In this document: one piece after another, positions 1 to 64,000 of the stretch
Layout of the letters: each line of letters begins with the position of its first letter
Position numbering within the stretch: position 1 is the stretch's first letter
NCBI GenBank assembly: GCA_016839805.1
Contig: JAEOTO010000003.1
Location: 1-64,000 of the forward strand
Origin: Candidatus Hermodarchaeota archaeon
GTDB taxonomy: Archaea; Asgardarchaeota; Hermodarchaeia; Hermodarchaeales; Hermodarchaeaceae
Reading direction: 5' to 3'
DNA: 64,000 bases
Notes under the pieces: model-generated
What the model saw: only the letters and a program-made list of their open reading frames with translations
What the model was told of the DNA's origin: nothing
The model's database searches: none
Made by a program: the position numbers and the translations under genes

Positions 1-906
1 GTTGGCGTAGAGGTCGCGTCGGAGGTCGACGTCGCATTTGCGGACGGCTTCGACGATGGCGTCGTCGAGGGGTTGGGCTTCGACGCCGATGGCGCCGGGG
101 TTGAAGAGGACTTCGGGTCCTTGGAAGCGTTCGGCACCCACGGTGAGGGTGCTGCCGTCGGGGAGCATGTATTTCTTTTCCATGCCGGCGACTTTTTCGG
201 CGAGTTTGGTTTCTTTTTCGGGTTCGAGTGCGACGTAGCAGAGTTTTTCTTTGATGTCGCGGACGATTTCGCGTTCGGCGGTGGTGGTCAGTGAGTAGCC
301 CCGTTGTCGGAGCAGTCGTCGGAGGTATTCGGTGATGTCGCGGCCGGCTAAGTCGACGCGGCTGATGGCGTGGGTTAAGGCGAAGCCTTCATAGATGGGC
401 ACAATGTGGGTGACGCCGTCGCCGGAGTCGATGACGAGGCCGGTGGTCCGTCCGGAGGCATAGAGGCTGAGGACGGCTTGCATGGCGACGTAGATTGCTG
501 GAATGTTGAAGGTCTCGAACATGATCTCGGCCATCTTTTCACGATTGGCCCGAGGGTTCAAGGGGGCTTCGGTGAGCAGGATGGGGTGTTCGGTGGGGTC
601 GATGCGTAAGTCGTTGTAGAAGGTGTAGTGCCAGATTTTTTCCATGGCGGGCCAGTCGGTGATTTGGCCGTGGGCGATGGGGTAGACGAGTTTGAGGACT
701 CCTCGCAGTTGGAGGGCTTCTTCGCCGATGTAGTATTCGCGGGTGTAGTGTTCGACGTCAGTCATGTACGCTGGATATTTGGGGTAGCCGATGAGGGTTG
801 GAAAGACGCTGCGTGGCTGGTCTTCACCGGCGTAGCCGTTTTTGCTAAGGCCGGTGCCGTTGTCAACCACCAAGGGTTTGGCGGTGACCATTTCTTCTTC
901 TGCCAT
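1..906 (-). CDS. Actin (eukaryote-like Asgard actin), 3' end beyond window
   Basis: The gene enters from the left edge. 302 codons are visible, reading from ATG at 906 to an AAC codon at 3..1, so about 75 C-terminal residues are missing compared with the usual ~375. Visible signatures are phosphate loop 1 (VVDNGTG), phosphate loop 2 (DSGDGVTH), the block [43 protein letters not shown] and [19 protein letters not shown]. The glutamine of YVAMQAVL and the histidine of DGVTHIVP, which position the hydrolytic water in actin, are both present, so ATP hydrolysis is expected. This is a filament-forming cytoskeletal protein, far closer to eukaryotic actin than to crenactin or MreB. An in-frame ATG at 918 would add four residues, but the AAGGAG motif touches it. 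I chose 906, 12 nt after that motif. Codons end in C much more often than in most neighbours. Confidence 0.97.
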
Positions 907-1013
907 TGATTGGTTCATCTCCTTCGAAGGTTTTTTTTAAAATGGTGAATTTTTGGCTGGAATACTTTCCCAGGCTGGTCTTTGTATTCCCAAAGAAAGA
1001 ACTTCGAATTTCG

Positions 1014-1021
1014 TTTATAAA
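1014..1021 (-). promoter_or_regulatory. Probable TATA box of the actin gene
   Basis: The sequence TTTATAAA lies 108 nt upstream of the actin ATG. With archaeal spacing, transcription would start near 990 and leave a leader of about 80 nt that contains the AAGGAG motif. The box is palindromic, so its direction is inferred from gene position only. Confidence 0.5.
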
Positions 1022-1123
1022 ACTTCAGGCACCTTTTGGCGTCATCTCTATCAACGTTATCACTGATAGCGATGTTGAATTAAATCGCAAAGGCGTCTAG
1101 GGGAAGCCTTTGGGGACGAGTGA

Positions 1124-1130
1124 TTTATAT
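1124..1130 (+). promoter_or_regulatory. Possible TATA box of the wHTH/CARF gene
   Basis: TTTATAT stands about 90 nt upstream of the GTG start at 1219. It is the best TATA-like match on the plus strand in this gap. Leader length and use are inferred. Confidence 0.35.
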
Positions 1131-1218
1131 GCCGGGCTTCGCAGATATTTTTTTGTAGCAGCCCGATTTCTGGGAACGCTTACTTGAACGAGAGCATTGT
1201 ATCGTATGGTGGCACAGG

Positions 1219-1884
1219 GTGTCTGTGGGCAAAGTGAAACGCGTCATTGGTGGTGTCGAGGCACGCAAAATTATCCTCCGCCAACTCCTCGATGGGCCAC
1301 AGACCGGCATCGTGTTGCGGGCCGCGATTGCCCGCCGGGTGAAAAAACCCGTGGACGAAGTATCGGATGCCATGCTCTACTTTAATCTGCAACACCTGGA
1401 GAACAATGGGCTCATCGAACGTTTTCGCGATGGGAAAGAAAAAGCCGCCCGGATTGTGCCCTTTCAAATCCAAAGTGTACGTCGGGTGTTAGATGTGGAC
1501 GCCCCCGTGGCGTACATTGGGGCGATTGGAGACGATCCTGGAGTGTTGCACGCGGTCCCCAAACGAATTCGGGCGGAAACGACGTTTCGTCCCGAAACAT
1601 ATCATTATTTTGTCGAAGAAGCCACACGGCGCCGACTCAGCGGGCTTACCGCGGACCGGATTTTACATGAGGTGCCCTCGGACATCTTCTACCATGATTT
1701 AGGGAAGATGTATGAATTGGTCTATAATCTCTCCCAGGAGCTCATCCGGGAACATGCAATCCTCATCGATGTGACCGGGGGCGGCAAGGTCTGTGCCCTA
1801 GCCTTATATTCGCTTGCTATCGAATTTGATTTGCCTTGTGTGTTTGTCACCGAGATGGGCACCGTGACCTGGATGCGCAGCTAA
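1219..1884 (+). CDS. Winged-helix protein with C-terminal CARF-like domain
   Basis: 221 residues. Residues 1-85 look like a winged helix: a basic helical region followed by YFNLQHLENNGLIERF and a short wing. Residues 88-221 look like a Rossmann-type sensor. The stretch LIDVTGGGKVCALALYSL resembles the D-x-TGG-x-K signature of CARF domains, which bind cyclic oligoadenylates in CRISPR-linked proteins such as Csa3 and Card1. The domain order is reversed relative to Csa3, where CARF is N-terminal. The start is GTG with GGTGG 6 nt upstream. No CRISPR array or cas gene is in the window, so the ligand is unknown. It is divergent from actin and could regulate it, but that is only positional inference. 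The function is unproven; a general nucleotide-sensing regulator is equally possible. Confidence 0.75.
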   Translation: MSVGKVKRVIGGVEARKIILRQLLDGPQTGIVLRAAIARRVKKPVDEVSDAMLYFNLQHLENNGLIERFRDGKEKAARIVPFQIQSVRRVLDVDAPVAYIGAIGDDPGVLHAVPKRIRAETTFRPETYHYFVEEATRRRLSGLTADRILHEVPSDIFYHDLGKMYELVYNLSQELIREHAILIDVTGGGKVCALALYSLAIEFDLPCVFVTEMGTVTWMRS

Positions 1885-1898
1885 TCGAGTTCATCGAT

Positions 1899-4079
1899 TT
1901 ATGATGTTGTGTTGTTGGAGAAGGAATAAGGAAAGTCAATTTGCATGGGAACTATAATGCCTTTTTGTCGCAAATTGAAAATCGCTTCGAAAATCTCAAT
2001 GCTTTGGTCCTTGCGATCTCCTTGGCATTTATCGAGTAAGTCTCTTATTAGAAACGAGCTTTTATTGACGCTCAGTGTTTTGGCCTGATTATAAAGCGCT
2101 CGTTCTGATGTGGAAAGAGAGACCTGTTTGGTTCGACCATCTTGAATGATATGAGGTAGTCGAATGGTAATGAAGAGGTACTCGTTGACAAGATCGATGG
2201 CTTCGTTAAAGATGTTCAGGCGTCCCGCCCAATTTTCGAGGACATCGGCATATTGCTCCTCAAAGTGTGACGTTAATTGTTCCAGTCGAGTATGCAATTG
2301 GCCACTGGGAGGTTGACTGAAAATTATGGCATTTCGCATGAATTTTCCATCATGTACCATGATGTGAAAGTCTCGGTAGGTGATTTGATGCAGGGTCGAA
2401 GTATCATCCTGGTCCGTGGGTGATTGTTCTGATTCGGTGAGACTGAAACCAAACGTGGCAATAGCTTGAATCAGGCCAGTGACTAAATTCGCTCTCATTT
2501 TTTTGTCCACGATAGGATCTAACAGACAGAGTCCGGTTTCCTTGTGAATAAGTAAAACGCGTTTGATTTTTTCAATATCGTAAAACGAGTCAGCGAGTGC
2601 TTGAAGTTGTTGATGGCGAATTTTCTGTTGTGGAAGGAGGATTCGTTGTCGATAGAAGAGTAGGGATGGGAGGAGAAGAACGAGGAATATGATCACGAAC
2701 CAGAACAGGAACCCGCCGATGGTAGCTGTTATTGGAATTGGAACCGTACAAAAAACGTGCCACAAGCCATCTTCGGCATCATGAATAATGAGCCGGTTCT
2801 CATTGATGGTCCAAGCCGAATTGGGAATTGTATTACGCGTAATGGAGTGTATCATCCATTCCTGTGGAAAAGTAAGCAATATGGTTTGGTTATCAACACC
2901 TTCAGGGAAATCAATAATTAGTGTTAGGAGCCAGTTCACACCACTTTGTACCGATGAAATATGCATATTCGAATAAACTGTACTGGAATCTTGAAATAAA
3001 GCAGACCAAATAACATCAAACTCAACAACCCATTGATATAGATCAGACCAAGCCACAGTCACGATAAATTCGCGTGTACTGTTAGAAGTAGCGAGAGGGG
3101 GCTGGAGTGGACCACTATCCCACCCACCTGCATTCAGCGGAGTAAAGTTCGTGACGGTGGCGCCATTTACTTGCATATTAATGTCAGAAGGAGAGATGTT
3201 TTGATTTTCGGGAAGAATAGAGACATTGAGAAACAGGTCACGCGATCGGTATCTCCACGAATTGATATAACCATAGCAGTCTCCTTCGTCTTCTTCATCG
3301 GGAATGACATCATCTCTACAATATACCCAGTTGATCCGGGTGTCGTCATCAAAAGCCCGGGCAATGCCTAGATAGAATGTGTTGGAATAGGTTATCGTTG
3401 GATCGAGCAGTAATTCGCTTTCATTTGTATCGATCCAGAACCAGTTCTCTTGACCCGGTTGGAGGGTTGGCGATATGGGTACTTCTGTCCAGTCTGTGAG
3501 GGGTGCAGAGGTATTTAAGAAGGTGCTGGCTTCTGTTCCGGGTTGAGCCATGTAAACGCGATACCGTAAAATTCCTTTTGATTCTCCGCGAAGGTATATC
3601 CAGAACCCATCAACCCGGATCGGTTCGGTGCCATTGATGTGGAAGCCCATATAGGAGTATTCATTAGTCCAGATGTAATCCTCATAGGGGGAGTTGGTAG
3701 GGTTATAGTCTTCGACAGATAGCTGCAGTGGTTGAGGTTGAATTTGTGTGAAATTTAACGTCTCCCGGGTCATTGAGCCTTGAAGAAGATTAACTGAGAA
3801 GGGGGTTTGGCTTTTCCAATTGGACCAACTGAAATGTTGCTTCCATGTCATGAGAGCTAAAAGATCGCTCTCGGTATCTTGCATTCGTGATTTGGAAATG
3901 AGAAATTGCCAGGAGTTCATTGAGGTCGAAGGATATGGCAAAAGAGCGTGGTTAGAACTCGTCGTGCACATAAATGGAGTATTGTCTAAGAGCAGCAGGG
4001 TTCCGCCAAATACTAATCCAGTTAGCGCAATTGCAAGGACTATTATATGAAGACCCGAGGCTAAACGGGTGCCCTTCAT
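1899..4079 (-). CDS. Two-TM membrane protein with large extracellular part and longin-like cytoplasmic domain
   Basis: 726 residues from the chosen ATG, which has GGAGG 11 nt upstream. An ATG at 4169 would add 30 residues but has no ribosome site. Residues ~9-30 are a signal-anchor helix. Residues ~31-445 are extracellular, rich in N, T, S and W with several N-x-S/T sites and no domain that I recognise. Residues ~447-471 are a second membrane helix (LFWFVIIFLVLLLPSLLFY). The remaining ~255 residues are cytoplasmic. There, IKRVLLIHKETGLCLLDP followed by a second half with ITYRDFHIMVHDG and HFEEQY matches the pattern of longin-like sensor domains that are abundant in Asgard archaea. This layout suggests a surface receptor whose inner domain contacts small GTPases or trafficking factors. 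That role is inference. It is convergent with the upstream plus-strand regulator gene. Confidence 0.75.
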   Translation of the reverse strand: MKGTRLASGLHIIVLAIALTGLVFGGTLLLLDNTPFMCTTSSNHALLPYPSTSMNSWQFLISKSRMQDTESDLLALMTWKQHFSWSNWKSQTPFSVNLLQGSMTRETLNFTQIQPQPLQLSVEDYNPTNSPYEDYIWTNEYSYMGFHINGTEPIRVDGFWIYLRGESKGILRYRVYMAQPGTEASTFLNTSAPLTDWTEVPISPTLQPGQENWFWIDTNESELLLDPTITYSNTFYLGIARAFDDDTRINWVYCRDDVIPDEEDEGDCYGYINSWRYRSRDLFLNVSILPENQNISPSDINMQVNGATVTNFTPLNAGGWDSGPLQPPLATSNSTREFIVTVAWSDLYQWVVEFDVIWSALFQDSSTVYSNMHISSVQSGVNWLLTLIIDFPEGVDNQTILLTFPQEWMIHSITRNTIPNSAWTINENRLIIHDAEDGLWHVFCTVPIPITATIGGFLFWFVIIFLVLLLPSLLFYRQRILLPQQKIRHQQLQALADSFYDIEKIKRVLLIHKETGLCLLDPIVDKKMRANLVTGLIQAIATFGFSLTESEQSPTDQDDTSTLHQITYRDFHIMVHDGKFMRNAIIFSQPPSGQLHTRLEQLTSHFEEQYADVLENWAGRLNIFNEAIDLVNEYLFITIRLPHIIQDGRTKQVSLSTSERALYNQAKTLSVNKSSFLIRDLLDKCQGDRKDQSIEIFEAIFNLRQKGIIVPMQIDFPYSFSNNTTS

Positions 4080-4316
4080 ATCGACTTCTGCCTCCCAGAC
4101 ACGTATATGTAATAGTGATGTGAATTCTGTAACTAACGTGGCTTCGCTTGTGGAAATCGGTAGCATCAATTAGATGCTTGTCGTGAATTAAATACGTTAT
4201 TTCAGCAGGCTCCAATCGGTTGAAAAATTGATGTTTTCGAAAAACCCAGCTTGAAATGGAACCGACAAAAACGAGTATTTGAAACGAGAAGAGGGAGAAG
4301 TCTAGGCTGATTGATT

Positions 4317-5033
4317 TTATGAGTTAAATGCAGAGGAATAGGAGATAAATGCACCATTACGAAGAATGGGAGTTAAATTATAGCGATTGGTTTGTGCACA
4401 AAAGCGGATATCATCTTTGTAACCTGCTTGAACTAAGATCGTGCCATGGTGACTCACTAAGAGTTCACGGCTAATATCTCCAAGGTCAGCGTAGCTGGGG
4501 GGGTCGTCGGGAAATTGTAGTCGACTGATGATATGATGGGAGGTAAAATCATCTTCAGCAGCATAGCCCCGTATGCTGCCAGCAGAAATTACTGAGACCG
4601 GTTGTTGGAGTTTCTTGGCGAGGGTTCGAGCGGTTGTTGCCACGTGTTCAATATTCAGAAATGCTCCCACGAGAATGGTCGCAGTTTCGGGTGGGGTGCC
4701 CAGGGTGCGAGTGAAATTACTGGTCGTGAGGATGATGGGACGTCCGCGAATGCGGTCGGTGAGGAAGCTGCGTGGAGAATTCCCATAATCGAATCCGGCT
4801 GGTGGGTGTGCCGCACGTTCGCCAGCCAGGAACCCGTTGGGAAAGTGGTAAATCCGTTCACGGGCTTCTTCCACGGTGGTCACGGGAATTATTTGGGAGG
4901 CACCATTTGCTAACGCTGTAACGATGGTACTGCTTGCACGGAGTACGTCAACCAGTATAATCACATGCTGTTGAGCCAAAGCCTGTGCCAGTGCGTCGGG
5001 ACCCGACCCGTGAGAAACCGATATTGATGACAT
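4317..5033 (-). CDS. comB: ComB-family 2-phosphosulfolactate phosphatase
   Basis: 238 residues, the normal size for this family. The N-terminal VDVLRASSTIVTALANGA block and the later AGERAAHPPAGFDYGNSP block are typical ComB signatures. In methanogens ComB removes phosphate from 2-phosphosulfolactate, an early step of coenzyme M synthesis. No other coenzyme M gene is visible here, and ComB relatives are widespread in non-methanogens, so the substrate in this organism is uncertain. The start is ATG (MSSISVSH). The gene lies 28 nt downstream of the CDP-alcohol phosphatidyltransferase gene and probably belongs to the same transcript. Confidence 0.88.
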   Translation of the reverse strand: MSSISVSHGSGPDALAQALAQQHVIILVDVLRASSTIVTALANGASQIIPVTTVEEARERIYHFPNGFLAGERAAHPPAGFDYGNSPRSFLTDRIRGRPIILTTSNFTRTLGTPPETATILVGAFLNIEHVATTARTLAKKLQQPVSVISAGSIRGYAAEDDFTSHHIISRLQFPDDPPSYADLGDISRELLVSHHGTILVQAGYKDDIRFCAQTNRYNLTPILRNGAFISYSSAFNS

Positions 5034-5061
5034 GATGATATTGGCTCCAGGCTAGATTGGT

Positions 5062-5700
5062 TTAAGGTTTCGGAGTTTCCATCGCCTGCAACTGGCGTCG
5101 GTAGTACAGTACCCGATACACTACTGTAAGATGGCTCAGGATTGCGATGAGTAGTAACCCAATATACGGAAATGCGGGGTGAACTACCACCAAGAGGCTG
5201 GTTACTACGAGGATGAAGAGGCGTTCTGAGCGGGCGGCAATTCCTACATCAGTATCCTTGACACCTGCTGCCTGTGCTCGACTTCGAGCATAACTGACTA
5301 GCAAACTGCCTGAGATTGCTACTGTCACCCACCACCAACGGGGACCCCACTGCGGAAAGGGATTGGGCAGAAACAGAAATGGGAACAATATTACAACATC
5401 TGCGATGCGGTCCAGCATTGAGTCTAAAAACCCGCCGGCTAGGGTTGCTCGTTGAGTTTGACGGGCGACTTCACCATCGACGCCATCAAGAAGCCCTGCA
5501 CAGAACACAAGCAATCCGTAAACGAAATACCATTGGTATAGTGTCAGTAAAACTGCACTAAGTGAAGCCACGAAGAAAGTCAGGATACTGATTGCATTGG
5601 GCGAAATACGGAGGCGAATAAATCCGCGAGCAATGACGCGAACCAGGGGACCGAACACCCGTCGGAGTCGATAAGGAGACGGCATGATCATCGCATCCAT
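5062..5700 (-). CDS. CDP-alcohol phosphatidyltransferase (archaeal phospholipid headgroup enzyme)
   Basis: 212 residues with about six membrane helices. The family motif is complete: DGVDGEVAR followed by GGFLDSMLD, giving all four metal-binding aspartates of D-x2-DG-x2-AR-x8-G-x3-D-x3-D. Such enzymes join an alcohol headgroup to a CDP-activated lipid in the membrane. In archaea the likely product is archaetidylinositol phosphate or a related archaetidyl lipid. The ATG at 5700 directly abuts the TGA of the upstream nucleotidyltransferase gene (TGAATG), which suggests translational coupling. In-frame ATG codons at residues 4 and 6 are alternative starts. The exact headgroup cannot be read from the sequence. 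Confidence 0.9.
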   Translation of the reverse strand: MDAMIMPSPYRLRRVFGPLVRVIARGFIRLRISPNAISILTFFVASLSAVLLTLYQWYFVYGLLVFCAGLLDGVDGEVARQTQRATLAGGFLDSMLDRIADVVILFPFLFLPNPFPQWGPRWWWVTVAISGSLLVSYARSRAQAAGVKDTDVGIAARSERLFILVVTSLLVVVHPAFPYIGLLLIAILSHLTVVYRVLYYRRQLQAMETPKP

Positions 5701-6714
5701 TCAGGTGGAGTGGAGCACATTCCCTTTAGCATCTAGCACGGCTCCGGTTAAGTCGGTATTGACAGGAACATGAGTGTCTGGCAAGGTGATGCACCGAGAT
5801 AACACGGAATTCGAGTATACTATTGTATGGGGCCCAAGGGTTGTAGCATTGTCAATGAGACAATTATCACCGATATGTACACGGGGACCTAAGAGGACCG
5901 GACCCTCAATCTTTGCCTCTTTCCCTAAAGTTAAAGTCGCACTTTGGAGGGGACCTTCCATCGATGTCCCCGGAGGTAGATAGGTACCTGGAGGTTGAGG
6001 CTGCGGAGGCCATCCCTCAGCGAGAAGATAGGCATTCAAAGCCACGAGGCTTGTAACAGAATCAACATCACACCATACACGATCAGTAATCGGAATACCC
6101 TGAAGAGGTTGATCCTGCATCAACCACTGCTGTAAGAGAGTAAAGACTGTGGACGCAGAATCGGTAGCACTTCGAATAGTGCTCTCAAAAAATCGAGTAG
6201 TCGCTCGGAGAGCCGGTAGCCCTGGATAATACCCTGCAAGGTAGACAGATGATTGGGTGAGGGCCGAAACTAGCTCCGAGGTATCAAGCTGAAGAAGTGT
6301 ACCAGGTCCATGAGAAAAAGGATCAAAGAGGAGAGCTACTTCCGCAGAAGTAGTTGTCAAGAGGCGGAGATTTTCTGCAGAGATATAGAGGTCTCCAGGT
6401 AAGAGGACGCAAGGAGTAGTTTTGGATAAGTATGGCAACACTGATTGAAATGATGCTAAAGGACCCTGTTGCCAGTTAGGTGTCTCGATGGGGATAAGAT
6501 CGCCATGAAGTGATAACGTAGTGAGGTAATCCTGCATCGAGTCTCTCGCGTATCCTAAAGTGACATAAATCTCAGTAAATCTGGCAGCATCGACGGCAGC
6601 GAGTAGATAATCTAACAGGGGACGATTGGCAACGGGGAGAAGGGATTTTGGGTGCTGATCAGTGAGTGGTACAAGGCGCTTGCCACTACCACTCGTCAGG
6701 ATCACTACTTGCAA
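5701..6714 (-). CDS. Sugar-phosphate nucleotidyltransferase with C-terminal left-handed beta-helix
   Basis: 337 residues from TTG at 6714, chosen because GAGGT sits 6 nt upstream and the protein then starts MQVVILTSGSGKRL, as the family does. A GTG at 6753 would add 13 residues. The N-terminal domain has the G-x-G-x-R/K-L nucleotide loop, PKSLLPVANRPLLDYLL and the metal-binding LLPGDLYI. The C-terminal ~90 residues contain hexapeptide-like repeats (LGPRVHIGDNCLIDNATTLGP). Such enzymes make NDP-sugars or CDP-polyols from NTP. The head-to-tail join with a CDP-alcohol phosphatidyltransferase suggests that it activates a polyol phosphate, perhaps inositol phosphate, for lipid headgroup synthesis. 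Substrate is inference; GlmU- or GlgC-like roles are alternatives. Confidence 0.85.
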   Translation of the reverse strand: MQVVILTSGSGKRLVPLTDQHPKSLLPVANRPLLDYLLAAVDAARFTEIYVTLGYARDSMQDYLTTLSLHGDLIPIETPNWQQGPLASFQSVLPYLSKTTPCVLLPGDLYISAENLRLLTTTSAEVALLFDPFSHGPGTLLQLDTSELVSALTQSSVYLAGYYPGLPALRATTRFFESTIRSATDSASTVFTLLQQWLMQDQPLQGIPITDRVWCDVDSVTSLVALNAYLLAEGWPPQPQPPGTYLPPGTSMEGPLQSATLTLGKEAKIEGPVLLGPRVHIGDNCLIDNATTLGPHTIVYSNSVLSRCITLPDTHVPVNTDLTGAVLDAKGNVLHST

Positions 6715-6777
6715 TGAGAGACCTCGAACAGGTTTTAGGCAAGGAATACCCACTACTCTAGCGGTGGCAACTCAAAA

Positions 6778-7422
6778 ATGGTTAGGCGTTATTCGATAAA
6801 TGCAAAAAACCTGAATCTAGACCTTATTCACGAAGCAGCACAGCGGATACGCATGGGAGGAATCATCATCCTTCCTACAGATACTGCTTATGGCTTAACA
6901 GGGAATCCCACTGATCCCATCGCAGTTCAACGCATTATAAGTGTCAAAAAACGAACAAGCAAACCAGGAATGCCACTTTTGGTGAAAAATTTAGCCCAAG
7001 CCCACACTCTGGTGAAATTATCAAAGACCGCACAAGACCTAGCCACTCAGTTTTGGCCCGGAGCCCTGACACTCATTGCACCGAGTCTACACTCCTTTCC
7101 TCCTGGTATTCTTGGTCCTCAAAACTCGCTAGCCATTCGAGTACCCGATCATCCCGTGACCTTAGCTGTAATCCAGGCAACTGGTTTTGCCATTATCGGC
7201 ACCAGCGCAAATACATCCGATACTCCGAGTCCACGTACTGCTGATGCTGCGGAAGCTAATATCGGTCAACACGTAGATTTCATCCTTGATGCAGGATCCA
7301 CCCAGCATACTGCTGATTCCACAATCGTTGATTGTACACGAAGTCCACCGGAAATTATCCGTGAAGGCGCAATACCGGCAACTAGACTGCAATCCTGGTT
7401 CTCATTAAAGGACCTCGACTAA
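6778..7422 (+). CDS. sua5: Threonylcarbamoyl-AMP synthase (Sua5/YrdC)
   Basis: 214 residues consisting of a single YrdC domain, so this is the short TsaC-like form without the extra Sua5 domain. Motifs are ILPTDTAYGL, the KKRTSKPGMPLLV lysine/arginine block, WPGALTLI, LAIRVPDHP and GTSANTSDTPSP near the C-terminus. The enzyme makes threonylcarbamoyl-adenylate from threonine, bicarbonate and ATP, the first step of tRNA t6A37 formation. The KEOPS subunits that use this product (Cgi121, Pcc1, Bud32, Kae1) are all elsewhere in the window. The start lies only 63 bp from the divergent nucleotidyltransferase start, so the transcript is probably leaderless or nearly so. Confidence 0.95.
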   Translation: MVRRYSINAKNLNLDLIHEAAQRIRMGGIIILPTDTAYGLTGNPTDPIAVQRIISVKKRTSKPGMPLLVKNLAQAHTLVKLSKTAQDLATQFWPGALTLIAPSLHSFPPGILGPQNSLAIRVPDHPVTLAVIQATGFAIIGTSANTSDTPSPRTADAAEANIGQHVDFILDAGSTQHTADSTIVDCTRSPPEIIREGAIPATRLQSWFSLKDLD

Positions 7423-7453
7423 TTATAGCCAGAGATGAAGTGCTTCCTGAAAA

Positions 7454-7461
7454 CTTTAAAT
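7454..7461 (+). promoter_or_regulatory. TATA box of the THUMP gene, leaderless start
   Basis: CTTTAAAT is centred about 29 nt before the ATG at 7487. This is the spacing expected when transcription begins at or next to the start codon, and it supports ATG 7487 over the upstream TTG at 7478. Confidence 0.55.
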
Positions 7462-7486
7462 CGGAAGTGCACATCCTTTGAGCCGT

Positions 7487-8017
7487 ATGCTATCGGTTAC
7501 TGATAATTTTAATTTGTTGTTATCCTGTCGACGCTTCCAAGAAGCCGAGAGCTGTCAAGAGCTGCGCCGGATTATGGATGATGAGCCAACCTTGGGAACT
7601 TTGGAATGGTGTAAACTCACGGGGATATCTTGTCTTGTAGTAGGGAAAATTGATAGTGATGCCCATCAATTTGTGACCCGCCTTGGTCAAATTGTGAAAA
7701 AGATGCCTTGGATTGTTCAGGATTTATTGAAAATCCATGCCATTGACTTGATTGTTGATAGCACTATGGATGCCATTCGAGCCGGTAGCAAAAAACTCGC
7801 AAAGAAGATGACAAAAACTACTTCATTTCGCGTGAATCTGAATCGCCGAGACACAGATTTAGATCGCAAAGAGTTACTGCATGAAGTAGCCATTCAATTT
7901 CCAGGGAAGGTGGATTTAGAAGACTACGAATTTGTAGTAGCTGTTGAGATGCTCGGACCGGTCACTGGATTGGCACTTCTCCGTGAAGAGGAGATTGTCA
8001 CTCTGCGTCGGCTTTAA
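7487..8017 (+). CDS. THUMP-domain RNA-binding protein, Tan1-like
   Basis: 176 residues. The second half reads as a THUMP domain: TSFRVNLNRRDTDLDRKELL, then FPGKVDLEDYEFVVAVEMLG and TGLALL. The first half (FNLLLSCRRFQE, LEWCKLTGISCLVVGKID) matches the N-terminal ferredoxin-like part of Tan1-type proteins. In yeast, Tan1 helps N4-acetylation of cytidine 12 in tRNA-Ser and tRNA-Leu, so a tRNA-modification role is likely here. The catalytic acetyltransferase is not in the window. I chose ATG 7487 over TTG 7478 because of the TATA spacing. The 3' end overlaps the convergent Cgi121 gene by 4 bp. It follows Sua5, another tRNA-modification gene. Confidence 0.85.
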   Translation: MLSVTDNFNLLLSCRRFQEAESCQELRRIMDDEPTLGTLEWCKLTGISCLVVGKIDSDAHQFVTRLGQIVKKMPWIVQDLLKIHAIDLIVDSTMDAIRAGSKKLAKKMTKTTSFRVNLNRRDTDLDRKELLHEVAIQFPGKVDLEDYEFVVAVEMLGPVTGLALLREEEIVTLRRL

Positions 8018-8613
8018 CGCGAAATTGCGAGAAGCGCACACCGATCGTACACGAGTTTTTCTAATGCGGAACGTCGATCTGTAACTCGGTTTGAATGACT
8101 AATTGCTTTCACTTCTTGATTGGTCAGTTGGAACGCATCTTTGATTACCTGTTCTTTATCTTTAGATTTGATTGACAAAACGGTAGAATTATCTTTGCTG
8201 TTGGTTTGTTTCAGAAATTCTTGGTAGCCAGCCTGTAACAGTGACGGCGTTTGATCTACTAGTACCCCAGCAAGATGCTGTGTAGATTTCGTGATTCCAA
8301 TAATTTTGAGAGCCTGAGAGATTTGACGTTGAGCAGCAGTAAATCGAAGAATTTCCATGGCGAGTGTGGTTGCACGTTGTGTACCGTGATGAAAAGTTGT
8401 CAAAGCATGAATGGCAGCAAACAACAGATGATTGGAGCTTACGATATAATTTGCGTCCACCACTTGAAATGTAACGTTGTGTGCGGTCGCAACCCTTTGG
8501 GCGATATCCACAAGATTTTGTGAAGTTTGTGATTGCAATGGAGTGCAGCCAAAGACTCCGATTTGATGGCTAGTAGAACCGATAATAACTTCATTGAGGA
8601 ACAACGGAGCCAT
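8014..8613 (-). CDS. cgi121: KEOPS complex subunit Cgi121
   Basis: 199 residues from ATG 8613, which has GGTGA 4-5 nt upstream. The longer frame to 8733 would overlap the transporter gene upstream and has no ribosome site. The core matches Cgi121/TPRKB: FQVVDANYIVSSNHLLFAA, then the MEILRFTAAQRQISQALKII block and HLAGVLV. Cgi121 binds Bud32 and the 3' CCA tail of tRNA in the KEOPS complex, which transfers the threonylcarbamoyl group to A37. The C-terminal ~60 residues are charged and make the protein longer than the usual ~150 residues. It lies downstream of an ECF transporter cassette, a setting with no obvious functional meaning. Confidence 0.88.
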   Translation of the reverse strand: MAPLFLNEVIIGSTSHQIGVFGCTPLQSQTSQNLVDIAQRVATAHNVTFQVVDANYIVSSNHLLFAAIHALTTFHHGTQRATTLAMEILRFTAAQRQISQALKIIGITKSTQHLAGVLVDQTPSLLQAGYQEFLKQTNSKDNSTVLSIKSKDKEQVIKDAFQLTNQEVKAISHSNRVTDRRSALEKLVYDRCALLAISR

Positions 8614-8650
8614 TTTTTCACCATAACTACAGGTTATCAGATTTACTTGA

Positions 8651-9430
8651 TTAGAGGGGGAAGTGCCAGAAAAACCAATCTGGTAAAAGCCAGGGAGCCT
8701 GAACTCGAATGATAAAGGTAACGTATAATGCAAACATCAGAATCAGGGTGCTTAACACCATCAAGGCATAATCTCGCTTGCGAAGCTTGAGTTCGTATAG
8801 ACTAGTCCGATTAGTTGTTGATCCGAATGCCCGTGATTCTAGACTTTCAGCAACTTGAAGGGCTCGGCGTATAGAACTGACGATGATGGGAATTAGGATG
8901 GGGATGTAATTGCGGACTCGTTGGAGTATATTGCCACGTTCTAATTCTAACCCTCGAGACATCTGTGCGTCACGAATGGTTTCGGTTTCGGTGGCAATTG
9001 TGGGGACATATCGAACTGCCATAGAAAATGCAAAGGCAAATTCGTACGGAACCCGCATTTTGATTAGCGCTAGAGCAAAGTCATCTGGGTGGACAGTGAG
9101 AAAGAAGAGGGAAAAAGCAGTCATTAAGACGCCAAGACGCAGCACTGTGGATACGGCGAAGGAAAATGAGAGAAAGAACGTATTAATAGTGAGAATGAAT
9201 CCGGCGAGAAGCGCTAGACCCCGCAAGCTTTTAGACCACTGTCGCAGCGACCGAGCAAGAAAAATGAAGGGAATCATGGTAAGGAATATTATTAGTAAAG
9301 GGATGATTTCGAGGAATAGCATTCCGACGATGGAAAACACCACGGCCATGAAGAAAGTAGTCCTTGGATCAAGCCTGTGCATGAAGGTGTCTTTTTGTTT
9401 AAATCGAAATGCTTCAAAGATTGCGGCCAT
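8651..9430 (-). CDS. ecfT: ECF transporter transmembrane subunit (EcfT)
   Basis: 259 residues from ATG 9430, with AGGTGA 7 nt upstream. In-frame codons extend to 9541, but that part overlaps the ATPase gene. The N-terminal HRLDPRTTFFMAV matches the conserved start of EcfT/CbiQ proteins (D-P-R/x-T-K). There are about five or six membrane helices. The cytoplasmic coupling motifs include RDAQMSRGLELERG and AESLESRAFG, corresponding to the two A-R-G/A-x-G-like helices that contact the ATPases. The protein links two EcfA ATPases to a vitamin- or metal-binding S subunit. No S subunit is encoded nearby, so substrate specificity must come from elsewhere in the genome. Confidence 0.93.
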   Translation of the reverse strand: MAAIFEAFRFKQKDTFMHRLDPRTTFFMAVVFSIVGMLFLEIIPLLIIFLTMIPFIFLARSLRQWSKSLRGLALLAGFILTINTFFLSFSFAVSTVLRLGVLMTAFSLFFLTVHPDDFALALIKMRVPYEFAFAFSMAVRYVPTIATETETIRDAQMSRGLELERGNILQRVRNYIPILIPIIVSSIRRALQVAESLESRAFGSTTNRTSLYELKLRKRDYALMVLSTLILMFALYVTFIIRVQAPWLLPDWFFWHFPL

Positions 9431-9437
9431 GCTGCTT

Positions 9438-10265
9438 TCACCTTCGACTCCGGAAAAGTTGGTTAACCGCATCCACGGCTTCAGGAAGCGTTGTAATATC
9501 TGTGGGAAATTGGGGTATGTGTTCAGCGAGCTGATGGGCAAATTGTGTCAATTGGGGAGGTAGTAATCGGGCCCTTTCAAAGATAGTAGGGTTATTGAGA
9601 ATTTGTCGAGGAGATCCGTCTGCGATAAGTTGGCCTTTTGAAAGGATGATGAGCCGGTCAACGGCTCTGATAGCAAACTCCATATCATGAGTGACGAGAA
9701 TTAAAATATGGTCAGGGCTTCGAAATGTTTCCATAAAATCAAGGAGTTTTTGTTTTTGAAGCGCATCTTGAGCTTGTGTTGGTTCATCCAAAATTAAGAT
9801 TTTAGGTTCGACACACAACACCGACGCTAATGCTAATCGCTTGCGTTCTCCACCACTTAACAAAAAAGGTGATTGGTCCTCATAGCGAGTGAGTTCAAAC
9901 AGTTCCAGATAGTGAGCCACTCGCTTCTCAATTTCGGCTTTTGAAAAATCTAGGTTTCGGAGCGCGAATGCAATCTCCGCTTGAAGTGTATCAGCGAAAA
10001 GTTGATGATCGGCATTTTGGAACACGAATCCGACTTGTCGTGCAAGCTGAGCTGTGGAGATTTCCCGTGTATCGACACCATCAACAAAGACTGCACCCTG
10101 GGTTGGCTTCAATAAACCGTTAATATGCTTAACTAGGGTGGTTTTTCCTGCTCCATTTTCTCCCATTAGTCCAATAATTTGACCGGGTTTTAATTGCAGG
10201 CAAAGATTTCGCAGAACGTACTGGTCAGGGTTATAACTGAACCAAACGTCATCAAAGATGATCAT
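9438..10265 (-). CDS. ecfA: ECF transporter ATP-binding subunit (EcfA, copy 1)
   Basis: 275 residues. The ABC ATPase elements are in order: Walker A GENGAGKTT, Q-loop FVFQNADHQLFADT, signature LSGGERKRLALA, Walker B ILILDEPTQAQD and the switch histidine in LVTHD. It forms a heterodimer with the other EcfA and powers uptake by the energy-coupling factor complex on the inner face of the membrane. The start overlaps the stop of the upstream EcfA by 4 bp, and EcfT follows after 7 nt, so the three are one operon. In the Walker B region, Gln-Ala replaces the usual Gly/Asn-Leu of the D-loop, which may mark a degenerate ATP site. Confidence 0.94.
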   Translation of the reverse strand: MIIFDDVWFSYNPDQYVLRNLCLQLKPGQIIGLMGENGAGKTTLVKHINGLLKPTQGAVFVDGVDTREISTAQLARQVGFVFQNADHQLFADTLQAEIAFALRNLDFSKAEIEKRVAHYLELFELTRYEDQSPFLLSGGERKRLALASVLCVEPKILILDEPTQAQDALQKQKLLDFMETFRSPDHILILVTHDMEFAIRAVDRLIILSKGQLIADGSPRQILNNPTIFERARLLPPQLTQFAHQLAEHIPQFPTDITTLPEAVDAVNQLFRSRR

Positions 10266-11101
10266 CGTTTTATCTCCTGCAGAATTAATTTGATGGCTTG
10301 TCCGACTGAAAGAGGTGTGTGAGATGCAAGTTTGGGGTGATTTACTTGTTTTATGAGTTGAACTACATTAGGAACAGCGACACCAATTTTTGCCACTTCA
10401 GGATCAGTTACAACCTGGTTGGGAGGGCCCTTCCGAACCAAGCGTCCATTAGCTAACACTATGAGCTCTTGGATATGAGGCAAGACAAGTTCTAGACGAT
10501 GTTCAATTAACAAAACGGTTAATTGCATATCCCGGTTCAGCTGTGAAAGAAGTTGTAAAATCTCATAGGCTGAAAGGGGATCAAGATTCGCAGTAGGTTC
10601 ATCTAACACAAGGATGTCTGGTTCCAATGCCAGGACTGCGGCAATTGCGACCCGTTGTTGTTCGCCGCCTGAAAGCTCATAGGGGGCTTTATCGCGGAGC
10701 TCTTCAAGACGAATTTGTTGAATTAGTGTTTCAACCCTGTGACGAATTTGATCTCGGGGAACCCCAAGGTTTTCTGGTCCAAAGGCCAATTCTCGTTCTA
10801 CGGTGGGAGCGATTAACTGGTTTTCGGGATTCTGAAAAACTAGACCAACTTTTTGCGCGAGTTCATGGGCGTGGTGATCTTGAACCTCTAATCCACATAC
10901 ATTTACTGTGCCTTCTAGTTCACCTGGATGAAAATGCGGGATTAGCCCATTTAGGCACCGTGCCAGGGTTGTTTTGCCACAACCACTGGGGCCAACAAGT
11001 CCAACAAAGGCTCCTTGAGGAATCGAGAGGGAAATCTGATCTAAGACCTTCGCAGTAGAACCGGAATATGTGAAGGAAAGCTCAGATATTTCAATGCTCA
11101 C
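10262..11101 (-). CDS. ecfA: ECF transporter ATP-binding subunit (EcfA, copy 2)
   Basis: 279 residues. Walker A is GPSGCGKTT, the Q-loop is FQNPENQLIAPTVE, the signature is LSGGEQQRVAIAA, Walker B is ILVLDEPTANLD and the switch is IEHR. An ENLG segment after the Q-loop is typical of EcfA proteins. It is the first gene of the EcfA-EcfA-EcfT operon. The two ATPases differ in sequence and so should form an asymmetric pair. It lies 36 nt from the DHH phosphoesterase gene and may be read through from the prefoldin-side transcript. Confidence 0.94.
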   Translation of the reverse strand: MSIEISELSFTYSGSTAKVLDQISLSIPQGAFVGLVGPSGCGKTTLARCLNGLIPHFHPGELEGTVNVCGLEVQDHHAHELAQKVGLVFQNPENQLIAPTVERELAFGPENLGVPRDQIRHRVETLIQQIRLEELRDKAPYELSGGEQQRVAIAAVLALEPDILVLDEPTANLDPLSAYEILQLLSQLNRDMQLTVLLIEHRLELVLPHIQELIVLANGRLVRKGPPNQVVTDPEVAKIGVAVPNVVQLIKQVNHPKLASHTPLSVGQAIKLILQEIKR

Positions 11102-11137
11102 GCTATGTCACCCTTCGACACCGGAACCCAAGACCGG

Positions 11138-12145
11138 TTAGGTTGTGTCATGATGCGCCTTTAGAGTTTTCCGGAGTAATTGCAGAGCTAGGCCCAGAGC
11201 ATGGTCGCTTGACGCTGGACCATTGGCACCTGCAGCGGAGGGATGCCCTCCACCAGCTCCTCCAATCAATTCACCTAAGGGCTCCATTACATCCTTAGCT
11301 AAATCAAGACCCCTTTCACGGACCACATCTGTGGTTGCACGTGCACTTAACCGTACTTCATCTTTTTTCGCAGCCACTGCAAGCGCTATATCCGCACCCA
11401 ACCCAATAAGAGCACGACACGCACTGGCCTCATATGTTCGAATTACTGTTGCAGCAATGATCAGGTCAAATTCATCGTAAACAACTGCCCGTTTTGCCGC
11501 TTTGAGTCGAGCAATTCGCTCAGATTTATCCAAGGGTGTTGATAGAAGCTTCAAGACCTGGTCATAGACTGCTCCATATTTGAGTAAAGATACAAAGTGT
11601 TCAAAGGTATTATTCATTGCAATATGAAAATGCCGAGAATCATACACAAGTCCACTCGCCAATAGTGTCGCTTCATCTCTGGGAAGAGTATGTTCACTGG
11701 CCTCCCAAAGTTGTAACACTAGTTCAGCAGTTGAACGGACAGTGTCATCATAAAGAAGAAAGTTTACAAATTTGGGTAGGGTTTTATGTGGCATATGATG
11801 GTCAATGCAAAATGTGACGAGGTTCTTTGAGGGAAGATTAGGTGCTAGATCTCCCATTTGCTCAATATTATTGAGATCAACTAAAACAACGACATTATGC
11901 TGGGGAAGGTCTTTAGCTTCAGCGATGGTAATGTCGAAGACTTGAGCGATATTTTTCGCACTTCGGTTCAGGCTTTCAGCAAATATCTTTGGTTTACTTT
12001 TGCCATGAACCATCAGAAGCTTAGCTAAAGCAGCCGCACTACCAATGGCATCAGGGTCAGCACTTTGATGCAGAATTAGTGCAACTGAATTTGTTACCTT
12101 TTGTAGAAGGGTAGAGAGGAATTGTGAAGGATTAAGCTGTTTCAA
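11138..12145 (-). CDS. DHH-DHHA1 family phosphoesterase
   Basis: 335 residues from TTG 12145. A TTG at 12229 would add 28 residues and overlap the prefoldin gene, and neither start has a strong ribosome site. The DHH domain shows HQSADPDAIGSA (motif I, D-x-D), VVLVDLNN (motif II), CIDHHMPH (motif III, DHH) and LVYDSRHF (motif IV). The C-terminal DHHA1 domain ends with the glycine-rich GGAGGGHPSAAG, which binds substrate phosphate or RNA ends. Relatives include NrnA-type nanoRNases that degrade short oligonucleotides or pAp. The location after prefoldin, Pcc1 and the exosome genes fits a role in finishing RNA decay, but the substrate is not proven. Confidence 0.87.
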   Translation of the reverse strand: MKQLNPSQFLSTLLQKVTNSVALILHQSADPDAIGSAAALAKLLMVHGKSKPKIFAESLNRSAKNIAQVFDITIAEAKDLPQHNVVVLVDLNNIEQMGDLAPNLPSKNLVTFCIDHHMPHKTLPKFVNFLLYDDTVRSTAELVLQLWEASEHTLPRDEATLLASGLVYDSRHFHIAMNNTFEHFVSLLKYGAVYDQVLKLLSTPLDKSERIARLKAAKRAVVYDEFDLIIAATVIRTYEASACRALIGLGADIALAVAAKKDEVRLSARATTDVVRERGLDLAKDVMEPLGELIGGAGGGHPSAAGANGPASSDHALGLALQLLRKTLKAHHDTT

Positions 12146-12197
12146 GTAAGTCCCGCCGACATAAGGTTGCTTTCTCGGGCGGTATAGAGCTGTGTGA

Positions 12198-12563
12198 TTA
12201 GCCAGCGGGAGCTGGTCCCGGCTGACCAAGCATTCCGCGGAGTGTTTCTTGAAGCGAGTCGAACTGTTTTCGTAATTGGCCTTCTTGCTTTTCCAGTGAT
12301 TTTACGCGAACCCCAAGCGATTCACTTTGCTCACTTAGAGCCTTTGTGGCCTTTTGCTTGGTCGTTTTAAAGAGCAATGGTCCAGAAGCCTGATAGATTA
12401 CGCTCTTCGCGGCAAGGCCCTTAACTTGTTCAAGTGCGTTATTAGTTTCAGCTAATTGTTGCTTAACTTGGACGAGAAGGGCAGTTACATATTGTAGACT
12501 ATCTCGTGTTTGCTGAACTCGAACGAGTTGCTGGCGGACACGAGGGGGAAGCTCTTCACCCAT
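12198..12563 (-). CDS. pfdB: Prefoldin beta subunit
   Basis: 121 residues. The protein is almost entirely two long heptad-repeat helices (RVRQQLVRVQQTRDSLQYV and LGVRVKSLEKQEGQLRKQF) joined by a beta-hairpin region around VYQASGPLLFKTT. This is the layout of the beta subunits that make the tentacles of the hexameric chaperone. Prefoldin passes unfolded proteins to the thermosome. The gene overlaps pcc1 by 8 bp, a common arrangement at the end of the archaeal exosome superoperon. The C-terminus ends in a short Pro/Gly tail. Confidence 0.93.
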   Translation of the reverse strand: MGEELPPRVRQQLVRVQQTRDSLQYVTALLVQVKQQLAETNNALEQVKGLAAKSVIYQASGPLLFKTTKQKATKALSEQSESLGVRVKSLEKQEGQLRKQFDSLQETLRGMLGQPGPAPAG

Positions 12564-12855
12564 TTTTTTTCACCATGAATTGGTGTACACCATCAGCCAC
12601 GGTATACAAACGCATGAGCGATGTAGCGGCGGCGCGAAGGGCCGTAACGTCTGTGGCAGCGAGGTGAAACACGATTTGATTCTGATTAGAGTTAACCAAA
12701 AGCCTAACTCTTTTTGAATCTATCGACGCGAATTCTGGTTCCAGTGCGGCGAGTAATGTACCAAGGGTTCGAGGTGATTCGGTATCCAGTGTAATCGTTA
12801 GAGTGAAAGGACGGTGTAGTTTGGTGTCTGAGGAAAGGTCAGTTGGTGTTACCAT
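12556..12855 (-). CDS. pcc1: KEOPS complex subunit Pcc1
   Basis: 99 residues. It matches the small dimeric Pcc1 fold: an N-terminal beta strand (FTLTITLDTESPRTLGTLLAAL), then the RVRLLVNSNQNQIVFHLAA hairpin, then TALRAAATSLMRLYTVAD, the conserved helix that pairs with Kae1. Pcc1 is the dimerisation platform of KEOPS, which makes t6A37 in tRNA. The gene overlaps both neighbours by a few bases. Placement between prefoldin beta and the Brix gene is the usual one in archaea. Confidence 0.9.
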   Translation of the reverse strand: MVTPTDLSSDTKLHRPFTLTITLDTESPRTLGTLLAALEPEFASIDSKRVRLLVNSNQNQIVFHLAATDVTALRAAATSLMRLYTVADGVHQFMVKKNG

Positions 12856-13409
12856 CGCTTTTGATCCCCCATGGATCGTGTCAAGAAATGTTTTATTGCT
12901 AGTGATGGTCCCAGTGGTTGTTTCTCATCAGGAGACAAAAAATCTATCGATTTGAATCGAACATAACTAATACGTAATATGGCAAAATTACCTTTCAAAT
13001 CGAGGAGGCTTTCACGGTTTGTTAATGGTACTTCTAAGGCATGGGCTAACATTTCCGCTTTACCCTTATCACGTGAATTAGTTGGAACTACATACAATTT
13101 TTTGATTTTCCGAGGTGGCTCAATGTGATATTCTCTGAGTAAGCGTGTTGATTTGATGATAATGGTAGGGGGTTGAAACTCCCAGCTTTCACCCGTAAAT
13201 CGTAAGAAACCTAAGCGACCTGGGTTGCCATGAAAGGCACCTACCAGAAGAATTCGTGTCGCTCCGAGGTCTTGTGCCGTCTCACAAAATTCTTCAAAAC
13301 CCTGTTTTCCGCGTGTTAGACGGGTTGAGTTAGGAAGAACCCGATTCAGTTCCTTAATGAAGCTTCGGATTCGTTGTGTGGGTTTGCGAGTAGTCCCGAT
13401 GATGATCAC
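12849..13409 (-). CDS. Brix-domain ribosome biogenesis protein
   Basis: 186 residues that correspond to one Brix domain, the archaeal version of the Imp4/Rpf/Brx family. It opens with [16 protein letters not shown], followed by [31 protein letters not shown] and the basic RKIKKLYVV segment. Eukaryotic relatives bind rRNA during early subunit assembly, so a nucleolar-type rRNA folding role is expected here. The start is GTG, overlapping the TGA of eL43 by 4 bp (GTGA), and the end overlaps pcc1. Both overlaps point to tight co-translation. Confidence 0.92.
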
Positions 13410-13681
13410 GATGTTCGCCGACCGGCAGACCGTTCACGGAATGACCGCAAGATTTTTTGTGCATCTGTAACGGGAATCCAAGCTCCACCAGTGAAGGTAT
13501 GCCCACACTTTCGACAACTCCAGATACCCGTAGATATTCGGCGAACTGCCTTAGTTTGACAACTGGGGCATTTATGGAGGGCTTTCATGTTAGCTTCGAT
13601 TTTTGCTACGCGTTGGCGGAGAGTGGACCCGTAACGGGCACCAAACCGCCCAGCGCGTCCAGCTTTCTTTGTACGTCCCAT
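13406..13681 (-). CDS. rpl37ae: Large ribosomal subunit protein eL43 (L37Ae)
   Basis: 91 residues from ATG 13681, with GGTGA 9 nt upstream; a GTG at 13693 would overlap the rrp42 stop. The N-terminal [19 protein letters not shown] block is the family signature. A C4 zinc ribbon follows: [11 protein letters not shown] and [15 protein letters not shown]. It binds 23S rRNA near the E site. The protein sits between rrp42 and the Brix gene, as in most archaeal exosome clusters. Confidence 0.96.
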
Positions 13682-13689
13682 GGAATTAC

Positions 13690-14484
13690 TCACCTTTGGG
13701 GAAGCTGTTTACGCATCTTTTTAACAATTTTGCTCGCTCGCTCAACGGACTCGATGACTTCTTGATATGTGAATGGAACCGATCCTTGTTTTTGCATCGA
13801 AGAGATTGTATCATCACCATCAATGGCAATTGAAAGGCGTCCATCCATGACTTGTTCTTCTTCTAATGAGGGATCCATAATGAGAGTATCATCAATCTTG
13901 GCAAAAGTGATTGTAAGGGGTGGAGCGCTCATTTTGAATGGAAAGGTTTCTTCTAAGATTTCAGCTGTTCCTTCCTCTGTGATGTTGACTTTGGGTACCT
14001 GAGTGTTCATTAACGCCGTAATTGCTGCTAATGAAGCAGTATCGATGAGATTCCCATGGTCAGCAAGGACATATAGGTCTACCAGAACCATGTATACATG
14101 TTCTCCAGATTTGATGCACAATGATGTTCGATTAATTGAGCTAGAGTGACGAATGCCTCGATCAACCACACGAGCTAGTTCAATTGCTTCTTCCTTGGGT
14201 GGTCCTAATTCAAATACGGGTGAGGCTATTGGTGATAACTCAGCTGAGGTAATAACTACGCCCTCATCAGGAGTATCCGGAAACGGTGTTCCAACCTGGA
14301 TTTTCACTCCTGCAAGTACCCGACTTTGACCTAACCACGCCTCACTAGAACCCTCAGCTTTGGATATAAGTCCCTGATTAATAGTAATTGGACGGATTTC
14401 ATCAAACCCTCTACCGTCAATTCGTTTGCCTTCCCGAAGTAAAGCTGTTATCCGTTCACGATCAATTTCTGCAACAACATCCAT
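13690..14484 (-). CDS. rrp42: Exosome complex protein Rrp42
   Basis: 264 residues from ATG 14484, 11 nt after GGAG; GTG at 14496 is an alternative. One RNase PH domain: [41 protein letters not shown] and [14 protein letters not shown]. Archaeal Rrp42 lacks phosphorolytic activity itself. It pairs with Rrp41 to form the hexameric ring and helps bind RNA. The catalytic aspartates of Rrp41 are not conserved here, as expected. Gene order rrp4-rrp41-rrp42 is the standard archaeal one. Confidence 0.96.
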
Positions 14485-14508
14485 TTTGTATTTCACTCCT
14501 TTGATTTT

Positions 14509-15441
14509 CTAGCTTGATTCACTTTCCGTTTTTTTCTTCGTCTTTTTTTCTTTCTTTGCAGGTTTCGTTTCATCTTCCTTTTTTTCTGCCTTAACCGGTT
14601 TTGTGCGTTTCTTTGTCGCTTTCGGCTTTTCTGCCTCATCTTTCTCTATTTCTGGCTTCTGAGCAGCTAAAACTTCTGCTTCCTCTTCAGGAACTTCACC
14701 GATTTCTTTACGGATTTGGGCATATTTTTCGAGGAGAACGGCTTTTTGCATTTCATGAATCCGATGGATACCATCTTCAGACATTTGCAGGATTTTAGCC
14801 AATTCTTTCTGCGTTAGTTTGCCATCCATCTGGAGGAGGGTGATTTCACCACGTTCGGGACACATTACTACCGGAACATCAGCTTCACCAATTTTATCCT
14901 CGATATCATTCATATCCATAGCAATTTTGCCATCAATCTTGCCAGAGGCACAACCTGCAACGAGTCCACGCATTGGAATACCAGCATCAGCCAGTGCAAG
15001 CGCTGCAACAGTAGCGCTGGCACATCGTGATCCACCATCAGCCTCGAGCACCTGAATAAACACATCAATCGCTGCCCGTGGATACATCTTAAGAAAGAGC
15101 ATCGGTTCAAGGGCTTGACGAAGAACCATAGAGATTTCGTGTTCACGGCGACTCGGAGCGGGACGTTTACGGTCTGATACTGAAAATGTTGCCATCCGGT
15201 AATTTACACGAAGCAATGCCTGATCAGACTGTGCAAGGTGACGAGGATGTAGTTCTCGTGGACCGTACACGGCGGCAACGATCTTATTTCGTCCATGTTC
15301 AATATAGGCAGATCCATCTGCTCGGCTAAGGTTTCCGACTTCTAAGCGGATAGGACGGAGTTCATCTAACTTACGACCGTCCGTTCTAAGACCCTTGGCA
15401 TCGATTAATGGTTGTTCTACTTCAGTATTTTTTCCACTCAT
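14509..15441 (-). CDS. rrp41: Exosome complex protein Rrp41 with long charged C-terminal tail
   Basis: 310 residues. Residues 1-~245 are the catalytic RNase PH subunit: LRTDGRKLDELRPIRL, ADGSAYIEHGRNKIVAAVYGP, the RRE-type MATFSVSDRKRP region, EADGGSRCASATVAAL for phosphate binding, and MDMNDIEDKIGEADVPVVM with the catalytic aspartates. It degrades RNA 3' to 5' with phosphate. Residues ~246-310 form a Lys/Glu-rich tail that ordinary archaeal Rrp41 (~245 residues) lacks. Its start overlaps the rrp4 stop by 4 bp (ATGA). The tail could bind RNA or a partner; that is inference. Confidence 0.96.
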   Translation of the reverse strand: MSGKNTEVEQPLIDAKGLRTDGRKLDELRPIRLEVGNLSRADGSAYIEHGRNKIVAAVYGPRELHPRHLAQSDQALLRVNYRMATFSVSDRKRPAPSRREHEISMVLRQALEPMLFLKMYPRAAIDVFIQVLEADGGSRCASATVAALALADAGIPMRGLVAGCASGKIDGKIAMDMNDIEDKIGEADVPVVMCPERGEITLLQMDGKLTQKELAKILQMSEDGIHRIHEMQKAVLLEKYAQIRKEIGEVPEEEAEVLAAQKPEIEKDEAEKPKATKKRTKPVKAEKKEDETKPAKKEKKTKKKTESESS

Positions 15442-16145
15442 TCTTTTTCACCTTTTGATTCTGAAAGCTTTTCACTAATGGTTTCCCGAATGCGATCAGT
15501 CAATCCACCGGTATGGGCTTCGCGTTCAATTTGGCGAATAGCATCCATAGCAATGGCTACGCGATCAGGATTCCCTTTCAACCATACCACCCCATTTTGG
15601 CCTACAACGATGTCTGTTTGAAGTTCTGACTTGAGCATGTTAATCATAGAACCTTTTCGACCAATCAGGCGGGGAACTCGGGTGGGCGTGATTTTCATGA
15701 GTACTCCGCCACGGATTTTTCCAAGTCCACGACCACGCGTTGTAATTAGGGGATCCCGTGTTCGATCTGCAGCTATAATTTCGGCTACAACAGTCTCGCC
15801 GATATCATACCATCGTCGGAGATTTTCCTTCGCACGCGTCGCATCACGACGAGAAAGAGCATGCATGACTGGGAGCATAGCCGGATAAGGACTTTGAATA
15901 TCGACTAACCAGCCATTGAGAGTGATTTCAATGATTTTTCCAATGACGATATCACGAGCTTTGGGGATGTATTGTCCTTGTAGGGGAACCACATAGATGG
16001 TTTTGCCCTTCATTTTTACCAAGCCAATGACAGCTGCGAATACCTTTTCGTGCTCCTTGAAGGCACCATCGCCATGACGGTAGTCTCCTTCAGCGAGGAG
16101 TTGCCCTGGAACCACGATATCTTGTTGTTCAAAATGTAGAGACAT
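15438..16145 (-). CDS. rrp4: Exosome complex RNA-binding protein Rrp4
   Basis: 235 residues in the normal three-part layout: an N-terminal domain (DIVVPGQLLAEGDYRHGDG), an S1 domain (YIPKARDIVIGKIIEITLNGW), and a C-terminal KH domain with the G-x-x-G loop in LIGRKGSMINML. Rrp4 forms the cap of the exosome ring and guides RNA into the channel. A short charged C-terminal tail follows. The gene lies 15 nt downstream of SBDS and overlaps rrp41. Confidence 0.96.
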   Translation of the reverse strand: MSLHFEQQDIVVPGQLLAEGDYRHGDGAFKEHEKVFAAVIGLVKMKGKTIYVVPLQGQYIPKARDIVIGKIIEITLNGWLVDIQSPYPAMLPVMHALSRRDATRAKENLRRWYDIGETVVAEIIAADRTRDPLITTRGRGLGKIRGGVLMKITPTRVPRLIGRKGSMINMLKSELQTDIVVGQNGVVWLKGNPDRVAIAMDAIRQIEREAHTGGLTDRIRETISEKLSESKGEKE

Positions 16146-16160
16146 AGTAGTGTAAACCTC

Positions 16161-16901
16161 CTAGAGAGCCTCTTTTTTGAGAATTTTTATTTCTGCACGT
16201 CCTCTGGTCAAGTTATTTAATCCATCGATAAGTTCTCCACGTAACCCACCGGGAACTTCGACGATGGCAATCCAGGATCCATCTTTTTGCCATTCATCTT
16301 TTGCGATATGTCCTACCCGTTCGACAATACCATATGCTTTAGGAGCAAAGTCTGGTGGAATTTTTATTGCAAGCTGTTGAACTTCCATTCGAATTGGAAT
16401 GATTGGTTGCAATGCCTTCACGATATCTCTAGTTTGCTCTTCGGCTGTACGGGTAGAATCAATTATAACGTTCACTTCTTGCATCGCGGATTCGATTCGC
16501 GTTGGAGGATGAGGAAGGCCCGTTTTTGGATTGATACAGTTACGGACAATGATATCAATGACTTGTTTTCGTCGTTTCTCCACCATTTCTTGTCGCTGTT
16601 CGGTTGTTAATTGAAGTGCTCCTTTTTCTAAAATTTGTCGCGCTACTTCTAATTCATCAGTAGTTCCAAAGACGTCTAGAAGAGCTTCATCGGGTGCCTT
16701 TTTACTTCGAAGTGCATCTTCAAAGATTGCTTCACCTCGAAGTATCTCGCGAAGTTCAACTTCCTCTCCTTGTTTAAAACTCCACGCAAGTTTGGGATCT
16801 ACAATTACTTCGAAGCGCTTCCCACGAATTTCCAATCTGGCTAGTACCGCATCACCCAAGTCGACGCGTTTATCACCGCGCATTCCACCTGTCCCAGACA
16901 T
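16161..16901 (-). CDS. sdo1: Ribosome maturation protein SBDS
   Basis: 246 residues from ATG 16901, with GGTGA 5 nt upstream; an ATG at 16913 would add four residues. The N-terminal FYSH-type domain is recognisable from LEIRGKRFEVIVDPKLAWSF and FEDALRSKKAP. The three-helix middle domain includes LTTEQRQEMVEKRRKQVI and HPPTRIESAM. The C-terminal ferredoxin-like domain ends GLRGELIDGLNNLTRG. SBDS acts with the EF-2-like GTPase to release anti-association factor aIF6 from new large subunits. It lies between psmA and rrp4, the classical archaeal order. Confidence 0.96.
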   Translation of the reverse strand: MSGTGGMRGDKRVDLGDAVLARLEIRGKRFEVIVDPKLAWSFKQGEEVELREILRGEAIFEDALRSKKAPDEALLDVFGTTDELEVARQILEKGALQLTTEQRQEMVEKRRKQVIDIIVRNCINPKTGLPHPPTRIESAMQEVNVIIDSTRTAEEQTRDIVKALQPIIPIRMEVQQLAIKIPPDFAPKAYGIVERVGHIAKDEWQKDGSWIAIVEVPGGLRGELIDGLNNLTRGRAEIKILKKEAL

Positions 16902-16919
16902 ACCAATCACCATTCCATT

Positions 16920-17645
16920 TCATTGGGCTGCCTCAAAAAGGGCTTGAACTAACTTCGCATCTAGTTTAACGAATTTCTTGTCAGTTGTCATGACTTTTGC
17001 AGCAACAAAAGCTTCTGCTTGTATGGATGTATCAACTGTTTCTTTGTAGATTCGAATGGCCAGTTTTAAGGCGTCGTCAACAGTCAATGTTGGACTGTAT
17101 TCACGCTCTAACAGGGTATTCATTTGATCAGATCTAATACCAATCGCAAAAGCCTTGTAACTCCAAAAGGCTCCGATAGGGGTAGTCATATAGAGTTGGG
17201 GATTTGAATCCACGCCGACGAGTAGCATGGAAACTCCGTACGGTCGCGTTCCCCCTTGCTGTGTATAAGATTGAATATGGTCACTAATTTTCTTACTGAG
17301 AAGCTTGACCGGAATTGGCTCACCAAAGGTAAGTTGATGGATTTGGGCTAGCTCCCGAGCGTTGTGAACAAGAATCCGTGCATCCCCGGATAGTCCAGAA
17401 ATCGCGGTACCAATTGAATCATCAATTTGAAAGATTTTGTCATTATGATAAGGTTCTTGAAGAGTATGTTTCCGAAGCGCGGCAGTCAAGATAACTCCAT
17501 TGGAGGCCCGGATTCCAATAACCGGAGTTCCCTTTCGAACCGCTTCAAAGGCGTATTCAACCTGGAATAGGCGTCCATCAGGACTAAATGTCGTCAGGGC
17601 AATATCGTAACTCTGTGCTTTGTCAAACAACGAGGGTTCCTCCAT
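16920..17645 (-). CDS. psmA: 20S proteasome alpha subunit
   Basis: 241 residues from ATG 17645; the upstream TTG is less likely. The N-terminal gate region shows YDIALTTFSPDGRLFQVEYA, the signature of alpha subunits, with the YD motif that seals the gate. GGTRPYGVSMLLVGVD is the conserved central block. There is no N-terminal catalytic threonine, as expected for alpha. Seven copies form the outer rings and dock ATPases such as PAN. The gene leads the exosome operon. A TATA-like box (17728-17735) and an inverted repeat lie in the leader. Confidence 0.96.
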   Translation of the reverse strand: MEEPSLFDKAQSYDIALTTFSPDGRLFQVEYAFEAVRKGTPVIGIRASNGVILTAALRKHTLQEPYHNDKIFQIDDSIGTAISGLSGDARILVHNARELAQIHQLTFGEPIPVKLLSKKISDHIQSYTQQGGTRPYGVSMLLVGVDSNPQLYMTTPIGAFWSYKAFAIGIRSDQMNTLLEREYSPTLTVDDALKLAIRIYKETVDTSIQAEAFVAAKVMTTDKKFVKLDAKLVQALFEAAQ

Positions 17646-17673
17646 CAACGGCTAATAAGAAGGAAGTGAGTGT

Positions 17674-17735
17674 TAGCCCTCTGAGGTTCATGTTATTTCG
17701 TATTGGTTTGCCGATTAGGGCTAGCGCCTTTAAAA
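17674..17735 (-). promoter_or_regulatory. psmA promoter and leader with inverted repeat
   Basis: TTTTAAAG at 17728-17735 is a TATA-like element 83 nt upstream of psmA. TAGCCCT (17674-17680) and AGGGCTA (17717-17723) form a 7-bp inverted repeat that would lie around the start and leader of the transcript. It could fold as a hairpin or bind a regulator; no function is demonstrated. Confidence 0.4.
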
Positions 17736-17781
17736 TCTTGTTATTGAAAGACACCCATTACTGAGGGGATTCGGGTGACAT

Positions 17782-18162
17782 CTAACTCTGAGATACGTGT
17801 ATGTAGTAGATGACACCAATGCATAAGAGACCGGTTAAAAGTGCAGCAAGCCATCCAAAGCCAATAAAGCCAATGACTATGATGATTATCCAGAGGATGA
17901 CCACTTCAAACCAGCCAGCCGTTTCTCCATACCATTCGCGAAGATTTCCGAAAAAGACGATTAAGCCAATATACATTAAGGTTAGAAGTAGAATGGCCAA
18001 CACTCCTGTTACTACAGGTCCAAGGAGATCGAGAAAGGGTCCAACTGATCCAAAGCGCGTTGCCATAAGTGCAATTAGAATACTAAAGAAGATGATAGCA
18101 ATGATGCTGATGAGCATCGTCCGCTGCATAAATTGCTTATCACGAGATTTATCCTTAGACAT
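17782..18162 (-). CDS. Small membrane protein, unknown function
   Basis: 126 residues from ATG 18162; the frame extends to 18207 without ATG. I do not recognise the family. The first ~17 residues are charged (SKDKSRDKQFMQR). Four hydrophobic segments follow: IISIIAIIFFSILIALMA-like at ~18-37, VVTGVLAILLLTLMYIGLIVFF at ~52-75, VVILWIIIIVIGFIGFGWLA at ~90-110 and LLTGLLCIGVIYYI at the end. It is flanked by the proteasome alpha gene and a divergent JAMM protease gene, so a link to protein turnover is possible but purely positional. Confidence 0.7.
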   Translation of the reverse strand: MSKDKSRDKQFMQRTMLISIIAIIFFSILIALMATRFGSVGPFLDLLGPVVTGVLAILLLTLMYIGLIVFFGNLREWYGETAGWFEVVILWIIIIVIGFIGFGWLAALLTGLLCIGVIYYIHVSQS

Positions 18163-18218
18163 TGCCAATCGCAGCCTCAGTGTCGGGCTTAGAATGCGAA
18201 GACTCAAAAGGTGAGATG

Positions 18219-18226
18219 CTTTTAAG
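18219..18226 (+). promoter_or_regulatory. TATA box of the JAMM gene, leaderless start
   Basis: CTTTTAAG is centred 25-26 nt before the ATG at 18248, so transcription should begin at the start codon. The box is nearly palindromic and could also serve the divergent membrane-protein gene. Confidence 0.55.
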
Positions 18227-18247
18227 TCTTTGGCTGTGGAATGCTGA

Positions 18248-18694
18248 ATGGCGATTCCCCGTATCGCTCAAATTCAATTAACGTCCTCGCATCGACGTCA
18301 ATTATATGGAATTCGCCGTCGTGCGCTTCCCCATGAAGGCTGTGCATTACTTCTTGGAAGATATATCGAAAAGGGGTTAATTGCTCGAGTAGTCCGGATT
18401 GCAGAGGCAGAAAATATCGCCAGGTCTATCTCTTCTTTTGAAATTGATCCCGAACACCAATATTGCATACTCATGGCTGCAGCAAAAGAGGGATTAGAGC
18501 AAGTGGGTATTTACCATTCTCATCCTGCCCCACCAACTCCGTCGGCTAGTGACCTTGAGTTCATGGAATTCAATCCCTGTGTCTGGGTTATTGATGGAAT
18601 TCAGAAAGAACGGTTTCGAATGAAAGCCTATCAATTATGGCAAGGGTTTCTCAAATCAGTGGGAATCCAATCTATATCATCTAAAGGTAGATGA
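18248..18694 (+). CDS. JAMM/MPN+ zinc metalloprotease
   Basis: 148 residues, a bare JAB1/MPN domain. The JAMM active site is complete: the glutamate in HEGCALLLG near residue 30, then YHSHPAPPTPSASDLEF, which supplies the two zinc histidines, the serine and the zinc aspartate. Such enzymes cleave isopeptide bonds of ubiquitin-like proteins (Rpn11, AMSH, archaeal HvJAMM1) or process ubiquitin-like precursors. Its position next to proteasome alpha is suggestive of deconjugation before degradation. No ubiquitin, E1, E2 or SAMP gene lies in the window. The start is ATG with a well-placed TATA box for a leaderless transcript. The gene ends just before a structured RNA candidate. Confidence 0.9.
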   Translation: MAIPRIAQIQLTSSHRRQLYGIRRRALPHEGCALLLGRYIEKGLIARVVRIAEAENIARSISSFEIDPEHQYCILMAAAKEGLEQVGIYHSHPAPPTPSASDLEFMEFNPCVWVIDGIQKERFRMKAYQLWQGFLKSVGIQSISSKGR

Positions 18695-18700
18695 GAAAAG

Positions 18701-18811
18701 GTGGGGGCTCTCGGCTCGTCGCGAGATCGTCATAGCACAAGGCTCAGTATGGAGCGGCGGGGCTTCACTGAACCCCGATAACCATGACGAAGGCGTGAGT
18801 TTTATTTCTTT
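18701..18811 (+). ncRNA. Candidate structured RNA, family unknown
   Basis: A GC-rich island of about 100 nt lies in AT-rich surroundings between the JAMM and Pop5 genes. On the plus strand it folds as a hairpin TCTCG/CGAGA (18709-18713 with 18722-18726). This is followed by a three-way junction closed by TCGTCAT/ATGACGA (18727-18733 with 18784-18790). Inside are two hairpins, GCTC/GAGC (18742-18745 with 18752-18755) and GGGG/CCCC (18759-18762 with 18773-18776). A T-rich run at 18799-18811 would serve as terminator. A TATA-like TCTATAT sequence lies near 18671. I could not match it to tRNA, SRP RNA, RNase P RNA, C/D or H/ACA guides or a riboswitch. The strand is inferred from the position of the T-rich run. 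Confidence 0.45.
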
Positions 18812-18869
18812 TGGCACATGTCCTCATCGAATAAGATCGTATTTTTGATAGAAGCCCTGGGTATGAATC

Positions 18870-19226
18870 CTATCGGTGTTTGCGGGGATGTATCACCATA
18901 TGTGGATCAAGGTCGGGAAGTAAGGTGACAGCTTTTCGAATCGTACCACTAATGCCAACTACCTGGAAGACTATGGGAATTGAATTGATACTTCGAATAG
19001 TTGCAAGTGCTGCACGGAGAGGACTAACCTGATCATGTTGGCATCGGAAAATTGCAGTCTGGGAATCAGGATGGTAAGCGATTAACCAAAATCCAATTCG
19101 GCTAACCCCGAGCTCACCATATAACTCTTGAAGCTGTTGCCAGATAGTATTTCGGAGGGCAGATTCCGTTGGAAGTTCATCCTTTGAATGCAACTGAACT
19201 GCTAAGTATCGTCGACGTGTTCGCAT
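18870..19226 (-). CDS. rnp2: RNase P protein Pop5 (Rnp2)
   Basis: 118 residues. The N-terminal RRRYLAVQLHSKDELPTESAL is the typical Pop5 start (RYL-x-V). LYGELGVSRIGFWLIAYHPDSQTAIFRCQHDQV gives the RNP-like core when read in shorter pieces: GELGVSRIGFWL and TAIFRCQHD. VVGISGTIRKA is the conserved C-terminal helix start. With Rpp30 it forms a heterotetramer that activates the catalytic RNase P RNA in tRNA 5' processing. The gene follows Rpp30 by only 2 nt. Confidence 0.94.
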   Translation of the reverse strand: MRTRRRYLAVQLHSKDELPTESALRNTIWQQLQELYGELGVSRIGFWLIAYHPDSQTAIFRCQHDQVSPLRAALATIRSINSIPIVFQVVGISGTIRKAVTLLPDLDPHMVIHPRKHR

Positions 19227-19228
19227 CT

Positions 19229-19915
19229 TCAGAATTTCCTCCTAGCTTGTCGTGTGGGATTCTTGCCGGCAAGGTTTCTAGTTTTGGAAAGCAAAGCTAA
19301 GGGATTGTTAATTATTGCCGTTTTTGCGAGATTCTCTGGAATATTAATGAGGTAACCAATTGCTGCCAGATCTCGTGGAGCACGTAGTTCCCATTTGTTA
19401 GTTGCACCACTTGTCAGAATTAGTGAACATTTGGCTCGGACCAAATGATCCATTGCACTAGTCATAGCGCGTATTAGTTTGGAACGAGGGGGTCCATGAA
19501 ATGTAAGAAGCCCGTTAAGGCACACTTCAATAGGTTTCTTATGGGCAGCCATTGTGCGGGCTATTTGTGAATCAATGACTGTGAAATCTTCCATATCACG
19601 AATCATTATCATATCAACCATTGGAACTTCAGCAGTGGCTAACCAGATGGGTTTTGTCCGACTATGAATTACAAGTATCTCGGTTTGCCGGCGGTTTTTT
19701 CCAATATACTGTTTTAACCGGGCTGTAGAGCGCGGAGTCAAGGTCTGCCGTTGAATTAGTTTTAGTGGGCTATCAATAAGGTCTTGAGTTAAAGGAGTAG
19801 AAGAGTCCAGGGCAAGTCCACCAAATGTGAGATCCTGAGCCATCGCGACAAGGCTTTCTAGCTTCTTGTCGTTGTCTCGGGGATTGAATCGAACATGAAG
19901 ATCAAAGGTTCGCAT
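19229..19915 (-). CDS. rnp3: RNase P protein Rpp30 (Rnp3)
   Basis: 228 residues that fit one TIM-barrel Rpp30 domain. Motifs are FDLHVRFNPRDNDKKLESLV at the start, GGLALDSS, RQTEILVIHSR, VDMIMI, then the LILTSGATNKWELRAPRDL block, which corresponds to the conserved S-G-A-x2-x-W/x-R-x-P region. It is the partner of Pop5 in archaeal RNase P. It lies 12 nt after the COG1325 gene, so eL15, COG1325, Rpp30 and Pop5 form one transcript, as in most archaea. Confidence 0.94.
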   Translation of the reverse strand: MRTFDLHVRFNPRDNDKKLESLVAMAQDLTFGGLALDSSTPLTQDLIDSPLKLIQRQTLTPRSTARLKQYIGKNRRQTEILVIHSRTKPIWLATAEVPMVDMIMIRDMEDFTVIDSQIARTMAAHKKPIEVCLNGLLTFHGPPRSKLIRAMTSAMDHLVRAKCSLILTSGATNKWELRAPRDLAAIGYLINIPENLAKTAIINNPLALLSKTRNLAGKNPTRQARRKF

Positions 19916-19927
19916 TCTTTTCCTTCC

Positions 19928-20386
19928 CTAAATGAGATTGAACTTTTGACATTGTTTTTGTAGTTCACTGAGTTGGGGTTTCCTACCCGAGAACCGAACC
20001 ACTAAGCGAAGAGAATCGCCTCGATTAACTAAGCGCAGTTGTCCCTGATAAGATTCCTGTTTGTCAAATCGCAGAAAAAGTTGTCCCTTTTGATCAACTC
20101 GGTTTTCAAAGGTTAAAGCAAGTTTTGCTCGTTCTTCAGGCGGAAGACGTTGTCCAATCGAGTACAAGGCCTCTTTAACTGCTGTTCGCTGAGTTAATCG
20201 TGTTTCAATGTGGATTATCGGGTTATGGTAATATCCTCTCAGTTTTTTTTGTTTAAATGAGAGTGAGTCACGTATCTGTTGAGGGAAAAGCTTTTCGACA
20301 GCAGTTTTAACTTTCATTTCATCTTCTGTAGCTTGCACTAGTGCGTGGACAGTGATGCTGGACGGCTCCCGTTCCATTGTGGACAC
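19928..20386 (-). CDS. COG1325-type RNA-binding protein (predicted exosome-associated)
   Basis: 152 residues. The sequence SSITVHALVQATEDEMKVKTA and RGYYHNPIIHIETRLTQR match the short archaeal COG1325 family, related in fold to uL5-like RNA-binding domains. It is found beside Rpp30/Pop5 and eL15 in many archaea and was predicted from context to act with the exosome. The C-terminal part is basic (VVRFSGRKPQLSELQKQC). Biochemical function is not established. It sits between eL15 and Rpp30 with spacings of 35 and 12 nt. Confidence 0.85.
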   Translation of the reverse strand: MSTMEREPSSITVHALVQATEDEMKVKTAVEKLFPQQIRDSLSFKQKKLRGYYHNPIIHIETRLTQRTAVKEALYSIGQRLPPEERAKLALTFENRVDQKGQLFLRFDKQESYQGQLRLVNRGDSLRLVVRFSGRKPQLSELQKQCQKFNLI

Positions 20387-20421
20387 AGGCTCGTCACATC
20401 CTCCTAATAATTTTGGGGCGT

Positions 20422-20997
20422 TTATTTGCCACGCCGACCATACTTTCTGATACTTGGGCGAAGTTTCTCTGCTCCAGTGCCACGATGCCGCAGACCTCGT
20501 GATGTTTTTCCTGATGGAGTTAAACCACGGAAGACTCGACCCTTCTGAGTAGAATCACAAATCCAGTTAATCCGTTGATCAGCTTGAATAGCAGGATGAG
20601 CCGGATCAACAAGAATAATTTCGTACCAGAGATTTTTCCCGTCCTCAGCGATATAGTACGACCCAAGAACTCGGAGATTGGGATACTTGCGTGAAGTACG
20701 TTCCTCAGCAATCCATTGACGGCTACGACTGGGTGTTATTTTGACTGTTCCCATTTTCTTTGGTTTTCGACCCATTGTTGGTCGTGGTTTGCGACGGGAA
20801 CCGCGAGTCACTCGTTGGCGTACTACAATAAAACCTTGTTTAGCCCTATAGCCAATTTGTCGAGCGCGATCTATGCGAGTGGGGCGATTTATGCGATGAG
20901 TTGCAGGTTCTTTCCGCCACTCGATGAGCCGCGAACGAATCAAGGCTTTCAACTCTTTATCATGGCTAGCATAGAGCTCGCCAATATGTTTGTACAT
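20422..20997 (-). CDS. rpl15e: Large ribosomal subunit protein eL15
   Basis: 191 residues, the usual length. YKHIGELYASHD at the N-terminus, RPTRIDRARQIGYRAKQGF, the VTRGSRRKPRPTMGRKPKK block and NLRVLGSYYIAEDGKNLWYE are all family signatures. The C-terminus has TSRGLRHRGTGAEKLRPS. It binds 23S rRNA and is shared by archaea and eukaryotes. It is the first gene of the eL15-COG1325-Rpp30-Pop5 transcript. Confidence 0.97.
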   Translation of the reverse strand: MYKHIGELYASHDKELKALIRSRLIEWRKEPATHRINRPTRIDRARQIGYRAKQGFIVVRQRVTRGSRRKPRPTMGRKPKKMGTVKITPSRSRQWIAEERTSRKYPNLRVLGSYYIAEDGKNLWYEIILVDPAHPAIQADQRINWICDSTQKGRVFRGLTPSGKTSRGLRHRGTGAEKLRPSIRKYGRRGK

Positions 20998-21061
20998 TGA
21001 TGTAGACGCCTCCGCGTGTAAGGGATAGCGAACCGCTATTGCATATAAAATTGTTATGCTG

Positions 21062-21994
21062 CTACTTGAGAAGAGCTATCAGCTTCTCAGCGATGACCAT
21101 AGAATTTGCCCGGGATGCTTCACTGGTTTGTGCACCAACATGAGGAGTAGACACCACATTAGGCAGGGCTATAAGTTTCTTAAGATGCGCATTCTCAAAG
21201 GGAGGTTCTTCGGAGAAAACATCAAGCCCTGCTCCCCCAAGATGCCCATCGACAAGGCCTTGGTAAAGAGCCTTCTCATCAACAACCCCACCTCTCGCCG
21301 TATTAATCAGAATTGCACCCTTTGGCAAAGCATTAATTTCATTAGTTCCGATAAGTCCCCGCGTTTTGGGAGTTAAGGGTACATGCACTGTAAACACATC
21401 AGACATTGTAACAAGCTCATCCGAAGGTAGATATTTTACACCTAATTGTTTCATTACATCGATTCGTTCGGGAAGAATATCAAAAGCATAAACGGACATT
21501 TCAAATGCCAAAGCACGTTTCGCAACTTCTTCGCCGATGAACCCAAATCCCCATATTCCTAATCGTCGTCCACGAAGTTCGCCACCTTTGCTGGCTTTTT
21601 TCAACCACTCACCCTGCCGCATACCCTGATCACCAAAGGCAACACGACGTAGTACACTCAAAGTTAACGCAAAAACCAACTCAGCAACTGAAACCGAGGG
21701 CCCCTCAGGGGAATTAATGACTTGGATCCCTTTCTCTAAAGCAAAGCCTCGGTCAACATTATCCAAGCCCACACCCGCCCGAGCAATTACCTTAAGAGAG
21801 CTTCCTGCAGTAATCACTTCTTGTGTGACTGTTGTGCGACCTCGGACAATTATTACATCAAACTCGCCAATTGACTCAATCAATTCTTCAGGAGCAATGT
21901 CGGTTCGAAGCACGAGGTCGAAGCCTTCGTTCTGGAGTTGTTCTATTGCATCCTCATGGATGGGATCAGCCACCAATATACGACCCTTAGCCAT
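21062..21994 (-). CDS. serA: D-isomer-specific 2-hydroxyacid dehydrogenase, 3-phosphoglycerate dehydrogenase-like
   Basis: 310 residues from ATG 21994, which has GGTGA 5 nt upstream; the longer frame to 22075 lacks a ribosome site. NAD-binding motif GIWGFGFIGEEVAKRA, catalytic arginine in NTARGGVVDEKAL, glutamate in DVFSEEPP and histidine in TPHVGAQT are in the right order. RAGVGLDNVD is typical of SerA. It lacks the C-terminal ACT domain, so it is the short form. It probably oxidises 3-phosphoglycerate in serine synthesis, but other 2-hydroxyacids are possible. It is divergent from the YchF-like gene. Confidence 0.88.
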   Translation of the reverse strand: MAKGRILVADPIHEDAIEQLQNEGFDLVLRTDIAPEELIESIGEFDVIIVRGRTTVTQEVITAGSSLKVIARAGVGLDNVDRGFALEKGIQVINSPEGPSVSVAELVFALTLSVLRRVAFGDQGMRQGEWLKKASKGGELRGRRLGIWGFGFIGEEVAKRALAFEMSVYAFDILPERIDVMKQLGVKYLPSDELVTMSDVFTVHVPLTPKTRGLIGTNEINALPKGAILINTARGGVVDEKALYQGLVDGHLGGAGLDVFSEEPPFENAHLKKLIALPNVVSTPHVGAQTSEASRANSMVIAEKLIALLK

Positions 21995-22123
21995 CTTTTT
22001 CACCAAATCTATTACATGGAAATAGCGCCTTACTGAAAGAAAGTAAGGAATGTTATCTCCCAATGCAGCAACCACTTTGATTTATTTGTTATCGTTATTA
22101 TTAGTGCGTGAGGATAGAATATC

Positions 22124-23332
22124 TTGCTGATTGGAATTGTCGGAAAACCCTCATCCGGTAAAAGCACTTTTCTCAACGCAGCATGCCGTACTGCAGCCAA
22201 AGTGGGAGCATACCCTTTCACAACAATTGACCCAAATCCCGGAACTGCATACGTTAAGATTGATTGTTTATGCCAAGAATTTGAGCTTACATGCAATCCT
22301 AAAAATTCCATTTGTCGAGAGGGAATTCGGTTAATTCCGGTTGACATGCTTGATGTCGCAGGTCTTGTTCCCGATGCCCATCTAGGAAGAGGTAGGGGAA
22401 ACCAGTTCCTGGATGACCTTCGACGGGCTGACGCATTCATTCATGTTGTGGATGCTTCCGGGTCCCTCGATGCTGAGGGTCGGGAAGTGGAACCTGGCTC
22501 TTGGGACCCTAGACAAGATGTTGAATTCCTGGAAAGAGAAATTAACATGTGGCTTGTCCAAATTCTACAACGCGATTGGCGTCGACTTTCTCGAAGAGCT
22601 GAAACGGAAAAACTCAAAATCAGTGCCTTATTAGGAGAAAAACTCTCAGGGTTACAAATTACTGAACCAACCATAAAAACCGCAATTCGCGATGCTGAAC
22701 TCAAAACTGATAAACCGACAGCGTGGAGCGATGAAGCTCTCGAACGTTTTGTCCAAAAAATACGAAAGCGTGCAAAACCGATGGTGATTGCTGCTAACAA
22801 GATTGATCGCCTGCAGGCATCAAATCATTTGGAAGCCCTTCGCCAATTAACCGACGAGGTTGTCATTCCTTGTAGTGCTGTTGGAGAATTTGCACTTCGC
22901 AATTTGAGTGAAAAGGGTATAATCAGTTACCAACCGGGAGCATCTAAATTTACAATCTTACAGCCAGATGCATTAGGTGAAACTGAACAAAACCAGTTAC
23001 GGCGATTACAGGATGAAATCTTGGATAAATATGGATCAACAGGTGTACAACAAGTGCTGAATACAATCGTCTTTGATATTCTTCAGCTCATCCCTGTTTA
23101 CCCTGTTGAGGATGCAGGAAAACTTACTGACCATGATGGAAACATTCTGCCTGATGTCTATCTTGTACCACAAGGAACCACCGCTCGCCAACTCGCTTAT
23201 AAAATCCATACCGATCTGGGTGAAACCTTCATCCACGCGCTTGATGCCAGAACGAAGAAGCGTTTGGCTGAAAATTATGAACTTAAGGCCAATGATGTGA
23301 TTCGAATCGTCGCAGCTGGTGCAACCCATTAG
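22124..23332 (+). CDS. ychF: YchF/Obg-family GTPase (archaeal type)
   Basis: 402 residues from TTG 22124. The G1 loop is GKPSSGKST, the G3 motif is DVAGLVPDAHLGRGRGNQFL, the G4 motif is AANKID and G5 is PCSAVGE. The C-terminus is a TGS-type domain (LPDVYLVPQGTTARQLAYKI and ALDARTKKRLAENYEL). This long insertion between G3 and G4 is typical of the archaeal YchF group, also called OLA1-like. These P-loop NTPases bind ribosomes or RNA; whether ATP or GTP is preferred cannot be judged here. GAGG lies 10 nt before the TTG. It ends 3 bp from the convergent gene that follows. Confidence 0.9.
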   Translation: MLIGIVGKPSSGKSTFLNAACRTAAKVGAYPFTTIDPNPGTAYVKIDCLCQEFELTCNPKNSICREGIRLIPVDMLDVAGLVPDAHLGRGRGNQFLDDLRRADAFIHVVDASGSLDAEGREVEPGSWDPRQDVEFLEREINMWLVQILQRDWRRLSRRAETEKLKISALLGEKLSGLQITEPTIKTAIRDAELKTDKPTAWSDEALERFVQKIRKRAKPMVIAANKIDRLQASNHLEALRQLTDEVVIPCSAVGEFALRNLSEKGIISYQPGASKFTILQPDALGETEQNQLRRLQDEILDKYGSTGVQQVLNTIVFDILQLIPVYPVEDAGKLTDHDGNILPDVYLVPQGTTARQLAYKIHTDLGETFIHALDARTKKRLAENYELKANDVIRIVAAGATH

Positions 23333-23335
23333 TCG

Positions 23336-23776
23336 TTAGTCCTCTCGCTCATAATGACCCCAAGACTTCTTCGAACCAAAACTTCTAACTCCCTTGGTAC
23401 GGAGTTGTTTTCGGATCTCACGAGCGTGTACTTCTGAGATTTCACCACGTTTTTCTAAAAACTCAATGACCTCTAAAGCTTCTTCTTCAGTTGTACAACG
23501 TCGGAGAAAATCTACTACATCAGGTGAGTACCCGGTATAAGGAGTTTTACTTGTTGAAATTGGTTGACGAGTTCTTTCAGTCTCTTCCCAGCGAACGCCG
23601 TCAATCCGGACATCCGTTTCTGAACGTTTCATTTCAGATGCTAAATGAGGAAGATGTTCTAGAACCTTTTCAGTTAAATCGGCAGTTTCAGATTCAACCG
23701 AATCATTAACTTCCCTTTCCATTTCAGGAGGCCCCCCATTTGAGTTCTTTTTTCCTTTTTTTCGCTTCGGGGTCAT
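23336..23776 (-). CDS. Conserved archaeal protein, probably DUF2095
   Basis: 146 residues. The first ~60 are charged and low in complexity (PKRKKGKKNSNGG). The C-terminal ~65 contain the conserved part: GYSPDVVDFLRRCTTEEEAL, EVIEFLEKRGEISE and LRTKGVRSFGSKKSWGHYE. I associate this with an uncharacterised archaeal family, DUF2095, with moderate confidence. The helical layout is reminiscent of RecX-like three-helix modules, but no function is known. It is convergent with the YchF gene and lies 28 nt downstream of the radical SAM gene. Confidence 0.75.
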   Translation of the reverse strand: MTPKRKKGKKNSNGGPPEMEREVNDSVESETADLTEKVLEHLPHLASEMKRSETDVRIDGVRWEETERTRQPISTSKTPYTGYSPDVVDFLRRCTTEEEALEVIEFLEKRGEISEVHAREIRKQLRTKGVRSFGSKKSWGHYERED

Positions 23777-23804
23777 AAGTTCGGCTCCTGTAAAGGGATA
23801 TTAA

Positions 23805-25367
23805 TTACTCAGAGTCTATCTTAGCAAATCGCTGCAATAAAATATTCCGTTTTATCCCGACATCTATTCTATCCCAGGCGAAGTAAGCATCTGTCGGATA
23901 ATCAGCTGTTGCCAGGGTCTCAAGATTCATCCCTATCTGGTTAGCCATTCGAAACCATGTTCCTGCGGTAGCAGGAGAAGCCTGTGCAACTGCAAGGATT
24001 ACTGGCGCTAAGTCACTTGTTCCACGAGAAATTGCAGTTTGTATGATGCTCCATCGTGGATTTGGTATATCTAATTGAATTCGACCTAATCGTCGAAGCT
24101 TCTGTATTAGACCTAGCCGTTTCTTGAGAGTTTTCAATGGCGTTAGACCTACCCATTGGTAGGGAGTATGCGGTTTGGGAATAAATGGGGCAACACTCAC
24201 ATGAAGGCGATGGCGTTGAGGAGAAATTTGAAGGAGGTTGGCACAAAATTGGATAATTGCTTGAATATCTTCATCTGTTTCAGTAGGCAATCCAACCATG
24301 AAGTAGAGTTTGAATAGATTAAACCCTGCACTGATAGCAGCACAAAATGTTGATTTGAAGGTTTCATCCGGAATGGCTTTTCCTAACACTGTCCGGAGTC
24401 GTTCAGAGCCGGCTTCAGGGGCAAAAGTGAGAGTGCGTTGACCACCTTGTTGGATTAAATCTAGTATTTCTTGGTTAGATAAATCCGCCCGAAGTGAGGG
24501 AACCGATAATTGCCTGCCTTCATGTACTATCATCTCTAGAATAGCTGGAAGACTTGTATGGTCGGTAAACCCAGATGCTAGCAAGGCAACCTTTTCGACC
24601 CCAGAACATTGTGTGCCCTCCTCGACAAGGCGTGAAAGCGTAGCAAGGGTGCGTTCGCGTCGTGGACCACATTGATAGGTTGTGAGACAAAAGTGACACC
24701 GCCGGTCACAACCTCGAGATATCTCAACTAAGAGACTTTGTCCAAATGTGGGTTCGAGTTCTGGTGGATGAGGAGATTCAGGCAACACTTGACAAGTAGG
24801 ATGAAAAGCTTCATCGAGATCAGATAAGAAGGCCCGTTTAACCTCCACTCGTTCTGGGAGAAGGAAATGTTCACCCAAAAGCGAGTCGAAGTCTGATCGA
24901 CCTTGAGCAGCAATTAGGGCATCAAGTAGCTGATGATACACAGGTTCGATATCACCAATGTGAAATATGTCAACAAAGGGAGCCATAGGAAAGGGATTAG
25001 ACATGACACATGGACCACCCGCGATAACCCATGGCCGTTTTCGATCTTTCCACCGGGGTGAAATCCCAGATAAAATAAGCATTTCAAGGGCATGAACATA
25101 ATCGGTCTCGAATTGAAACGAGAACGCAATAACATCAAACTTCGATAAAGTTTGTCCCGATTCAAGAGACCGGGGAACTTCTCCAGGAACATAGAAAACC
25201 CGTTCACAAGCGACATCAGGACGGGCATTAAAGAGGGCATAAAGCAAATGAACAGCGAGGCTGGTCATCCCTACACGGTAAGCATTCGGATAACATAGGG
25301 CAATATGGAGACGCACCTTCCGCCAATCCTTCAACACCACATTGCGTTCCCGAAATCCCGTTGGCAT
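23805..25367 (-). CDS. Radical SAM protein with N-terminal B12-binding-like domain
   Basis: 520 residues from ATG 25367; GTG at 25376 is an alternative. The N-terminal half resembles a cobalamin-binding domain (HIALCYPNAYRVGMTSLAVH, then VIAFSFQFETDYVHAL and VIAGGPCVMSNP). The radical SAM cluster motif is CDRRCHFC at about residue 225, followed by LLASGFTDH and the SAM-contacting GGQRTLTFAPEAGSERLR. This matches an archaeal COG1031/COG1032-type group. Substrate is unknown; related proteins carry out methylthiolation, cyclisation or tRNA modification. It is alone in its transcript with the small protein downstream. Confidence 0.88.
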   Translation of the reverse strand: MPTGFRERNVVLKDWRKVRLHIALCYPNAYRVGMTSLAVHLLYALFNARPDVACERVFYVPGEVPRSLESGQTLSKFDVIAFSFQFETDYVHALEMLILSGISPRWKDRKRPWVIAGGPCVMSNPFPMAPFVDIFHIGDIEPVYHQLLDALIAAQGRSDFDSLLGEHFLLPERVEVKRAFLSDLDEAFHPTCQVLPESPHPPELEPTFGQSLLVEISRGCDRRCHFCLTTYQCGPRRERTLATLSRLVEEGTQCSGVEKVALLASGFTDHTSLPAILEMIVHEGRQLSVPSLRADLSNQEILDLIQQGGQRTLTFAPEAGSERLRTVLGKAIPDETFKSTFCAAISAGFNLFKLYFMVGLPTETDEDIQAIIQFCANLLQISPQRHRLHVSVAPFIPKPHTPYQWVGLTPLKTLKKRLGLIQKLRRLGRIQLDIPNPRWSIIQTAISRGTSDLAPVILAVAQASPATAGTWFRMANQIGMNLETLATADYPTDAYFAWDRIDVGIKRNILLQRFAKIDSE

Positions 25368-25527
25368 TGATACCACGTCATTTACTAAGATAGAATTCTA
25401 TTTCTTATCAAAAGACTCATTCTCTGTCATAGCCCAGCTTCCCCGTTACAAAAGCTTGCCGACTATGAAATAAAAGGAGGGAAAGAGATCCCGAGTGTCA
25501 ATATACATACAGAAATGAATCCAACAT
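25368..25527. other. Intergenic segment upstream of the radical SAM gene
   Basis: 160 bp without a gene. It should hold the radical SAM promoter. There is no clear TATA match that I would commit to. Confidence 0.4.
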
Positions 25528-25812
25528 CTAGTCGGTGGATAATTGAAGGAGGGAGTGAAGAGAAGGTGATTCCACAGCGATCCGTCCTTTCATAGATTCG
25601 AGCTCTGCGAGGAACTCTCGCAAGACCTTTGCACGTTTGAAGACGCGGACAATACCTAGTTCGGTGATACGCAATACTGCCAAACGATTCATGACCTCTA
25701 CATAAATGCCGCCAAGATACAAATCATGTTTCAGAAAGATGCGCCGCCCGGTTTCATTCTCTGCATTTCGGGCTTTCCAAAACCCTTGCCGCTGGAGTGT
25801 TCGAGCAAACAT
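25528..25812 (-). CDS. Small hypothetical protein
   Basis: 94 residues. I do not recognise it. The middle part, FLKHDLYLGGIYVEVMNRL followed by VLRITELGIVRVFKRAKVL, looks like real folded beta-alpha sequence, and the C-terminus is a short Ser/Leu helix. A GAGGG motif lies 12 nt before the ATG. No homologue or partner is suggested by the neighbourhood, which is a sparse 740-bp gap between the radical SAM gene and eS1. It could be a lineage-specific gene or a chance frame. Confidence 0.45.
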   Translation of the reverse strand: MFARTLQRQGFWKARNAENETGRRIFLKHDLYLGGIYVEVMNRLAVLRITELGIVRVFKRAKVLREFLAELESMKGRIAVESPSLHSLLQLSTD

Positions 25813-26114
25813 ACTAGCCAGACCCTCGCTAGTAGGCGTATTAATTGCTAATAAGGCTTACCGGTTCGCTTTTCCATAAAACCGTTTTAAGTCGGTTTGA
25901 TTTTGAACGAAAGTTATTAGATAAACAATAGCTTTCAAACCTCATTAAAAAGCAGAACACCGGAATTCAAGGTTGCATAAAAACCTGCTATTATCTGGAT
26001 AATATGCGCGCGCATAAAGGAGGTATTATCACCTCTTCGTAGTATTTGAATTAGTAGAAGAATAATGCTATCAATTCTTTTACAATTGATTACGCATGAA
26101 AAAAAATTGAGGTG
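25813..26114. other. AT-rich intergenic region with perfect palindrome
   Basis: 302 bp without a convincing gene. It contains the 14-bp perfect palindrome TATGCGCGCGCATA at 26003-26016 in an otherwise AT-rich context. A GAGGT/ACCTC short hairpin lies directly after it (26020-26035). A 12-codon frame starts inside the palindrome on plus and is unlikely to be real. Confidence 0.5.
26003..26016. repeat. 14-bp perfect palindrome
   Basis: TATGCGCGCGCATA reads the same on both strands. The CG-alternating core stands out against flanks that are mostly A and T. It may be a protein-binding site or a Z-DNA-prone element downstream of eS1. No regulator is linked to it. Confidence 0.5.
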
Positions 26115-26699
26115 TTAAGCCGTAGGTTGGGCTAACAATTTGCTTTTACGAATCTCACTTTTACGCAAGGGAAAAATTGCCTTAGCCTTATTATAGATAT
26201 CACTACCCATTTTACCAAGTACGCATTCTTGGATGAAAGCATCGAAATTGAGTCGTTTAGCTCGTCTGGTGATGACTTTTTCCATAATCTCTCGAATTGC
26301 GGATTGCTGCGTGGTTTTAGCCCGACGTACGGGAAAGGCGATGGCATAGATGCGGATCATATAATCATCCTTAGTTGTGATATTGAAAATTCCATCAATG
26401 CGACTACTTCCTCGGCGGATCAGGCTGCGGAGATAATCGCGGGTAAAATCATGACCAGCAAAATGAGTGTATGCTTTGTCGCCTTTTACTTCGTTTACCT
26501 GAAAATAGAGTTTGATATGAATTTGGTTAAAGTCACCGGAAATCGCGTAGAGAGTGGTTTCAACTTTTCGACCAACAAGGTATTTGGGATTTGCGGCGGG
26601 TGTGCCTCCTATCTCCACGTTACCGAATGCCGAAGGTGCAACCATCGTATACCAACGTTTTTCACGCCATTTATCTCGAACTCGTGATGGACGACTCAT
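26115..26699 (-). CDS. rps3ae: Small ribosomal subunit protein eS1 (S3Ae)
   Basis: 194 residues, normal for archaea. The N-terminal RDKWREKRWYTMVAPSAFG, NPKYLVGRKVETTLY, GHDFTRDYLRSLIRRGSSRID and REIMEKVITRRAKRLNF are family signatures. The protein sits at the mRNA exit side of the 30S subunit. It is last in the classical Kae1-Bud32-HAM1-uS15-RecJ-eS1 order. Confidence 0.96.
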   Translation of the reverse strand: MSRPSRVRDKWREKRWYTMVAPSAFGNVEIGGTPAANPKYLVGRKVETTLYAISGDFNQIHIKLYFQVNEVKGDKAYTHFAGHDFTRDYLRSLIRRGSSRIDGIFNITTKDDYMIRIYAIAFPVRRAKTTQQSAIREIMEKVITRRAKRLNFDAFIQECVLGKMGSDIYNKAKAIFPLRKSEIRKSKLLAQPTA

Positions 26700-26759
26700 T
26701 CTTGGTAACCTTGTTTTAGATAGTCTTTATAGAGCGTGAAGGGCAAAGACCGATTGCGG

Positions 26760-28256
26760 CTATTTAATTGTTTCCTCATTCTCAGAATTTTTTCCAACGC
26801 CTTCTGCCACTTTCATTCGTCCTAATTGTTTCCGTAGAATGTGTTCGATGATTTGTAAAAATCGTTCTTCCTGTCCCCGAGGAATCGTTGCTCCAGCAGC
26901 AATATTATGTCCGCCTCCTTCTGAACCACTTCCGATTTCCTCAGCTGCGAGCCGCATGGCTTTTCCAAGATCTGCTCCGGCTTCTACGATAGGTTGAGTT
27001 GTGCGAGCTGAAACTTTAACACGCCCATCTCGTGAATAAACAAAGGCTACGACAGGTTTTGACCAGTCTAAGATTCTGGAATTCAGGGCCATTCCTGCTA
27101 TGGAACCAACAATTGTGTCTGGAATCCGGTTTTGAGCATGAAAGGTTTGTAATAATTTCCGAGCTGTTACTGCCTCGGAGTCAGCGGTTAGCCATTGGAG
27201 ACCCAGTGCAAGTTGTTCTCGATATTCTTTGAGTATATTTTCAGCTTTTCGATACAGAGCTCTCCGGTCTCCCATACAAATAGCCACACCAATCCCGCCT
27301 TGATTGGAACGCCCAGTGGAATTAAGAAGCGTCGCAAACATCCGTGCATCACGGAGATAACTTCCCTTCTCTTCCTGCGTTAAGGTAAATACAACACCAA
27401 TAAGAGATTGTGCTTCATGTGGTGGAATGTTTTTTTTGAGCATATAGGTGATAAGAGAAGTGTTCAATTGACGTTTTTCATCTTTTGAGAGAGAGGCAAA
27501 GGTTCGCCATTCGTCACCCTCACGAAGTTCAATATCAAGGTCGGCCAGGAAATTGAGTGCACCTTCAGGGTCATTACTGATTCCAGGAATATATGGATCA
27601 CTACAATATTGAAGAGCGACATGAATGGGTCGCGTTTCACGACCAAAGATACGCATATCAATAGAGCGATCCACGACACCTGCAGCTTTAGCGTCTTCTA
27701 CGATAATTTCCTTATTCAACCCGACGAGGTCATGCTGTTTACCCCGGTCCTGTATATCCCCAAGTGCACCTACCACGGCTAACGCCGCTAAATCTTCATT
27801 AGAACCACCTAAATGACGCGCCACTAAATAGGCGGTACCCGCCCCAGATATTTCAAATGTACCGTCAAAGCCAAATTCGTGAGGGTTAAATTGACGAATG
27901 TTAGGAGGAACTTTGTTACCTGAGGGAGGATGATGATCAAGGATTACAACCTCCCACTTTTCTAAAGCCTCTTTGATATGATGAAGTTGTCCACTGCCCA
28001 AATCACAAAAAACGTATCGACCTGGACCATTAGCAGCTAATTCGGCGAGATAAATTTGATCTAGTTGTCGAGTAATCCGAAGATGAATCGGCGTATTTCG
28101 TCGAGCCAATGCAGATCCGATTATTCCTGCTGCAGATAGCCCATCAGCATCTAAATGTGAGGTAACAAAAACGGGCTCGTTGGCTTCGATCCATTCGTTA
28201 ATACGACCAGCTGTCGCATCAGCATTTTCCAAAAGGTGATCCAAATTTTTTGTCAA
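26760..28256 (-). CDS. RecJ/GAN-like DHH-DHHA1 phosphoesterase
   Basis: 498 residues. DHH motifs are SHLDADGLSAAGI, VFCDLGSGQ, VILDHHPP and ALGDIQDRGKQ. The C-terminal DHHA1 domain ends GSGSEGGGHNIAAGA. This is the long archaeal RecJ-like group related to GAN (GINS-associated nuclease) and to eukaryotic Cdc45. Roles may include RNA 3'-5' or 5'-3' exonuclease activity and replisome assembly. All catalytic aspartates and histidines are retained, so it should be an active nuclease rather than a Cdc45-like pseudoenzyme. The start is TTG; no clear ribosome site is visible. Placement between uS15 and eS1 is the usual one. Confidence 0.92.
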   Translation of the reverse strand: MTKNLDHLLENADATAGRINEWIEANEPVFVTSHLDADGLSAAGIIGSALARRNTPIHLRITRQLDQIYLAELAANGPGRYVFCDLGSGQLHHIKEALEKWEVVILDHHPPSGNKVPPNIRQFNPHEFGFDGTFEISGAGTAYLVARHLGGSNEDLAALAVVGALGDIQDRGKQHDLVGLNKEIIVEDAKAAGVVDRSIDMRIFGRETRPIHVALQYCSDPYIPGISNDPEGALNFLADLDIELREGDEWRTFASLSKDEKRQLNTSLITYMLKKNIPPHEAQSLIGVVFTLTQEEKGSYLRDARMFATLLNSTGRSNQGGIGVAICMGDRRALYRKAENILKEYREQLALGLQWLTADSEAVTARKLLQTFHAQNRIPDTIVGSIAGMALNSRILDWSKPVVAFVYSRDGRVKVSARTTQPIVEAGADLGKAMRLAAEEIGSGSEGGGHNIAAGATIPRGQEERFLQIIEHILRKQLGRMKVAEGVGKNSENEETIK

Positions 28257-28282
28257 GGAAATCAGCCAACAGCCTTATGCGC

Positions 28283-28738
28283 CTAGCGAATGAGCAGCGC
28301 AGCTTGCTCTGGCGTGTATTTCCAATCTTGAGGGAGAACACCCTGTCGCCGATAATATTTCACTAGGCGGCGAATTTTGCTTTCAATTAGGCGAAGCCCA
28401 TAACGCGAGTGAAGGTCCTTCTTTGATTCTTCAAGGTGCCTGCGAAGCGAAATGGCCCGACTGATGAGGTGAAATAGGTCTTCAGGGACTTTAAGTGATT
28501 GCTCATTTTCATTGAGAACTTGAGTTATTGTCTTACCAGTTATTGCTTTGACAAGCGGAATTCCATATCTATCTCGAAGGATGAGCCCAATCATGGATGG
28601 TTGGTTGCCTTCCTTTACTAGTTTCACCACCAGCTCTTCTACCTCTTCTGGGGTTCGTTGACACCAATCAGGGGTTTCGAGTCGAATGGGACGTTTCGAA
28701 TGGGATTTTCCTTTTCGTGGTGAATGCATTCGAGCCAT
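28283..28738 (-). CDS. rps15: Small ribosomal subunit protein uS15
   Basis: 151 residues, the archaeal/eukaryotic long form. [17 protein letters not shown] is the N-terminal archaeal signature, followed by [35 protein letters not shown] and the rRNA-binding [20 protein letters not shown] region. It binds the central domain of 16S rRNA. It is 26 nt from the RecJ-like gene. Confidence 0.97.
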
Positions 28739-28840
28739 TTGTTACACCTATGTTTAGGGGTGGGACCAGTACTCTTTCACAGGTATAGGTACAAACCACC
28801 GGAGAGCAGGAGAGAACAACGCTATTTAATTCTATCCCTG

Positions 28841-29419
28841 TTATGTGGAACCGCCATCGCGCTCTAGCATCCAATTCGCAAATTTCGCCATAGACTTTGC
28901 ACGGTGTGACACCCGGTTTTTCATCTCAATTGGCATTTCAGCATATGTAGACCCGTCACCCTCCTGGGGAATGAAGATCGGATCAAATCCCCAATGGGTC
29001 CCACGCAAACGACGACTAATTGATCCCAAGGTCCGACCTTCAAAAAGTGTTATTTCCTGACCGGGTTCACCATAAGCAATGACGCTGCGAAACACGGCGG
29101 TTCGGTCCTTGACACCTTCCATGAGTTTAAGGATGCCAGGGTTACTGATTGTGTGAAGAACATAAGAAGAGTAGGGCCCGGGAAACCCATTATAGTGATA
29201 GATGAACATACCTGCATCTTCAACGAATAAGGCTTGATTGACTTCCTGTAGAGCCTGTACACAACTGTGACGTGCGATATTGTGCAATGATTTCGATTGG
29301 ATTTCTGTGGGACGATGAGAATGCTGTTTAATGTTGATTCCAACATGTTTCAATATACTCTGAGCCTCAGAGAATTTGTTTTTATTTCCTGTGACAAAGA
29401 GTAATGATGTTTGTGTCAA
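28841..29419 (-). CDS. HAM1-family NTP pyrophosphatase (XTP/dITPase)
   Basis: 192 residues from TTG 29419, which has GGTGA 6 nt upstream. LLFVTGNKNKFSEAQSIL gives the substrate-binding T-x-N-x-x-K motif. FVEDAGMFIYHYNGFPGPYSS is the metal and base-binding region when read in parts (VEDAGMFI, GFPGPYS). GFDPIFIPQ and SHRAKSMAKF close the fold. It removes non-canonical purine nucleotides such as ITP and XTP. It sits 6 nt after Bud32, the standard archaeal neighbour. Confidence 0.95.
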   Translation of the reverse strand: MTQTSLLFVTGNKNKFSEAQSILKHVGINIKQHSHRPTEIQSKSLHNIARHSCVQALQEVNQALFVEDAGMFIYHYNGFPGPYSSYVLHTISNPGILKLMEGVKDRTAVFRSVIAYGEPGQEITLFEGRTLGSISRRLRGTHWGFDPIFIPQEGDGSTYAEMPIEMKNRVSHRAKSMAKFANWMLERDGGST

Positions 29420-29425
29420 GATGAT

Positions 29426-30070
29426 TCACCCTATACGTTCTGTTATGTATCGTCCTCGGCTTTCGATCGCATTTACCTTTTGAAAGATTTCAGCGGCACC
29501 TTTTCCATAGGTGGCTAAATAACCTTTTTTGAATGCGTTATAGGAATCTTCCCAATAAGTAAAATGTGTGCTCTGGAGGGCTTGTTTGAGTAGATGTAAG
29601 TCAGTGCCAAAATCTTCGATGTTCTGAGTGTATGCAGCGAGACCAAAATCGATGAAATAAATACCGATTTGAGAATGTATTAGCATGTTAGATGTGGTCA
29701 AATCGCCATGCGTTATTTGATTTTGGTGCAAGCGTGCAACCGAGTTACCAATTTTCCGAAATATCTTTTGACGTTTTGCAGAAGGCAATTCGGGTAAGGA
29801 TTCCTTCAAACGTTTATTTGAAATAAATTCCATAACGATGGTCGCTGTATTCAAGTCGATGTTAAATACAATTGGAGTTGGAACGCCTGCACTCCGAGCA
29901 GCTGATAGTAGACGCGCTTCGCGGACTGTTCGTTGGTTACGGATTGAAGCGTCTATCTGTGGAAGGCGATAGCGCTTCGGGAGGCGATGTTTACGAATGA
30001 CTTGGAATCCGTACCAGTTTTCTAAGTAAAGGCACGCTTCTGCTCCCTTAGCGATGAGTTTTGATGAAAT
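29426..30070 (-). CDS. bud32: KEOPS kinase Bud32, with non-canonical ATT start
   Basis: 214 residues when started at the ATT codon at 30070..30068. Conserved parts are the KGAEA nucleotide loop (8-12), the lysine of VIRK (27), the helix glutamate of REARLL (51), HGDLTTSN with the catalytic aspartate (123), and IDFGLA (DFG, 141). No ATG, GTG or TTG exists between the upstream TGA and the nucleotide loop. The first canonical codon (TTG 29854) would remove the loop and the lysine. GGAGG stands 8 nt before ATT and 5 nt before the preceding ATC. The frame is identical to that of Kae1, separated by TGA only, so this is either an independently initiated protein or the second half of a Kae1-Bud32 fusion. 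It is the atypical kinase/ATPase that drives KEOPS. Confidence 0.88.
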   Translation of the reverse strand: MSSKLIAKGAEACLYLENWYGFQVIRKHRLPKRYRLPQIDASIRNQRTVREARLLSAARSAGVPTPIVFNIDLNTATIVMEFISNKRLKESLPELPSAKRQKIFRKIGNSVARLHQNQITHGDLTTSNMLIHSQIGIYFIDFGLAAYTQNIEDFGTDLHLLKQALQSTHFTYWEDSYNAFKKGYLATYGKGAAEIFQKVNAIESRGRYITERIG

Positions 30071-30073
30071 GAT

Positions 30074-31060
30074 TCAAACCTCCCAAGGTATGTCTACTTG
30101 GTCAAGACGCCATTTTGGTAGAATAGTGCTTTCTGATAGTGGAATGGATTTTCTGGCTTTGAGGAGGAGTAACCCATTGTATGCGATCATCGCCCCGTTG
30201 TCACCTGCATATTGTAAAGGTACGGAGTCAAAGCTAGCTGAATGTTCTGAAGCGACAATTTGAAGCATTTCACCAAGTCGAGCATTAGCTGCTACGCCAC
30301 CAGTAGCGATTACTTCTTCACGTCGCGTATGCGCAAGGGCACGCTCAACAACTTCGGCTACCATTGCAAAAGCCGTTTCTTGAAGGCTATAACAGACAGT
30401 TTCTAACCTAGTACCTTTTGAAAGGAGCCGTTTTGCTGCAGTCAAAAGACCAGAAAATGCCAGATCCATACCCTTAACGGTGTAGGGTAGTTCTTGATAG
30501 TCCCCCGTAGATTGTTGTGCAAGCTTCTCGATTTTAGGTCCACCTGGATGATGAAGCCCGGCTTCTCGAGCAAACATGTCCAGCATATTTCCTAAGGCGA
30601 TATCCAGGGTTTCGCCAAAAATGCGATACCGTCCCGTTTCCAATGTTGTTATCTGGGTATTTCCTCCAGAAAGATATGCAACTAGTGGATTTTTTGCTTG
30701 ACAGAAATATCGAGCCTGTTCGATATGAGCTACACAATGATTGACTCCTAAGAGGGGAATCTTAAGGGCTCCAGCGAGACTCCGGGCTATGACTGCCCCT
30801 ATTCGAAGGGCAGGAGGTAATCCTGGTCCCTGTGAAAAAGCAATTCCCTTAATTTTATCAAGAGGTACCTGAGCTTCTTCGAGGGCTCTTTGAAGGACTG
30901 CGAGGGCGTGTTTTTGGTGGTGCTCTGCCGCTTCGCGAGGATGAATCCCTCCTTCCGATGGTGTATACACTGCTCTAGTCTCCGTGAGAATTTGTCCTTC
31001 TCCATTGACTATACCTATTCCTAGTGTATGGGCAGTGCTTTCAATACCTAAGACGAGCAT
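30074..31060 (-). CDS. kae1: KEOPS catalytic subunit Kae1 (tRNA threonylcarbamoyltransferase)
   Basis: 328 residues. LGIESTAHTLGIGIV at the N-terminus, HPREAAEHH, NHCVAHIEQ (iron histidines), YLSGGNTQI, HHPGGPKIEKL and IATGGVAANARL are the ASKHA/Kae1 signatures. It transfers the threonylcarbamoyl group from TC-AMP to tRNA A37 together with Bud32, Cgi121 and Pcc1. It ends with WRLDQVDIPWEV, close to the point where fused Kae1-Bud32 proteins continue into the kinase. A TGA follows, and then the Bud32 reading frame continues without shift. Confidence 0.97.
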   Translation of the reverse strand: MLVLGIESTAHTLGIGIVNGEGQILTETRAVYTPSEGGIHPREAAEHHQKHALAVLQRALEEAQVPLDKIKGIAFSQGPGLPPALRIGAVIARSLAGALKIPLLGVNHCVAHIEQARYFCQAKNPLVAYLSGGNTQITTLETGRYRIFGETLDIALGNMLDMFAREAGLHHPGGPKIEKLAQQSTGDYQELPYTVKGMDLAFSGLLTAAKRLLSKGTRLETVCYSLQETAFAMVAEVVERALAHTRREEVIATGGVAANARLGEMLQIVASEHSASFDSVPLQYAGDNGAMIAYNGLLLLKARKSIPLSESTILPKWRLDQVDIPWEV

Positions 31061-31142
31061 TACAATCGAACCAGATTAAGAGTCTAGGACAGAGGCAACG
31101 CTATACAAGTTACTGCGTTGATAATCGTTATGGGAATTACGC

Positions 31143-31325
31143 CTATTTTTCTTTCTCTGTTTCTTTCGAAGAGGGTTTAAATTCCGTGAAGCCACAGTTG
31201 CCACAGTGGAAGCGATCCTTATGTTCAGCCATGAAGGTTCCTTCTCCGCAGCGTGGACAAGAACGGCGTTTGCGTTCAAGTTTACCGTCCTTTCCCTGTG
31301 AATAATATTGGTGTGGTTTTGACGT
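31143..31325 (-). CDS. rps27ae: Small ribosomal subunit protein eS31 (S27Ae), probable ACG start
   Basis: 60 residues if started at the ACG at 31325..31323. The protein is a C4 zinc ribbon: [20 protein letters not shown] then GNCGFTEF, preceded by [15 protein letters not shown]. The frame is closed by a TGA at 31334, and the only codons between it and the family core are ATA, CCA, ACG, TCA and so on. None is ATG, GTG or TTG. GGTGA ends 6 nt before ACG, the spacing used by neighbouring genes, whereas ATA would touch the motif. The first ATG lies after the first zinc-binding pair and cannot be the start. The gene sits between eS24 and Kae1, its usual place. Confidence 0.85.
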
Positions 31326-31359
31326 TGGTATTCACCTTCTCTGTTGTTTCAAAATGAGG

Positions 31360-31857
31360 TTATGAACTCTTTTTCTTTTTAGGAGGACCTTTTGGTTTTT
31401 CCTCCTTCTTCTTAGGAGCTTCCTTAGGCTTCTCCTCCGTAGGAGGCTCCATTGGTTCCTTTTTCTTCTTAGGAGCTTCCTTAGGCTTCTCCTCCGTAGG
31501 AGGCTCCATTGGTTCTTCGGGCTTCGTTTCTGGCATTTCAGGTGGGGGAGGTGGAGCGGTCTCAGCAGGGGGAGCTTCTTCTTTGGTGTGCCGCATTATG
31601 ATATAGTCTTGCTCATGGGCCACCGCTGCGTCTTTTGAAGGGTATTGGCGAGCGAACCCTTGTGTTGTCGATTGTCCGTATAATCCATTAAGTTTGATGA
31701 TGTAAAGAGTGTCTTCTTTGCAATTCAACATGGCTGCAAGTTTTGCACGAACATCAAGACGTGTGGGAGTTGCTGTACCTTGGTGTTCGACAAGAAACGT
31801 TATTTCCTGACGTTTAAGGAGTGGATTATCCATTTTTTCTTCAATCTTGATTTTCAT
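31360..31857 (-). CDS. rps24e: Small ribosomal subunit protein eS24 with repetitive tail
   Basis: 165 residues from ATG 31857; the TTG at 31890 is not needed. Residues 1-~95 are the normal protein: KIKIEEKMDNPLLKRQEITF, TPTRLDVRAKLAAMLNC and IIKLNGLYGQSTTQGFARQY. The remaining ~70 residues are Pro/Glu/Lys-rich and contain two copies of a 19-residue unit (PMEPPTEEKPKEAPKKK core). Ordinary archaeal eS24 ends near residue 100. The start overlaps the end of the DUF359 gene by 17 bp. Confidence 0.95.
   Translation of the reverse strand: MKIKIEEKMDNPLLKRQEITFLVEHQGTATPTRLDVRAKLAAMLNCKEDTLYIIKLNGLYGQSTTQGFARQYPSKDAAVAHEQDYIIMRHTKEEAPPAETAPPPPPEMPETKPEEPMEPPTEEKPKEAPKKKKEPMEPPTEEKPKEAPKKKEEKPKGPPKKKKSS
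31406..31515. repeat. Tandem 57-bp-spaced repeat in the eS24 tail
   Basis: Two near-identical 53-bp copies start at 31406 and 31463. The 57-bp period equals 19 codons, so the frame is preserved and the repeat expands the acidic/basic tail of eS24. It looks like a recent in-frame duplication. Confidence 0.85.
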
Positions 31858-32404
31858 TGTGTGGCACCATTTTTTGTAGGATATTTTCAACGGCTTGTTT
31901 ATGTGTAGGCGTTACCTTGATGACTACGATTCCCTGATCAGGGAGACCATAAACAACAGCTGAATCAGTGGGTGCAAGCGCCACTGCGGGTAGTGCCGTT
32001 AGGTCCTCTTCGCCCTCTATTAAGAGTTTCGCAGTTTTCTCTGATTCCCTCATTTCTAAGGCTAACTCAATAGCAATCCAAACCTCAGGGCGAAGTTCTG
32101 CTGCTGGATTAACTGCGAAAAAAATTACATCTGCGACCAAGTCGTAATCGAGTTCATCATGACGCTTGGTTTTTCCATCTAAAATTGAGAGGGTTGCCTG
32201 GCAATTTACTTTTGCTAGGTTGATTGATACAAGATCACCTACTGCGATTATTGGATGAAGCTTGTGTCTGCGGATATAAGCGCAAGCATCCTCAGCGGCA
32301 CCTAAACCTGACCGCGAGAATAATTTACCCTTGGGACCTTTGAGCAAATGTCGATGTTGTTCTGGGAGTGTAAGTCTGAGTTCCCGCAGCTGCTTGGCAG
32401 CCAA
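31841..32404 (-). CDS. GTP-dependent dephospho-CoA kinase (DUF359)
   Basis: 187 residues from TTG 32404, with GAGGT 7 nt upstream. The family motifs are PKGKLFSRSGL, IIAVGDLVSINLA, ILDGKTKRHD and a NPAAELRPEVW segment. DUF359 proteins carry out the last step of coenzyme A synthesis in archaea using GTP. The position between Spt4 and eS24 is the standard archaeal one. IEGEEDLTALPAVALAPTDS is the conserved C-terminal block; aspartates in it are catalytic in the characterised family member. Confidence 0.92.
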   Translation of the reverse strand: MAAKQLRELRLTLPEQHRHLLKGPKGKLFSRSGLGAAEDACAYIRRHKLHPIIAVGDLVSINLAKVNCQATLSILDGKTKRHDELDYDLVADVIFFAVNPAAELRPEVWIAIELALEMRESEKTAKLLIEGEEDLTALPAVALAPTDSAVVYGLPDQGIVVIKVTPTHKQAVENILQKMVPHNENQD

Positions 32405-32424
32405 CTAGGTTACCTCGCTTCTAT

Positions 32425-32613
32425 TTATCGGACTTGAAGGGCGTATTCCCCAGGTTTAGTGATATTGAGCTTTTGGGCTATCATAGAATTTTCAGGGTCA
32501 AAAATGAGAACAAGCCCTGAGAAACTTTCAGAAAGATTTGTACTTTTACAAATTGGACAATGCGATTTAGTTGTCATAACATGGCAGACTTTACAGGCTT
32601 TGCGTTTAGCCAT
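32425..32613 (-). CDS. spt4: Transcription elongation factor Spt4
   Basis: 62 residues from ATG 32613; the GTG at 32622 adds three. Two CxxC pairs form the zinc site: ACKVCHVM and HCPICKS. WSGLVLIFDPENSMIAQKL-type sequence follows (here FSGLVLIFDPENS), then a short C-terminal strand. It pairs with Spt5 to keep RNA polymerase processive. It lies next to RpoE, as in nearly all archaea. Confidence 0.95.
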   Translation of the reverse strand: MAKRKACKVCHVMTTKSHCPICKSTNLSESFSGLVLIFDPENSMIAQKLNITKPGEYALQVR

Positions 32614-32661
32614 TTTTTTCACATCTTCATTATATTGTGCGTGGGACCGAACTCTGTAAAG

Positions 32662-33270
32662 TTATTTTTTCTTTGTTTGATCTTTTCCTTCTTTCTTTTT
32701 CTCAGCTTTTCGCTTAGAGTCCAGGAGTTTCGCGATTTCTTCTTTTATCCATTCCAACTTACCTAGAAAAGGCTGTCGCATTGTCAGTCCTAATTTCCCA
32801 CTGCGTGCGCCGCCATCAATACTTACGGCAACAATGCGTGTTCGGACTAGATCACCTTCTGTTATTCTCCGACCGGTTTCTTTACCAACGAGTGCAGCAC
32901 TTCGGGGATCGTAGGAGAAGAAATCATCAGTGATTTGACTTACGTGACATAGCCCATCAAGGGGACCCAGTCGGATGAAAGCCCCAAAATCGACGACTTC
33001 AACCACCTCCCCTTGAGCAAGGAAATTTACTTTGGGTTCGAAGGTAAGAATGGTGAGGTTTACATCATGGTAGGTGGCACCATCACCGGGAATGATTTTT
33101 CCAACACCGATATTGAGGACTTCGGTGACAGCAATAATAAATCCGAGGTCTACATCGATGATGCCTTCATATTGTTCTCGGAGTATCTCCTCAGCGACCT
33201 CGTAGAGGTCTTCGTTAAATCGATTTGGCGGAATGCGCACATGCCCTTTAATGGTAACAGCTTGGTAGAT
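32662..33270 (-). CDS. rpoE: RNA polymerase subunit RpoE (Rpb7), ATC start
   Basis: 202 residues when started at ATC 33270..33268. The expected first ten residues of archaeal Rpb7 (pattern M-Y-K-L-V-T-x4 before VRIPP) align exactly with this ATC codon followed by YQAVTIKGH. Between the upstream TAA and the GTG of VRIPP there is no ATG, GTG or TTG, and starting at that GTG would delete the first strand. GGAGG lies 7 nt before ATC. Downstream are an N-terminal tip domain (RFNEDLYEVAEEILREQYEG) and an S1 domain (VVEVVDFGAFIRLGPLDGL). A Lys-rich tail ends the protein. It forms the stalk of RNA polymerase with RpoF. Confidence 0.93.
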   Translation of the reverse strand: MYQAVTIKGHVRIPPNRFNEDLYEVAEEILREQYEGIIDVDLGFIIAVTEVLNIGVGKIIPGDGATYHDVNLTILTFEPKVNFLAQGEVVEVVDFGAFIRLGPLDGLCHVSQITDDFFSYDPRSAALVGKETGRRITEGDLVRTRIVAVSIDGGARSGKLGLTMRQPFLGKLEWIKEEIAKLLDSKRKAEKKKEGKDQTKKK

Positions 33271-33358
33271 AGTCTTGCCTCCGGTCTCGGAACGGTTACA
33301 GGTTGGGCTGATAAGCTTTTCTATTTACTTGGAAACCGCGTGGTTCTTCGGGTTGAAA

Positions 33359-33784
33359 CTATTCAGTGAGAGCGAGAACAGAAAGCTTTCGCAAAAAAAT
33401 GGCGCGAGACCCTTGTTTCACGAGTTTTCGACGTAAGTCTCCATCATTGGTGGCAACAATTGCGTTTATCTGCTTGGCATATTGAAGCAATGCGGTGTCG
33501 GCGTCAAGGTTTTGCAAGGATTGTGGTAGATTTTCTACAAGTTGACAATTTTGGTGTACTAGGTGTAAAGCATTCCTTGCAGCATTTTGTTCCTTAGTCC
33601 TACCATTCTCTTGTAACCATTTGATTTCCCTGAGTATTTGTGGCATAATGAGGAATGTTACATGCCTTCCTATTAGACGTGGGATTTCTTCGTAAATATC
33701 AAAGCGTCGTTGAAAAGGTAAAAGCAAGAAATTTGTGTCAAGGAGAACTTGTGTGCTATGGTTCGACCCAATATTATTCTTCAA
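33359..33784 (-). CDS. PIN-domain nuclease, Fcf1-like
   Basis: 141 residues from TTG 33784; TTG 33802 and an ATT just after the aIF2-gamma stop are alternatives. VLLDTNFLLLPFQRRFDIYE is the first PIN strand with its metal aspartate, DADTALLQYAK and IVATNDGDLRRKL supply the other acidic residues. Archaeal homologues of Fcf1/Utp24 cut pre-rRNA, and this gene is normally found between aIF2-gamma and RpoE, as here. The start overlaps the aIF2-gamma gene by 11 bp. Catalytic acids look complete. Confidence 0.88.
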   Translation of the reverse strand: MKNNIGSNHSTQVLLDTNFLLLPFQRRFDIYEEIPRLIGRHVTFLIMPQILREIKWLQENGRTKEQNAARNALHLVHQNCQLVENLPQSLQNLDADTALLQYAKQINAIVATNDGDLRRKLVKQGSRAIFLRKLSVLALTE

Positions 33785-35033
33785 TGACGGTGCCCCATCC
33801 AATCAAACGCCACCTCATCTCAATCTGTCGACTAATTGCAACGCGTTGCCCTGGAATAATCGCAACAGGTTTCCGGAGTGCAAAGGTGGTTTGATTTTTC
33901 CCTTCCAATTTCGTTACCTGACCCACTGTTGCTGAGGATCCAACAATTAGCATGAGCGTTTCATTCAATTTTATGTTTTTCACAGCAATTTGTTCGACTG
34001 CACCAACCACACGTTTTAGGAGATTTGTTTCCAGGGTAAGTTGTTCTATAATGGGTGGAAGTTGGCCAGTTGGTCCGGCGAGATTGCCAATGAGTGCGTC
34101 AGCCCGTGTCAAGGCAGGATCAAGCTTTGTTCCTACACCGATGAGACCGCTTGGATGGGCGGTTTTCAAGGTTTTGCCCGTTCCGGTTTGTATACTGGTT
34201 ACTGAGGTGAATATGGGTTCATAGGTAAAGGAGCCCTTATCCTTCTTAATTGGAATTCCTGGGCGAATTTCTAATTCATCGCCAACGGATACTTTTCCTT
34301 GAATGATTGTGCCGCCAATAACCCCGCCCTGTAATTCTTTGGGTCGTGTACCAGGTTTATTGATATCAAAGGATCGAGCGACATAGAACAGTCCTGCTTT
34401 TTGCAGGTCCCGTTTGGGTGTGGGGATGACTTTCTCAATTGTTTGAATGAGCACGTCTATATTAGTGCCAAACATTGCAGAAATCGGAATAATTGGAGCA
34501 TCTTCTGCGATAGTTCCTGAAACAAAGTGTTTGATTTCATTGTAATTGTTTAAGGCTTGTTTTTCCGATAGCAGTTCGATTTTATTTTGCGCAATTATTA
34601 TCTTATCAACGCCAATTATTTCCAAAGCCGCTAAATGTTCCCTTGTTTGTGGTTGAGGACACTTCTCATCTGCGGCAATAAGGAGTAAAGCCCCATCCAT
34701 TAGAGCTGCTCCAGAGATCATCGTTGCCATTAAAATCTCATGTCCTGGTGCGTCCACCAATGAAATACGACGAATGGGTTCTGCTATTCCTCCACATTTT
34801 TTACATTTGGAGCTTGTTGTGTAACCAGCGGCTCCTCTACATTTAGAACACTTGTAAATATCTACATCTGCATATCCTAATTTAATCGAGATACCTCGAC
34901 GAAGTTCTTCAGAATGCCGATCTGTCCATTCCCCCGACAAGGCTTTAGCCAACGTGGTTTTGCCATGATCAACATGACCCACTAATCCTATGTTGACTTC
35001 GGCTTGTTTTGGCATAGTTTTTCGTGGGGGCAT
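33774..35033 (-). CDS. aif2g: Translation initiation factor aIF2 gamma
   Basis: 419 residues. G1 is GHVDHGKTT, G3 is DAPGHE and G4 is AQNKIEL; the switch I region includes RRGISIKLGYAD. A zinc knuckle lies at CSKCRGAAGYTTSSKCKKC, which is characteristic of aIF2-gamma. C-terminal domains 2 and 3 include PGLIGVGTKLDPALT. It binds Met-tRNAi and GTP and, with alpha and beta subunits, delivers the initiator tRNA. It lies 34 nt from eS6. Confidence 0.97.
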   Translation of the reverse strand: MPPRKTMPKQAEVNIGLVGHVDHGKTTLAKALSGEWTDRHSEELRRGISIKLGYADVDIYKCSKCRGAAGYTTSSKCKKCGGIAEPIRRISLVDAPGHEILMATMISGAALMDGALLLIAADEKCPQPQTREHLAALEIIGVDKIIIAQNKIELLSEKQALNNYNEIKHFVSGTIAEDAPIIPISAMFGTNIDVLIQTIEKVIPTPKRDLQKAGLFYVARSFDINKPGTRPKELQGGVIGGTIIQGKVSVGDELEIRPGIPIKKDKGSFTYEPIFTSVTSIQTGTGKTLKTAHPSGLIGVGTKLDPALTRADALIGNLAGPTGQLPPIIEQLTLETNLLKRVVGAVEQIAVKNIKLNETLMLIVGSSATVGQVTKLEGKNQTTFALRKPVAIIPGQRVAISRQIEMRWRLIGWGTVIEE

Positions 35034-35067
35034 ATTCGTTCGTCATCTCTTAGAAGGATTCATACAT

Positions 35068-35469
35068 TTATTCTTTTGAAGGGGAAGTACTTTTCTCGAC
35101 AAGCTCTAAAAGTGGTTTGGAGCCATGTGTAATTATTTTTGCATTAACCTGGACGATTTCATCGGTGATTTCGTTACCTCGGACTAGACGACGGCGGCGT
35201 TCTCCTTTTGTTTTGGGTTGATAGCCGATTCCACCAGTAAGAAGGGGACGTTTGCGCACTGCGCCATGCACATCAGGGCGCATGGGTGTTCCGCCACCAT
35301 CGCTGCCACCAGTGATTTTGAATTCGTATCCACCTAGACCAAGTGAATTTCCATCAACAACTTCTCCGATGATTTTTCCATGGAGTATGCGACTCCGTTG
35401 CTCACTAAGTTCTAGTTGAATTGTCTGACCAGTGTCAGGATCACCAATGACTAAACGGATTCGAGTCAT
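35068..35469 (-). CDS. rps6e: Small ribosomal subunit protein eS6
   Basis: 133 residues. RLVIGDPDTGQTIQLEL, IIGEVVDGNSLGLGGYEFKI and the GGSDGGGTPMRPDVHGAVRK block are the family signatures, and RRRRLVRGNEI closes the domain. It is shared by archaea and eukaryotes and binds 16S rRNA near helix 6. The archaeal protein lacks the long eukaryotic tail, as here. Confidence 0.97.
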   Translation of the reverse strand: MTRIRLVIGDPDTGQTIQLELSEQRSRILHGKIIGEVVDGNSLGLGGYEFKITGGSDGGGTPMRPDVHGAVRKRPLLTGGIGYQPKTKGERRRRLVRGNEITDEIVQVNAKIITHGSKPLLELVEKSTSPSKE

Positions 35470-35613
35470 ATCAAAGTCCTCTTTCTACGTATAGCTGTTT
35501 TAGCGTCCTTTCTTTAAGGCTCGCATAAACAGAATCGTAGCATACGGTATGCGCTTATCAATCTTACCATCAAGTGAGTGGGACCAACGGTGATAAGACT
35601 AGCGTGGGTATTG

Positions 35614-37395
35614 CTATATACCCCAAAAGGGTTGTACATGCTTTCGTTTTAATTGCAGGAACTCAGTTAGTAATTCGAGTTCATCAGAAGTAAGATTATC
35701 TTTGAAGTCTTGACTAAGACGAATGACCATACCTTCAGGAAGATCAACATAGAGGATGTCCCCCTCATCAATTTGACGACCTACGGTAGCTCCGCGTATA
35801 GATACAGCAATTTCGGCACCAATTCGTGCCTCACGAATGGTTTCGCCCTTATCTTGAATTTGTTGTATGGTTCCGATTTTCTTGTTTTCCGGGGTGATGA
35901 GTGTACTTTTAGCACGAACACGTCCCGCCAATACTCTCACACCCACGACCGCGGGATTGCTTTGGCGAAAGACATAACCAGGAAGTAATTCGATTTTACC
36001 AGGGAAAGTTAGTTCTTCTAGCATGGCTTCTTCTAATTTTCTACGTTTCTCGGTTACCCAGGTTTCATATTGGTCAACAAGGTCATAGATAATCTGACTT
36101 TGAAAGATTGGGACTCTACGAGCATCAGCTTCATTCATTGCGTCAGGTAAAGGTTTAGTATTAAAGGTCAATACGACGCCTAAAAATGGATCAGCGTCAC
36201 CAACAGTTGACACTTCCACGATATCCTTCTTTGAGATGTCACCAATATCGGCACGGCGAATTGGTATATCTCGTTCACGTAGGTATTCGATTAGAGCCTC
36301 TAAGGATCCAAGAGTGTCCGCTTTCAGAAAAACTCCGATTTTATCAGTTTCAATTCGAACGGCTTCCATGTCCTGAATAATTCGCTCAGTAGCGGCAGTC
36401 ACTTCCTCTTCAGAATTAGCTACGTATAAGCCCGCACCAGCAATTGCATCGTCCAGTTCAGGAGCGGCAATTTTTATTCCTGCAGCTGCAACGACTTCTT
36501 TGACGGGGGAAAAACGTTCACGTGGATCACGAATTTCATCCAGCGGTTTGGGCATCAGAAGGGCGCGAACGTGGGTTGTCACTGGTTTGGGAATTCCCCC
36601 TACAACAATTGTGTCGCCCTTGTTGAGCACACCATCGTAAATGATGGTGTCAATTGTCACACCAAGACCTGCCTCTTCCTTCACTTCTAGTACAACACCT
36701 TTTGCAGGACCTGAGGTGGTTTGGAGTTGTTCCTCAAGATATTGTTGAGCTAGTCCTATGAGAACTAGTAGTAGTTCCGATAATCCTTCTCCAGTTTTGG
36801 CGCTGGTTGGCACGATAGCTACGGTCTTAGCAAAATCTGTGATTCGGTCAAACCGGTCAGACTGAAATCCTTCACGCGAAAGATCCCCCATGACTTCATA
36901 GATTTTTTCGTCCAATTGACCACGAACATACTCAGATTGAGAAGTCAGTGACTCATTAAGAACCCATGTTTTTTGGGCTTTCCAGCCTGGTAATCGATCC
37001 ACTTTGTTTAGTGCAATGAGATAAGGAGTTTTACGGGCTTTTAAAATTCGAAGAGATTCATAGGTTTGTGGTTGTAGTCCATCGACAATATCCACTACAA
37101 GGATTGCGATATCAGCAACAGCGCCTCCTCGTTTGCGTAGATTGAAGAAAGCAGCATGGCCTGGTGTATCGATGATAAGGAGACCAGGTAGCGTAAGTTC
37201 GTGTTTGAACGTTTCCATGAGTGGACCAACGAGCTCTTTCACGGTTGAAAGTGGAAAGAAACTCGCACCGATTTGTTGAGTGATTCCCCCTGCTTCGCGG
37301 GCTTGAACACCAGTTCCTCGGATTTTATCAAGTAAGCTGGTTTTACCTGTATCGATATGTCCAAGCATGGTGACGATGGGTTGACGGATTGGCAT
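35614..37395 (-). CDS. infB: Translation initiation factor aIF5B (IF2-like)
   Basis: 593 residues from ATG 37395, with GAGGT 7 nt upstream; GTG 37404 adds three. G1 is GHIDTGKTS, G2 is in AGGITQQIGA, G3 is DTPGHAAF and G4 is NKVDR. SDRFDRITDFAKTVAIVPTS gives G5. Two beta-barrel domains and a long linker helix follow. It joins ribosomal subunits and stabilises initiator tRNA. It is shorter than eukaryotic eIF5B because it has no N-terminal extension. It is the first gene leftward of the NDK/aIF5B divergent promoter. Confidence 0.97.
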   Translation of the reverse strand: MPIRQPIVTMLGHIDTGKTSLLDKIRGTGVQAREAGGITQQIGASFFPLSTVKELVGPLMETFKHELTLPGLLIIDTPGHAAFFNLRKRGGAVADIAILVVDIVDGLQPQTYESLRILKARKTPYLIALNKVDRLPGWKAQKTWVLNESLTSQSEYVRGQLDEKIYEVMGDLSREGFQSDRFDRITDFAKTVAIVPTSAKTGEGLSELLLVLIGLAQQYLEEQLQTTSGPAKGVVLEVKEEAGLGVTIDTIIYDGVLNKGDTIVVGGIPKPVTTHVRALLMPKPLDEIRDPRERFSPVKEVVAAAGIKIAAPELDDAIAGAGLYVANSEEEVTAATERIIQDMEAVRIETDKIGVFLKADTLGSLEALIEYLRERDIPIRRADIGDISKKDIVEVSTVGDADPFLGVVLTFNTKPLPDAMNEADARRVPIFQSQIIYDLVDQYETWVTEKRRKLEEAMLEELTFPGKIELLPGYVFRQSNPAVVGVRVLAGRVRAKSTLITPENKKIGTIQQIQDKGETIREARIGAEIAVSIRGATVGRQIDEGDILYVDLPEGMVIRLSQDFKDNLTSDELELLTEFLQLKRKHVQPFWGI

Positions 37396-37563
37396 AGCTG
37401 GCACCTCACCGAAAAGACTGAAAGAAGGATTACTCTGGTTTGCTGGGACCAGAACACGCTATTTAAGGCTTCTGTACTAAAACCGACTGGCAGATTTGGA
37501 AAGTTTTAGTGAGAGAAGGCTTTTTGTAAAGAAACGAAATTGTGCCTGTTTGAGGAATTTGCT
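37396..37563. promoter_or_regulatory. Divergent promoter region, aIF5B and NDK
   Basis: The two genes face away from each other across this gap. On minus, CTTAAATA at 37460-37467 is TATA-like and would give a leader of about 40 nt for aIF5B. On plus, a GAGG motif lies 8 nt before the NDK ATG. The NDK TATA element is not clear to me. Confidence 0.45.
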
Positions 37564-38232
37564 ATGGAACAAACGCTGCTGGTGTTAAAACCCGATGCAA
37601 CAATGCGACGAGGTGTAGGAGCTGCGGTCTTAGATCAGATTATGACTAATCTTCCAGATATCAAGTTCAAAGGATTCTTAGAAATGGCTGTACCTGGTCA
37701 TCTCGCGGAACAGCATTATGCCATTCATAAAGAGAAATTCTTCTATCCGTGGCTTCTGCAATTCATTCAAGTCGGGAATATTATTGCTACTGTATTAGAA
37801 GGAGAAAAAGTCGTTAACCGTTTACGTGATGTTTTGGGCGCTACTTTTGTTGAGAAAGCTAGTCCTGATAGTTTAAGAGGCAAATATGGTCTAGTTGGCG
37901 GTGTGAACGTTGCACATGCTTCAGACGAACCAGCCAACGCTCTAAACGAAATTACTCTGTGGCAACAGGAAGCCAACCTTGACTTAACAATAGATGGACT
38001 TGAGCCCATTAACAAATATATCACAAGATGGAGAGAAGCACCTGTATTTGCTACCCAAGATATTCGTCAAATCTGTGAGGAATATTCCCAAGAGTATTGT
38101 TTCCGAACAGGTTATTTGGAGAAAATCGTAGAACTTCTGGTTGACGAGTGCCCAGATTGGTCTAATCAAGATCTACAAAGTCTTGCTGATGCGATTTTAG
38201 GTAATATGGATTTAGATCGGAATAAATCGTAG
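37564..38232 (+). CDS. ndk: Nucleoside diphosphate kinase with C-terminal extension
   Basis: 222 residues from ATG 37564 with GAGG 8 nt upstream; an upstream in-frame codon at 37540 is less likely. The first ~150 residues are NDK: LLVLKPDATMRRG, HYAIHKEKFFYPWLLQFI, LRDVLGATFVEKA and the active site in VNVAHASDEPANAL, whose histidine is phosphorylated. The extra ~75 residues (INKYITRWREAPVFATQDI, YCFRTGYLEKIVEL) are not part of the usual ~140-150-residue enzyme, and I do not recognise them. In archaea ndk normally sits between eL24 and infB on the same strand. Here it keeps its place but lies on the opposite strand, so the locus has been inverted locally. Confidence 0.93.
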   Translation: MEQTLLVLKPDATMRRGVGAAVLDQIMTNLPDIKFKGFLEMAVPGHLAEQHYAIHKEKFFYPWLLQFIQVGNIIATVLEGEKVVNRLRDVLGATFVEKASPDSLRGKYGLVGGVNVAHASDEPANALNEITLWQQEANLDLTIDGLEPINKYITRWREAPVFATQDIRQICEEYSQEYCFRTGYLEKIVELLVDECPDWSNQDLQSLADAILGNMDLDRNKS

Positions 38233-38280
38233 AAATAAATTGTGTTTAGATAATGTGTACGTCTATTCAGAGAAGCTTGA

Positions 38281-38667
38281 CTAACTCTTATCCTTTTTCT
38301 TCTTAGGTTTTGGCTTTTCAGCTGCTTTCTTAGAAGTCTTTGGTTTGGTCTCAGAGTCCGATTTTTTAACTTTGGGTTTTGACTTTGCTTTAGGCTTAGC
38401 CTTTTCTTTAGCCTTAGGCTTAGCCTTTTCTTTAGCCTTAGGCTTGGCTTTCTTTCGGGCTCTAGTAGCTTGAGCACGGCGTCGTATTCGCTCTTCATAG
38501 ACTTCAGTCCATTTCAGTCGTCGCGCTCTGCGCTTCAAATAAATTTGATTTCGACGACATTTACTAGAGCATAAATAGAGTAGGCTTCCATCGTTTCGGA
38601 CGTAGATTGACCCTGTACCAGGCTCAACATCTGCACCACAAAAGGAACAAGTGTATTTTTTGACCAT
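38281..38667 (-). CDS. rpl24e: Large ribosomal subunit protein eL24 with Lys-rich repeat tail
   Basis: 128 residues. The first ~65 are the standard zinc-ribbon protein: YTCSFCGADVEPGTGSIYV and LYLCSSKCRRNQIYLKRRAR. The rest is a basic tail with three copies of an eight-residue unit (KAKPKAKE/S), giving a 24-bp DNA repeat at about 38391-38460. Archaeal eL24 usually ends near residue 65, so this tail is an addition. The gene is convergent with ndk and lies 24 nt downstream of eS28. Confidence 0.95.
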   Translation of the reverse strand: MVKKYTCSFCGADVEPGTGSIYVRNDGSLLYLCSSKCRRNQIYLKRRARRLKWTEVYEERIRRRAQATRARKKAKPKAKEKAKPKAKEKAKPKAKSKPKVKKSDSETKPKTSKKAAEKPKPKKKKDKS

Positions 38668-38691
38668 TCATAATCCTTTCCTAGCGGGATG

Positions 38692-38907
38692 TTAAGGAGT
38701 TCGTATCTTTCGAGCCTCACGTTCGGTTTCGCGTAATATTAAGACATCGCCCTCTCGAATTGGACCTTTAACATTACGGGTGAGAATACGACCCTGATCA
38801 CGACCTTCAAGCACACGGACGCGTACCTGGATGATTTCCCCGGTGAGTCCAGTTCGTCCTACGACTTGGACTACTTCGGCAGGAATGCCCGTGTCTTCTG
38901 AACTCAT
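38692..38907 (-). CDS. rps28e: Small ribosomal subunit protein eS28
   Basis: 71 residues, standard length. [40 protein letters not shown] and the C-terminal [12 protein letters not shown] are diagnostic. It is an OB-fold protein near the mRNA exit channel. Gene order eL8-eS28-eL24 is the standard archaeal one. Confidence 0.96.
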
Positions 38908-38931
38908 TCATGTATCACCCATGGGTTGGTC

Positions 38932-39309
38932 CTATTTCTGAAGGTCCTTGAGTTTTTTGACGAGGTCGTCAATGAGCCGTTGAGCTTCCCCAGCTTCGAT
39001 AACAGCTGCAGAGGCTGATGGTACATCGATACCTAATGCGGTACCTAGTCGGTTTTTGTTTGCTACATAGATGTAGGGGATGTTCTTTTCTTCGCACATA
39101 ATTGGAAGGTGAAAAATTATTTCGGGGGGATCGACATCCTCAGCGATGGCGACGAATTTGGCAATTGCGCGTTCCACGGCTTTGGTTGTTTCATTCGTTC
39201 CTTTTCGTACCTTACCGGTATCACGTGCGACTTCGATTATCTCGTAGGCTACATCCTGTAGTTCTTTTGGTGCAGTAAATTTGACATGCGGTTTTGACAA
39301 CAAGAGCAC
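38932..39309 (-). CDS. rpl7ae: RNA-binding protein eL8 (L7Ae)
   Basis: 125 residues. [20 protein letters not shown] is the kink-turn binding loop, [20 protein letters not shown] and [17 protein letters not shown] complete the domain. It is both a ribosomal protein and the core of box C/D, H/ACA and RNase P particles. Since Cbf5 is also in this window, a full H/ACA machine is plausible. The N-terminal MLLLS precedes the normal KPHVKFTAP start; the leucines are unusual but the ATG is clear. Confidence 0.97.
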
Positions 39310-39439
39310 CTCATTATTTATTCATCGGGTCTTGTCGGAGGCCAGCAACCAGCAACTTTTGACCCGAGGCTGTGGCGACAGAGTAGCAATCGGCGCCACT
39401 TTTAAAGCTTTTTCTTCTCACACCAAGAAATTTGAAATA

Positions 39440-40582
39440 TCAATTTTGACGGAAAGTCCGTTGCGCCAAATCGTTTACGTTATATCCGCGAAGTTCTAAC
39501 CAATTTCGCGTGGCTCCATTCACGATGAGCGGGACGTTACTTAATTCTTCAAGCGAAGACGCTCCTACCAGAAACATGGTAGCTTTTAACCCATGGATAA
39601 GGGTGTCCAGATGCATCTGTACTGCCTTTGCGTTAAGCATAGCTGGTGAAAGTATGGGAAGCGCCACACCCGCGAGATCTGCGCCAAGCGCAATAGCTTT
39701 CGCAATGTCAAGACCAGTCCGAACCCCTCCAGATGCAATCAAGTGTGTCTCTGGGGCTGCTTGAGCAACTTCATATGTGGCAACTGCAGTAGGAATTCCC
39801 CAATCAGTAAACCAACTTCCGAGTATTGCTTTCTTAGCGTCTTCAACTTTTGCACGTTCAGCTTCAACTGCTGGCCAACTGGTACCACCTAGTCCTGCTA
39901 CATCAAGAGCTTTAACCCCAGCCTTCACTAGTTGTTGGGCAGTATTTCGATTTAATCCAGCTCCAGTTTCTTTCGCAATGATAGGTGTTGAAAGATTCTT
40001 TGTAAGACGTTTGAGAGCTTGAAGAACACCTGAAAAAGTAGCCTCTCCTTCCGGTTGAACCGCTTCTTGAGCTGCGTTGAAATGGACAGCAAGCGCGTTA
40101 GCTTTTATCATATCGACCGCAATCTCAGCTTCATTAATGCCGTACCCCAAAGAAAGCTGTGGTGCCCCTATATTCCCAACAAGGAAAGCAGTTGGAGCAT
40201 GTTCACGAGTAATAGTAAAGGAGGCACTAAGGTTGGAATCTTCTATTGCAGCACGCTGGCTCCCTACACCCATGATTAAACCCAGCCTTTCCACTGCTTG
40301 AGCAATATGCATATTGATAGGAAGCGCCTCCTCATGCCCTCCAGTCATGGCAGTAATCATGATGGGTGCTCGTAACTGATGCCCTAAGAAGGTAGATCGA
40401 ACATCGATATCTTCTAAGTTGATTTCAGGTGCGGCGTTATGAATTAGCGTAATATCGTTGAATCCTGGAGGAACACAAGATTCGACTTCACGTTCTAAGC
40501 AGATTCGAATATGTTGTAATTTTCGATCTTCAGTTTGCCACGCTTTTTTCTGGGAACCTGTTTTTGTACGGGGTGTTACCAA
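39440..40582 (-). CDS. fni: Type 2 isopentenyl-diphosphate isomerase (FMN-dependent)
   Basis: 380 residues from TTG 40582, just after GGAAGGAAA. MITAMTGGHEEALPINMHIA, the LIMGVGSQRAAIED block, VGNIGAPQL and KETGAGL with DVAGLGGTSWPAVEAER are typical. A GGVRTGLDIAKAIALGAD segment binds FMN phosphate. It interconverts IPP and DMAPP, the last step before prenyl synthesis. It is the last gene of a five-gene mevalonate cluster read from the right. Confidence 0.95.
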   Translation of the reverse strand: MVTPRTKTGSQKKAWQTEDRKLQHIRICLEREVESCVPPGFNDITLIHNAAPEINLEDIDVRSTFLGHQLRAPIMITAMTGGHEEALPINMHIAQAVERLGLIMGVGSQRAAIEDSNLSASFTITREHAPTAFLVGNIGAPQLSLGYGINEAEIAVDMIKANALAVHFNAAQEAVQPEGEATFSGVLQALKRLTKNLSTPIIAKETGAGLNRNTAQQLVKAGVKALDVAGLGGTSWPAVEAERAKVEDAKKAILGSWFTDWGIPTAVATYEVAQAAPETHLIASGGVRTGLDIAKAIALGADLAGVALPILSPAMLNAKAVQMHLDTLIHGLKATMFLVGASSLEELSNVPLIVNGATRNWLELRGYNVNDLAQRTFRQN

Positions 40583-40648
40583 TTTCCTTCCCTCTGGGAA
40601 AAACCTATGAGTTTGTGTACCCTCTTGCCAGATTGTGACTGCAAAGGG

Positions 40649-41044
40649 TTACAGTAGTTCTACCACACCATTTGTTGCATCCACATGTACTTTTTGACCT
40701 ACCATGATTTTGTCAATTGGAATTTTGTCTATCGCGGGAATGTCGCTGATAATACAACCAACGGCAACAATGGTTTCTGTTTGCTGGTTTATTATGGCTA
40801 CCGGTCCTTTACCTGTTTTTGCTAATTGATAGAGCACATATGATCCAACTGTTGAACCTTTTCCACTTGGAAAGACTAGAATCTTCCCAGTGATGGATTG
40901 TCCCTCTAACTCATGGCCCTTTTCAACAACAATTCCTGTTTCTGGGTCGACTCCACCATAAAACGAAAGACTTTGGCTAGTCACCAAGGCTTCTCCAGTT
41001 GCTGTTCCAGGAGCGATTTTTCTTCCCCTAATTTTCTCAGTCAT
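40649..41044 (-). CDS. Phosphomevalonate dehydratase small subunit (AcnX-type, DUF126)
   Basis: 131 residues from ATG 41044, which overlaps the stop of the large subunit (ATGA). GRKIAPGTATGEALVTSQSL, LVFPSGKGSTVGSYVLYQ and the C-terminal KIMVGQKVHVDATNG are signatures. With the large subunit it forms the dehydratase that turns mevalonate 5-phosphate into trans-anhydromevalonate 5-phosphate in the archaeal mevalonate pathway. The serine in the SGKGS loop is near the active site. Confidence 0.9.
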   Translation of the reverse strand: MTEKIRGRKIAPGTATGEALVTSQSLSFYGGVDPETGIVVEKGHELEGQSITGKILVFPSGKGSTVGSYVLYQLAKTGKGPVAIINQQTETIVAVGCIISDIPAIDKIPIDKIMVGQKVHVDATNGVVELL

Positions 41045-42231
41045 TCGATGAACGCCTCCTGCAAACATTCTTCCAGTGAGCAATGTTTGATTTGGAATTT
41101 GTTACGTCCCTGGCCATAGTAGCACCCCTTCGCAGAGTCTGTGCATAACCCAGTGAATCGCCCCTTGATTGGAGCTACCACACAACAGGTATCACAAGCG
41201 AATTTAATGCCGGTAGCTTCGATAATTTTCGTGTATCCCATTCTATCGGCAACTTGTTTTGTTGGTCGTGCGGTAGTAATCCAAGTTTCCTTCTTGACAC
41301 GTTTTCCCTCGACCAGTTCAGCGATATGACGTATTTCATGTAAAGAGGCATGAGGACACCCAATACTAACGAAGTCAATCTCAGCATCTTCCTCGTTAAG
41401 TTCCTGTTCTGCTTCGGCGAGATCGCTTTCAGTAACTGTAAGGGTTTTTTTAGGAACTCGCATTTTATTGGGTGTTAAGCCTTCCATGTGGAAAAGCGCC
41501 GTACCACCATAGGTGGCGATAGAAGCGCAGAAGGCTTTGAGCTCATCAGTACTTGCCTTGGAGATGCCTGTGATATAGGGAATGGTCCATTCAACTTTGG
41601 AGTCGAGTATCTCACCAATGACTTTGCCCAGGGTGCCGAATTGAGCCGTTCCTGTGATGGAGGCTTTTACTTTGGTAGCTACATGAGCTTGACGGTTCTT
41701 ATCTAAATGATAGCCATACTCCGGAGTATACCCGGTTAATGCAGCTGCTAATGCGCTAGGACCGCCTTCTCGATTAGTTTTCGCCCCAATCACTGAGTTG
41801 GCGAAGCAAACAGCACTACTTTCAGCCCATGCAATGTGTTCGCCATAATGGGGAAGGTTGCCAACTAGGTAGGGTGTGCAAGTACAAGTAGTGATAATGT
41901 CCATTTTCGCAAAGGCATTTACAACACGTTCCTGATTTTTGGCAAATTCGGGATCAATGCCCAATACTCGCCAATTCTCGAGGTCCATCCCTGCTGGATT
42001 TAGGGTCGTTAAAACGCGCACACGACCGTCTTTTGCCATTTGGGAGAGCCAGTCCAGGCCAGGTTCGCCTAGATTAGCATAACTGACGCCTGCAATTTGT
42101 ACTGATGTTACAGGAATCATTTTCTCAGCTTCAAAGATTTCACCGAGTGCCGAGAGGATCTCCATGCTTTTCTGAGTAGCATAACCATGCTTGCCCTCCA
42201 ACATTTCCAGTTGGAGTTTGGTGAGCTTCAT
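41041..42231 (-). CDS. Phosphomevalonate dehydratase large subunit (AcnX-type)
   Basis: 396 residues from ATG 42231; GTG 42243 adds four. MDIITTCTCTPYLVGNLPHY carries the cysteines of the iron-sulfur cluster, IAWAESSAVCFANSVIGAKT follows, and later C residues occur in SIGCPHASL and KFACDTCCVV. It is the aconitase-X catalytic chain paired with the DUF126 small subunit. It overlaps the small subunit by 4 bp. The pair sits beside the UbiD-like decarboxylase and mevalonate kinase, as expected for the archaeal pathway. Confidence 0.92.
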   Translation of the reverse strand: MKLTKLQLEMLEGKHGYATQKSMEILSALGEIFEAEKMIPVTSVQIAGVSYANLGEPGLDWLSQMAKDGRVRVLTTLNPAGMDLENWRVLGIDPEFAKNQERVVNAFAKMDIITTCTCTPYLVGNLPHYGEHIAWAESSAVCFANSVIGAKTNREGGPSALAAALTGYTPEYGYHLDKNRQAHVATKVKASITGTAQFGTLGKVIGEILDSKVEWTIPYITGISKASTDELKAFCASIATYGGTALFHMEGLTPNKMRVPKKTLTVTESDLAEAEQELNEEDAEIDFVSIGCPHASLHEIRHIAELVEGKRVKKETWITTARPTKQVADRMGYTKIIEATGIKFACDTCCVVAPIKGRFTGLCTDSAKGCYYGQGRNKFQIKHCSLEECLQEAFIE

Positions 42232-42239
42232 CGCATTTA

Positions 42240-43550
42240 TCACTCCTCAAGGAACTTCTTCAAATCCACGTCAGGGAAACTAGCTTTTGCAAAGGTTTTA
42301 CCCGCTTCAACCTTCAAAGGATGAGTGAGGTCATAGCCAATTTTTGTCGTAAGGTAGGTTCCTGGCTCGGAACTGGGGTCTAAACTGCTTCCACGTTCTT
42401 TCTCTTTGATGACTATATCAGTATCTCCTTGAAATCGAGTAGCCATAGCCCATTCAACATCGTAGGGATCGTAAATGTCAATGTCTTTGTCAACGATGAA
42501 GGCATGTTTGAGGCTTCGGTGACCTTCAAAGGCGCCTTCAATGGCTAATTTCCCATCTTCCTCCCGTTGTTTGTCGATTTGCACTACGGCGTGTAGCCAG
42601 CTACACCCGCCCGGGTCAATATTAACATCAAGGCAACGAACACCCTTTTCGGTAATTTTACGGAAAATCGTGGGTTCACGGGGCATACCCATGAGGACTT
42701 TGTGTTCAAAGGCTCCAGGTAGCAGGGCTTGCCAAATTGCATCTTTGCGATGCGTAATGCAAGTAAGTTTGAAAATTGGTTCATTCCTAATGACATCATA
42801 GGTTTGGGTTAGGTCAATGAATGGTCCTTCTGCATGTCGTTTGTCACGGTAAACCTTTCCTTCGAGAACCCATTCACAGTCTGCAGGAATGAGCAAATCA
42901 GAGGTTTTCGCCTTAACTACATGAATGGGTTCGAGGGCATTAGCGATTTCAAGTTCGTTAATGCCTATTTCTACACTGGTGGCCGCTGCAACTAGAATAT
43001 TTGGCGAATTTCCTATGCAGAAGGCCACATCGATTTCACCGATATCTTCAAGGAAGGTGTGGAAGTTCCGCTTGGCAACAACGCGTGTACTCATTTTATT
43101 TTTCTCAAGTTGCATTGCCCGATGAAAATCTAAGTTTTGACCATATTTTGGATGTCCTGCAACAACAACTGCTGAAGAGATATAGGGGCCTCCATCACGT
43201 TCATTGTGCAAGAGAATGGGAACCTTATCAAGGTCAACGGTTGATTCGACTATCTCTTGGCAAGGCGCGGATTTGATTTCCTTAGGAACCGACCGATCTT
43301 CAATAGCTTTACTGAGGGTTGGAATGATATCCTTTGATGTAATTTTCAAGTAAGAAGCAATACTGTCCTTACTACAGAAGAGATTGCCCATAATTCGGTA
43401 CTCCGAGTCCCTAACGTTTTCAAAGAGCACCGGTTTGGGTTCAACAGCTTTGAGTACTCCAGCTGCCTCTAACCGTTTTGAAACTGGTTTAGTTATTTTA
43501 AGAAGAGAACCTTCCTTTTCCAATTGCTGTAGATGCTCACGTATACCCAT
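42240..43550 (-). CDS. UbiD-family decarboxylase, anhydromevalonate phosphate decarboxylase
   Basis: 436 residues from ATG 43550, which has GGTGA 5-6 nt upstream; the longer frame to 43634 overlaps the kinase gene. SSAVVVAGHPKYGQNLDFHR, RNFHTFLEDIGEIDVAFCIG, PADCEWVLEGKV and DVNIDPGGCSWLHAVVQ are UbiD signatures. The family uses prenylated FMN, made by UbiX, which is not in the window. In the archaeal mevalonate route it decarboxylates anhydromevalonate phosphate to isopentenyl phosphate. The context with MVK, AcnX and IDI2 supports that role over aromatic decarboxylation. Confidence 0.9.
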   Translation of the reverse strand: MGIREHLQQLEKEGSLLKITKPVSKRLEAAGVLKAVEPKPVLFENVRDSEYRIMGNLFCSKDSIASYLKITSKDIIPTLSKAIEDRSVPKEIKSAPCQEIVESTVDLDKVPILLHNERDGGPYISSAVVVAGHPKYGQNLDFHRAMQLEKNKMSTRVVAKRNFHTFLEDIGEIDVAFCIGNSPNILVAAATSVEIGINELEIANALEPIHVVKAKTSDLLIPADCEWVLEGKVYRDKRHAEGPFIDLTQTYDVIRNEPIFKLTCITHRKDAIWQALLPGAFEHKVLMGMPREPTIFRKITEKGVRCLDVNIDPGGCSWLHAVVQIDKQREEDGKLAIEGAFEGHRSLKHAFIVDKDIDIYDPYDVEWAMATRFQGDTDIVIKEKERGSSLDPSSEPGTYLTTKIGYDLTHPLKVEAGKTFAKASFPDVDLKKFLEE

Positions 43551-43569
43551 TATATTCACCTCTTCGATA

Positions 43570-44508
43570 CTATACTCCAATTTGATAGCGCCAGGCAGAG
43601 AAGCCTCGCTGTTTGATTGCACCAAAGACATCATTTTGGAGAGTTCGCCCTGGTGTCAATGCAACCATATTACCACCTCGCCCAGTCCCCGTAAGCTTGG
43701 CACCCCACGCTCCCAACTGTCGGGATACCCCAACGAGTTCTTCTATTTCCACACAAGAAACACCAATCTCAATGAGTAGATTATGATTTTGGTTCATCAA
43801 TAACCCAATCAATTGGAGGTCCATATCCTCCAAACCTTTGCTTGCAGTTTCCACAAGTTCTAGGTAGTCTTCGGTGATTTGGTCAAACCACTTTGTTTTC
43901 TCATCCTTCATCCGTCTTACGTCGTCGACTACTTCCTTTGTACTCGCGGTGATTCCTGTGCTCGCAATAACAATGTCTGTGGGTTGTTTTAGTTTGATTG
44001 TATCAATGGTTGGGGGTCCACCAGATAAGTCTCGTTTGTACCAGACAATCCCACCAAAAGTGGCAGCAGTGTTATCAATTCCGCTTGGTGTGCCATGGTA
44101 GCCTTTTTCGCCTTCGTATGCACACGCATTTACTTGGTGATCATCCCAACCCAGTTTGAATTCATCATTTAATGCTCGTGCGATTGCAGTACAACTAGCG
44201 GCACTGGCTCCAATTCCACTTGCACAGACCAGTTTGCCACCGAGGGTGATATGAATGCCTTCTTCGCTAGTATCAATCCCCGCGAAGCGCAGAATATGGT
44301 CAATGGAGACCTTTTGTTCGTCATATTTCTTCTTTTTATATCCAGGCACCGCCGGACGATTATCTGTCAGGGTCCATCCTGCTTCTGAAGTTCGTCGAAC
44401 TGTCGCTATTGTTGTTGCTCCAACAGCTGCGGCGATTGCAGGAAATCCGTATACAACAAAGTGTTCGCCAAACAGGATTACTTTACCAAAACCGGAACCT
44501 TTACCCAA
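43570..44508 (-). CDS. mvk: Mevalonate kinase
   Basis: 312 residues from TTG 44508, with GGAGGT 8 nt upstream. FGKVILFGEHFVVYGFPAIA is the N-terminal GHMP motif, LVCASGIGASAASCTAIARA is the ATP loop (pattern P/S-x-x-x-G-L-G-S-S, here SGIGASAA), HGTPSGIDNTAATFGG supplies the catalytic aspartate, and KLTGTGRGGNMVAL is motif 3. It phosphorylates mevalonate. The glutamate and aspartate of the active site are present. It is the first gene of the mevalonate cluster and lies 160 bp downstream of uS2. Confidence 0.95.
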   Translation of the reverse strand: MGKGSGFGKVILFGEHFVVYGFPAIAAAVGATTIATVRRTSEAGWTLTDNRPAVPGYKKKKYDEQKVSIDHILRFAGIDTSEEGIHITLGGKLVCASGIGASAASCTAIARALNDEFKLGWDDHQVNACAYEGEKGYHGTPSGIDNTAATFGGIVWYKRDLSGGPPTIDTIKLKQPTDIVIASTGITASTKEVVDDVRRMKDEKTKWFDQITEDYLELVETASKGLEDMDLQLIGLLMNQNHNLLIEIGVSCVEIEELVGVSRQLGAWGAKLTGTGRGGNMVALTPGRTLQNDVFGAIKQRGFSAWRYQIGV

Positions 44509-44668
44509 GATTGGTAACCTCCAGGAACGTGGTAATTCTATAGGAATTAGGTATTTTCAACCTATTTTCTTCAGGGGAACTCTGGGTCGATTCGTAGCTA
44601 ACCGCTTAATAGCCTTTCCATGCCTCTTAGAAAATATTTTACGAAAAATAAACCGGTTATTAGAGATA

Positions 44669-45283
44669 TTAGGCTTCAACACGGCGTAACATGGCTTCAA
44701 AGTCTTCAACCTTGAAGGGGAATTCAGCGTCAGGGGTTAATTGCCCTCGCTCGCGAAGCACTTGTCTGGCGAGAAGCCAATAGGTCAATGAAAGAGATTT
44801 GCGGCCTTTGTTATTACATGGAATAGCAAGGTCAATATATTGAAGCGAATTGTCTGTGTCTACGAGGGCAACGATTGGTACACGAATTTTTGCTCCTTCT
44901 CTAACAGCTTGAGCATCAGCCCTTGGATCGGTGATAAAGATTATTGATGGTTCAGTATATTGCGGTAAACTTGGGTTAGTGAATGTCCCTGGAATGAATC
45001 GACCTGCAAGTGGAGTTGCACCAATTACTGTGCAGAAGGTTTGGATAGGTTTTTGTGCATATTGCCGAGCACCCACAACGGCGATAGAGGAGGGATCAGC
45101 ACGAGCTAGCATACTAGATGCAACTCGGATACGTTCATCGAATTTTCGAATATCCAATACATAAAGACCATCTTGGCGAACGCGGTAGATGTAGGGTTCC
45201 ATGGTGACAGTTTTTACCTGGGTGCCAATGTGAATACCAGCAGCAAGATATTGATCCAGTGCAACAAGTAAATCTTCAGTCAT
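44669..45283 (-). CDS. rps2: Small ribosomal subunit protein uS2
   Basis: 204 residues. LAAGIHIGTQVKTVTMEPYI, YVLDIRKFDERIRVA, VGARQYAQKPIQTFC, GRFIPGTFTNP and IPCNNKGRKSLSLTYWLLAR are archaeal/eukaryotic uS2 signatures. It lies 2 nt after RpoN, and the usual enolase and RpoK genes between them are absent. Confidence 0.97.
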   Translation of the reverse strand: MTEDLLVALDQYLAAGIHIGTQVKTVTMEPYIYRVRQDGLYVLDIRKFDERIRVASSMLARADPSSIAVVGARQYAQKPIQTFCTVIGATPLAGRFIPGTFTNPSLPQYTEPSIIFITDPRADAQAVREGAKIRVPIVALVDTDNSLQYIDLAIPCNNKGRKSLSLTYWLLARQVLRERGQLTPDAEFPFKVEDFEAMLRRVEA

Positions 45284-45285
45284 GG

Positions 45286-45486
45286 TTACGTTCGCTCCGC
45301 AAATTGTAAAATGTCATCGATGATGTCAACATGGCTGAGTAGCATTCGACGACAACAATACCGTTTCAGTCCCATCGAATCCAGAACTGTTGCTGGATCT
45401 TCGCCCTGTCGGATGCGTCGGTTAAATTCTTCCCATCTATCTGCAACCAGGCGACCACATGTGAAACACCGAATTGGGATAATCAT
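45286..45486 (-). CDS. rpoN: RNA polymerase subunit RpoN (Rpb10)
   Basis: 66 residues from ATG 45486; the longer frame to 45645 overlaps uS9. [20 protein letters not shown] and [13 protein letters not shown] carry the atypical CX2C...CC zinc site. It is a small assembly subunit that joins RpoD and RpoL. Its neighbour RpoK is missing from the expected place. Confidence 0.96.
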
Positions 45487-45502
45487 AGGTTCATCTTCTC
45501 CT

Positions 45503-45904
45503 TTATCGATAACTCTTCTGTTTGCGTGCCCGGGCGCCAGGTCCACCAAATTTCTTCTTTTCTTTTCGTCGAGAATCTCCTGCCATAAGAGTACGATCAT
45601 ATTCGACAAAATGTTGTCGAAGATCCGCACTCTTCGTATAGTCAACTAAACCTCGTGCAACAGCAATACGAGATGCTTGGGCTTGACCCATGGTTCCTCC
45701 ACCACGAACGTTGATTCGAATGTCAATTTTGGAAGTCAAATCATCACTAGCAATGAGAAGAGGTTCTTCAATAATTTGACGTGCCATTAAAGGCATATAG
45801 TTCTCCAGAGGAGTTTTGTTGATGTAAACTCGTCCAGTTCCTTCCCGAATAGTGGCACGAGCAATGGCAGTTTTTCGTTTTCCTGAACTAACAACAATTT
45901 TCAT
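45503..45904 (-). CDS. rps9: Small ribosomal subunit protein uS9
   Basis: 133 residues from ATG 45904. [40 protein letters not shown] and the basic C-terminus [14 protein letters not shown] are typical; the terminal KxYR contacts the P-site tRNA. The ATG overlaps the TGA of uL13 (ATGA). Confidence 0.97.
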
Positions 45905-46380
45905 GTTAATCCCTTCCATCCAAGTTCGCGGGCAATTTCACCTAAATAAACCGTACGACGTCCCTTTCGTTCATATTCAGAGATATCAAGTTGGCGTTTT
46001 GTTTTGAGACCTTCAGGTGTTCCAGTGTAAACGCGAAGTCGCTTCATTGCTTTACGACCACGATCCTTCTTCCAAGGAACCATACCTCGGATTATACGAC
46101 GGAGCATAAAATCTGGTTGCCGAGGGTGTAATGGACCCTTCCAAGGAGCGGTTCGGGTTCGGATTCCCAAGCGTTCTTTATATGCTCTAATAAGACTTGC
46201 TCGGTCTCCGGATAGAACTGCTTTTTCAGCATTTATTACTGCAACATGTTCACCTTGGAGGAGCTGTTTAGCTACAACTGTAGCTAGGCGTCCAGCAACA
46301 GTGTTTTCAGCATCTACTACGAGAGGTTCTATAGGTTTTGGAACCTCTTCCTTTGATGCTTGGGATTTTTGCTCAGACAT
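45901..46380 (-). CDS. rpl13: Large ribosomal subunit protein uL13
   Basis: 159 residues. VVDAENTVAGRLATVVAKQL, INAEKAVLSGDRAS, RRIIRGMVPWKKDRGRKAMK and RLRVYTGTPEG are signatures. The first ~18 residues are a charged extension (EQKSQASKEEVPKP). It is an early 50S assembly protein. Confidence 0.97.
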   Translation of the reverse strand: MSEQKSQASKEEVPKPIEPLVVDAENTVAGRLATVVAKQLLQGEHVAVINAEKAVLSGDRASLIRAYKERLGIRTRTAPWKGPLHPRQPDFMLRRIIRGMVPWKKDRGRKAMKRLRVYTGTPEGLKTKRQLDISEYERKGRRTVYLGEIARELGWKGLT

Positions 46381-46392
46381 TCAGATTCCTCC

Positions 46393-46752
46393 TTAACTTA
46401 CAAGCATGACTTCCTTTCCGGTGGGATTCTTCTCCATGAGTTCTTCTAAAGTCAGGCACTTTCCACCCTGTGCCTCAATTTTTGCACGAGCCTGAGCAGA
46501 AAATGTGAAGGCAGCAACTTCTAACTTGTCTTTAATAATGCCATCAGATAGCACCTTTCCCGGCACGACCATTATGCGACCTTTAGTAAAGTTGTGTTGT
46601 AGGTCACCAACATTTACAGCAACACGATTTTGGCGGGGGGATCGAAGTTTTTCAAATAATGTTCGCCAAATCCGACCTCCAGGATTACGAGATTGCCGTT
46701 TCAGTTTGATAAGCAGTTGTTGCCGGATTTCATTAGGTGACTTGGTAACCAT
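46393..46752 (-). CDS. rpl18e: Large ribosomal subunit protein eL18
   Basis: 119 residues, normal length. RQSRNPGGRIWRTLFEKLRS, RVAVNVGDLQHNFTKGRIMV, VPGKVLSDGIIKDKLEVAAF and FSAQARAKIEAQGG match eL18. It lies between RpoD and uL13 as usual. Confidence 0.96.
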   Translation of the reverse strand: MVTKSPNEIRQQLLIKLKRQSRNPGGRIWRTLFEKLRSPRQNRVAVNVGDLQHNFTKGRIMVVPGKVLSDGIIKDKLEVAAFTFSAQARAKIEAQGGKCLTLEELMEKNPTGKEVMLVS

Positions 46753-46764
46753 TGAATCTCACGC

Positions 46765-47706
46765 TCACTTTTTCTTTTTTGTCTTTGATTTAGAAGCGGT
46801 TTTAGTCTTTGTCTTTGAAGCAGGTGCTTTCGGCTCCTTCTTTTTCTTCGGTTTTTTAGGAAGCGCTTTTTTCTTAGCCCGGGGTTTTTTCGGTGTGACT
46901 TTCGGTACACGTCCTGGAAGTAAAGTAATGAGTTCTTCGTATTTTTTACGGAAAACATCAAGCCCTTTTTCAAAGATGGTCATGGGGGGGAGGGCGCCTG
47001 TGGATTCAATTGTTACAATGAAGTTATTTTCATCATGGGATACTGCAATAGCTTGTACGTCACAGGTTTCAACACACAGATTGCAAAGGGTACAGTTTTT
47101 CTCATCGACCACCACAGCCTTATCTTTTTGCATTTCAAAGACCTGGCGGAAACAAACCTCTACACACTCTTTACAGCCATCACACTTGTTAGTATCCACT
47201 TTGACATGAGGAATCATTTTGTAAGCCATAGTAGAGACTGGCTGCCATTTCGCATGATCTTGTCCAATACCCAGACGAGCATATGCTTCTATAACGATAC
47301 GTTGACCCTTCGCTAATTTTGCTATGGGGATTTTATCACTAACAGGAACGACTTCTGGATCTTGGGGTTTCAGGTCTCCCGTAGTAGCGATAAAACCGTC
47401 TTCGGGTGCTTCAACCTCCATAGTAAATCCGGCTTGACATAAATGACATCCAACACCTTCACAAGTACAATCCGAAGAGACAACATATTGGTCGTAGTTA
47501 GTTTTTAGAGGAACTAAACCAAGGCGGTGTGCAATTATTTCATCAAATAGGGGCGATTGATTTTCTAAGATCACGACTTCTTCAATTGCCATAGTTGGAG
47601 TTTCAGCGAGCATAATACGGCGTATGGCATTAATTAAACCTGGACGGACTTCCTCAACACGCATTTGAAGGGTATTATCCGTTTGTTCAAGTACAGTGAC
47701 TTTCAT
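46765..47706 (-). CDS. rpoD: RNA polymerase subunit RpoD (Rpb3) with two Fe-S motifs
   Basis: 313 residues. The N-terminal alpha-like domain has PGLINAIRRIMLAETPTMAI and AHRLGLVPLKTNYDQY, with a further cysteine group CTCEGVGCHLC. The ferredoxin-like insertion carries CDGCKECVEVC and CTLCNLCVETC, enough for two [4Fe-4S] clusters. The final ~55 residues are a Lys-rich tail not found in ordinary RpoD (~265 residues). It pairs with RpoL in the assembly platform of RNA polymerase. The clusters are thought to aid assembly. Confidence 0.96.
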   Translation of the reverse strand: MKVTVLEQTDNTLQMRVEEVRPGLINAIRRIMLAETPTMAIEEVVILENQSPLFDEIIAHRLGLVPLKTNYDQYVVSSDCTCEGVGCHLCQAGFTMEVEAPEDGFIATTGDLKPQDPEVVPVSDKIPIAKLAKGQRIVIEAYARLGIGQDHAKWQPVSTMAYKMIPHVKVDTNKCDGCKECVEVCFRQVFEMQKDKAVVVDEKNCTLCNLCVETCDVQAIAVSHDENNFIVTIESTGALPPMTIFEKGLDVFRKKYEELITLLPGRVPKVTPKKPRAKKKALPKKPKKKKEPKAPASKTKTKTASKSKTKKKK

Positions 47707-47745
47707 ATTAGCTCACCTTTTTTCTACGCCACATCCAATACGACA

Positions 47746-48378
47746 CTACACTCGGCGACCGCGCCGCCCACCTGGGCGTCGAGTTCCGTCATGAGGCATA
47801 GGCGTAACCTCTTCTATTCGACCAATTCGTAATCCAGCTCGTGCTAAAGCACGAATAGCTGCTTGAGCTCCGGGACCAGGAGTCTTCGGACCATGTCCAC
47901 CAGGAGCTCGAACTTTAATATTCACACGGGTAATGTCGCGGTCCATAGCTGCACGAGCAGCACGAAAAGCAGCTTGCATAGCTGCATAGGGAGAACTTTC
48001 ATCGCGGTCAGCCCGGACAATCATTCCACCAGATGCACGCGCGATTGTTTCTGCTCCAGTAATATCGGTGATATGGACAATCGTGTCGTTATACGAGCTA
48101 TAGATATGTGCGACACCCCACTTTTCCTCACTGTCTACAGGGGTTGGTGTTCGAGCACGTCTACCAGAACGTGGAGATCGAGAGCGTGTTCTCCTTCGAG
48201 GTTTTTCTTCATCAGCTTCCCTGAATTTTTTTATTGGCTTTTTCTCTGTAGATGATGGCTTCTTGGTGGGAGTTTCTGTAGGTCTAGGAGGTTTTTCTTC
48301 CTTAGCTTCCTTAGCTTCCTTAGCTTCTCCCTTGGGGTCCTTTTCGGTTTCTACCTTAGATTCTTTCTTCTTTGCCAT
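47746..48378 (-). CDS. rps11: Small ribosomal subunit protein uS11 with ~85-residue N-terminal extension
   Basis: 210 residues. The core begins near residue 86 ([20 protein letters not shown]), followed by [20 protein letters not shown], then [20 protein letters not shown] and [14 protein letters not shown]. The extension before it is rich in K, E, R, P and S and includes KEAKEAKE repeats and an [14 protein letters not shown] segment. Typical archaeal uS11 is about 130 residues. The extension would start at the ATG 48378; there is no internal start with a ribosome site as strong. Confidence 0.96.
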
Positions 48379-48414
48379 TAATTATCACCAATTTCAATAT
48401 GTAAACATAAGCGA

Positions 48415-49167
48415 TTATGAGGTGTCTTTTTTCGTTGAGTTGGCTTTCCTCTTTTTCGCAGGAGGTTTCTCCTCGACTTTCTCCTTATTTTTCTCTTCTT
48501 CATCAAGTTCTGGTTCATCTTCGTCAACTTCTTCCTCAAGAGAAACCTCTTTGATATCCCGGACAGCAGGCAACTTGACCTCTATGGGCTCCGGCTTATC
48601 TACAGCGGCTTCTGAATCTTCAGGTTTGGGCATCACTGCCTCACCCTTTGGAAGTTCAGGGTGATTAGGACTATGATAGGGACTATTAGGTGAATATTCA
48701 AGTTTCTTTTCCAGATCTCTGTAAAGTAGCATCCCAGGAGAAGTGACCCTATGCCCGTCAAGACTAATGTGACCATGCACTATCAATTGACGGGCATGAT
48801 GCATTGTTTTTGCTAAACCTTGGCGAACCACCTGGGTTTGTAAGCGCCGTTCGAGGATGTCACGGATTGTAAGATCTAAAATGTCATCTAATTGTGAATG
48901 TTTATCGATGAGGGCTAATCGGTTAATACGTCCAAGTAATTGTGATTCCCGGATAGTCCGCTCTTCTACAGGTAGGGCTACGAGATCACGTGCTGTCCCT
49001 CGAAACCGAGCTAGAAGAGATCGGTGTCGCCATAGCTCGCGTTTGTTGCGTAACCCATATTCCCCAACATAAATTAGTTCTTCAGCTAAGCGTGTTTTTT
49101 GCCAAGGATGTCCGGGTGCAACATATTTTTTCTTTGGCTTTCGTATTCCGCCCAATGTATTATTCAC
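48415..49167 (-). CDS. rps4: Small ribosomal subunit protein uS4 with acidic/basic C-terminal extension
   Basis: 250 residues. Core motifs are RKPKKKYVAPGHPWQKTRL, GEYGLRNKRELWRHRSLLAR, ERRLQTQVVRQGLAKTMHHA and LIVHGHISLDGHRVTSPGML. The last ~70 residues are an acidic stretch (EEEVDEDEPELDEEEKNKE) followed by KKRKANSTKK. Archaeal uS4 is normally ~170-180 residues. It overlaps uS13 by 4 bp. Confidence 0.97.
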   Translation of the reverse strand: MNNTLGGIRKPKKKYVAPGHPWQKTRLAEELIYVGEYGLRNKRELWRHRSLLARFRGTARDLVALPVEERTIRESQLLGRINRLALIDKHSQLDDILDLTIRDILERRLQTQVVRQGLAKTMHHARQLIVHGHISLDGHRVTSPGMLLYRDLEKKLEYSPNSPYHSPNHPELPKGEAVMPKPEDSEAAVDKPEPIEVKLPAVRDIKEVSLEEEVDEDEPELDEEEKNKEKVEEKPPAKKRKANSTKKDTS

Positions 49168-49622
49168 CTTGAAGTTAGTCGCTTTCGTCTAACGCCAACT
49201 GTTCGTCCTTTACGACCTGTAGTCCGAGTGCGTTGTCCACGAACCTTTAGCCCGAGACCATGACGTATACCTCGCCAATTCTTAGTTTTCATGAGATAGT
49301 CGATATCCATTTTGTTTTGGAACTCAAGGTCTGCACCAATGATGTGCTTGTTCTCACCAGTCGCCATGTCTTTTTGTCGGTTCAGCATCCAGTGAGGAAT
49401 TCCGAATTTTGACGGAGCCTGAAGGATCTCTTCAATTTTTGTAACATCTTTATCGGTAATGAAACCTGCCCGTTGATCTGGGTTTAATCCGGCTACTTCA
49501 ATGATAGCCCGGGCTAACCGACGACCGACGCCTTTGACAGCGCTCAATGCTCTGTCCAGTTTCATACTTCCGTCGATGTCAGTACGAGCGACACGGATGA
49601 TATATCGGTATGACGACGACAA
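49164..49622 (-). CDS. rps13: Small ribosomal subunit protein uS13
   Basis: 152 residues. YRYIIRVARTDIDGSMKLDR, ALSAVKGVGRRLARAIIEVA, IPHWMLNRQKDMATGENKHI and the basic RIRHGLGLKVRGQRTRTTGR-type C-terminus (WRGIRHGLGLKVRGQ here) are typical. It contacts the P-site tRNA and the 50S subunit. The gene starts 240 bp from the tRNA-Ser gene, which lies on the other strand. Confidence 0.97.
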   Translation of the reverse strand: MSSSYRYIIRVARTDIDGSMKLDRALSAVKGVGRRLARAIIEVAGLNPDQRAGFITDKDVTKIEEILQAPSKFGIPHWMLNRQKDMATGENKHIIGADLEFQNKMDIDYLMKTKNWRGIRHGLGLKVRGQRTRTTGRKGRTVGVRRKRLTSR

Positions 49623-49827
49623 GTTAGCACCTCAAATAGCACTAGCTCTGAGCTATCGCATTCGAAATACAGAGCGGCTTTTAAATGTGTTGCCAAAGTC
49701 CGAATCTTACCTAACTGATTTTCTTCATTCATCGATATTCGGTTCCGACAATCAATTCCCCAGAGGCCACAATCCTTCACACTAAAAACGTTGAATACCT
49801 AGAGTGGTAAACAACCATCAACTAAAT

Positions 49828-49835
49828 CTTTAAAG
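49828..49835 (+). promoter_or_regulatory. TATA box of tRNA-Ser
   Basis: CTTTAAAG is centred about 30 nt before the first base of the tRNA. Spacing fits archaeal transcription starting at or just before the mature 5' end. Confidence 0.6.
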
Positions 49836-49861
49836 GCGCATATGAGGGAAAAGAACGCCGA

Positions 49862-49976
49862 GCCGCGGTAGCCAAGTGGTTTACGGCGCAGGCCTGGAAT
49901 TCATTCAATCGTGGAGGAAAACCAAACAGCCTGTGACCTTCGGGTCTCATGGGTTCGAATCCCATCCGCGGCGCCA
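49862..49976 (+). tRNA. tRNA-Ser(GGA) with 28-nt intron, CCA encoded
   Basis: The acceptor stem is GCCGCGG with CCGCGGC, then discriminator G and encoded CCA. The D arm is GCCAAGTGGTTTACGGC, the anticodon stem is CAGGC/GCCTG, and the long variable arm GACCTTCGGGTC marks a class II tRNA. The T arm is ATGGGTTCGAATCCCAT. The anticodon loop is CTGGAA joined to A, which reads UCC. The intron lies after position 37 at about 49900-49927; its ends may be off by one. TGG of the loop can pair with CCA near the intron 3' end, consistent with a bulge-helix-bulge substrate. It is on plus, opposite to cbf5 and uS13. Confidence 0.95.
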
Positions 49977-49999
49977 GTTCTCCTTCTAATTTGAGGATA

Positions 50000-52675
50000 T
50001 TAAGACTTACGTTTCCAGGCTGGAGGATAGGTTCCAGCAGGGATTACAACTCGCATTGTTTTTGCCACTATTCCCGAAGAAGCTTTGAGTATTTGTTGCG
50101 TTGATTGTTGCGCTATTGCCAAAGCAACGAGCTCAGTTTTAATGGTTAGAATAGCAACGGTATCTCCCGGTTTTATGTCATCATGGAGTTGCAGCACACC
50201 TGCCACAGCTAGGTTGGCACCATGGCATAATGCATCGACTGCTGTGTCTCGAATTACAATTTGAGGCAGGTGAGCCACGCCATCCTCCAAAGGGTGTAGA
50301 ATCAGACGGAGAGGTTGCTGGTCTTTCTCCTCTTGCCAGAAATGATAGGCATCGACTACATCATAGAGAGTTGCTAAGGTGGAATCTTCTTTGAAGGGTC
50401 CGGTTCGAGTGCGGCGAAGTTCAGCCATATGAGCTCCACCCCCAAGAGCTTCTCCAATATCATAGCAATTGCTTACAAACGCAGCACCATTCAATGCAAA
50501 ATTATGATGCTGGTTTACGGTTATATCATAGACATAATCGAAATCTGCAGTTGTTTTTTCAACCGCTTTGATTTCGTCCAGAAAGTATTTTGCATTTACT
50601 TGATTTTTCAATGCAATTAGGTCGAAATCGTTCTTAGGCACTACTTTTTGTAATGATTTGACTATTTTTGATAAAATCAGTCTGGTTGGTCTTTTACCTG
50701 TCAATAGTTGATTAAATGCTCCTCCTCTGTAAATTGAATTTTTTGATAACCCATATTGCTGAATTAAATTTTTGATATGGGTTACGCATGATATGGGCAT
50801 TAAGTCTTGTGAGCCATATGATTTGTATCGTGAAAAACGTGTTTCAAATTGCTTAATCTTTTTTTGTTTCTTAGGGTGTTTACATTTCATTAATTGGGAA
50901 AACCGAATTTTGTCAAAAGGCGATTTAATTATCACATGGTATTTTGGAGTTTTTCCACTCTCATCAAAGGTTGAACCTAGTCTTTCATATATCTTTGAAC
51001 GTATTCCAAGGCGTTTTAGTAGTAGAGCTAGTTGAACTGCAATATGATAAAAAGCTGTGTCGTATGCGATCTCTGTGTAAGGTGAATTCGTTTTAATAGT
51101 AACTGTTCCATCGCCATCAAAGTATCCTGACATGAAGTTTGAAATCATATCTTTTGAGAGAGAAGAAAGGTTTTCTAAATGCATAGTTTTCTTTGGACTC
51201 ATAATTCCAAGTTTTTTCGCAATGCCTGCAAGAACGGGATTATTTACCGTCACAAGAAATGTTCCAGAGATTTCTGATTGTCGAATGCTAGTTGCTGGAA
51301 AGAACCGATTTACTGTTTTAATGAAATATTGAATGAGTTTACTTTCTTGGTTGGTAAAAATTACCCTCGTAGGTCGTATGCATTTCTTTTCTTGGACCAC
51401 ACTACCATCAGACGCCACCAAACCTAGTAAGAATAGAAGTTCGGAATTAATTTTCTTCTCTGAAATTGAATAGTAAGCACCTCTCTCGCCTTTGAACGCT
51501 TCAACCATCTCGCAAACTGAAGTCCAATCTAGTCTAGTTTCCTCACAAACTTGGCGAAGATACTTAATTCGAATACCCATTCCTGTTTGGAGAAAGACTC
51601 GCCTGTCTATTCCAAGAATCCTACAGGCTTTTGTTACACTGCCAAACGCTTCTGAAAGGAATTTCTTGCATTGTTTTTTCAGTTCGTTTCCAAGGCAAAG
51701 GAAGTCCTGATCTAAAAGCTCTAGAAGATATGGGATTTTCTCATTTTTTTGAGTTAATTCTCGGGGGCTGAAAAGAAAGTTTCCTGGAACGATGTCTTCT
51801 GCATCTTTCAATAAAGGACCTTTGATATCATCAACTAGTATTTCATGGTCAGGAGTAACTTGGAGTCTAAGACCCGAATCAAGTTTGAGCCTGACCATTT
51901 CAGAAGGCGCTGGTAATTTTTGGACTGCGGTGATGGAGGAAGATTCAAGTTTGTGGTCGTGAAGATTTAAAGAAAGTGTCTCCAAAAATCCCAAATCTAA
52001 TTTATTGGAATTAGAAGAATCCAACCTTGAATCAACGACCTTCGAGATTTGGTGGAGACCTCCATTTTGTAAAAAGAGAAAAGAAGAGGGAGAAACACAT
52101 AACTTTCTGATGTAGGTTCCAGCTTGACAGCCGACGCGAAATAAGACGTTTTTCTCTTCAATTTCTAAGATATGTATGTAGTAGATTTGACGCGTACGAA
52201 CACGCCGTTTTACTGAGGAGCGAACAGGAGGTCGTTGATAAATCGTTCCTACAAACTCTGCTGCAACCTCACGAATTTTATCTGGAGATTCCTCTTGATG
52301 GAGCCGCATAACACAGACGTATTCTTTACCCGATGTAAGGAGTGCATTAGCAATTTTGGTGGAATTTCCAAGCATAACGGGAAGCACACCAGTGACCTGA
52401 GGGTCCAATGTTCCTGCGTGACCTGCTCGATCTAGACGTAGAATACGTTTTACCCAGGACACTACTTCATGGCTAGTCGGCCCAGGAGGCTTTTCTGGGC
52501 TTGTAAAAGGTCAATAACCTCTTAAAGGCAAGCTATCCAGATTGATGATCCCATCCCGAAATAACTCAGGAATGGTTCGCTCCTGTGGAACACGACCATA
52601 AGCCGGATTCGTAGTATCCTCGGCACGCGTTACCAGTTTCCGTTTCTTATCTGCAGGCAGCCGCGGCTTTGTCAC
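50000..52675 (-). CDS. cbf5: H/ACA pseudouridine synthase Cbf5, split by an mRNA intron and carrying an intein
   Basis: Coding parts are 52675..52535 and 52492..50000. The start is GTG 52675 with GGAGGT 7 nt upstream. Exon 1 encodes 47 residues ending ...IINLD; exon 2 continues [18 protein letters not shown]. The catalytic aspartate is D77 in [11 protein letters not shown]. After residues AGTYIRKL the 544-residue intein (179-722) interrupts the protein, and the C-extein resumes with [20 protein letters not shown]. The PUA domain ends the protein. The precursor has 877 residues and spliced Cbf5 would have 333, the normal size. It isomerises uridines guided by H/ACA RNAs with Nop10, Gar1 and L7Ae. 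Unspliced RNA would stop at a TGA after 54 codons. Confidence 0.96.
50468..52099 (-). mobile_element. LAGLIDADG intein in Cbf5 (544 residues)
   Basis: The intein starts with Cys ([14 protein letters not shown]) and ends with [13 protein letters not shown] before the extein Cys, the classical C-terminal splice block with the terminal Asn. Block B is at about residue 83 ([10 protein letters not shown]-x-x-H). The homing endonuclease has two dodecapeptides, [12 protein letters not shown] near residue 225 and [12 protein letters not shown] near 328, each with its catalytic acid. A helix-turn-helix-like segment ([18 protein letters not shown]) and a second one near the C-terminus ([17 protein letters not shown]) may aid DNA binding. 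All splicing residues look intact, so it should be active. Confidence 0.95.
52493..52534 (-). other. Archaeal mRNA intron in cbf5 (42 nt) with bulge-helix-bulge
   Basis: Exon 1 ends ...CTGGAT and exon 2 starts AAGCCT. CTGG (52540-52537) pairs with CCAG (52498-52495) as the 4-bp central helix. Bulges are ATA (52536-52534) and AAA (52494-52492). GCTTG (52533-52529) pairs with CAAGC (52503-52499) as inner helix. Cleavage after the second nucleotide of each bulge, as tRNA endonuclease does, removes 42 nt and joins GAT to AAG, giving INLDKPPG. The in-frame TGA is inside the excised part. The outer helix is weak. Confidence 0.93.
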
Positions 52676-52712
52676 ACTGAGGACCTCCTCAACCCCATCA
52701 CAGGGGGCTCAG

Positions 52713-52988
52713 CTACTCTTTGTCTATCTCTTTCATAAAGGGCGTGAGCTTTGCACTCGAAATCGCCTTCGTGATTTCCTTGTTATCAGCACTGGCTTTG
52801 ATTTTAATTGTCTTTTTTGTCGGCGTTATGTGATCGACATTAGATCGCCGTCGACGGACTCCGGTTATTTCCGGAGGGCCAGTAATGAGTACGAAATTCT
52901 TGTCAATTCGTTCTACAACAACACATTTTCTACCCGATTCTCGACCATGGGTCTTAACACAAATTCTTCCAACTTCAACTAAGCTCAT
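52713..52988 (-). CDS. rpl14e: Large ribosomal subunit protein eL14
   Basis: 91 residues. EVGRICVKTHGRESGRKCVV, VERIDKNFVLITGP and the basic EITGVRRRRSNVDHITP segment match eL14. It ends in a short Lys/Glu region. It is 37 nt upstream of the cbf5 GTG and shares its transcript. Confidence 0.95.
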   Translation of the reverse strand: MSLVEVGRICVKTHGRESGRKCVVVERIDKNFVLITGPPEITGVRRRRSNVDHITPTKKTIKIKASADNKEITKAISSAKLTPFMKEIDKE

Positions 52989-53041
52989 GACGAATATACC
53001 TCCACCGGTTGACAGTCAGCTGTTGTGTTGCCGCAACAGCT

Positions 53042-53596
53042 TCATTCAGTTGTCGTCCCAGAGGACGCAAGGTACGCCTTCACCGCCGCTATACATAACT
53101 CTATCGTCGATGCAGCATTCCAACGTTCTGTATTCAAAATGAGGTCATAAAACCGTGTGTTTGAGACATCGATGCCATAAAATTCATGAAATCGCTGTTG
53201 TTCACTTTCTTCGCGGATTCGTGTTTCCTTTAATACTTCTTCATAGGATCGGTTTTCACGATTGGCAATACGAAGTGCGCGAACTTCAATAGAGGCATTT
53301 AAGTAGATTTTCAGATCAGCAAACCGACGGGCAACCCATCCAGCAATGTATGCATCAATAACAACATTACCCTTTTCAGCTTCACGTTGAGTGCGCTTAT
53401 CGATTTCTTGGTCAATCTTTGGATCCTTTTCAGCGATTTGGCTTAGCTCACCTAAAGAAACCTCTTTTTCTTTGGCGAGCTGTCGAAAAAGCATTCCCGC
53501 AGAGATGTAACGAAGATTAAAGGTATCTGCAAGGGCACAAGCGATCGTTGTGGTACCTGCTCCGTGTAAACCACTGACCGCGATTGTCAAGGTCAT
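53042..53596 (-). CDS. cmk: Archaeal cytidylate kinase
   Basis: 184 residues from ATG 53596, with GGAGGG 6-8 nt upstream. IAVSGLHGAGTTTIACALAD is the P-loop (G-x4-G-T-T form typical of archaeal CMP kinase), FRQLAKEKEVSLGEL follows, and VIDAYIAGWVARRFADLKIY matches the NMP-binding part. It phosphorylates CMP/dCMP. It lies between the EMC3-like protein and eL14, the usual place; the eL34 gene that often sits here is absent. Confidence 0.94.
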   Translation of the reverse strand: MTLTIAVSGLHGAGTTTIACALADTFNLRYISAGMLFRQLAKEKEVSLGELSQIAEKDPKIDQEIDKRTQREAEKGNVVIDAYIAGWVARRFADLKIYLNASIEVRALRIANRENRSYEEVLKETRIREESEQQRFHEFYGIDVSNTRFYDLILNTERWNAASTIELCIAAVKAYLASSGTTTE

Positions 53597-53617
53597 GGCA
53601 AACCCTCCACACCCAAT

Positions 53618-54262
53618 CTACATGCCTGGTGTCATGCCTGACGTCATACTGGTGCCAAGAAGTTTTTGGATAACCATGTTCATAGTAAAACTGCAGATGA
53701 TATACCAGTAAATATAGAGTAATCCCATTCCACCCAAGGGAACCCCTGGCCACTGTCCAAACTGCCAGCCGAACCCCACGCCCAGAGGACCCAATATCTG
53801 CGCAAAATTAAGTGGAGACCAAATTACCGGACCAGGAATTGCTGCACCAGGGAAGGTGATTCCAGGATCAACAAAAACCCCGTTCATGACAGTATAGATA
53901 ATGATGAAGGGAAGGATAGTAATCAACATCGGGAAACAAGATTGTTTACTGACCTCCCCCTGGAGTTTCATAACATAACGTTCACGGCGTTTAACCTTCA
54001 AATCGAGTTTCCGTTTCACCTTTGGATCGGTTTCTTCTTTAGCTCGCTTCTTCATATCCTGCCATTTCTTGATTTCTTCACGAGACCGTTTCAATCGGTC
54101 GTAGTCAATGAAACGACGATTAACGAGGTTTGACGTCAAAGAAACGATAAGGCTGATCGTCATAACAACAACAGCAGCCAGAGGTGGATAGGCCCATGGT
54201 CCCAGCATTAATCGTATAGCGAGCGCCAAATCGATAAGAGGATTAAATTGCACAGCTATCAC
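53618..54262 (-). CDS. EMC3/TMCO1-like membrane insertase (DUF106)
   Basis: 214 residues, Oxa1/YidC superfamily. A first membrane helix (AVVVMTISLIVSLTSNLVN) is followed by a cytoplasmic coiled-coil hairpin (DRLKRSREEIKKWQDMKKRA and DLKVKRRERYVMKLQGEV), then two more helices (CFPMLITILPFIIIYTVMNG and YIYWYIICSFTMNMVI). This is the archaeal DUF106 layout, homologous to eukaryotic EMC3 and TMCO1. It inserts membrane proteins with SecY, which is two genes upstream. The start is GTG overlapping the AdkA stop (GTGA); a GTG at 54253 is an alternative. Confidence 0.92.
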   Translation of the reverse strand: MIAVQFNPLIDLALAIRLMLGPWAYPPLAAVVVMTISLIVSLTSNLVNRRFIDYDRLKRSREEIKKWQDMKKRAKEETDPKVKRKLDLKVKRRERYVMKLQGEVSKQSCFPMLITILPFIIIYTVMNGVFVDPGITFPGAAIPGPVIWSPLNFAQILGPLGVGFGWQFGQWPGVPLGGMGLLYIYWYIICSFTMNMVIQKLLGTSMTSGMTPGM

Positions 54263-54846
54263 ACCTTCAAGAGTAGCTCAGCAAAGGCAGTTGCAGCTTC
54301 TTCTGCTTTACCCTCTACATTCTTAAGAATCATAACGGTCGCACCAGTCAAAGTCCCAACAGCGATTGCCGCAGATCTGCAAAGAAATTGATGGGTTGCT
54401 ATACTCTCAACCAGTTGTGCATCACGAGTTCGAGAAGCATCCTTAACGCGGCGTTTTGCAATATTCTCAGGATCAGCCTCTACCAGTACAATCGAGGCAG
54501 GTCGAAGCGCTTCAGCCACCCATTGGGGTAAACCGATAAGAAACCCGCCCTCAGCCGTCTGAATCAACGTGTGAGTATCCACCACCACAACCTGTGATCG
54601 ACTCATCGCAGCAATTCGTTCACCTGCAAGTTTCTGGACTTCACGCTGCTTCTTAATCGGTAACAATCGTAATTCATCCCGACTTTCCACAAGACGCCGC
54701 TTCTGTGCAATCTCAAACATAACAGATCCATAGGTGACAAGGGAGACGTTAAGCCGATCCTGCACTTTTCGAATCGCATCAGTAACTACTGTCGTTTTCC
54801 CAACGCCAGGAACACCACTGACCACAACGACCTTACGCACTTGCAC
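54259..54846 (-). CDS. adkA: Archaeal adenylate kinase
   Basis: 195 residues from GTG 54846, with GGAGGT 5 nt upstream; GTG 54861 would add five residues. KVVVVSGVPGVGKTTV is the P-loop, followed by NVSLVTYGSVMFEIAQK, DELRLLPIKKQREVQKLAG and VVDTHTLIQTAEGGFLIGLP. It is the archaeal AdkA type, not the bacterial one. It equilibrates ATP, ADP and AMP. It lies 95 nt downstream of SecY. Confidence 0.94.
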   Translation of the reverse strand: MQVRKVVVVSGVPGVGKTTVVTDAIRKVQDRLNVSLVTYGSVMFEIAQKRRLVESRDELRLLPIKKQREVQKLAGERIAAMSRSQVVVVDTHTLIQTAEGGFLIGLPQWVAEALRPASIVLVEADPENIAKRRVKDASRTRDAQLVESIATHQFLCRSAAIAVGTLTGATVMILKNVEGKAEEAATAFAELLLKV

Positions 54847-54941
54847 ACAACCGACCTCCACCAGAGAGATGGCACCATCTCTGCCACAGCCTTAAGAGCT
54901 TTTCGAGCCTTTCAATCCACATCATAAAAATGAATGCAACG

Positions 54942-56522
54942 TTACTCCAAGCCAAGGAGACCACGCATCATCGGATGCATCTCACCTAACTGCTCCTTCG
55001 CAAGTATCTCGAAATATTGCCGCATTATGCCTACGGCTAGAAGTATGCCGATGCCTGTGCTTAATGTTCCTAGTAAGTCGGCGAAAGCGGCGAGGGCGCC
55101 GATGATGAGTCCGCCAAGGATAGCGACGACGGGGATGTAGCGGTTGAGGATTTTTTCGATGACGGCAGGTGATCGTCGGAAACCGGGAACTTGCATGCCA
55201 GCGCCAATGAGTTGGCGGGAGACGTCGCGTGGAGATATGCCGGATACATCGATCCAGAGTCGGGCGAATCCTGCGCAGAAAAGCATGAGGAGGAGGGCAT
55301 AGCCGACGGCTTGGAGTCCTCCGGTGATTTCGAGGAGGCCACCGATTCCGGTTGGTGGTGTGAGGAACCAGACGAAGCATATGGGATCTGGAACAAGATA
55401 GTTTGTTCCTGTAGGCTGGGTGTATCTTGCGATGAGTTGGAACCAGAAGGCAAAGGGGCTAGCTCCAGGCGATCCTGGAACAAGGTTAAGTCCAAGGGCA
55501 GGATTGGTCCAAAGTATTTGGGTGATGAAAAGGATGTTAGCATAGAGAGCTTGGGTGAAGATGACGGGTATGTTGGAGACGTAGAGCAGTTTGATGGGAT
55601 ACTGTCCGCGGAAGCCCCGGTATCGGGCATATTGTAAGGGGATATTCACCCTGAATGATTCCATATAGATTACAAGGACAAAGACGAGGAACGTCGTGAA
55701 GACACCGAGCATACTGGCTCTTGGATTGCCAGGTCTGATCCAGATGATGTATGGATTTGCGATTGGTGCATCCACATTGAAAACAGGATCCCAGATATAT
55801 GCAGGGTTCCAGCCTACTGAGGCGAGAGCGTTTAGATTTTGGACTGTAAAGGGGAGAATCCCAGAGAAGCCCACGAAGTTTTCGTGTGCTCCGAAGGGGA
55901 TATCAGCGCTTTGGGCGGGTGTGATAGAAAACATGCCCCAGAGAATTTGGGTGCAGACGTTAGCCATGATGAAGAGGCTGACACCGCTGCCGAGTCCCCA
56001 GCCCTTCTGGATAGTCTCGTCCATGAGGATGACAATTATTCCTGAGAACATGAGTTGGAGCAACACTAGTATGGCGGCGCCGATGGGGAGTTGGTCGGTA
56101 CCAAGTGCGCCGTAAGCTCCTGCGAAGATGTAGGCCACAGCTTGAAAGGCAGTCATGAAAACGGCGAGGACCTTTTGGGCACCAGTATAGAGTGACCGTT
56201 GATAAGGGTCAGACATATCTACGCGAATGAGTTGGCTGCCTACCAAGAGTTGCATAATCAGGCCAGCAGTTACAATAGGTCCGATACCCAGTTCCATTAG
56301 GGTGCCGCGTTGCGAGGCTAAAATTGTCCGAAGCCAGAAGAAATAGTCAAACCCTAATTCCGGTTGGATTCCATAGAGGGGCAGATTTGCCATGATGAGA
56401 TAGATAATGAGGATGATTGCAGTCCAGGCGAATTTTTCACGGAAAGAGACCTTGCGGTCGGGTGCCTTGACTTCTGGCATGATGCGAACCAATGGACGCA
56501 GTGCGTTAAGAAAACGACTCAT
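54942..56522 (-). CDS. secY: Protein translocase subunit SecY
   Basis: 526 residues with ten membrane helices. FREKFAWTAIILIIYLIMAN is helix 1, the lumenal plug follows, GIGPIVTAGLIMQLLVGSQL is helix 2, MDETIQKGWGLGSGVSLFIM is helix 4, and YIPVVAILGGLIIGALAAFA is helix 9 in the gate. Cytoplasmic loops include YARYRGFRGQYPIKLLYVSN and GISPRDVSRQLIGAGMQVPG. It forms the protein-conducting channel with SecE and Sbh. It is longer than the ~470 residues usual in archaea, with insertions between helices 5 and 6 and around 8. Codons end in C as often as in the actin gene. Confidence 0.97.
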   Translation of the reverse strand: MSRFLNALRPLVRIMPEVKAPDRKVSFREKFAWTAIILIIYLIMANLPLYGIQPELGFDYFFWLRTILASQRGTLMELGIGPIVTAGLIMQLLVGSQLIRVDMSDPYQRSLYTGAQKVLAVFMTAFQAVAYIFAGAYGALGTDQLPIGAAILVLLQLMFSGIIVILMDETIQKGWGLGSGVSLFIMANVCTQILWGMFSITPAQSADIPFGAHENFVGFSGILPFTVQNLNALASVGWNPAYIWDPVFNVDAPIANPYIIWIRPGNPRASMLGVFTTFLVFVLVIYMESFRVNIPLQYARYRGFRGQYPIKLLYVSNIPVIFTQALYANILFITQILWTNPALGLNLVPGSPGASPFAFWFQLIARYTQPTGTNYLVPDPICFVWFLTPPTGIGGLLEITGGLQAVGYALLLMLFCAGFARLWIDVSGISPRDVSRQLIGAGMQVPGFRRSPAVIEKILNRYIPVVAILGGLIIGALAAFADLLGTLSTGIGILLAVGIMRQYFEILAKEQLGEMHPMMRGLLGLE

Positions 56523-56613
56523 GCCGGTTACCCCATTCTACTCCGAGTTTCCATTTATTTGAAATAGTAGGTTGCGACAGCTGAGATAAATTACACTTTA
56601 ATTGTGTTTTGGT

Positions 56614-57285
56614 TCAGGTCTTGGATTTACCTTTTGTAGCTGTCGCTCGTTTAGTTTTTGGTTTGGTAGTCATACTTTTTTTAGCAGATTTGGCTTTGGG
56701 AGTGGTTTTTCTTGATTTTGTTGTTGGTGTGGTCTTTGGTTTAGCTTTGACCTTGGTCTTAGACTTAACCTTCGGTTTTCTTTTAGCCTTCGGCTTGGGT
56801 TCTGGTTTAGGTTGTAGTGAGGGAGCCGGGTGTTTGGTTGGCTCCTGGATTTTTCCTTTCGTACTACCTCCCGCCGCCTTAATTTTTTCAGCTGCCCGAT
56901 GAGTGAAGAGTTGAGCCGTCACTGCTAAGGGAATAGTGATTGTTCCAGTCCCCATGACCTTATCGTAACCGTGTTCGGTTAGGTTAATGGAAATGGGGGC
57001 ACCCTTTGCTGGAGGTTTCCCCTCAGTAAATTTCGGTAGATTCCGCACAATGTCTTTAATGTTGATGATCTGAAATGATTGGCGAAGTTTTGTTGGTCGA
57101 CTGAACCCGTGTTTTCCAAATCGGTCAGGGTCCTTTGCTGTTACATAGGTCCAATCGTGCTTTTTTCCGCCGGTTTTACCTTTGCCACCACGTTGACCGC
57201 CTTTTCGATGTTGACCAACACGACCGTATCCGTGACTTCGGCTGCCACGGCGTTGACGGACCCGTTTCGGTTTACGTACTACCAT
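56614..57285 (-). CDS. rpl15: Large ribosomal subunit protein uL15 with long basic tail
   Basis: 223 residues. RQRRGSRSHGYGRVGQHRKG, GKTGGKKHDWTYV, RFGKHGFSRP and PLAVTAQLFTHRAAEKIKAA are the core, which ends near residue 143. The last ~80 residues are a Lys/Pro/Thr-rich tail (KAKRKPKVKSKTKVKAKP), absent from typical archaeal uL15 of ~145 residues. It follows the small heat-shock gene by 19 nt. Confidence 0.97.
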   Translation of the reverse strand: MVVRKPKRVRQRRGSRSHGYGRVGQHRKGGQRGGKGKTGGKKHDWTYVTAKDPDRFGKHGFSRPTKLRQSFQIINIKDIVRNLPKFTEGKPPAKGAPISINLTEHGYDKVMGTGTITIPLAVTAQLFTHRAAEKIKAAGGSTKGKIQEPTKHPAPSLQPKPEPKPKAKRKPKVKSKTKVKAKPKTTPTTKSRKTTPKAKSAKKSMTTKPKTKRATATKGKSKT

Positions 57286-57304
57286 AATTATTCGCTCCTG
57301 ATGT

Positions 57305-57847
57305 TTACCGTTTTTTGAGTTGGATCTCTAGGATTCCATTATTGTAGGTTGTTTTTACTGAATTTTTGTCAACTGCTGCAGGAAGATCAAGATCTTTAGC
57401 ATACTTGCGATCAGAACTGGCAACTTGAATTGTAACACTGTAATCCTCGACTTTGACTTGTAGGTCATCTTCCTTAACTCCAGGTAGTTCGGCTAAGATG
57501 ATGATGTCGTTATCCTGTTCCATTACATCAATCATGGGTTCACGTTCTTCTCGAACTACAGGAGGTGCACCTTCAGGGTTGAGGTTACCAAAGGGATTCA
57601 GTCGCATTTTCCCATCTGGTCCGAGTGCAGCAGAAAATCCCCATACCATTGGATTCTTTTGTAGGTGTTTTAGGATTTCTTCAAATTGATTCTGTGCATC
57701 GGGCCCAAAGAGTTCTTCAGGGTCGGTTTCTGAGAACATTTTCATGATTTCTTCGAACATCTGTTGTATGGCTTCGAACTGCATGTTGAATGAGTCGTCA
57801 TCCCACCAACGTTTGCGTTTCTTTCGATCTTCTTCCTCTGAGGGCAA
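57305..57847 (-). CDS. hsp20: Small heat-shock protein (Hsp20/alpha-crystallin)
   Basis: 180 residues from TTG 57847; an ATG at residue 22 is the only later alternative. The N-terminal ~95 residues are variable (KRKRWWDDDSFNMQFEAIQQ, MFEEIMKMFSE). The alpha-crystallin domain runs from PMIDVMEQDNDIIILAELPG to the end, with GVKEDDLQVKVEDYSVTIQV and YNNGILEIQLKKR. It lacks the usual C-terminal I-x-I extension. It binds unfolding proteins. The position between uL30 and uL15 inside the spc-like operon is unusual and suggests co-expression with the ribosome. Confidence 0.93.
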   Translation of the reverse strand: MPSEEEDRKKRKRWWDDDSFNMQFEAIQQMFEEIMKMFSETDPEELFGPDAQNQFEEILKHLQKNPMVWGFSAALGPDGKMRLNPFGNLNPEGAPPVVREEREPMIDVMEQDNDIIILAELPGVKEDDLQVKVEDYSVTIQVASSDRKYAKDLDLPAAVDKNSVKTTYNNGILEIQLKKR

Positions 57848-57884
57848 TTTTAATCCAACCTTTCTTAGTAATAGTAATTTTCCT

Positions 57885-58379
57885 TCATGACATCCGTTGT
57901 ACTAAGGTGTTGATATCGGTTCCTCGATATCCTAGTTCTCCTTTCTGTTGAAATGTGTGTTTAATACTCCCTTTGAATCCCTTCGATGGAGGGCGTAATC
58001 GGAAGACTTTCTTCAATTTGGGAAGTGTAGAAATTTCAGCTTTTAATGACACGATAGCTGCAGCATATTCGTCCACAGTCTTGAATTTGGTATACTTAGC
58101 TACGTACTCGTCGGTAACTCGTTTATCTCCTCTAAGTCTGCCACGTTTGCGTAAGAGCTTTGTTAATGTAGGGACATCTAGTTCTCCCCATGTGATAGCA
58201 TCTTTGGCTTTTTGTAGCATCCCCAGATATGAGGGGCGCTTATCAATAACCACTGCATGATTAACCCGAGATAGACTTAGCTGGGATAAAGTCTCCTTAG
58301 ATTCTTGGCGTAGTCCGATACCACTCCGAATTCGAACGACTATCATGGGCGTATTCGAGTCCTTGGATTCTTCCGACAT
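57885..58379 (-). CDS. rpl30: Large ribosomal subunit protein uL30
   Basis: 164 residues, the archaeal/eukaryotic long form. IVVRIRSGIGLRQESKETLS, LSRVNHAVVIDKRPSYLGML, KDAITWGELDVPTLTKLLRK and RLRPPSKGFKGSIKHTFQQK are signatures. It lies 1 nt downstream of uS5. Confidence 0.97.
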   Translation of the reverse strand: MSEESKDSNTPMIVVRIRSGIGLRQESKETLSQLSLSRVNHAVVIDKRPSYLGMLQKAKDAITWGELDVPTLTKLLRKRGRLRGDKRVTDEYVAKYTKFKTVDEYAAAIVSLKAEISTLPKLKKVFRLRPPSKGFKGSIKHTFQQKGELGYRGTDINTLVQRMS

Positions 58380-58380
58380 A

Positions 58381-59025
58381 CTATTCTCTCCTTGTCCAAT
58401 CGTGTGGGGACATGATTCGATTGGTTTCTTTCAATGCTCCGAAAACTGAATGGGCAAAGTTCAAAGTGGTTCGTGTGTGACCACGAGTGCGGGACCAAAC
58501 ATCGTGAATGCCAGCAAGCCGTAGTACAACCTTAATAGTATCGGCTGTGACTAATCCGACGCCTTTCGGTGCTGGTAATAAGGTTAGCCGAACACTTCCG
58601 GTTTTTCCCTTCACTCGAAACGGAATGGAATGGGGGTCATGACATCCACATTCCCAACTACCACACCCCCGGCGAACTGAGATAATATTCAGTTTAGCCC
58701 TGAGTATTGCTTTACGAATAGCGGGTCCAATCTCTGGGGCCTTGCTTTCACCAATTCCTACAAAACCCTTTTCGTTCCCAACAATTACTGTAGCTTTGAA
58801 ACGGGATTTCTCACCAGCATCTGTTTGTTTCTGAACAAGGTTGATGTCGATGACTTCTTCTTGTAAATCAGGTAAGAGGGCATCGATGATTTCTGGTTCC
58901 TTGATAGGTAACGCGAGGTGAAAAAGGTCTTCAATGGAGGTGATTTCACCGGCTTTCACTTGTCGTCCGACTTTGGTAACTGGTTCCCATTCTTCAATGA
59001 TGAATTGCCGTGGGCGTCGACTCAT
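58381..59025 (-). CDS. rps5: Small ribosomal subunit protein uS5
   Basis: 214 residues. [60 protein letters not shown] and [20 protein letters not shown] are signatures. It is part of the decoding-site and mRNA-entry region. It overlaps the uL18 stop by 4 bp. Confidence 0.97.
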
Positions 59026-59630
59026 TTTTCTGACCTCCCGCGTTTGAATTCTGCCTCTATCTTTGCTTTTGTCGCCTCATACATGCTGGGAAGGTTTGTT
59101 AAGTCAACTCGTCCTTTTGAAAGCTGCCCAAATTGCCGTTTAAAGGCGTTAGGTTTGTTTGCACTCAGATCCTTTGCATAAGCCGCGATGTGTTCGCCCC
59201 GAATTCGTTTCTCATTTGGAAAGATTTCATCAGAGGAAGGAATTGAGAGTCCAGCATCAATGGCTCCTTTTATTGCTGAAAAGATCCGGGAGCCGGTTAT
59301 GGGCTGGATTAGACCGATATCCGCAATAGCGGCTTTAGTGCCATCTTTGATAGCACGGTGCCCAGCTAAGAATCCGGTAAGATATGCTGCGGGTAGATTC
59401 TTTAATCCAGCACGCCATCCAAATTGCTTTAATTGTTTGGAATCCGCTGTGGCGATACTTCGATCACCTTTAGGAAGGGCTTCCGTAACTTGGATAATGA
59501 TTCTAGTGCTGGTTTTCCTTATGACTAGTCGGGGTCGTCCTGAACCTATCATACGTCTTCTTGCGTGATAGTCGGTCTTGCTTTCGCGCCGACGACGAAA
59601 AGGAACTTTGTATCGTGGTCCTGTTGCCAT
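59022..59630 (-). CDS. rpl18: Large ribosomal subunit protein uL18
   Basis: 202 residues. [40 protein letters not shown] and [20 protein letters not shown] are archaeal/eukaryotic uL18 signatures. It binds 5S rRNA. It is 2 nt downstream of eL19. Confidence 0.97.
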
Positions 59631-59632
59631 AT

Positions 59633-60082
59633 TTATCGCCTCTTCATTTTATGATCCTGAATGTATTGATTGACTCGTCGTATCGAGGGAAACATCCCAC
59701 CTTTAGCGAGCCTGTATAATCGTCGATAATCGCTAGGTCGAATGATTCGACGAGCCCGGAGTATTTTTAGGTGACGGCGGATGGCTCGTATTTTTATCAT
59801 CCAGCGTTCTTTTCCTGAGAGTGTGGCTGTGCGTTTGCCTTTCCGGCTCCCAGGCCCTGATCGAAGACCGCGTTTACGTTTATTATGCAACTCTTTAGCT
59901 CGGGCTCGGCTTATCCCTTTTAATGGTAATGGACGGATCGCTCCCTCATTGATGAGCCGGCGAATATCCTCGCGACGAATAGCCATCACTACATCATCTA
60001 ATCGGTTTGGGTCTATCCAAATCCGATTTCGGCCCACTTTGAGGAGCCGAGCTGCCAATTTTCGTTGAGCACTTACATCCAT
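59633..60082 (-). CDS. rpl19e: Large ribosomal subunit protein eL19
   Basis: 149 residues. QRKLAARLLKVGRNRIWIDP, REDIRRLINEGAIRPLPLKG and SRARAKELHNKRKRGLRSGP are diagnostic, followed by a basic C-terminal helix. It forms a bridge to the small subunit. Confidence 0.97.
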   Translation of the reverse strand: MDVSAQRKLAARLLKVGRNRIWIDPNRLDDVVMAIRREDIRRLINEGAIRPLPLKGISRARAKELHNKRKRGLRSGPGSRKGKRTATLSGKERWMIKIRAIRRHLKILRARRIIRPSDYRRLYRLAKGGMFPSIRRVNQYIQDHKMKRR

Positions 60083-60096
60083 TGTTTTGTCACTCT

Positions 60097-60543
60097 CTAT
60101 TCAAGCTCTTCAGTGGGGAGGTCGAGAAGTTCTCGAATTTCAGATTTCAGTTGAGGATTCAATACCCGTAAACCGAGGTCATCAGCTCGTTCGATGATAG
60201 CAAGTCGTTTGCGGTCACCAACTTGATGTGCAATCCGAACAGCATGGGTTTTAGGGTGCAAGCCTTCAAGTTCTGGGAGGTTATGTACAAGAACTTCTCT
60301 CAGACCAGAAGGATGGTAATCCCGTAGATTCCTGGGCGTGCGATAACCAATCCGTGGCATTGCTGGCTGATTCTTCTCGCGTTTACGAATCATTGAATCA
60401 ATACCCTTAGGACGGCGCCACCCCGTATTAAGGCGTTTATAGCGCCAACTCTCTGGACGCCGGAACTTGGGCTTCCGTTGATTCGATAACTGCTTCCGGT
60501 ACAATTGCCTTTGAAGCTGTTTGATCCGTTTGCTCTTCTTCAT
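60097..60543 (-). CDS. rpl32e: Large ribosomal subunit protein eL32
   Basis: 148 residues. FRRPESWRYKRLNTGWRRPK, GIDSMIRKREKNQPAMPRIG and HPSGLREVLVHNLPELEGLH are diagnostic. The N-terminal extension is short and basic. Confidence 0.96.
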   Translation of the reverse strand: MKKSKRIKQLQRQLYRKQLSNQRKPKFRRPESWRYKRLNTGWRRPKGIDSMIRKREKNQPAMPRIGYRTPRNLRDYHPSGLREVLVHNLPELEGLHPKTHAVRIAHQVGDRKRLAIIERADDLGLRVLNPQLKSEIRELLDLPTEELE

Positions 60544-60564
60544 TCCTAATCACATCTTTATTGG

Positions 60565-61128
60565 CTAAATAACCCAGTGACGCTCACCAAGCTGTTTTTC
60601 ATAAACGTAAATCCCGTCATGGAATTTTCGGGGGTCCTTTCGACGAAGTTTCGTGGAATGCTGGATATTCGCAGCAGTTTGTCCGACTAACTCAATATCG
60701 ATACCTTCCAGGATTACATCATCACCTTGTACGGTGACGGCCACACCAGGAAGGATTTTAGCCCGCCGAGGAGCTTTTTCACCGTAGAAGTTTTCGACAA
60801 TCAGTTTGTCTCCTTCAACTTTCACTGTTGGTGGAAAGTGGGCGAACACTACTTTCATTTTGTATGTAACACCATGAATAACACCCAACATCATGTTCTT
60901 AATATGGGAGAGAATAGTTCCTACCAGAGAAATTTGGCGGCTTCGAGGATATTCAACTGAAACCAAAATATTGTTCCGCACTGTCTTGATACCAACATCT
61001 GCATGACTAAAGTCGCGAACAATTTCGCCTTTAGGTCCCTTCACAGTTACTAGTCTTTCCTCAACTGTTACTGTTGTGCCCTCTAGAATAGGAGTCAATT
61101 GCTCTACATGATTAGTTTTTGCGGGCAT
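60565..61128 (-). CDS. rpl6: Large ribosomal subunit protein uL6
   Basis: 187 residues from ATG 61128; an ATG at 61146 adds six residues without a ribosome site. VTVKGPKGEIVRDFSHADVG, THIKNMM-type sequence (SHIKNMMLGVIHGVTYKMKV) and FLGEKAPRRAKILPG-type (FYGEKAPRRAKILPG) are signatures. DPRKFHDGIYVYEK closes the protein. It lies near the factor-binding site of the 50S subunit. Confidence 0.96.
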   Translation of the reverse strand: MPAKTNHVEQLTPILEGTTVTVEERLVTVKGPKGEIVRDFSHADVGIKTVRNNILVSVEYPRSRQISLVGTILSHIKNMMLGVIHGVTYKMKVVFAHFPPTVKVEGDKLIVENFYGEKAPRRAKILPGVAVTVQGDDVILEGIDIELVGQTAANIQHSTKLRRKDPRKFHDGIYVYEKQLGERHWVI

Positions 61129-61149
61129 CTTATTGTTCCACTCCATTTG

Positions 61150-61542
61150 TTAGTAAACGAAGGCGATCAGCCGTCCTCCATGTCCTTGTTCGATGGCTTC
61201 TCTATGTGTCATGAAGCCCTTTGGGGTTGATACGATGAGGAAGCCGAATTGCCGTGAAGGTAAGTAGCGTTTTTCCCAATCTTCGAATGCTGTTCGTTTA
61301 ACTGCATGATGCGGACTGATTATTCCGCATTGGTTGATTCGTCCAAGTAACTCAACTCGAAGCATTCCTGCTTTGCCATCATCGATAAACTCGAATTCGC
61401 CGACATAACCCATTCGTTGCATGATTCGAAGGGCTGCCCCAATTTTTTTCGAGGCTGGAGCGATGATTACCTCAGATTTGCGAAGCAGCTCATAGTTCAT
61501 GATGGTTGAGAAGGCATCGGCCAAGGGATTTTTCACGGTCAT
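61150..61542 (-). CDS. rps8: Small ribosomal subunit protein uS8
   Basis: 130 residues. NPLADAFSTIMNYELLRKSE, FEFIDDGKAGMLRVELLGRI and GFLIVSTPKGFMTHREAIEQ are signatures. It binds the central domain of 16S rRNA. Confidence 0.97.
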   Translation of the reverse strand: MTVKNPLADAFSTIMNYELLRKSEVIIAPASKKIGAALRIMQRMGYVGEFEFIDDGKAGMLRVELLGRINQCGIISPHHAVKRTAFEDWEKRYLPSRQFGFLIVSTPKGFMTHREAIEQGHGGRLIAFVY

Positions 61543-61557
61543 TGTCTTTTTCCACCT

Positions 61558-61707
61558 CTAGCTGAATTTCCGAAAGCCGAGTTCTTCAGCGACCTCACGG
61601 AAGCATCGTCGGCATAGGCCAATATTATAACTACGAATGAGGGCTCGGTGTGTTCCGCAGCGTTTGCATTGGCGATGTCCTTTACCTTGTTTTTTCTCCT
61701 TTGACAT
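61558..61707 (-). CDS. rps14: Small ribosomal subunit protein uS14 (zinc-binding)
   Basis: 49 residues, too short for many gene callers. QCKRCGTHRALIRSYNIGLC followed by RRCFREVAEELGFRKF gives the four zinc cysteines. The ATG at 61707 overlaps the uL5 TGA (ATGA), and the TAG ends 15 nt before uS8. Order uL5-uS14-uS8 is the standard spc operon. Confidence 0.96.
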   Translation of the reverse strand: MSKEKKQGKGHRQCKRCGTHRALIRSYNIGLCRRCFREVAEELGFRKFS

Positions 61708-62381
61708 CAGAATTCTTCCTCCATTTCAGGTGTGGTAAATTGAATTCCCAGTTCAGATGAGAGCAAGTTCATCGCTTCTTCAGGAGTTATGCGATGACGA
61801 CGGGGCACCTTATGGCGTGCACGACGGCGCCGATTTATTCGGTATCCCGGGCGTTCCATGCAGATACACACATCCATTCCAAAGATCCCTAGACTCGGAT
61901 CGTATTTGACGCCCGGAATCTGGATATGCTCAGAGATTCCAAAGGATACGTTGCCAGCTTGATCAACGGCACGGACGGGAATCCTGAAATCGATTACGTC
62001 AAGAGCCCGTTTAGCGAAATCTTTAGCCAGTTCCCCGCGCAGGGTAACCTTACATCCCATTGGTTCACCCTTTCTCAACCCAAAGTCACGGTTCGTTCGT
62101 TTAGCAAGAATGTCAACAGGTTTCTGGCCGGTTAAATTTTCAAGAATTGTTTTCGCTTTGGCAAGTGGTTCGCCACCAGTTCCTAAGGACATATTGACAA
62201 CTACTTTCGAAATGAAGATTTTTCGCATGATGTTATCTTTTTTAGCTTTGAGCTTGGCAGGTGGCTTTTCACTGACTGACGGTTTTGCCGGCTTTGCAGA
62301 AGAACTGGTGGTCTTAGCCTTCTTTGCAGTAGCGGGTTTACGTTTTGCCTTTGCCGGAGTAGTTTTTTTCTTCGTTGACAT
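61707..62381 (-). CDS. rpl5: Large ribosomal subunit protein uL5 with Lys-rich N-terminal extension
   Basis: 224 residues. The core starts near residue 50 (NIMRKIFISKVVVNMSLGTG) and includes LTGQKPVDILAKRTNRDFGL, RKGEPMGCKVTLRG and GIFGMDVCICMERPGYRINR. The first ~48 residues are an AKAKRKPATAKKAKTT-type extension absent from typical archaeal uL5 (~175 residues). It binds 5S rRNA. Confidence 0.96.
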   Translation of the reverse strand: MSTKKKTTPAKAKRKPATAKKAKTTSSSAKPAKPSVSEKPPAKLKAKKDNIMRKIFISKVVVNMSLGTGGEPLAKAKTILENLTGQKPVDILAKRTNRDFGLRKGEPMGCKVTLRGELAKDFAKRALDVIDFRIPVRAVDQAGNVSFGISEHIQIPGVKYDPSLGIFGMDVCICMERPGYRINRRRRARHKVPRRHRITPEEAMNLLSSELGIQFTTPEMEEEF

Positions 62382-62383
62382 GA

Positions 62384-63124
62384 TCAGCTAGCCTCCGGAA
62401 TTGAAATTAGGGACTTTTCTTCACCAAGTGGAAAGACATAACGAATCGCAGTAAGGATGGTTTTGTCACCTGCGCCCTGTAAGGTTCCCAGTCGATTGTC
62501 TGGATCGATCTTGATGAGTTTACCTACAAACCCGGTATGATCTCCACCCGTGATCACTGCTGTAATCCCTTCTTTAAGGGGAATGTGGTGCTGGATTTTC
62601 TGATTTGGAATTTTTATGAGAAGAGTATCGCCAGGTCGGTAGGTTTCCTTGAGTTTTGCTTTAGGATCAGTTACTTGTAGGAGAATGGTTCGACCATCGT
62701 GGAGATGAAGTTGAATATGACCCTTCGCCACGGTGTTCTTTCCCGTAATTTTGCAGGGTTTAAGGGCCTGTTCCCTTTTAGGAATTTTATGCAATTGAAG
62801 GAGGTGTCGCGATTCAGGCACCACTCGTAGAAGGGTTTTCGTCTCTGGGATTTCAATTACATCCATGAGACCGACAGGGTATTTGTAGTCTCTTCGGATT
62901 CGTCCATCCACCTTCACAAGTCCGAGAGAAAGTATCCGACGGGTTTCACTTAGTGTATTGGTGAGATTAAGCATATCGCGGATTACGACTGCCAATGGAA
63001 ATCCAGCATGAAGTGTATGAGGACCAGGATTAGAACGGACTGTGAACGGACGAACCTTCCGTTTAATCTGCCAATGTCCAGGCGCTGCCAAACGTTTAAG
63101 GTGTTTTCGGGAACCTTTTACCAA
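62384..63124 (-). CDS. rps4e: Small ribosomal subunit protein eS4
   Basis: 246 residues. GSRKHLKRLAAPGHWQIKRK, PFTVRSNPGPHTLHAGFPLA, RRILSLGLVKVDGRIRRDYK and AVITGGDHTGFVGKLIKID give S4, central and KOW domains. It is found only in archaea and eukaryotes. Confidence 0.97.
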   Translation of the reverse strand: MVKGSRKHLKRLAAPGHWQIKRKVRPFTVRSNPGPHTLHAGFPLAVVIRDMLNLTNTLSETRRILSLGLVKVDGRIRRDYKYPVGLMDVIEIPETKTLLRVVPESRHLLQLHKIPKREQALKPCKITGKNTVAKGHIQLHLHDGRTILLQVTDPKAKLKETYRPGDTLLIKIPNQKIQHHIPLKEGITAVITGGDHTGFVGKLIKIDPDNRLGTLQGAGDKTILTAIRYVFPLGEEKSLISIPEAS

Positions 63125-63129
63125 TTTTT

Positions 63130-63516
63130 TTAATCCTCCTTTTCTTCAAATTCACGGCGTGCCGCAGCCTTGCGATCAATCACCGCTTCTCGGTTTTTGT
63201 CGATTTTCAACTTGGTAATCATGACACTTGAGGGGGGAATAGGAAACTGGACTGCTGTACCATCCACTTTCTCGATGGTGATATTTTCGATGTGAAGCCT
63301 GTAATTCTTCATATCCACAGCGATTACATCACCTTCTGAGTCACGAAACGCTCCACGTGTAATGTACACCGTGTCTCCTTTGCAGATTGGAATTCGCTTA
63401 ATTCCATGCCTATCAACAATATCAGGAGCTAGCCGTGCTGTGAGGTACTTGCGGCGACGATGCAAGGGTGCCGTATAGCGCTCTTTGCGTTGTTTCTTTG
63501 GTCTCTTTGATGGCAT
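63130..63516 (-). CDS. rpl24: Large ribosomal subunit protein uL24
   Basis: 128 residues. PLHRRRKYLTARLAPDI, RIPICKGDTVYITRGAFRDS and EGDVIAVDMKNYRLHIENIT form the KOW domain. The C-terminus is charged. It initiates 50S assembly. Confidence 0.96.
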   Translation of the reverse strand: MPSKRPKKQRKERYTAPLHRRRKYLTARLAPDIVDRHGIKRIPICKGDTVYITRGAFRDSEGDVIAVDMKNYRLHIENITIEKVDGTAVQFPIPPSSVMITKLKIDKNREAVIDRKAAARREFEEKED

Positions 63517-63531
63517 CTTCTTTTCTCACCC

Positions 63532-63954
63532 CTAGACAATAATACTGGCAACACTAGCGATGCGTGGCCACCGTTCAGCCGCTTCCCGGGCTATCGGTCC
63601 ACGAATTTCCGAACCCTGCGGGTCACCAGTTTCTGAAGTAATCACAATTGCATTGTCTTCAAAGCGAATCCATTGCCCGCTTTTGCGGCGGTAAGGTTTG
63701 CGTTGTCGGACAACAATACCGCGAAGTACTTGCCGTCGCATCTTGGGTGTTCCTGCTTTGCAAGAAACCACCACCATATCTGCTACACTGGCGGAAGGTT
63801 GCCGCCTAAGACGCCCATGATAGCCAATAACTGAGATGATTTCCACGATCCGAGCACCACTATTATCAGCTACAGTTAACCGGGCGCCAGTAGGTAAGCC
63901 GCGACTAATCCGAGTCTTTGAAATCCCTGCTGTTTTCCTACCGCGTTTTACCAT
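63532..63954 (-). CDS. rpl14: Large ribosomal subunit protein uL14
   Basis: 140 residues. [60 protein letters not shown] and [20 protein letters not shown] are signatures. Its ATG shares one base with the TAA of the next gene (TAATG). Confidence 0.97.
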
Positions 63955-64000
63955 TACTGTTCATCCTCCTTACCTTTGATGCATTCCACAACGACAAAGG
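63954..64000 (-). CDS. rps17: Small ribosomal subunit protein uS17, C-terminal end only
   Basis: Only the last 14 codons lie in the window: [14 protein letters not shown] and TAA. The FVVVE segment and its position upstream of uL14 identify it as uS17; the rest lies beyond the right edge. Identification rests mainly on gene order. Confidence 0.8.

Follow-up and report, generated by a model that had tools for sequence, protein, structure and literature searches.

In the window analyzed here (the whole 64,000-nucleotide stretch of Hermodarchaeota DNA), kae1 and bud32 are split genes, and the sequence evidence makes it very probable that bud32 is initiated at an ATT codon, as one case of near-cognate starts in a few core genes of these Asgard archaea. 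The unusual starts appear to be a genuine trait of this group and not the mark of a broken or misread gene.

The kae1-bud32 junction

Translation of the minus strand from 31060 to 29426 gave Kae1, ending in ...DIPWEV, then a TGA at 30076-30074 and, continuing without a frame change as far as the 29426 stop, IISSKLIAKGAEACLYLENW..., which bears out the claim of an earlier, sequence-only reading that kae1 and bud32 occupy one frame with a TGA alone between them; with that TGA in place, the two are not one uninterrupted frame. The kae1 gene (KEOPS t6A transferase; 30074-31060, minus strand) begins with ATG at 31060 and is complete against TIGR03722 (E 8.7e-144), and bud32 (KEOPS kinase/ATPase; 29426-30070, minus strand), with a proposed start at ATT 30070-30068 and a predicted protein beginning M-SSKLIAKGAEA..., is complete against TIGR03724 (E 2.8e-67). 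The latter match scored 226 bits (curated cut-off, 125) and placed residues 10-209 on profile positions 1-192, which is the whole domain. The AKGAEA nucleotide loop (Bud32 codons 8-13), HGDLTTSN and DFG are invariant in alignment A1, i.e., the loop and the catalytic motifs are intact.

The codons that follow the kae1 stop are ATC ATT TCA TCA AAA CTC ATC GCT AAG GGA GCA GAA, and the earliest ATG, GTG or TTG in the bud32 frame is TTG 29854, which is codon 74 and lies well past the nucleotide loop. Hence the same reading was correct in stating that none of these codons precedes the loop. We read the bud32 5' ends of roughly 190 archaeal loci, most of them Asgard and a few of them duplicates, and found that, true Kae1-Bud32 fusions aside, only the window and one other locus (L028) have no ATG, GTG or TTG close to this loop. 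L028, on contig C32 of genome G030 from another Asgard family, likewise has a bud32 lacking a normal start (AAGGTGTAAGAA ATC GCT AGC); its region reads TAA GAA ATC GCT AGC AAA TTA ATT, and the ATC is located exactly 8 nt from the Shine-Dalgarno sequence.

Comparison of bud32 codons 4-73 with the nearest relative (L002) gave pS of 0.90 and pN of 0.17, so that synonymous differences were about fivefold denser, and for the two alternative frames the pattern was reversed (pS ~0.2, pN ~0.38). Because AKGAEA is invariant and codons 4-73 are under selection, translation must enter at one of the first two codons or very near them. A short Bud32 beginning at TTG 29854 was rejected: such a protein would be without the invariant loop, and purifying selection acts on the codons ahead of the TTG. 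A missing 5' mini-exon, which came into question because cbf5 in the same window looks intron-split, was rejected as unnecessary, given that the relatives carry a start codon at the corresponding site.

Stops, frames and starts in the family

Seven genomes of the family, Hermodarchaeota, hold the gene, including that of the window (G000); locus L048 (isolate YT1_014) and G007 represent one locus. In all seven genomes kae1 and bud32 are split, with kae1 stopping at TGA, TAA or TAG; G000 and G003 alone have bud32 in frame with kae1, and the remaining five have it in a different frame. It had been suggested that relatives be compared for TGA versus a sense codon at this stop; the comparison revealed no fused family member.

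These results bear on two alternatives that the sequence-only reading had listed. The first is read-through of the TGA (to which selenocysteine insertion can be joined), yielding a Kae1-Bud32 fusion protein, which would fit the common frame and the TGA standing alone between the genes, and selenocysteine machinery has been reported across Asgard archaea (PMC9723677). However, a common frame is ordinary, being found in 8 of 24 kae1-bud32 pairs, exactly the one third that is expected, and the relatives have varied stops and bud32 genes that are mostly in another frame with starts of their own. Furthermore, the ATT has a suitably spaced Shine-Dalgarno sequence ahead of it, and no tRNA-Sec scored above the cut-off in this (incomplete) genome; ARAGORN classed four of the five weak hits as ordinary tRNAs. 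We therefore regard read-through as highly improbable. The second alternative, a former Kae1-Bud32 fusion that was split by one mutation, draws on the existence of such fusions (PRK09605/NF007174 family), which share both domains and their order. Fusions do occur in other Asgard genomes: we read one at L030 (genome G038), open frames of 570-627 aa occur in further members of that family, and L097 and L114 have long continuous frames too. In contrast to these fusions, the window has two genes with a stop and a Shine-Dalgarno sequence, and it contains nothing like the linker of ~65 residues in L030. Given also that every family member with the gene is split, five of them with bud32 out of the kae1 frame, descent from a fusion by a single mutation is hardly credible.

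Split genes with a separate start for bud32 are the preferred reading. In each of the six other family members bud32 has a normal start. The codon aligned with the window ATT is GTG in G003, ATT in G001, CTG in G002, ATG in G007, ACG in G006 and ACT in G005; it is thus ATG or one base off in six of the seven family members (chance ~1e-4, calculated post hoc). At the next codon the six relatives all have ATG, and the window has TCA; the window has thus lost an ATG that the others keep, and conversion of that ATG to TCA takes three changes. Within the family, dependence of bud32 on a non-canonical start is confined to the window's genome.

Probable near-cognate starts and Shine-Dalgarno spacing in the operon

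In a census that compared ~90 ORFs of the window (a number of spurious ones included) with the syntenic contigs of G001-G003, only bud32, rpS27ae and rpo7, all of the same operon, ended up lacking a usable normal start. Six further candidates (19928-20554, 20422-21075, 12556-12924, 25528-25857, 56614-57327 and 57305-57901) were dropped after a usable ATG, GTG or TTG was found. For rpS27ae (31143-31325, minus strand; Pfam Ribosomal_S27), the proposed start is ACG at 31325-31323, preceded by AGGTGA at 31337-31332. ACG is found at this start in six of the seven family genomes (G000, G001, G002, G003, G005 and G006) and ATG at the same site in G007; the sequence that follows AGGTGA is variable, yet ACG stays at the start site.

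The proposed start of rpo7 (rpoE'; 32662-33270, minus strand; Pfam SHS2_Rpb7-N and S1) is ATC at 33270-33268, 7 nt from GGAGG at 33282-33278. The six family members checked have near-cognate codons at this site, namely ATC in G000-G003, ATT in G005 and CTG in G007; in G002 an ATG is also present two codons upstream, right against GGAGG. Across 71 distinct rpo7 loci, which are not phylogenetically independent, the codon before the conserved Tyr/Phe was ATG in 32, TTG in 13, GTG in 12, ATT in 8, ATC in 4, ATA in 2 and any other codon in none. Outside the family, ATT with AGGAGG exactly 8 nt upstream was found in L284, L285, L296, L310 and L311, which represent several Asgard families, and in all of these except L284 a stop codon was noted just ahead of the ATT. 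The loci L316, L101 and L109 are ambiguous, with an open frame or a TTG upstream. The near-cognate counts for rpo7 cannot be explained by sequencing error. In L303, the rpo7 start is ATA.

G000 and G002 were also sampled at random in 20-kb pieces; these shared only 42 ORFs and gave no further near-cognate case. A scan of 400 long ORFs gave few other candidates and added no clear case.

The rpS27ae and rpo7 results also bear on the simplest alternative for bud32, namely that bud32 is ordinary and that its true ATG (or GTG) at 30070-30068 is hidden by a mistake in sequencing or assembly or by a rare allele. ATT is a single base away from ATG, G007 and G003 have ATG and GTG, respectively, at this position, and reliance on ATT with no subsequent ATG is seen in one genome only, a MAG of 86.7% estimated completeness. 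Errors cannot, however, account for two other operon genes that have no normal start in several species simultaneously, ATT also occupies the aligned position in G001, and the downstream ATG of the relatives has been replaced by TCA via three changes. We consider an error or rare allele unlikely and favor ATT as the genuine codon.

The spacing of the Shine-Dalgarno sequence is consistent with this choice. GGAGGT (30078-30083, minus strand) lies in the last kae1 codons, 8 nt ahead of the ATT at 30068-30070; the sequence-only reading had noted that GGAGG (30083-30079) overlaps the kae1 end at this distance, and both its coordinates and the distance are correct. Since a 16S gene was not found in the window's genome, the anti-Shine-Dalgarno sequence was taken from G002, a genus mate, and two other Asgard genomes. 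The 3' end of their 16S rRNA is GGATCACCTCCT, and GGAGGT at 30083-30078 is therefore a perfect six-base match. Spacing was counted from the final G of GGAGG, with the rpo7 starts of the phylum, which are fixed by homology, as the reference. The commonest spacing for rpo7 was 8 nt, both among canonical starts with a Shine-Dalgarno sequence (24 of 50) and among near-cognate starts (7 of 14), and all 14 of the latter were at 7-9 nt.

Initiation at either ATT or ATC had been put forward in the earlier reading. ATC (30071-30073), directly after the TGA, is likewise one base from ATG and is the codon that rpo7 uses in this genus, but it lies just 5 nt from GGAGG, versus the modal 8, and the codon aligned with it in relatives is not generally start-like, making ATC a very unlikely start for bud32. 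The ATT part of the proposal holds up, by the Shine-Dalgarno register, the homologous site in relatives and the two further near-cognate starts of the operon. As an aside, the 16S rRNA gene of the genus mate (L040, on G002 contig C71) is spread over 3.6 kb and is hence probably interrupted by introns.

Proposed initiation at ATT, precedents and possible meaning

In the mechanism that we propose, Kae1 and Bud32 would be made as separate proteins from one operon mRNA. The ribosome would terminate at the kae1 TGA, GGAGGT in the final kae1 codons would hold or recruit the small subunit, and Met-tRNAi would start bud32 at AUU, 3 nt after the stop, to give Met-Ser-Ser-Lys-Leu-Ile-Ala-Lys-Gly-Ala-Glu-Ala. 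The most economical account would be ordinary Shine-Dalgarno-guided initiation at a near-cognate codon, from a set comprising AUU, AUC, ACG and CUG, probably aided in the case of bud32 by ribosomes that have just terminated. We infer from the sequence the use of AUU in vivo, the insertion of methionine and a contribution of reinitiation or coupling. The presence of aIF1, which selects against non-canonical start codons, counts against this account, as do the reliance on ATT in a single incomplete genome, the single base that separates ATT from ATG and the scarcity of other candidates among the 400 long ORFs scanned; because aIF1 is present, its loss is not the reason for the near-cognate starts.

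Termination-reinitiation has been linked to gene pairs at distances of -8 to +10 nt, among which genes for subunits of complexes are overrepresented (PMC10666635). The bud32 ATT, 3 nt beyond the kae1 stop, is inside this range, so termination-reinitiation can feed bud32. The pair resembles those studied in Haloferax and E. coli (PMC10666635) in its very short distance (+3 nt) and in encoding subunits of one complex, and differs from them in lacking a -4 or -1 overlap and in having a non-canonical start codon.

The infC gene of E. coli, which encodes IF3, starts with AUU. Like bud32, it is a translation-related gene with a non-canonical start; unlike bud32, it is bacterial and tied to discrimination by IF3, whereas initiation of the archaeal bud32 would involve aIF1/aIF2 and Met-tRNAi. 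In Streptomyces, a GTC start of sigR is repressed by IF3 (PMC5472188). An ATT start was inferred from sequence by the authors for the Asgard tubulin gene atubA, with a ribosome binding site at a plausible distance, as for bud32; however, atubA is a single gene of a different family, and in the text of that report we came across no wider survey of genes or species (PMC13394414). Reviews of archaea name AUG, GUG and UUG as start codons (PMC7531240) or describe non-canonical events as shown only for elongation and termination (PMC8211752). Our search for literature on Asgard archaea and non-canonical starts, which had subscription journals mostly outside its reach, found nothing. Since AUU starts are known from infC and one Asgard tubulin, and no Asgard report of other such starts was found, we view the present case as a variant within a known phenomenon.

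Conserved ACG, AUC and AUU starts of genes for a ribosomal protein, an RNA polymerase subunit and KEOPS would show relaxed, eukaryote-like near-cognate initiation in the archaea most closely related to eukaryotes. Such genes would be truncated or missed by standard gene callers; for example, bud32 called from the TTG is 142 aa long instead of ~214.

Kae1 and Bud32 make t6A. In yeast, t6A was reported to restrict initiation to AUG, and its loss nearly doubled initiation at non-AUG starts (PMC4717488). We therefore considered whether the near-cognate starts of the KEOPS-carrying operon might act as a feedback device, by analogy with infC, where AUU serves IF3 in this way in bacteria. If the Asgard initiator tRNA carries t6A, a drop in KEOPS activity would increase initiation of bud32 at AUU (as well as of rpS27ae at ACG and rpo7 at AUC), and KEOPS would be restored. 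Against this idea, bud32 and rpo7 are ~68 kb apart in G185, where the rpo7 start is still ATT. Feedback seems decidedly unlikely.

At L222:15674-16144 (G000 contig C5), an EVE-domain-like frame has TAG where Trp seems to be expected (MANWLCPIDEAN*GIILENRVWG), which may represent a nonsense mutation, an error or recoding; given this point nonsense, single-base problems may exist in this assembly. In cbf5 (50000-52540, minus strand), ~42 nt with an in-frame stop near the 5' end, after GIINLD (around 52534-52493), look like a short archaeal pre-mRNA intron. The same gene contains an intein with a LAGLIDADG endonuclease at about residues 168-666.

Follow-up and report, generated by a model that had tools for sequence, protein, structure and literature searches.

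How can Cbf5 be produced from a gene whose reading frame is broken by an internal stop codon? In the window analysed here, a 64-kb stretch of DNA from the draft MAG of a Candidatus Hermodarchaeota archaeon (genome G000), cbf5 lies on the minus strand, running from a GTG at 52675 to a stop codon ending at 50000, and is interrupted by a 42-nt insert (52534–52493) whose TGA at 52513–52511 breaks the frame, with the coordinates and stop codon being exactly those of the original prediction of an intron at this locus. Exon 1 (52535–52675, minus strand; 47 codons) is an open reading frame with GGAGGT 5′ of its putative and uncertain GTG start, while exon 2 (50000–52492, minus strand; 830 codons plus stop, counting an intein) contains TruB_N, TruB_C_2, PUA and intein domains. 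A GTG start can also be proposed in genome G002 of the same genus, with a CTG at the same place in G003 and G001. The insert, which begins with AGCTTG and ends with CAAGCCCAGAA, sits in phase 0 between GAT (Asp) and AAG (Lys), and its removal joins …GIINLD (to 52535) in frame to exon 2 from 52492. As predicted, excision thus restores the Cbf5 motif without a frame change, and the boundary is the same across four genomes of the genus. A conserved protein that is restored when an insert in its gene is removed is what is expected of a pre-mRNA intron. Group I and group II introns span hundreds of nucleotides with a catalytic core, against 42 nt here, and an Rfam search of 48–54 kb of the window returned a tRNA as the sole gathering-level match and no group I or group II intron. 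The best supported reading of the 42 nt is that this Asgard cbf5 mRNA carries a putative intron of the EndA type.

The minimum-energy fold of the insert (z = −3.8; equally stable shuffles, 0/200) and the four-genome comparison agree on the putative splice motif. On the minus strand, CTGG at the end of exon 1 (52537–52540) pairs with CCAG in the intron (52495–52498) to form a 4-bp central helix in 4/4 genomes, and GCTTG (52529–52533) pairs with CAAGC (52499–52503) to form the inner helix, whose second pair is C-G, T-A or T-G across the genus. Each boundary carries a 3-nt bulge: ATA on the 5′ side (52534–52536), with the predicted cut after its second base (52535/52534), a geometry as in crenarchaeal cbf5 (PMC2738675), and AAA on the 3′ side (52492–52494), with the predicted cut at 52493/52492. 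Central helix, bulges and inner helix are those of bulge-helix-bulge (BHB) pre-mRNA introns. The outer helix, by comparison, consists in 4/4 genomes of a single T-A pair closing the 3′ bulge, short of the canonical hBHBh′ form, so that the motif is relaxed (BHL-like); the pairings and bulges of the original prediction thus stand, but not its description of the motif as an exact BHB. Since most crenarchaeal cbf5 introns likewise have an unconventional BHB (PMC2738675), the 1-bp outer helix weakens the label ‘canonical BHB’ and not the assignment to this class of intron. The window contains about 1.1 matches per kb per strand to the strict 4+5-bp pattern, and the motif by itself is therefore weak proof, although with both boundaries dictated by the protein sequence only 97 of 200,000 shuffled inserts formed a BHB precisely there.

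The strong support for an intron comes from its recurrence across genomes. An insert with a different loop in each case occurs at the identical codon boundary in four of the five genomes of the genus, all draft MAGs (42 nt in G000 and G002, 41 nt in G003, 40 nt in G001), and every boundary pair restores the Cbf5 reading; the assembly of the fifth member, G004, yields no match to TruB_N. The boundary helices are kept (95.5% of cells paired in the four genomes, versus at most 57% in slid controls) and the loop is variable. Among these genomes, synonymous sites in cbf5 are close to saturation, with both exons still conserved. Covariation among the four sequences is weak: both partners differ in two pairs, a result matched by 85 of 500 shuffles and not significant. 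Outside the genus, the junction was contiguous in all cbf5 loci searched for an insert at this D–K position (164/164), and three sister-genus genomes have an uninterrupted INLDKPPGP or close variant. Five loci of family f24 gave no match in the motif search and were left out of the analysis. In a Cbf5 tree, the four intron-bearing members form one clade (SH-aLRT 99). By this distribution, the predicted intron at the D|K site (hereafter site 2) is a separate, genus-level gain with a single origin inside Hermodarchaeota.

The closest known counterpart is the crenarchaeal cbf5 pre-mRNA intron (Watanabe 2002; Yokobori 2009, PMC2738675), which shares with the site-2 intron the gene, a similar size, a BHB-type boundary that is often relaxed too, the cut between the second and third bulge residues (predicted in our case) and hosts with a hetero-oligomeric EndA, putative in G000 with its two EndA-family genes. 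With gene, motif type and size range (16–44 nt in crenarchaea; PMC2738675) in common, the site-2 intron might be an ancestral or crenarchaeal cbf5 intron that was inherited or has moved. We regard this as very unlikely, since crenarchaeal introns interrupt the codon for the catalytic Asp of GTLDP after its first base (PMC2738675), a codon that is uninterrupted in the window, whereas the intron in this Asgard host is in phase 0 at the D|K junction of INLDKP, between codons and about 30 codons upstream, and site 2 amounts to one change on the Cbf5 tree, inside Hermodarchaeota. The comparison of insertion points that the original prediction had proposed therefore yields two different sites; of its two implications, processing of mRNA by EndA agrees with the best reading, but an ancestral intron is not supported for site 2, which is confined to one genus and is not the crenarchaeal site.

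A split or truncated gene, with an upstream piece that is dispensable and translation restarting downstream, could make use of a GTG-started frame from 52462. Such a restart would, however, drop a 10-residue stretch that is invariant in our archaeal alignment save for its second P and last V. Moreover, exon 1 is under purifying selection, with dN (0.05–0.18 in both exons) well below dS (0.8–1.5 or saturated) within the genus, and joins exon 2 without a gap, making a split gene very unlikely too. Less probable still is recoding, in which the RNA is left whole and the ribosome reads through, shifts or bypasses the insert. Readthrough of in-frame stops is conceivable in G000 and G002, where the insert length is divisible by three, but the 41 nt of G003 and 40 nt of G001 would demand another trick at the same place; bypassing requires matching take-off and landing codons, and those found are GAT and GAA in 4/4 genomes; and what is conserved is a splice-type structure rather than a slippery or landing site. 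A search of G000 for a second intact cbf5, on whose absence the original prediction depended, gave one TruB_N match only, pointing to a single cbf5 in this draft MAG (~87% complete). Although a draft of such completeness invites the suspicion of a pseudogene or assembly error, this is barely credible for four assemblies with differing intron sequences at one place, a genus-wide pattern that contradicts it, and a single-copy gene whose downstream frame (830 codons) is intact.

An EndA-type intron presupposes the splicing machinery, and G000 encodes two EndA-family proteins on separate contigs. The first, a 188-aa frame, has its nearest match in 3p1z_B, one chain of an archaeal tRNA-splicing endonuclease built of two (E 1.7e-45), and on alignment to 1a79 retains intact the Tyr, His and Lys that we take to be the catalytic residues; the second, a 200-aa frame, lacks the catalytic His in the same alignment. 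Most relatives likewise have two EndA-family genes. Two genes, one without the His, fit a putative (αβ)2 arrangement. The crenarchaeal (αβ)2 EndA accepts relaxed motifs in non-tRNA RNAs (PMC2738675); as a caution, the (αβ)2 enzyme of Methanopyrus acts on BHL substrates to a limited extent only (PMC12397907). G000 also has one RtcB (491-aa frame). As introns bounded by BHB-type motifs are present in several of its tRNA genes, the tRNA-splicing machinery is presumably in use in the Hermodarchaeota cell; archaeal BHB/BHL tRNA introns share the motif class with the cbf5 intron, and differ from it in that the substrate proposed here is an mRNA. A tRNA-Ser(GGA) with a 28-nt intron, identified with Rfam, lies in the window itself (49862–49973, plus strand), convergent with cbf5 and about 26 bases past its end; ARAGORN with default settings reported no tRNA in the window and missed this one.

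We propose that the cbf5 transcript would adopt the relaxed bulge-helix-bulge fold, that a two-subunit EndA would cleave both 3-nt bulges behind their second base to release exactly 42 nt, and that RtcB would join the exons into an mRNA encoding an uninterrupted Cbf5 N-terminal region. That the insert is an archaeal EndA-type pre-mRNA intron handled in this way, gained once in the ancestor of the genus and away from the crenarchaeal site, is in our judgement very probable. We infer cleavage and ligation, and that functional Cbf5 would come from the spliced mRNA only. Exon 2 also encodes a 544-aa intein (50468–52099, minus strand; YIRKL|C…N|CYDIG) with intein-splicing and LAGLIDADG domains, which protein splicing would take out afterwards, so that finished Cbf5 would require RNA splicing plus protein splicing. 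The intein is absent from G001 and G003, and G002 appears to bear it, with the same intein start in an 836-aa frame. Inteins starting at the same place in Cbf5 were also seen in two other Asgard genomes, from families f16 and f17. On one side, cbf5 is neighboured by S13-S4-S11, an arrangement that fits the Asgard cluster described as S13-S4-S11 with L34e-L14e-Cbf5 (PMC10833476).

The crenarchaeal position (site 1) is itself occupied elsewhere in Asgard archaea. At least 12 further Asgard genomes, from families f5 (4), f11 (4), f13 (3) and f6 (1), carry site-1 cbf5 introns 29–41 nt long, some of them on long contigs (1.1 Mb in G011, 443 kb in G029), and we found none in the Hermodarchaeota genomes compared. 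All have a 4-bp central helix and 3-nt bulges, and thus share gene, phylum and these BHB features with the site-2 intron, from which they differ in position and, often, in having an outer helix of 4–5 bp. The count leaves out cbf5 copies on two small contigs (G053:C131 and G197:C57) and the site-1 copies of G184 and G187, which are probably Asgard and come from bins that are 9–12% contaminated. Both bins with the small contigs match cbf5 on another contig too, and their intron-bearing copies may reflect binning contamination. Among Thermoproteota, the site-1 pattern was matched in 168 of 398 genomes, in some cases outside cbf5, and 21 of the 30 loci examined proved to be cbf5 with a BHB at site 1, several of them clustering with Bathyarchaeota in the Cbf5 tree. 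The site-1 intron is widespread in Thermoproteota, past the two orders described in 2009. On the tree, site 1 corresponds to nine changes, at least four of them forced by well-supported branches, and since the tree is poorly resolved at depth, this distribution could stem from inheritance combined with losses, from several independent gains or from transfer. It is possible, if doubtful, that the site-1 intron is older than the split between Asgard archaea and Thermoproteota and has been lost repeatedly, the Hermodarchaeota intron being a later second gain in cbf5; in that case, the archaeal lineage from which eukaryotes arose would once have spliced an mRNA with the tRNA endonuclease.

In the literature covered, BHB introns within archaeal protein genes have been described in one gene only, crenarchaeal cbf5 (PMC2738675), and this was still so in 2020 (PMC7714728); the Asgard intron report that we found deals with tRNA (PMC11291895). 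The original prediction knew of the crenarchaeal introns and of no Asgard report, and our literature search, with subscription journals and preprints outside its scope, likewise found none on cbf5 or mRNA introns in Hermodarchaeota or other Asgard archaea, so that priority for an Asgard mRNA intron is not certain. To this the present analysis adds Asgard hosts, a second insertion site in cbf5 and the presence of the crenarchaeal site in other Asgard families. As read from these genomes, the data suggest that Asgard archaea, relatives of eukaryotes, may splice some of their mRNAs with the tRNA-splicing machinery. Gene calls in Asgard genomes may overlook exons, and how old archaeal mRNA introns are, and how they were gained and lost, can now be tested through phylogeny and metatranscriptomics.
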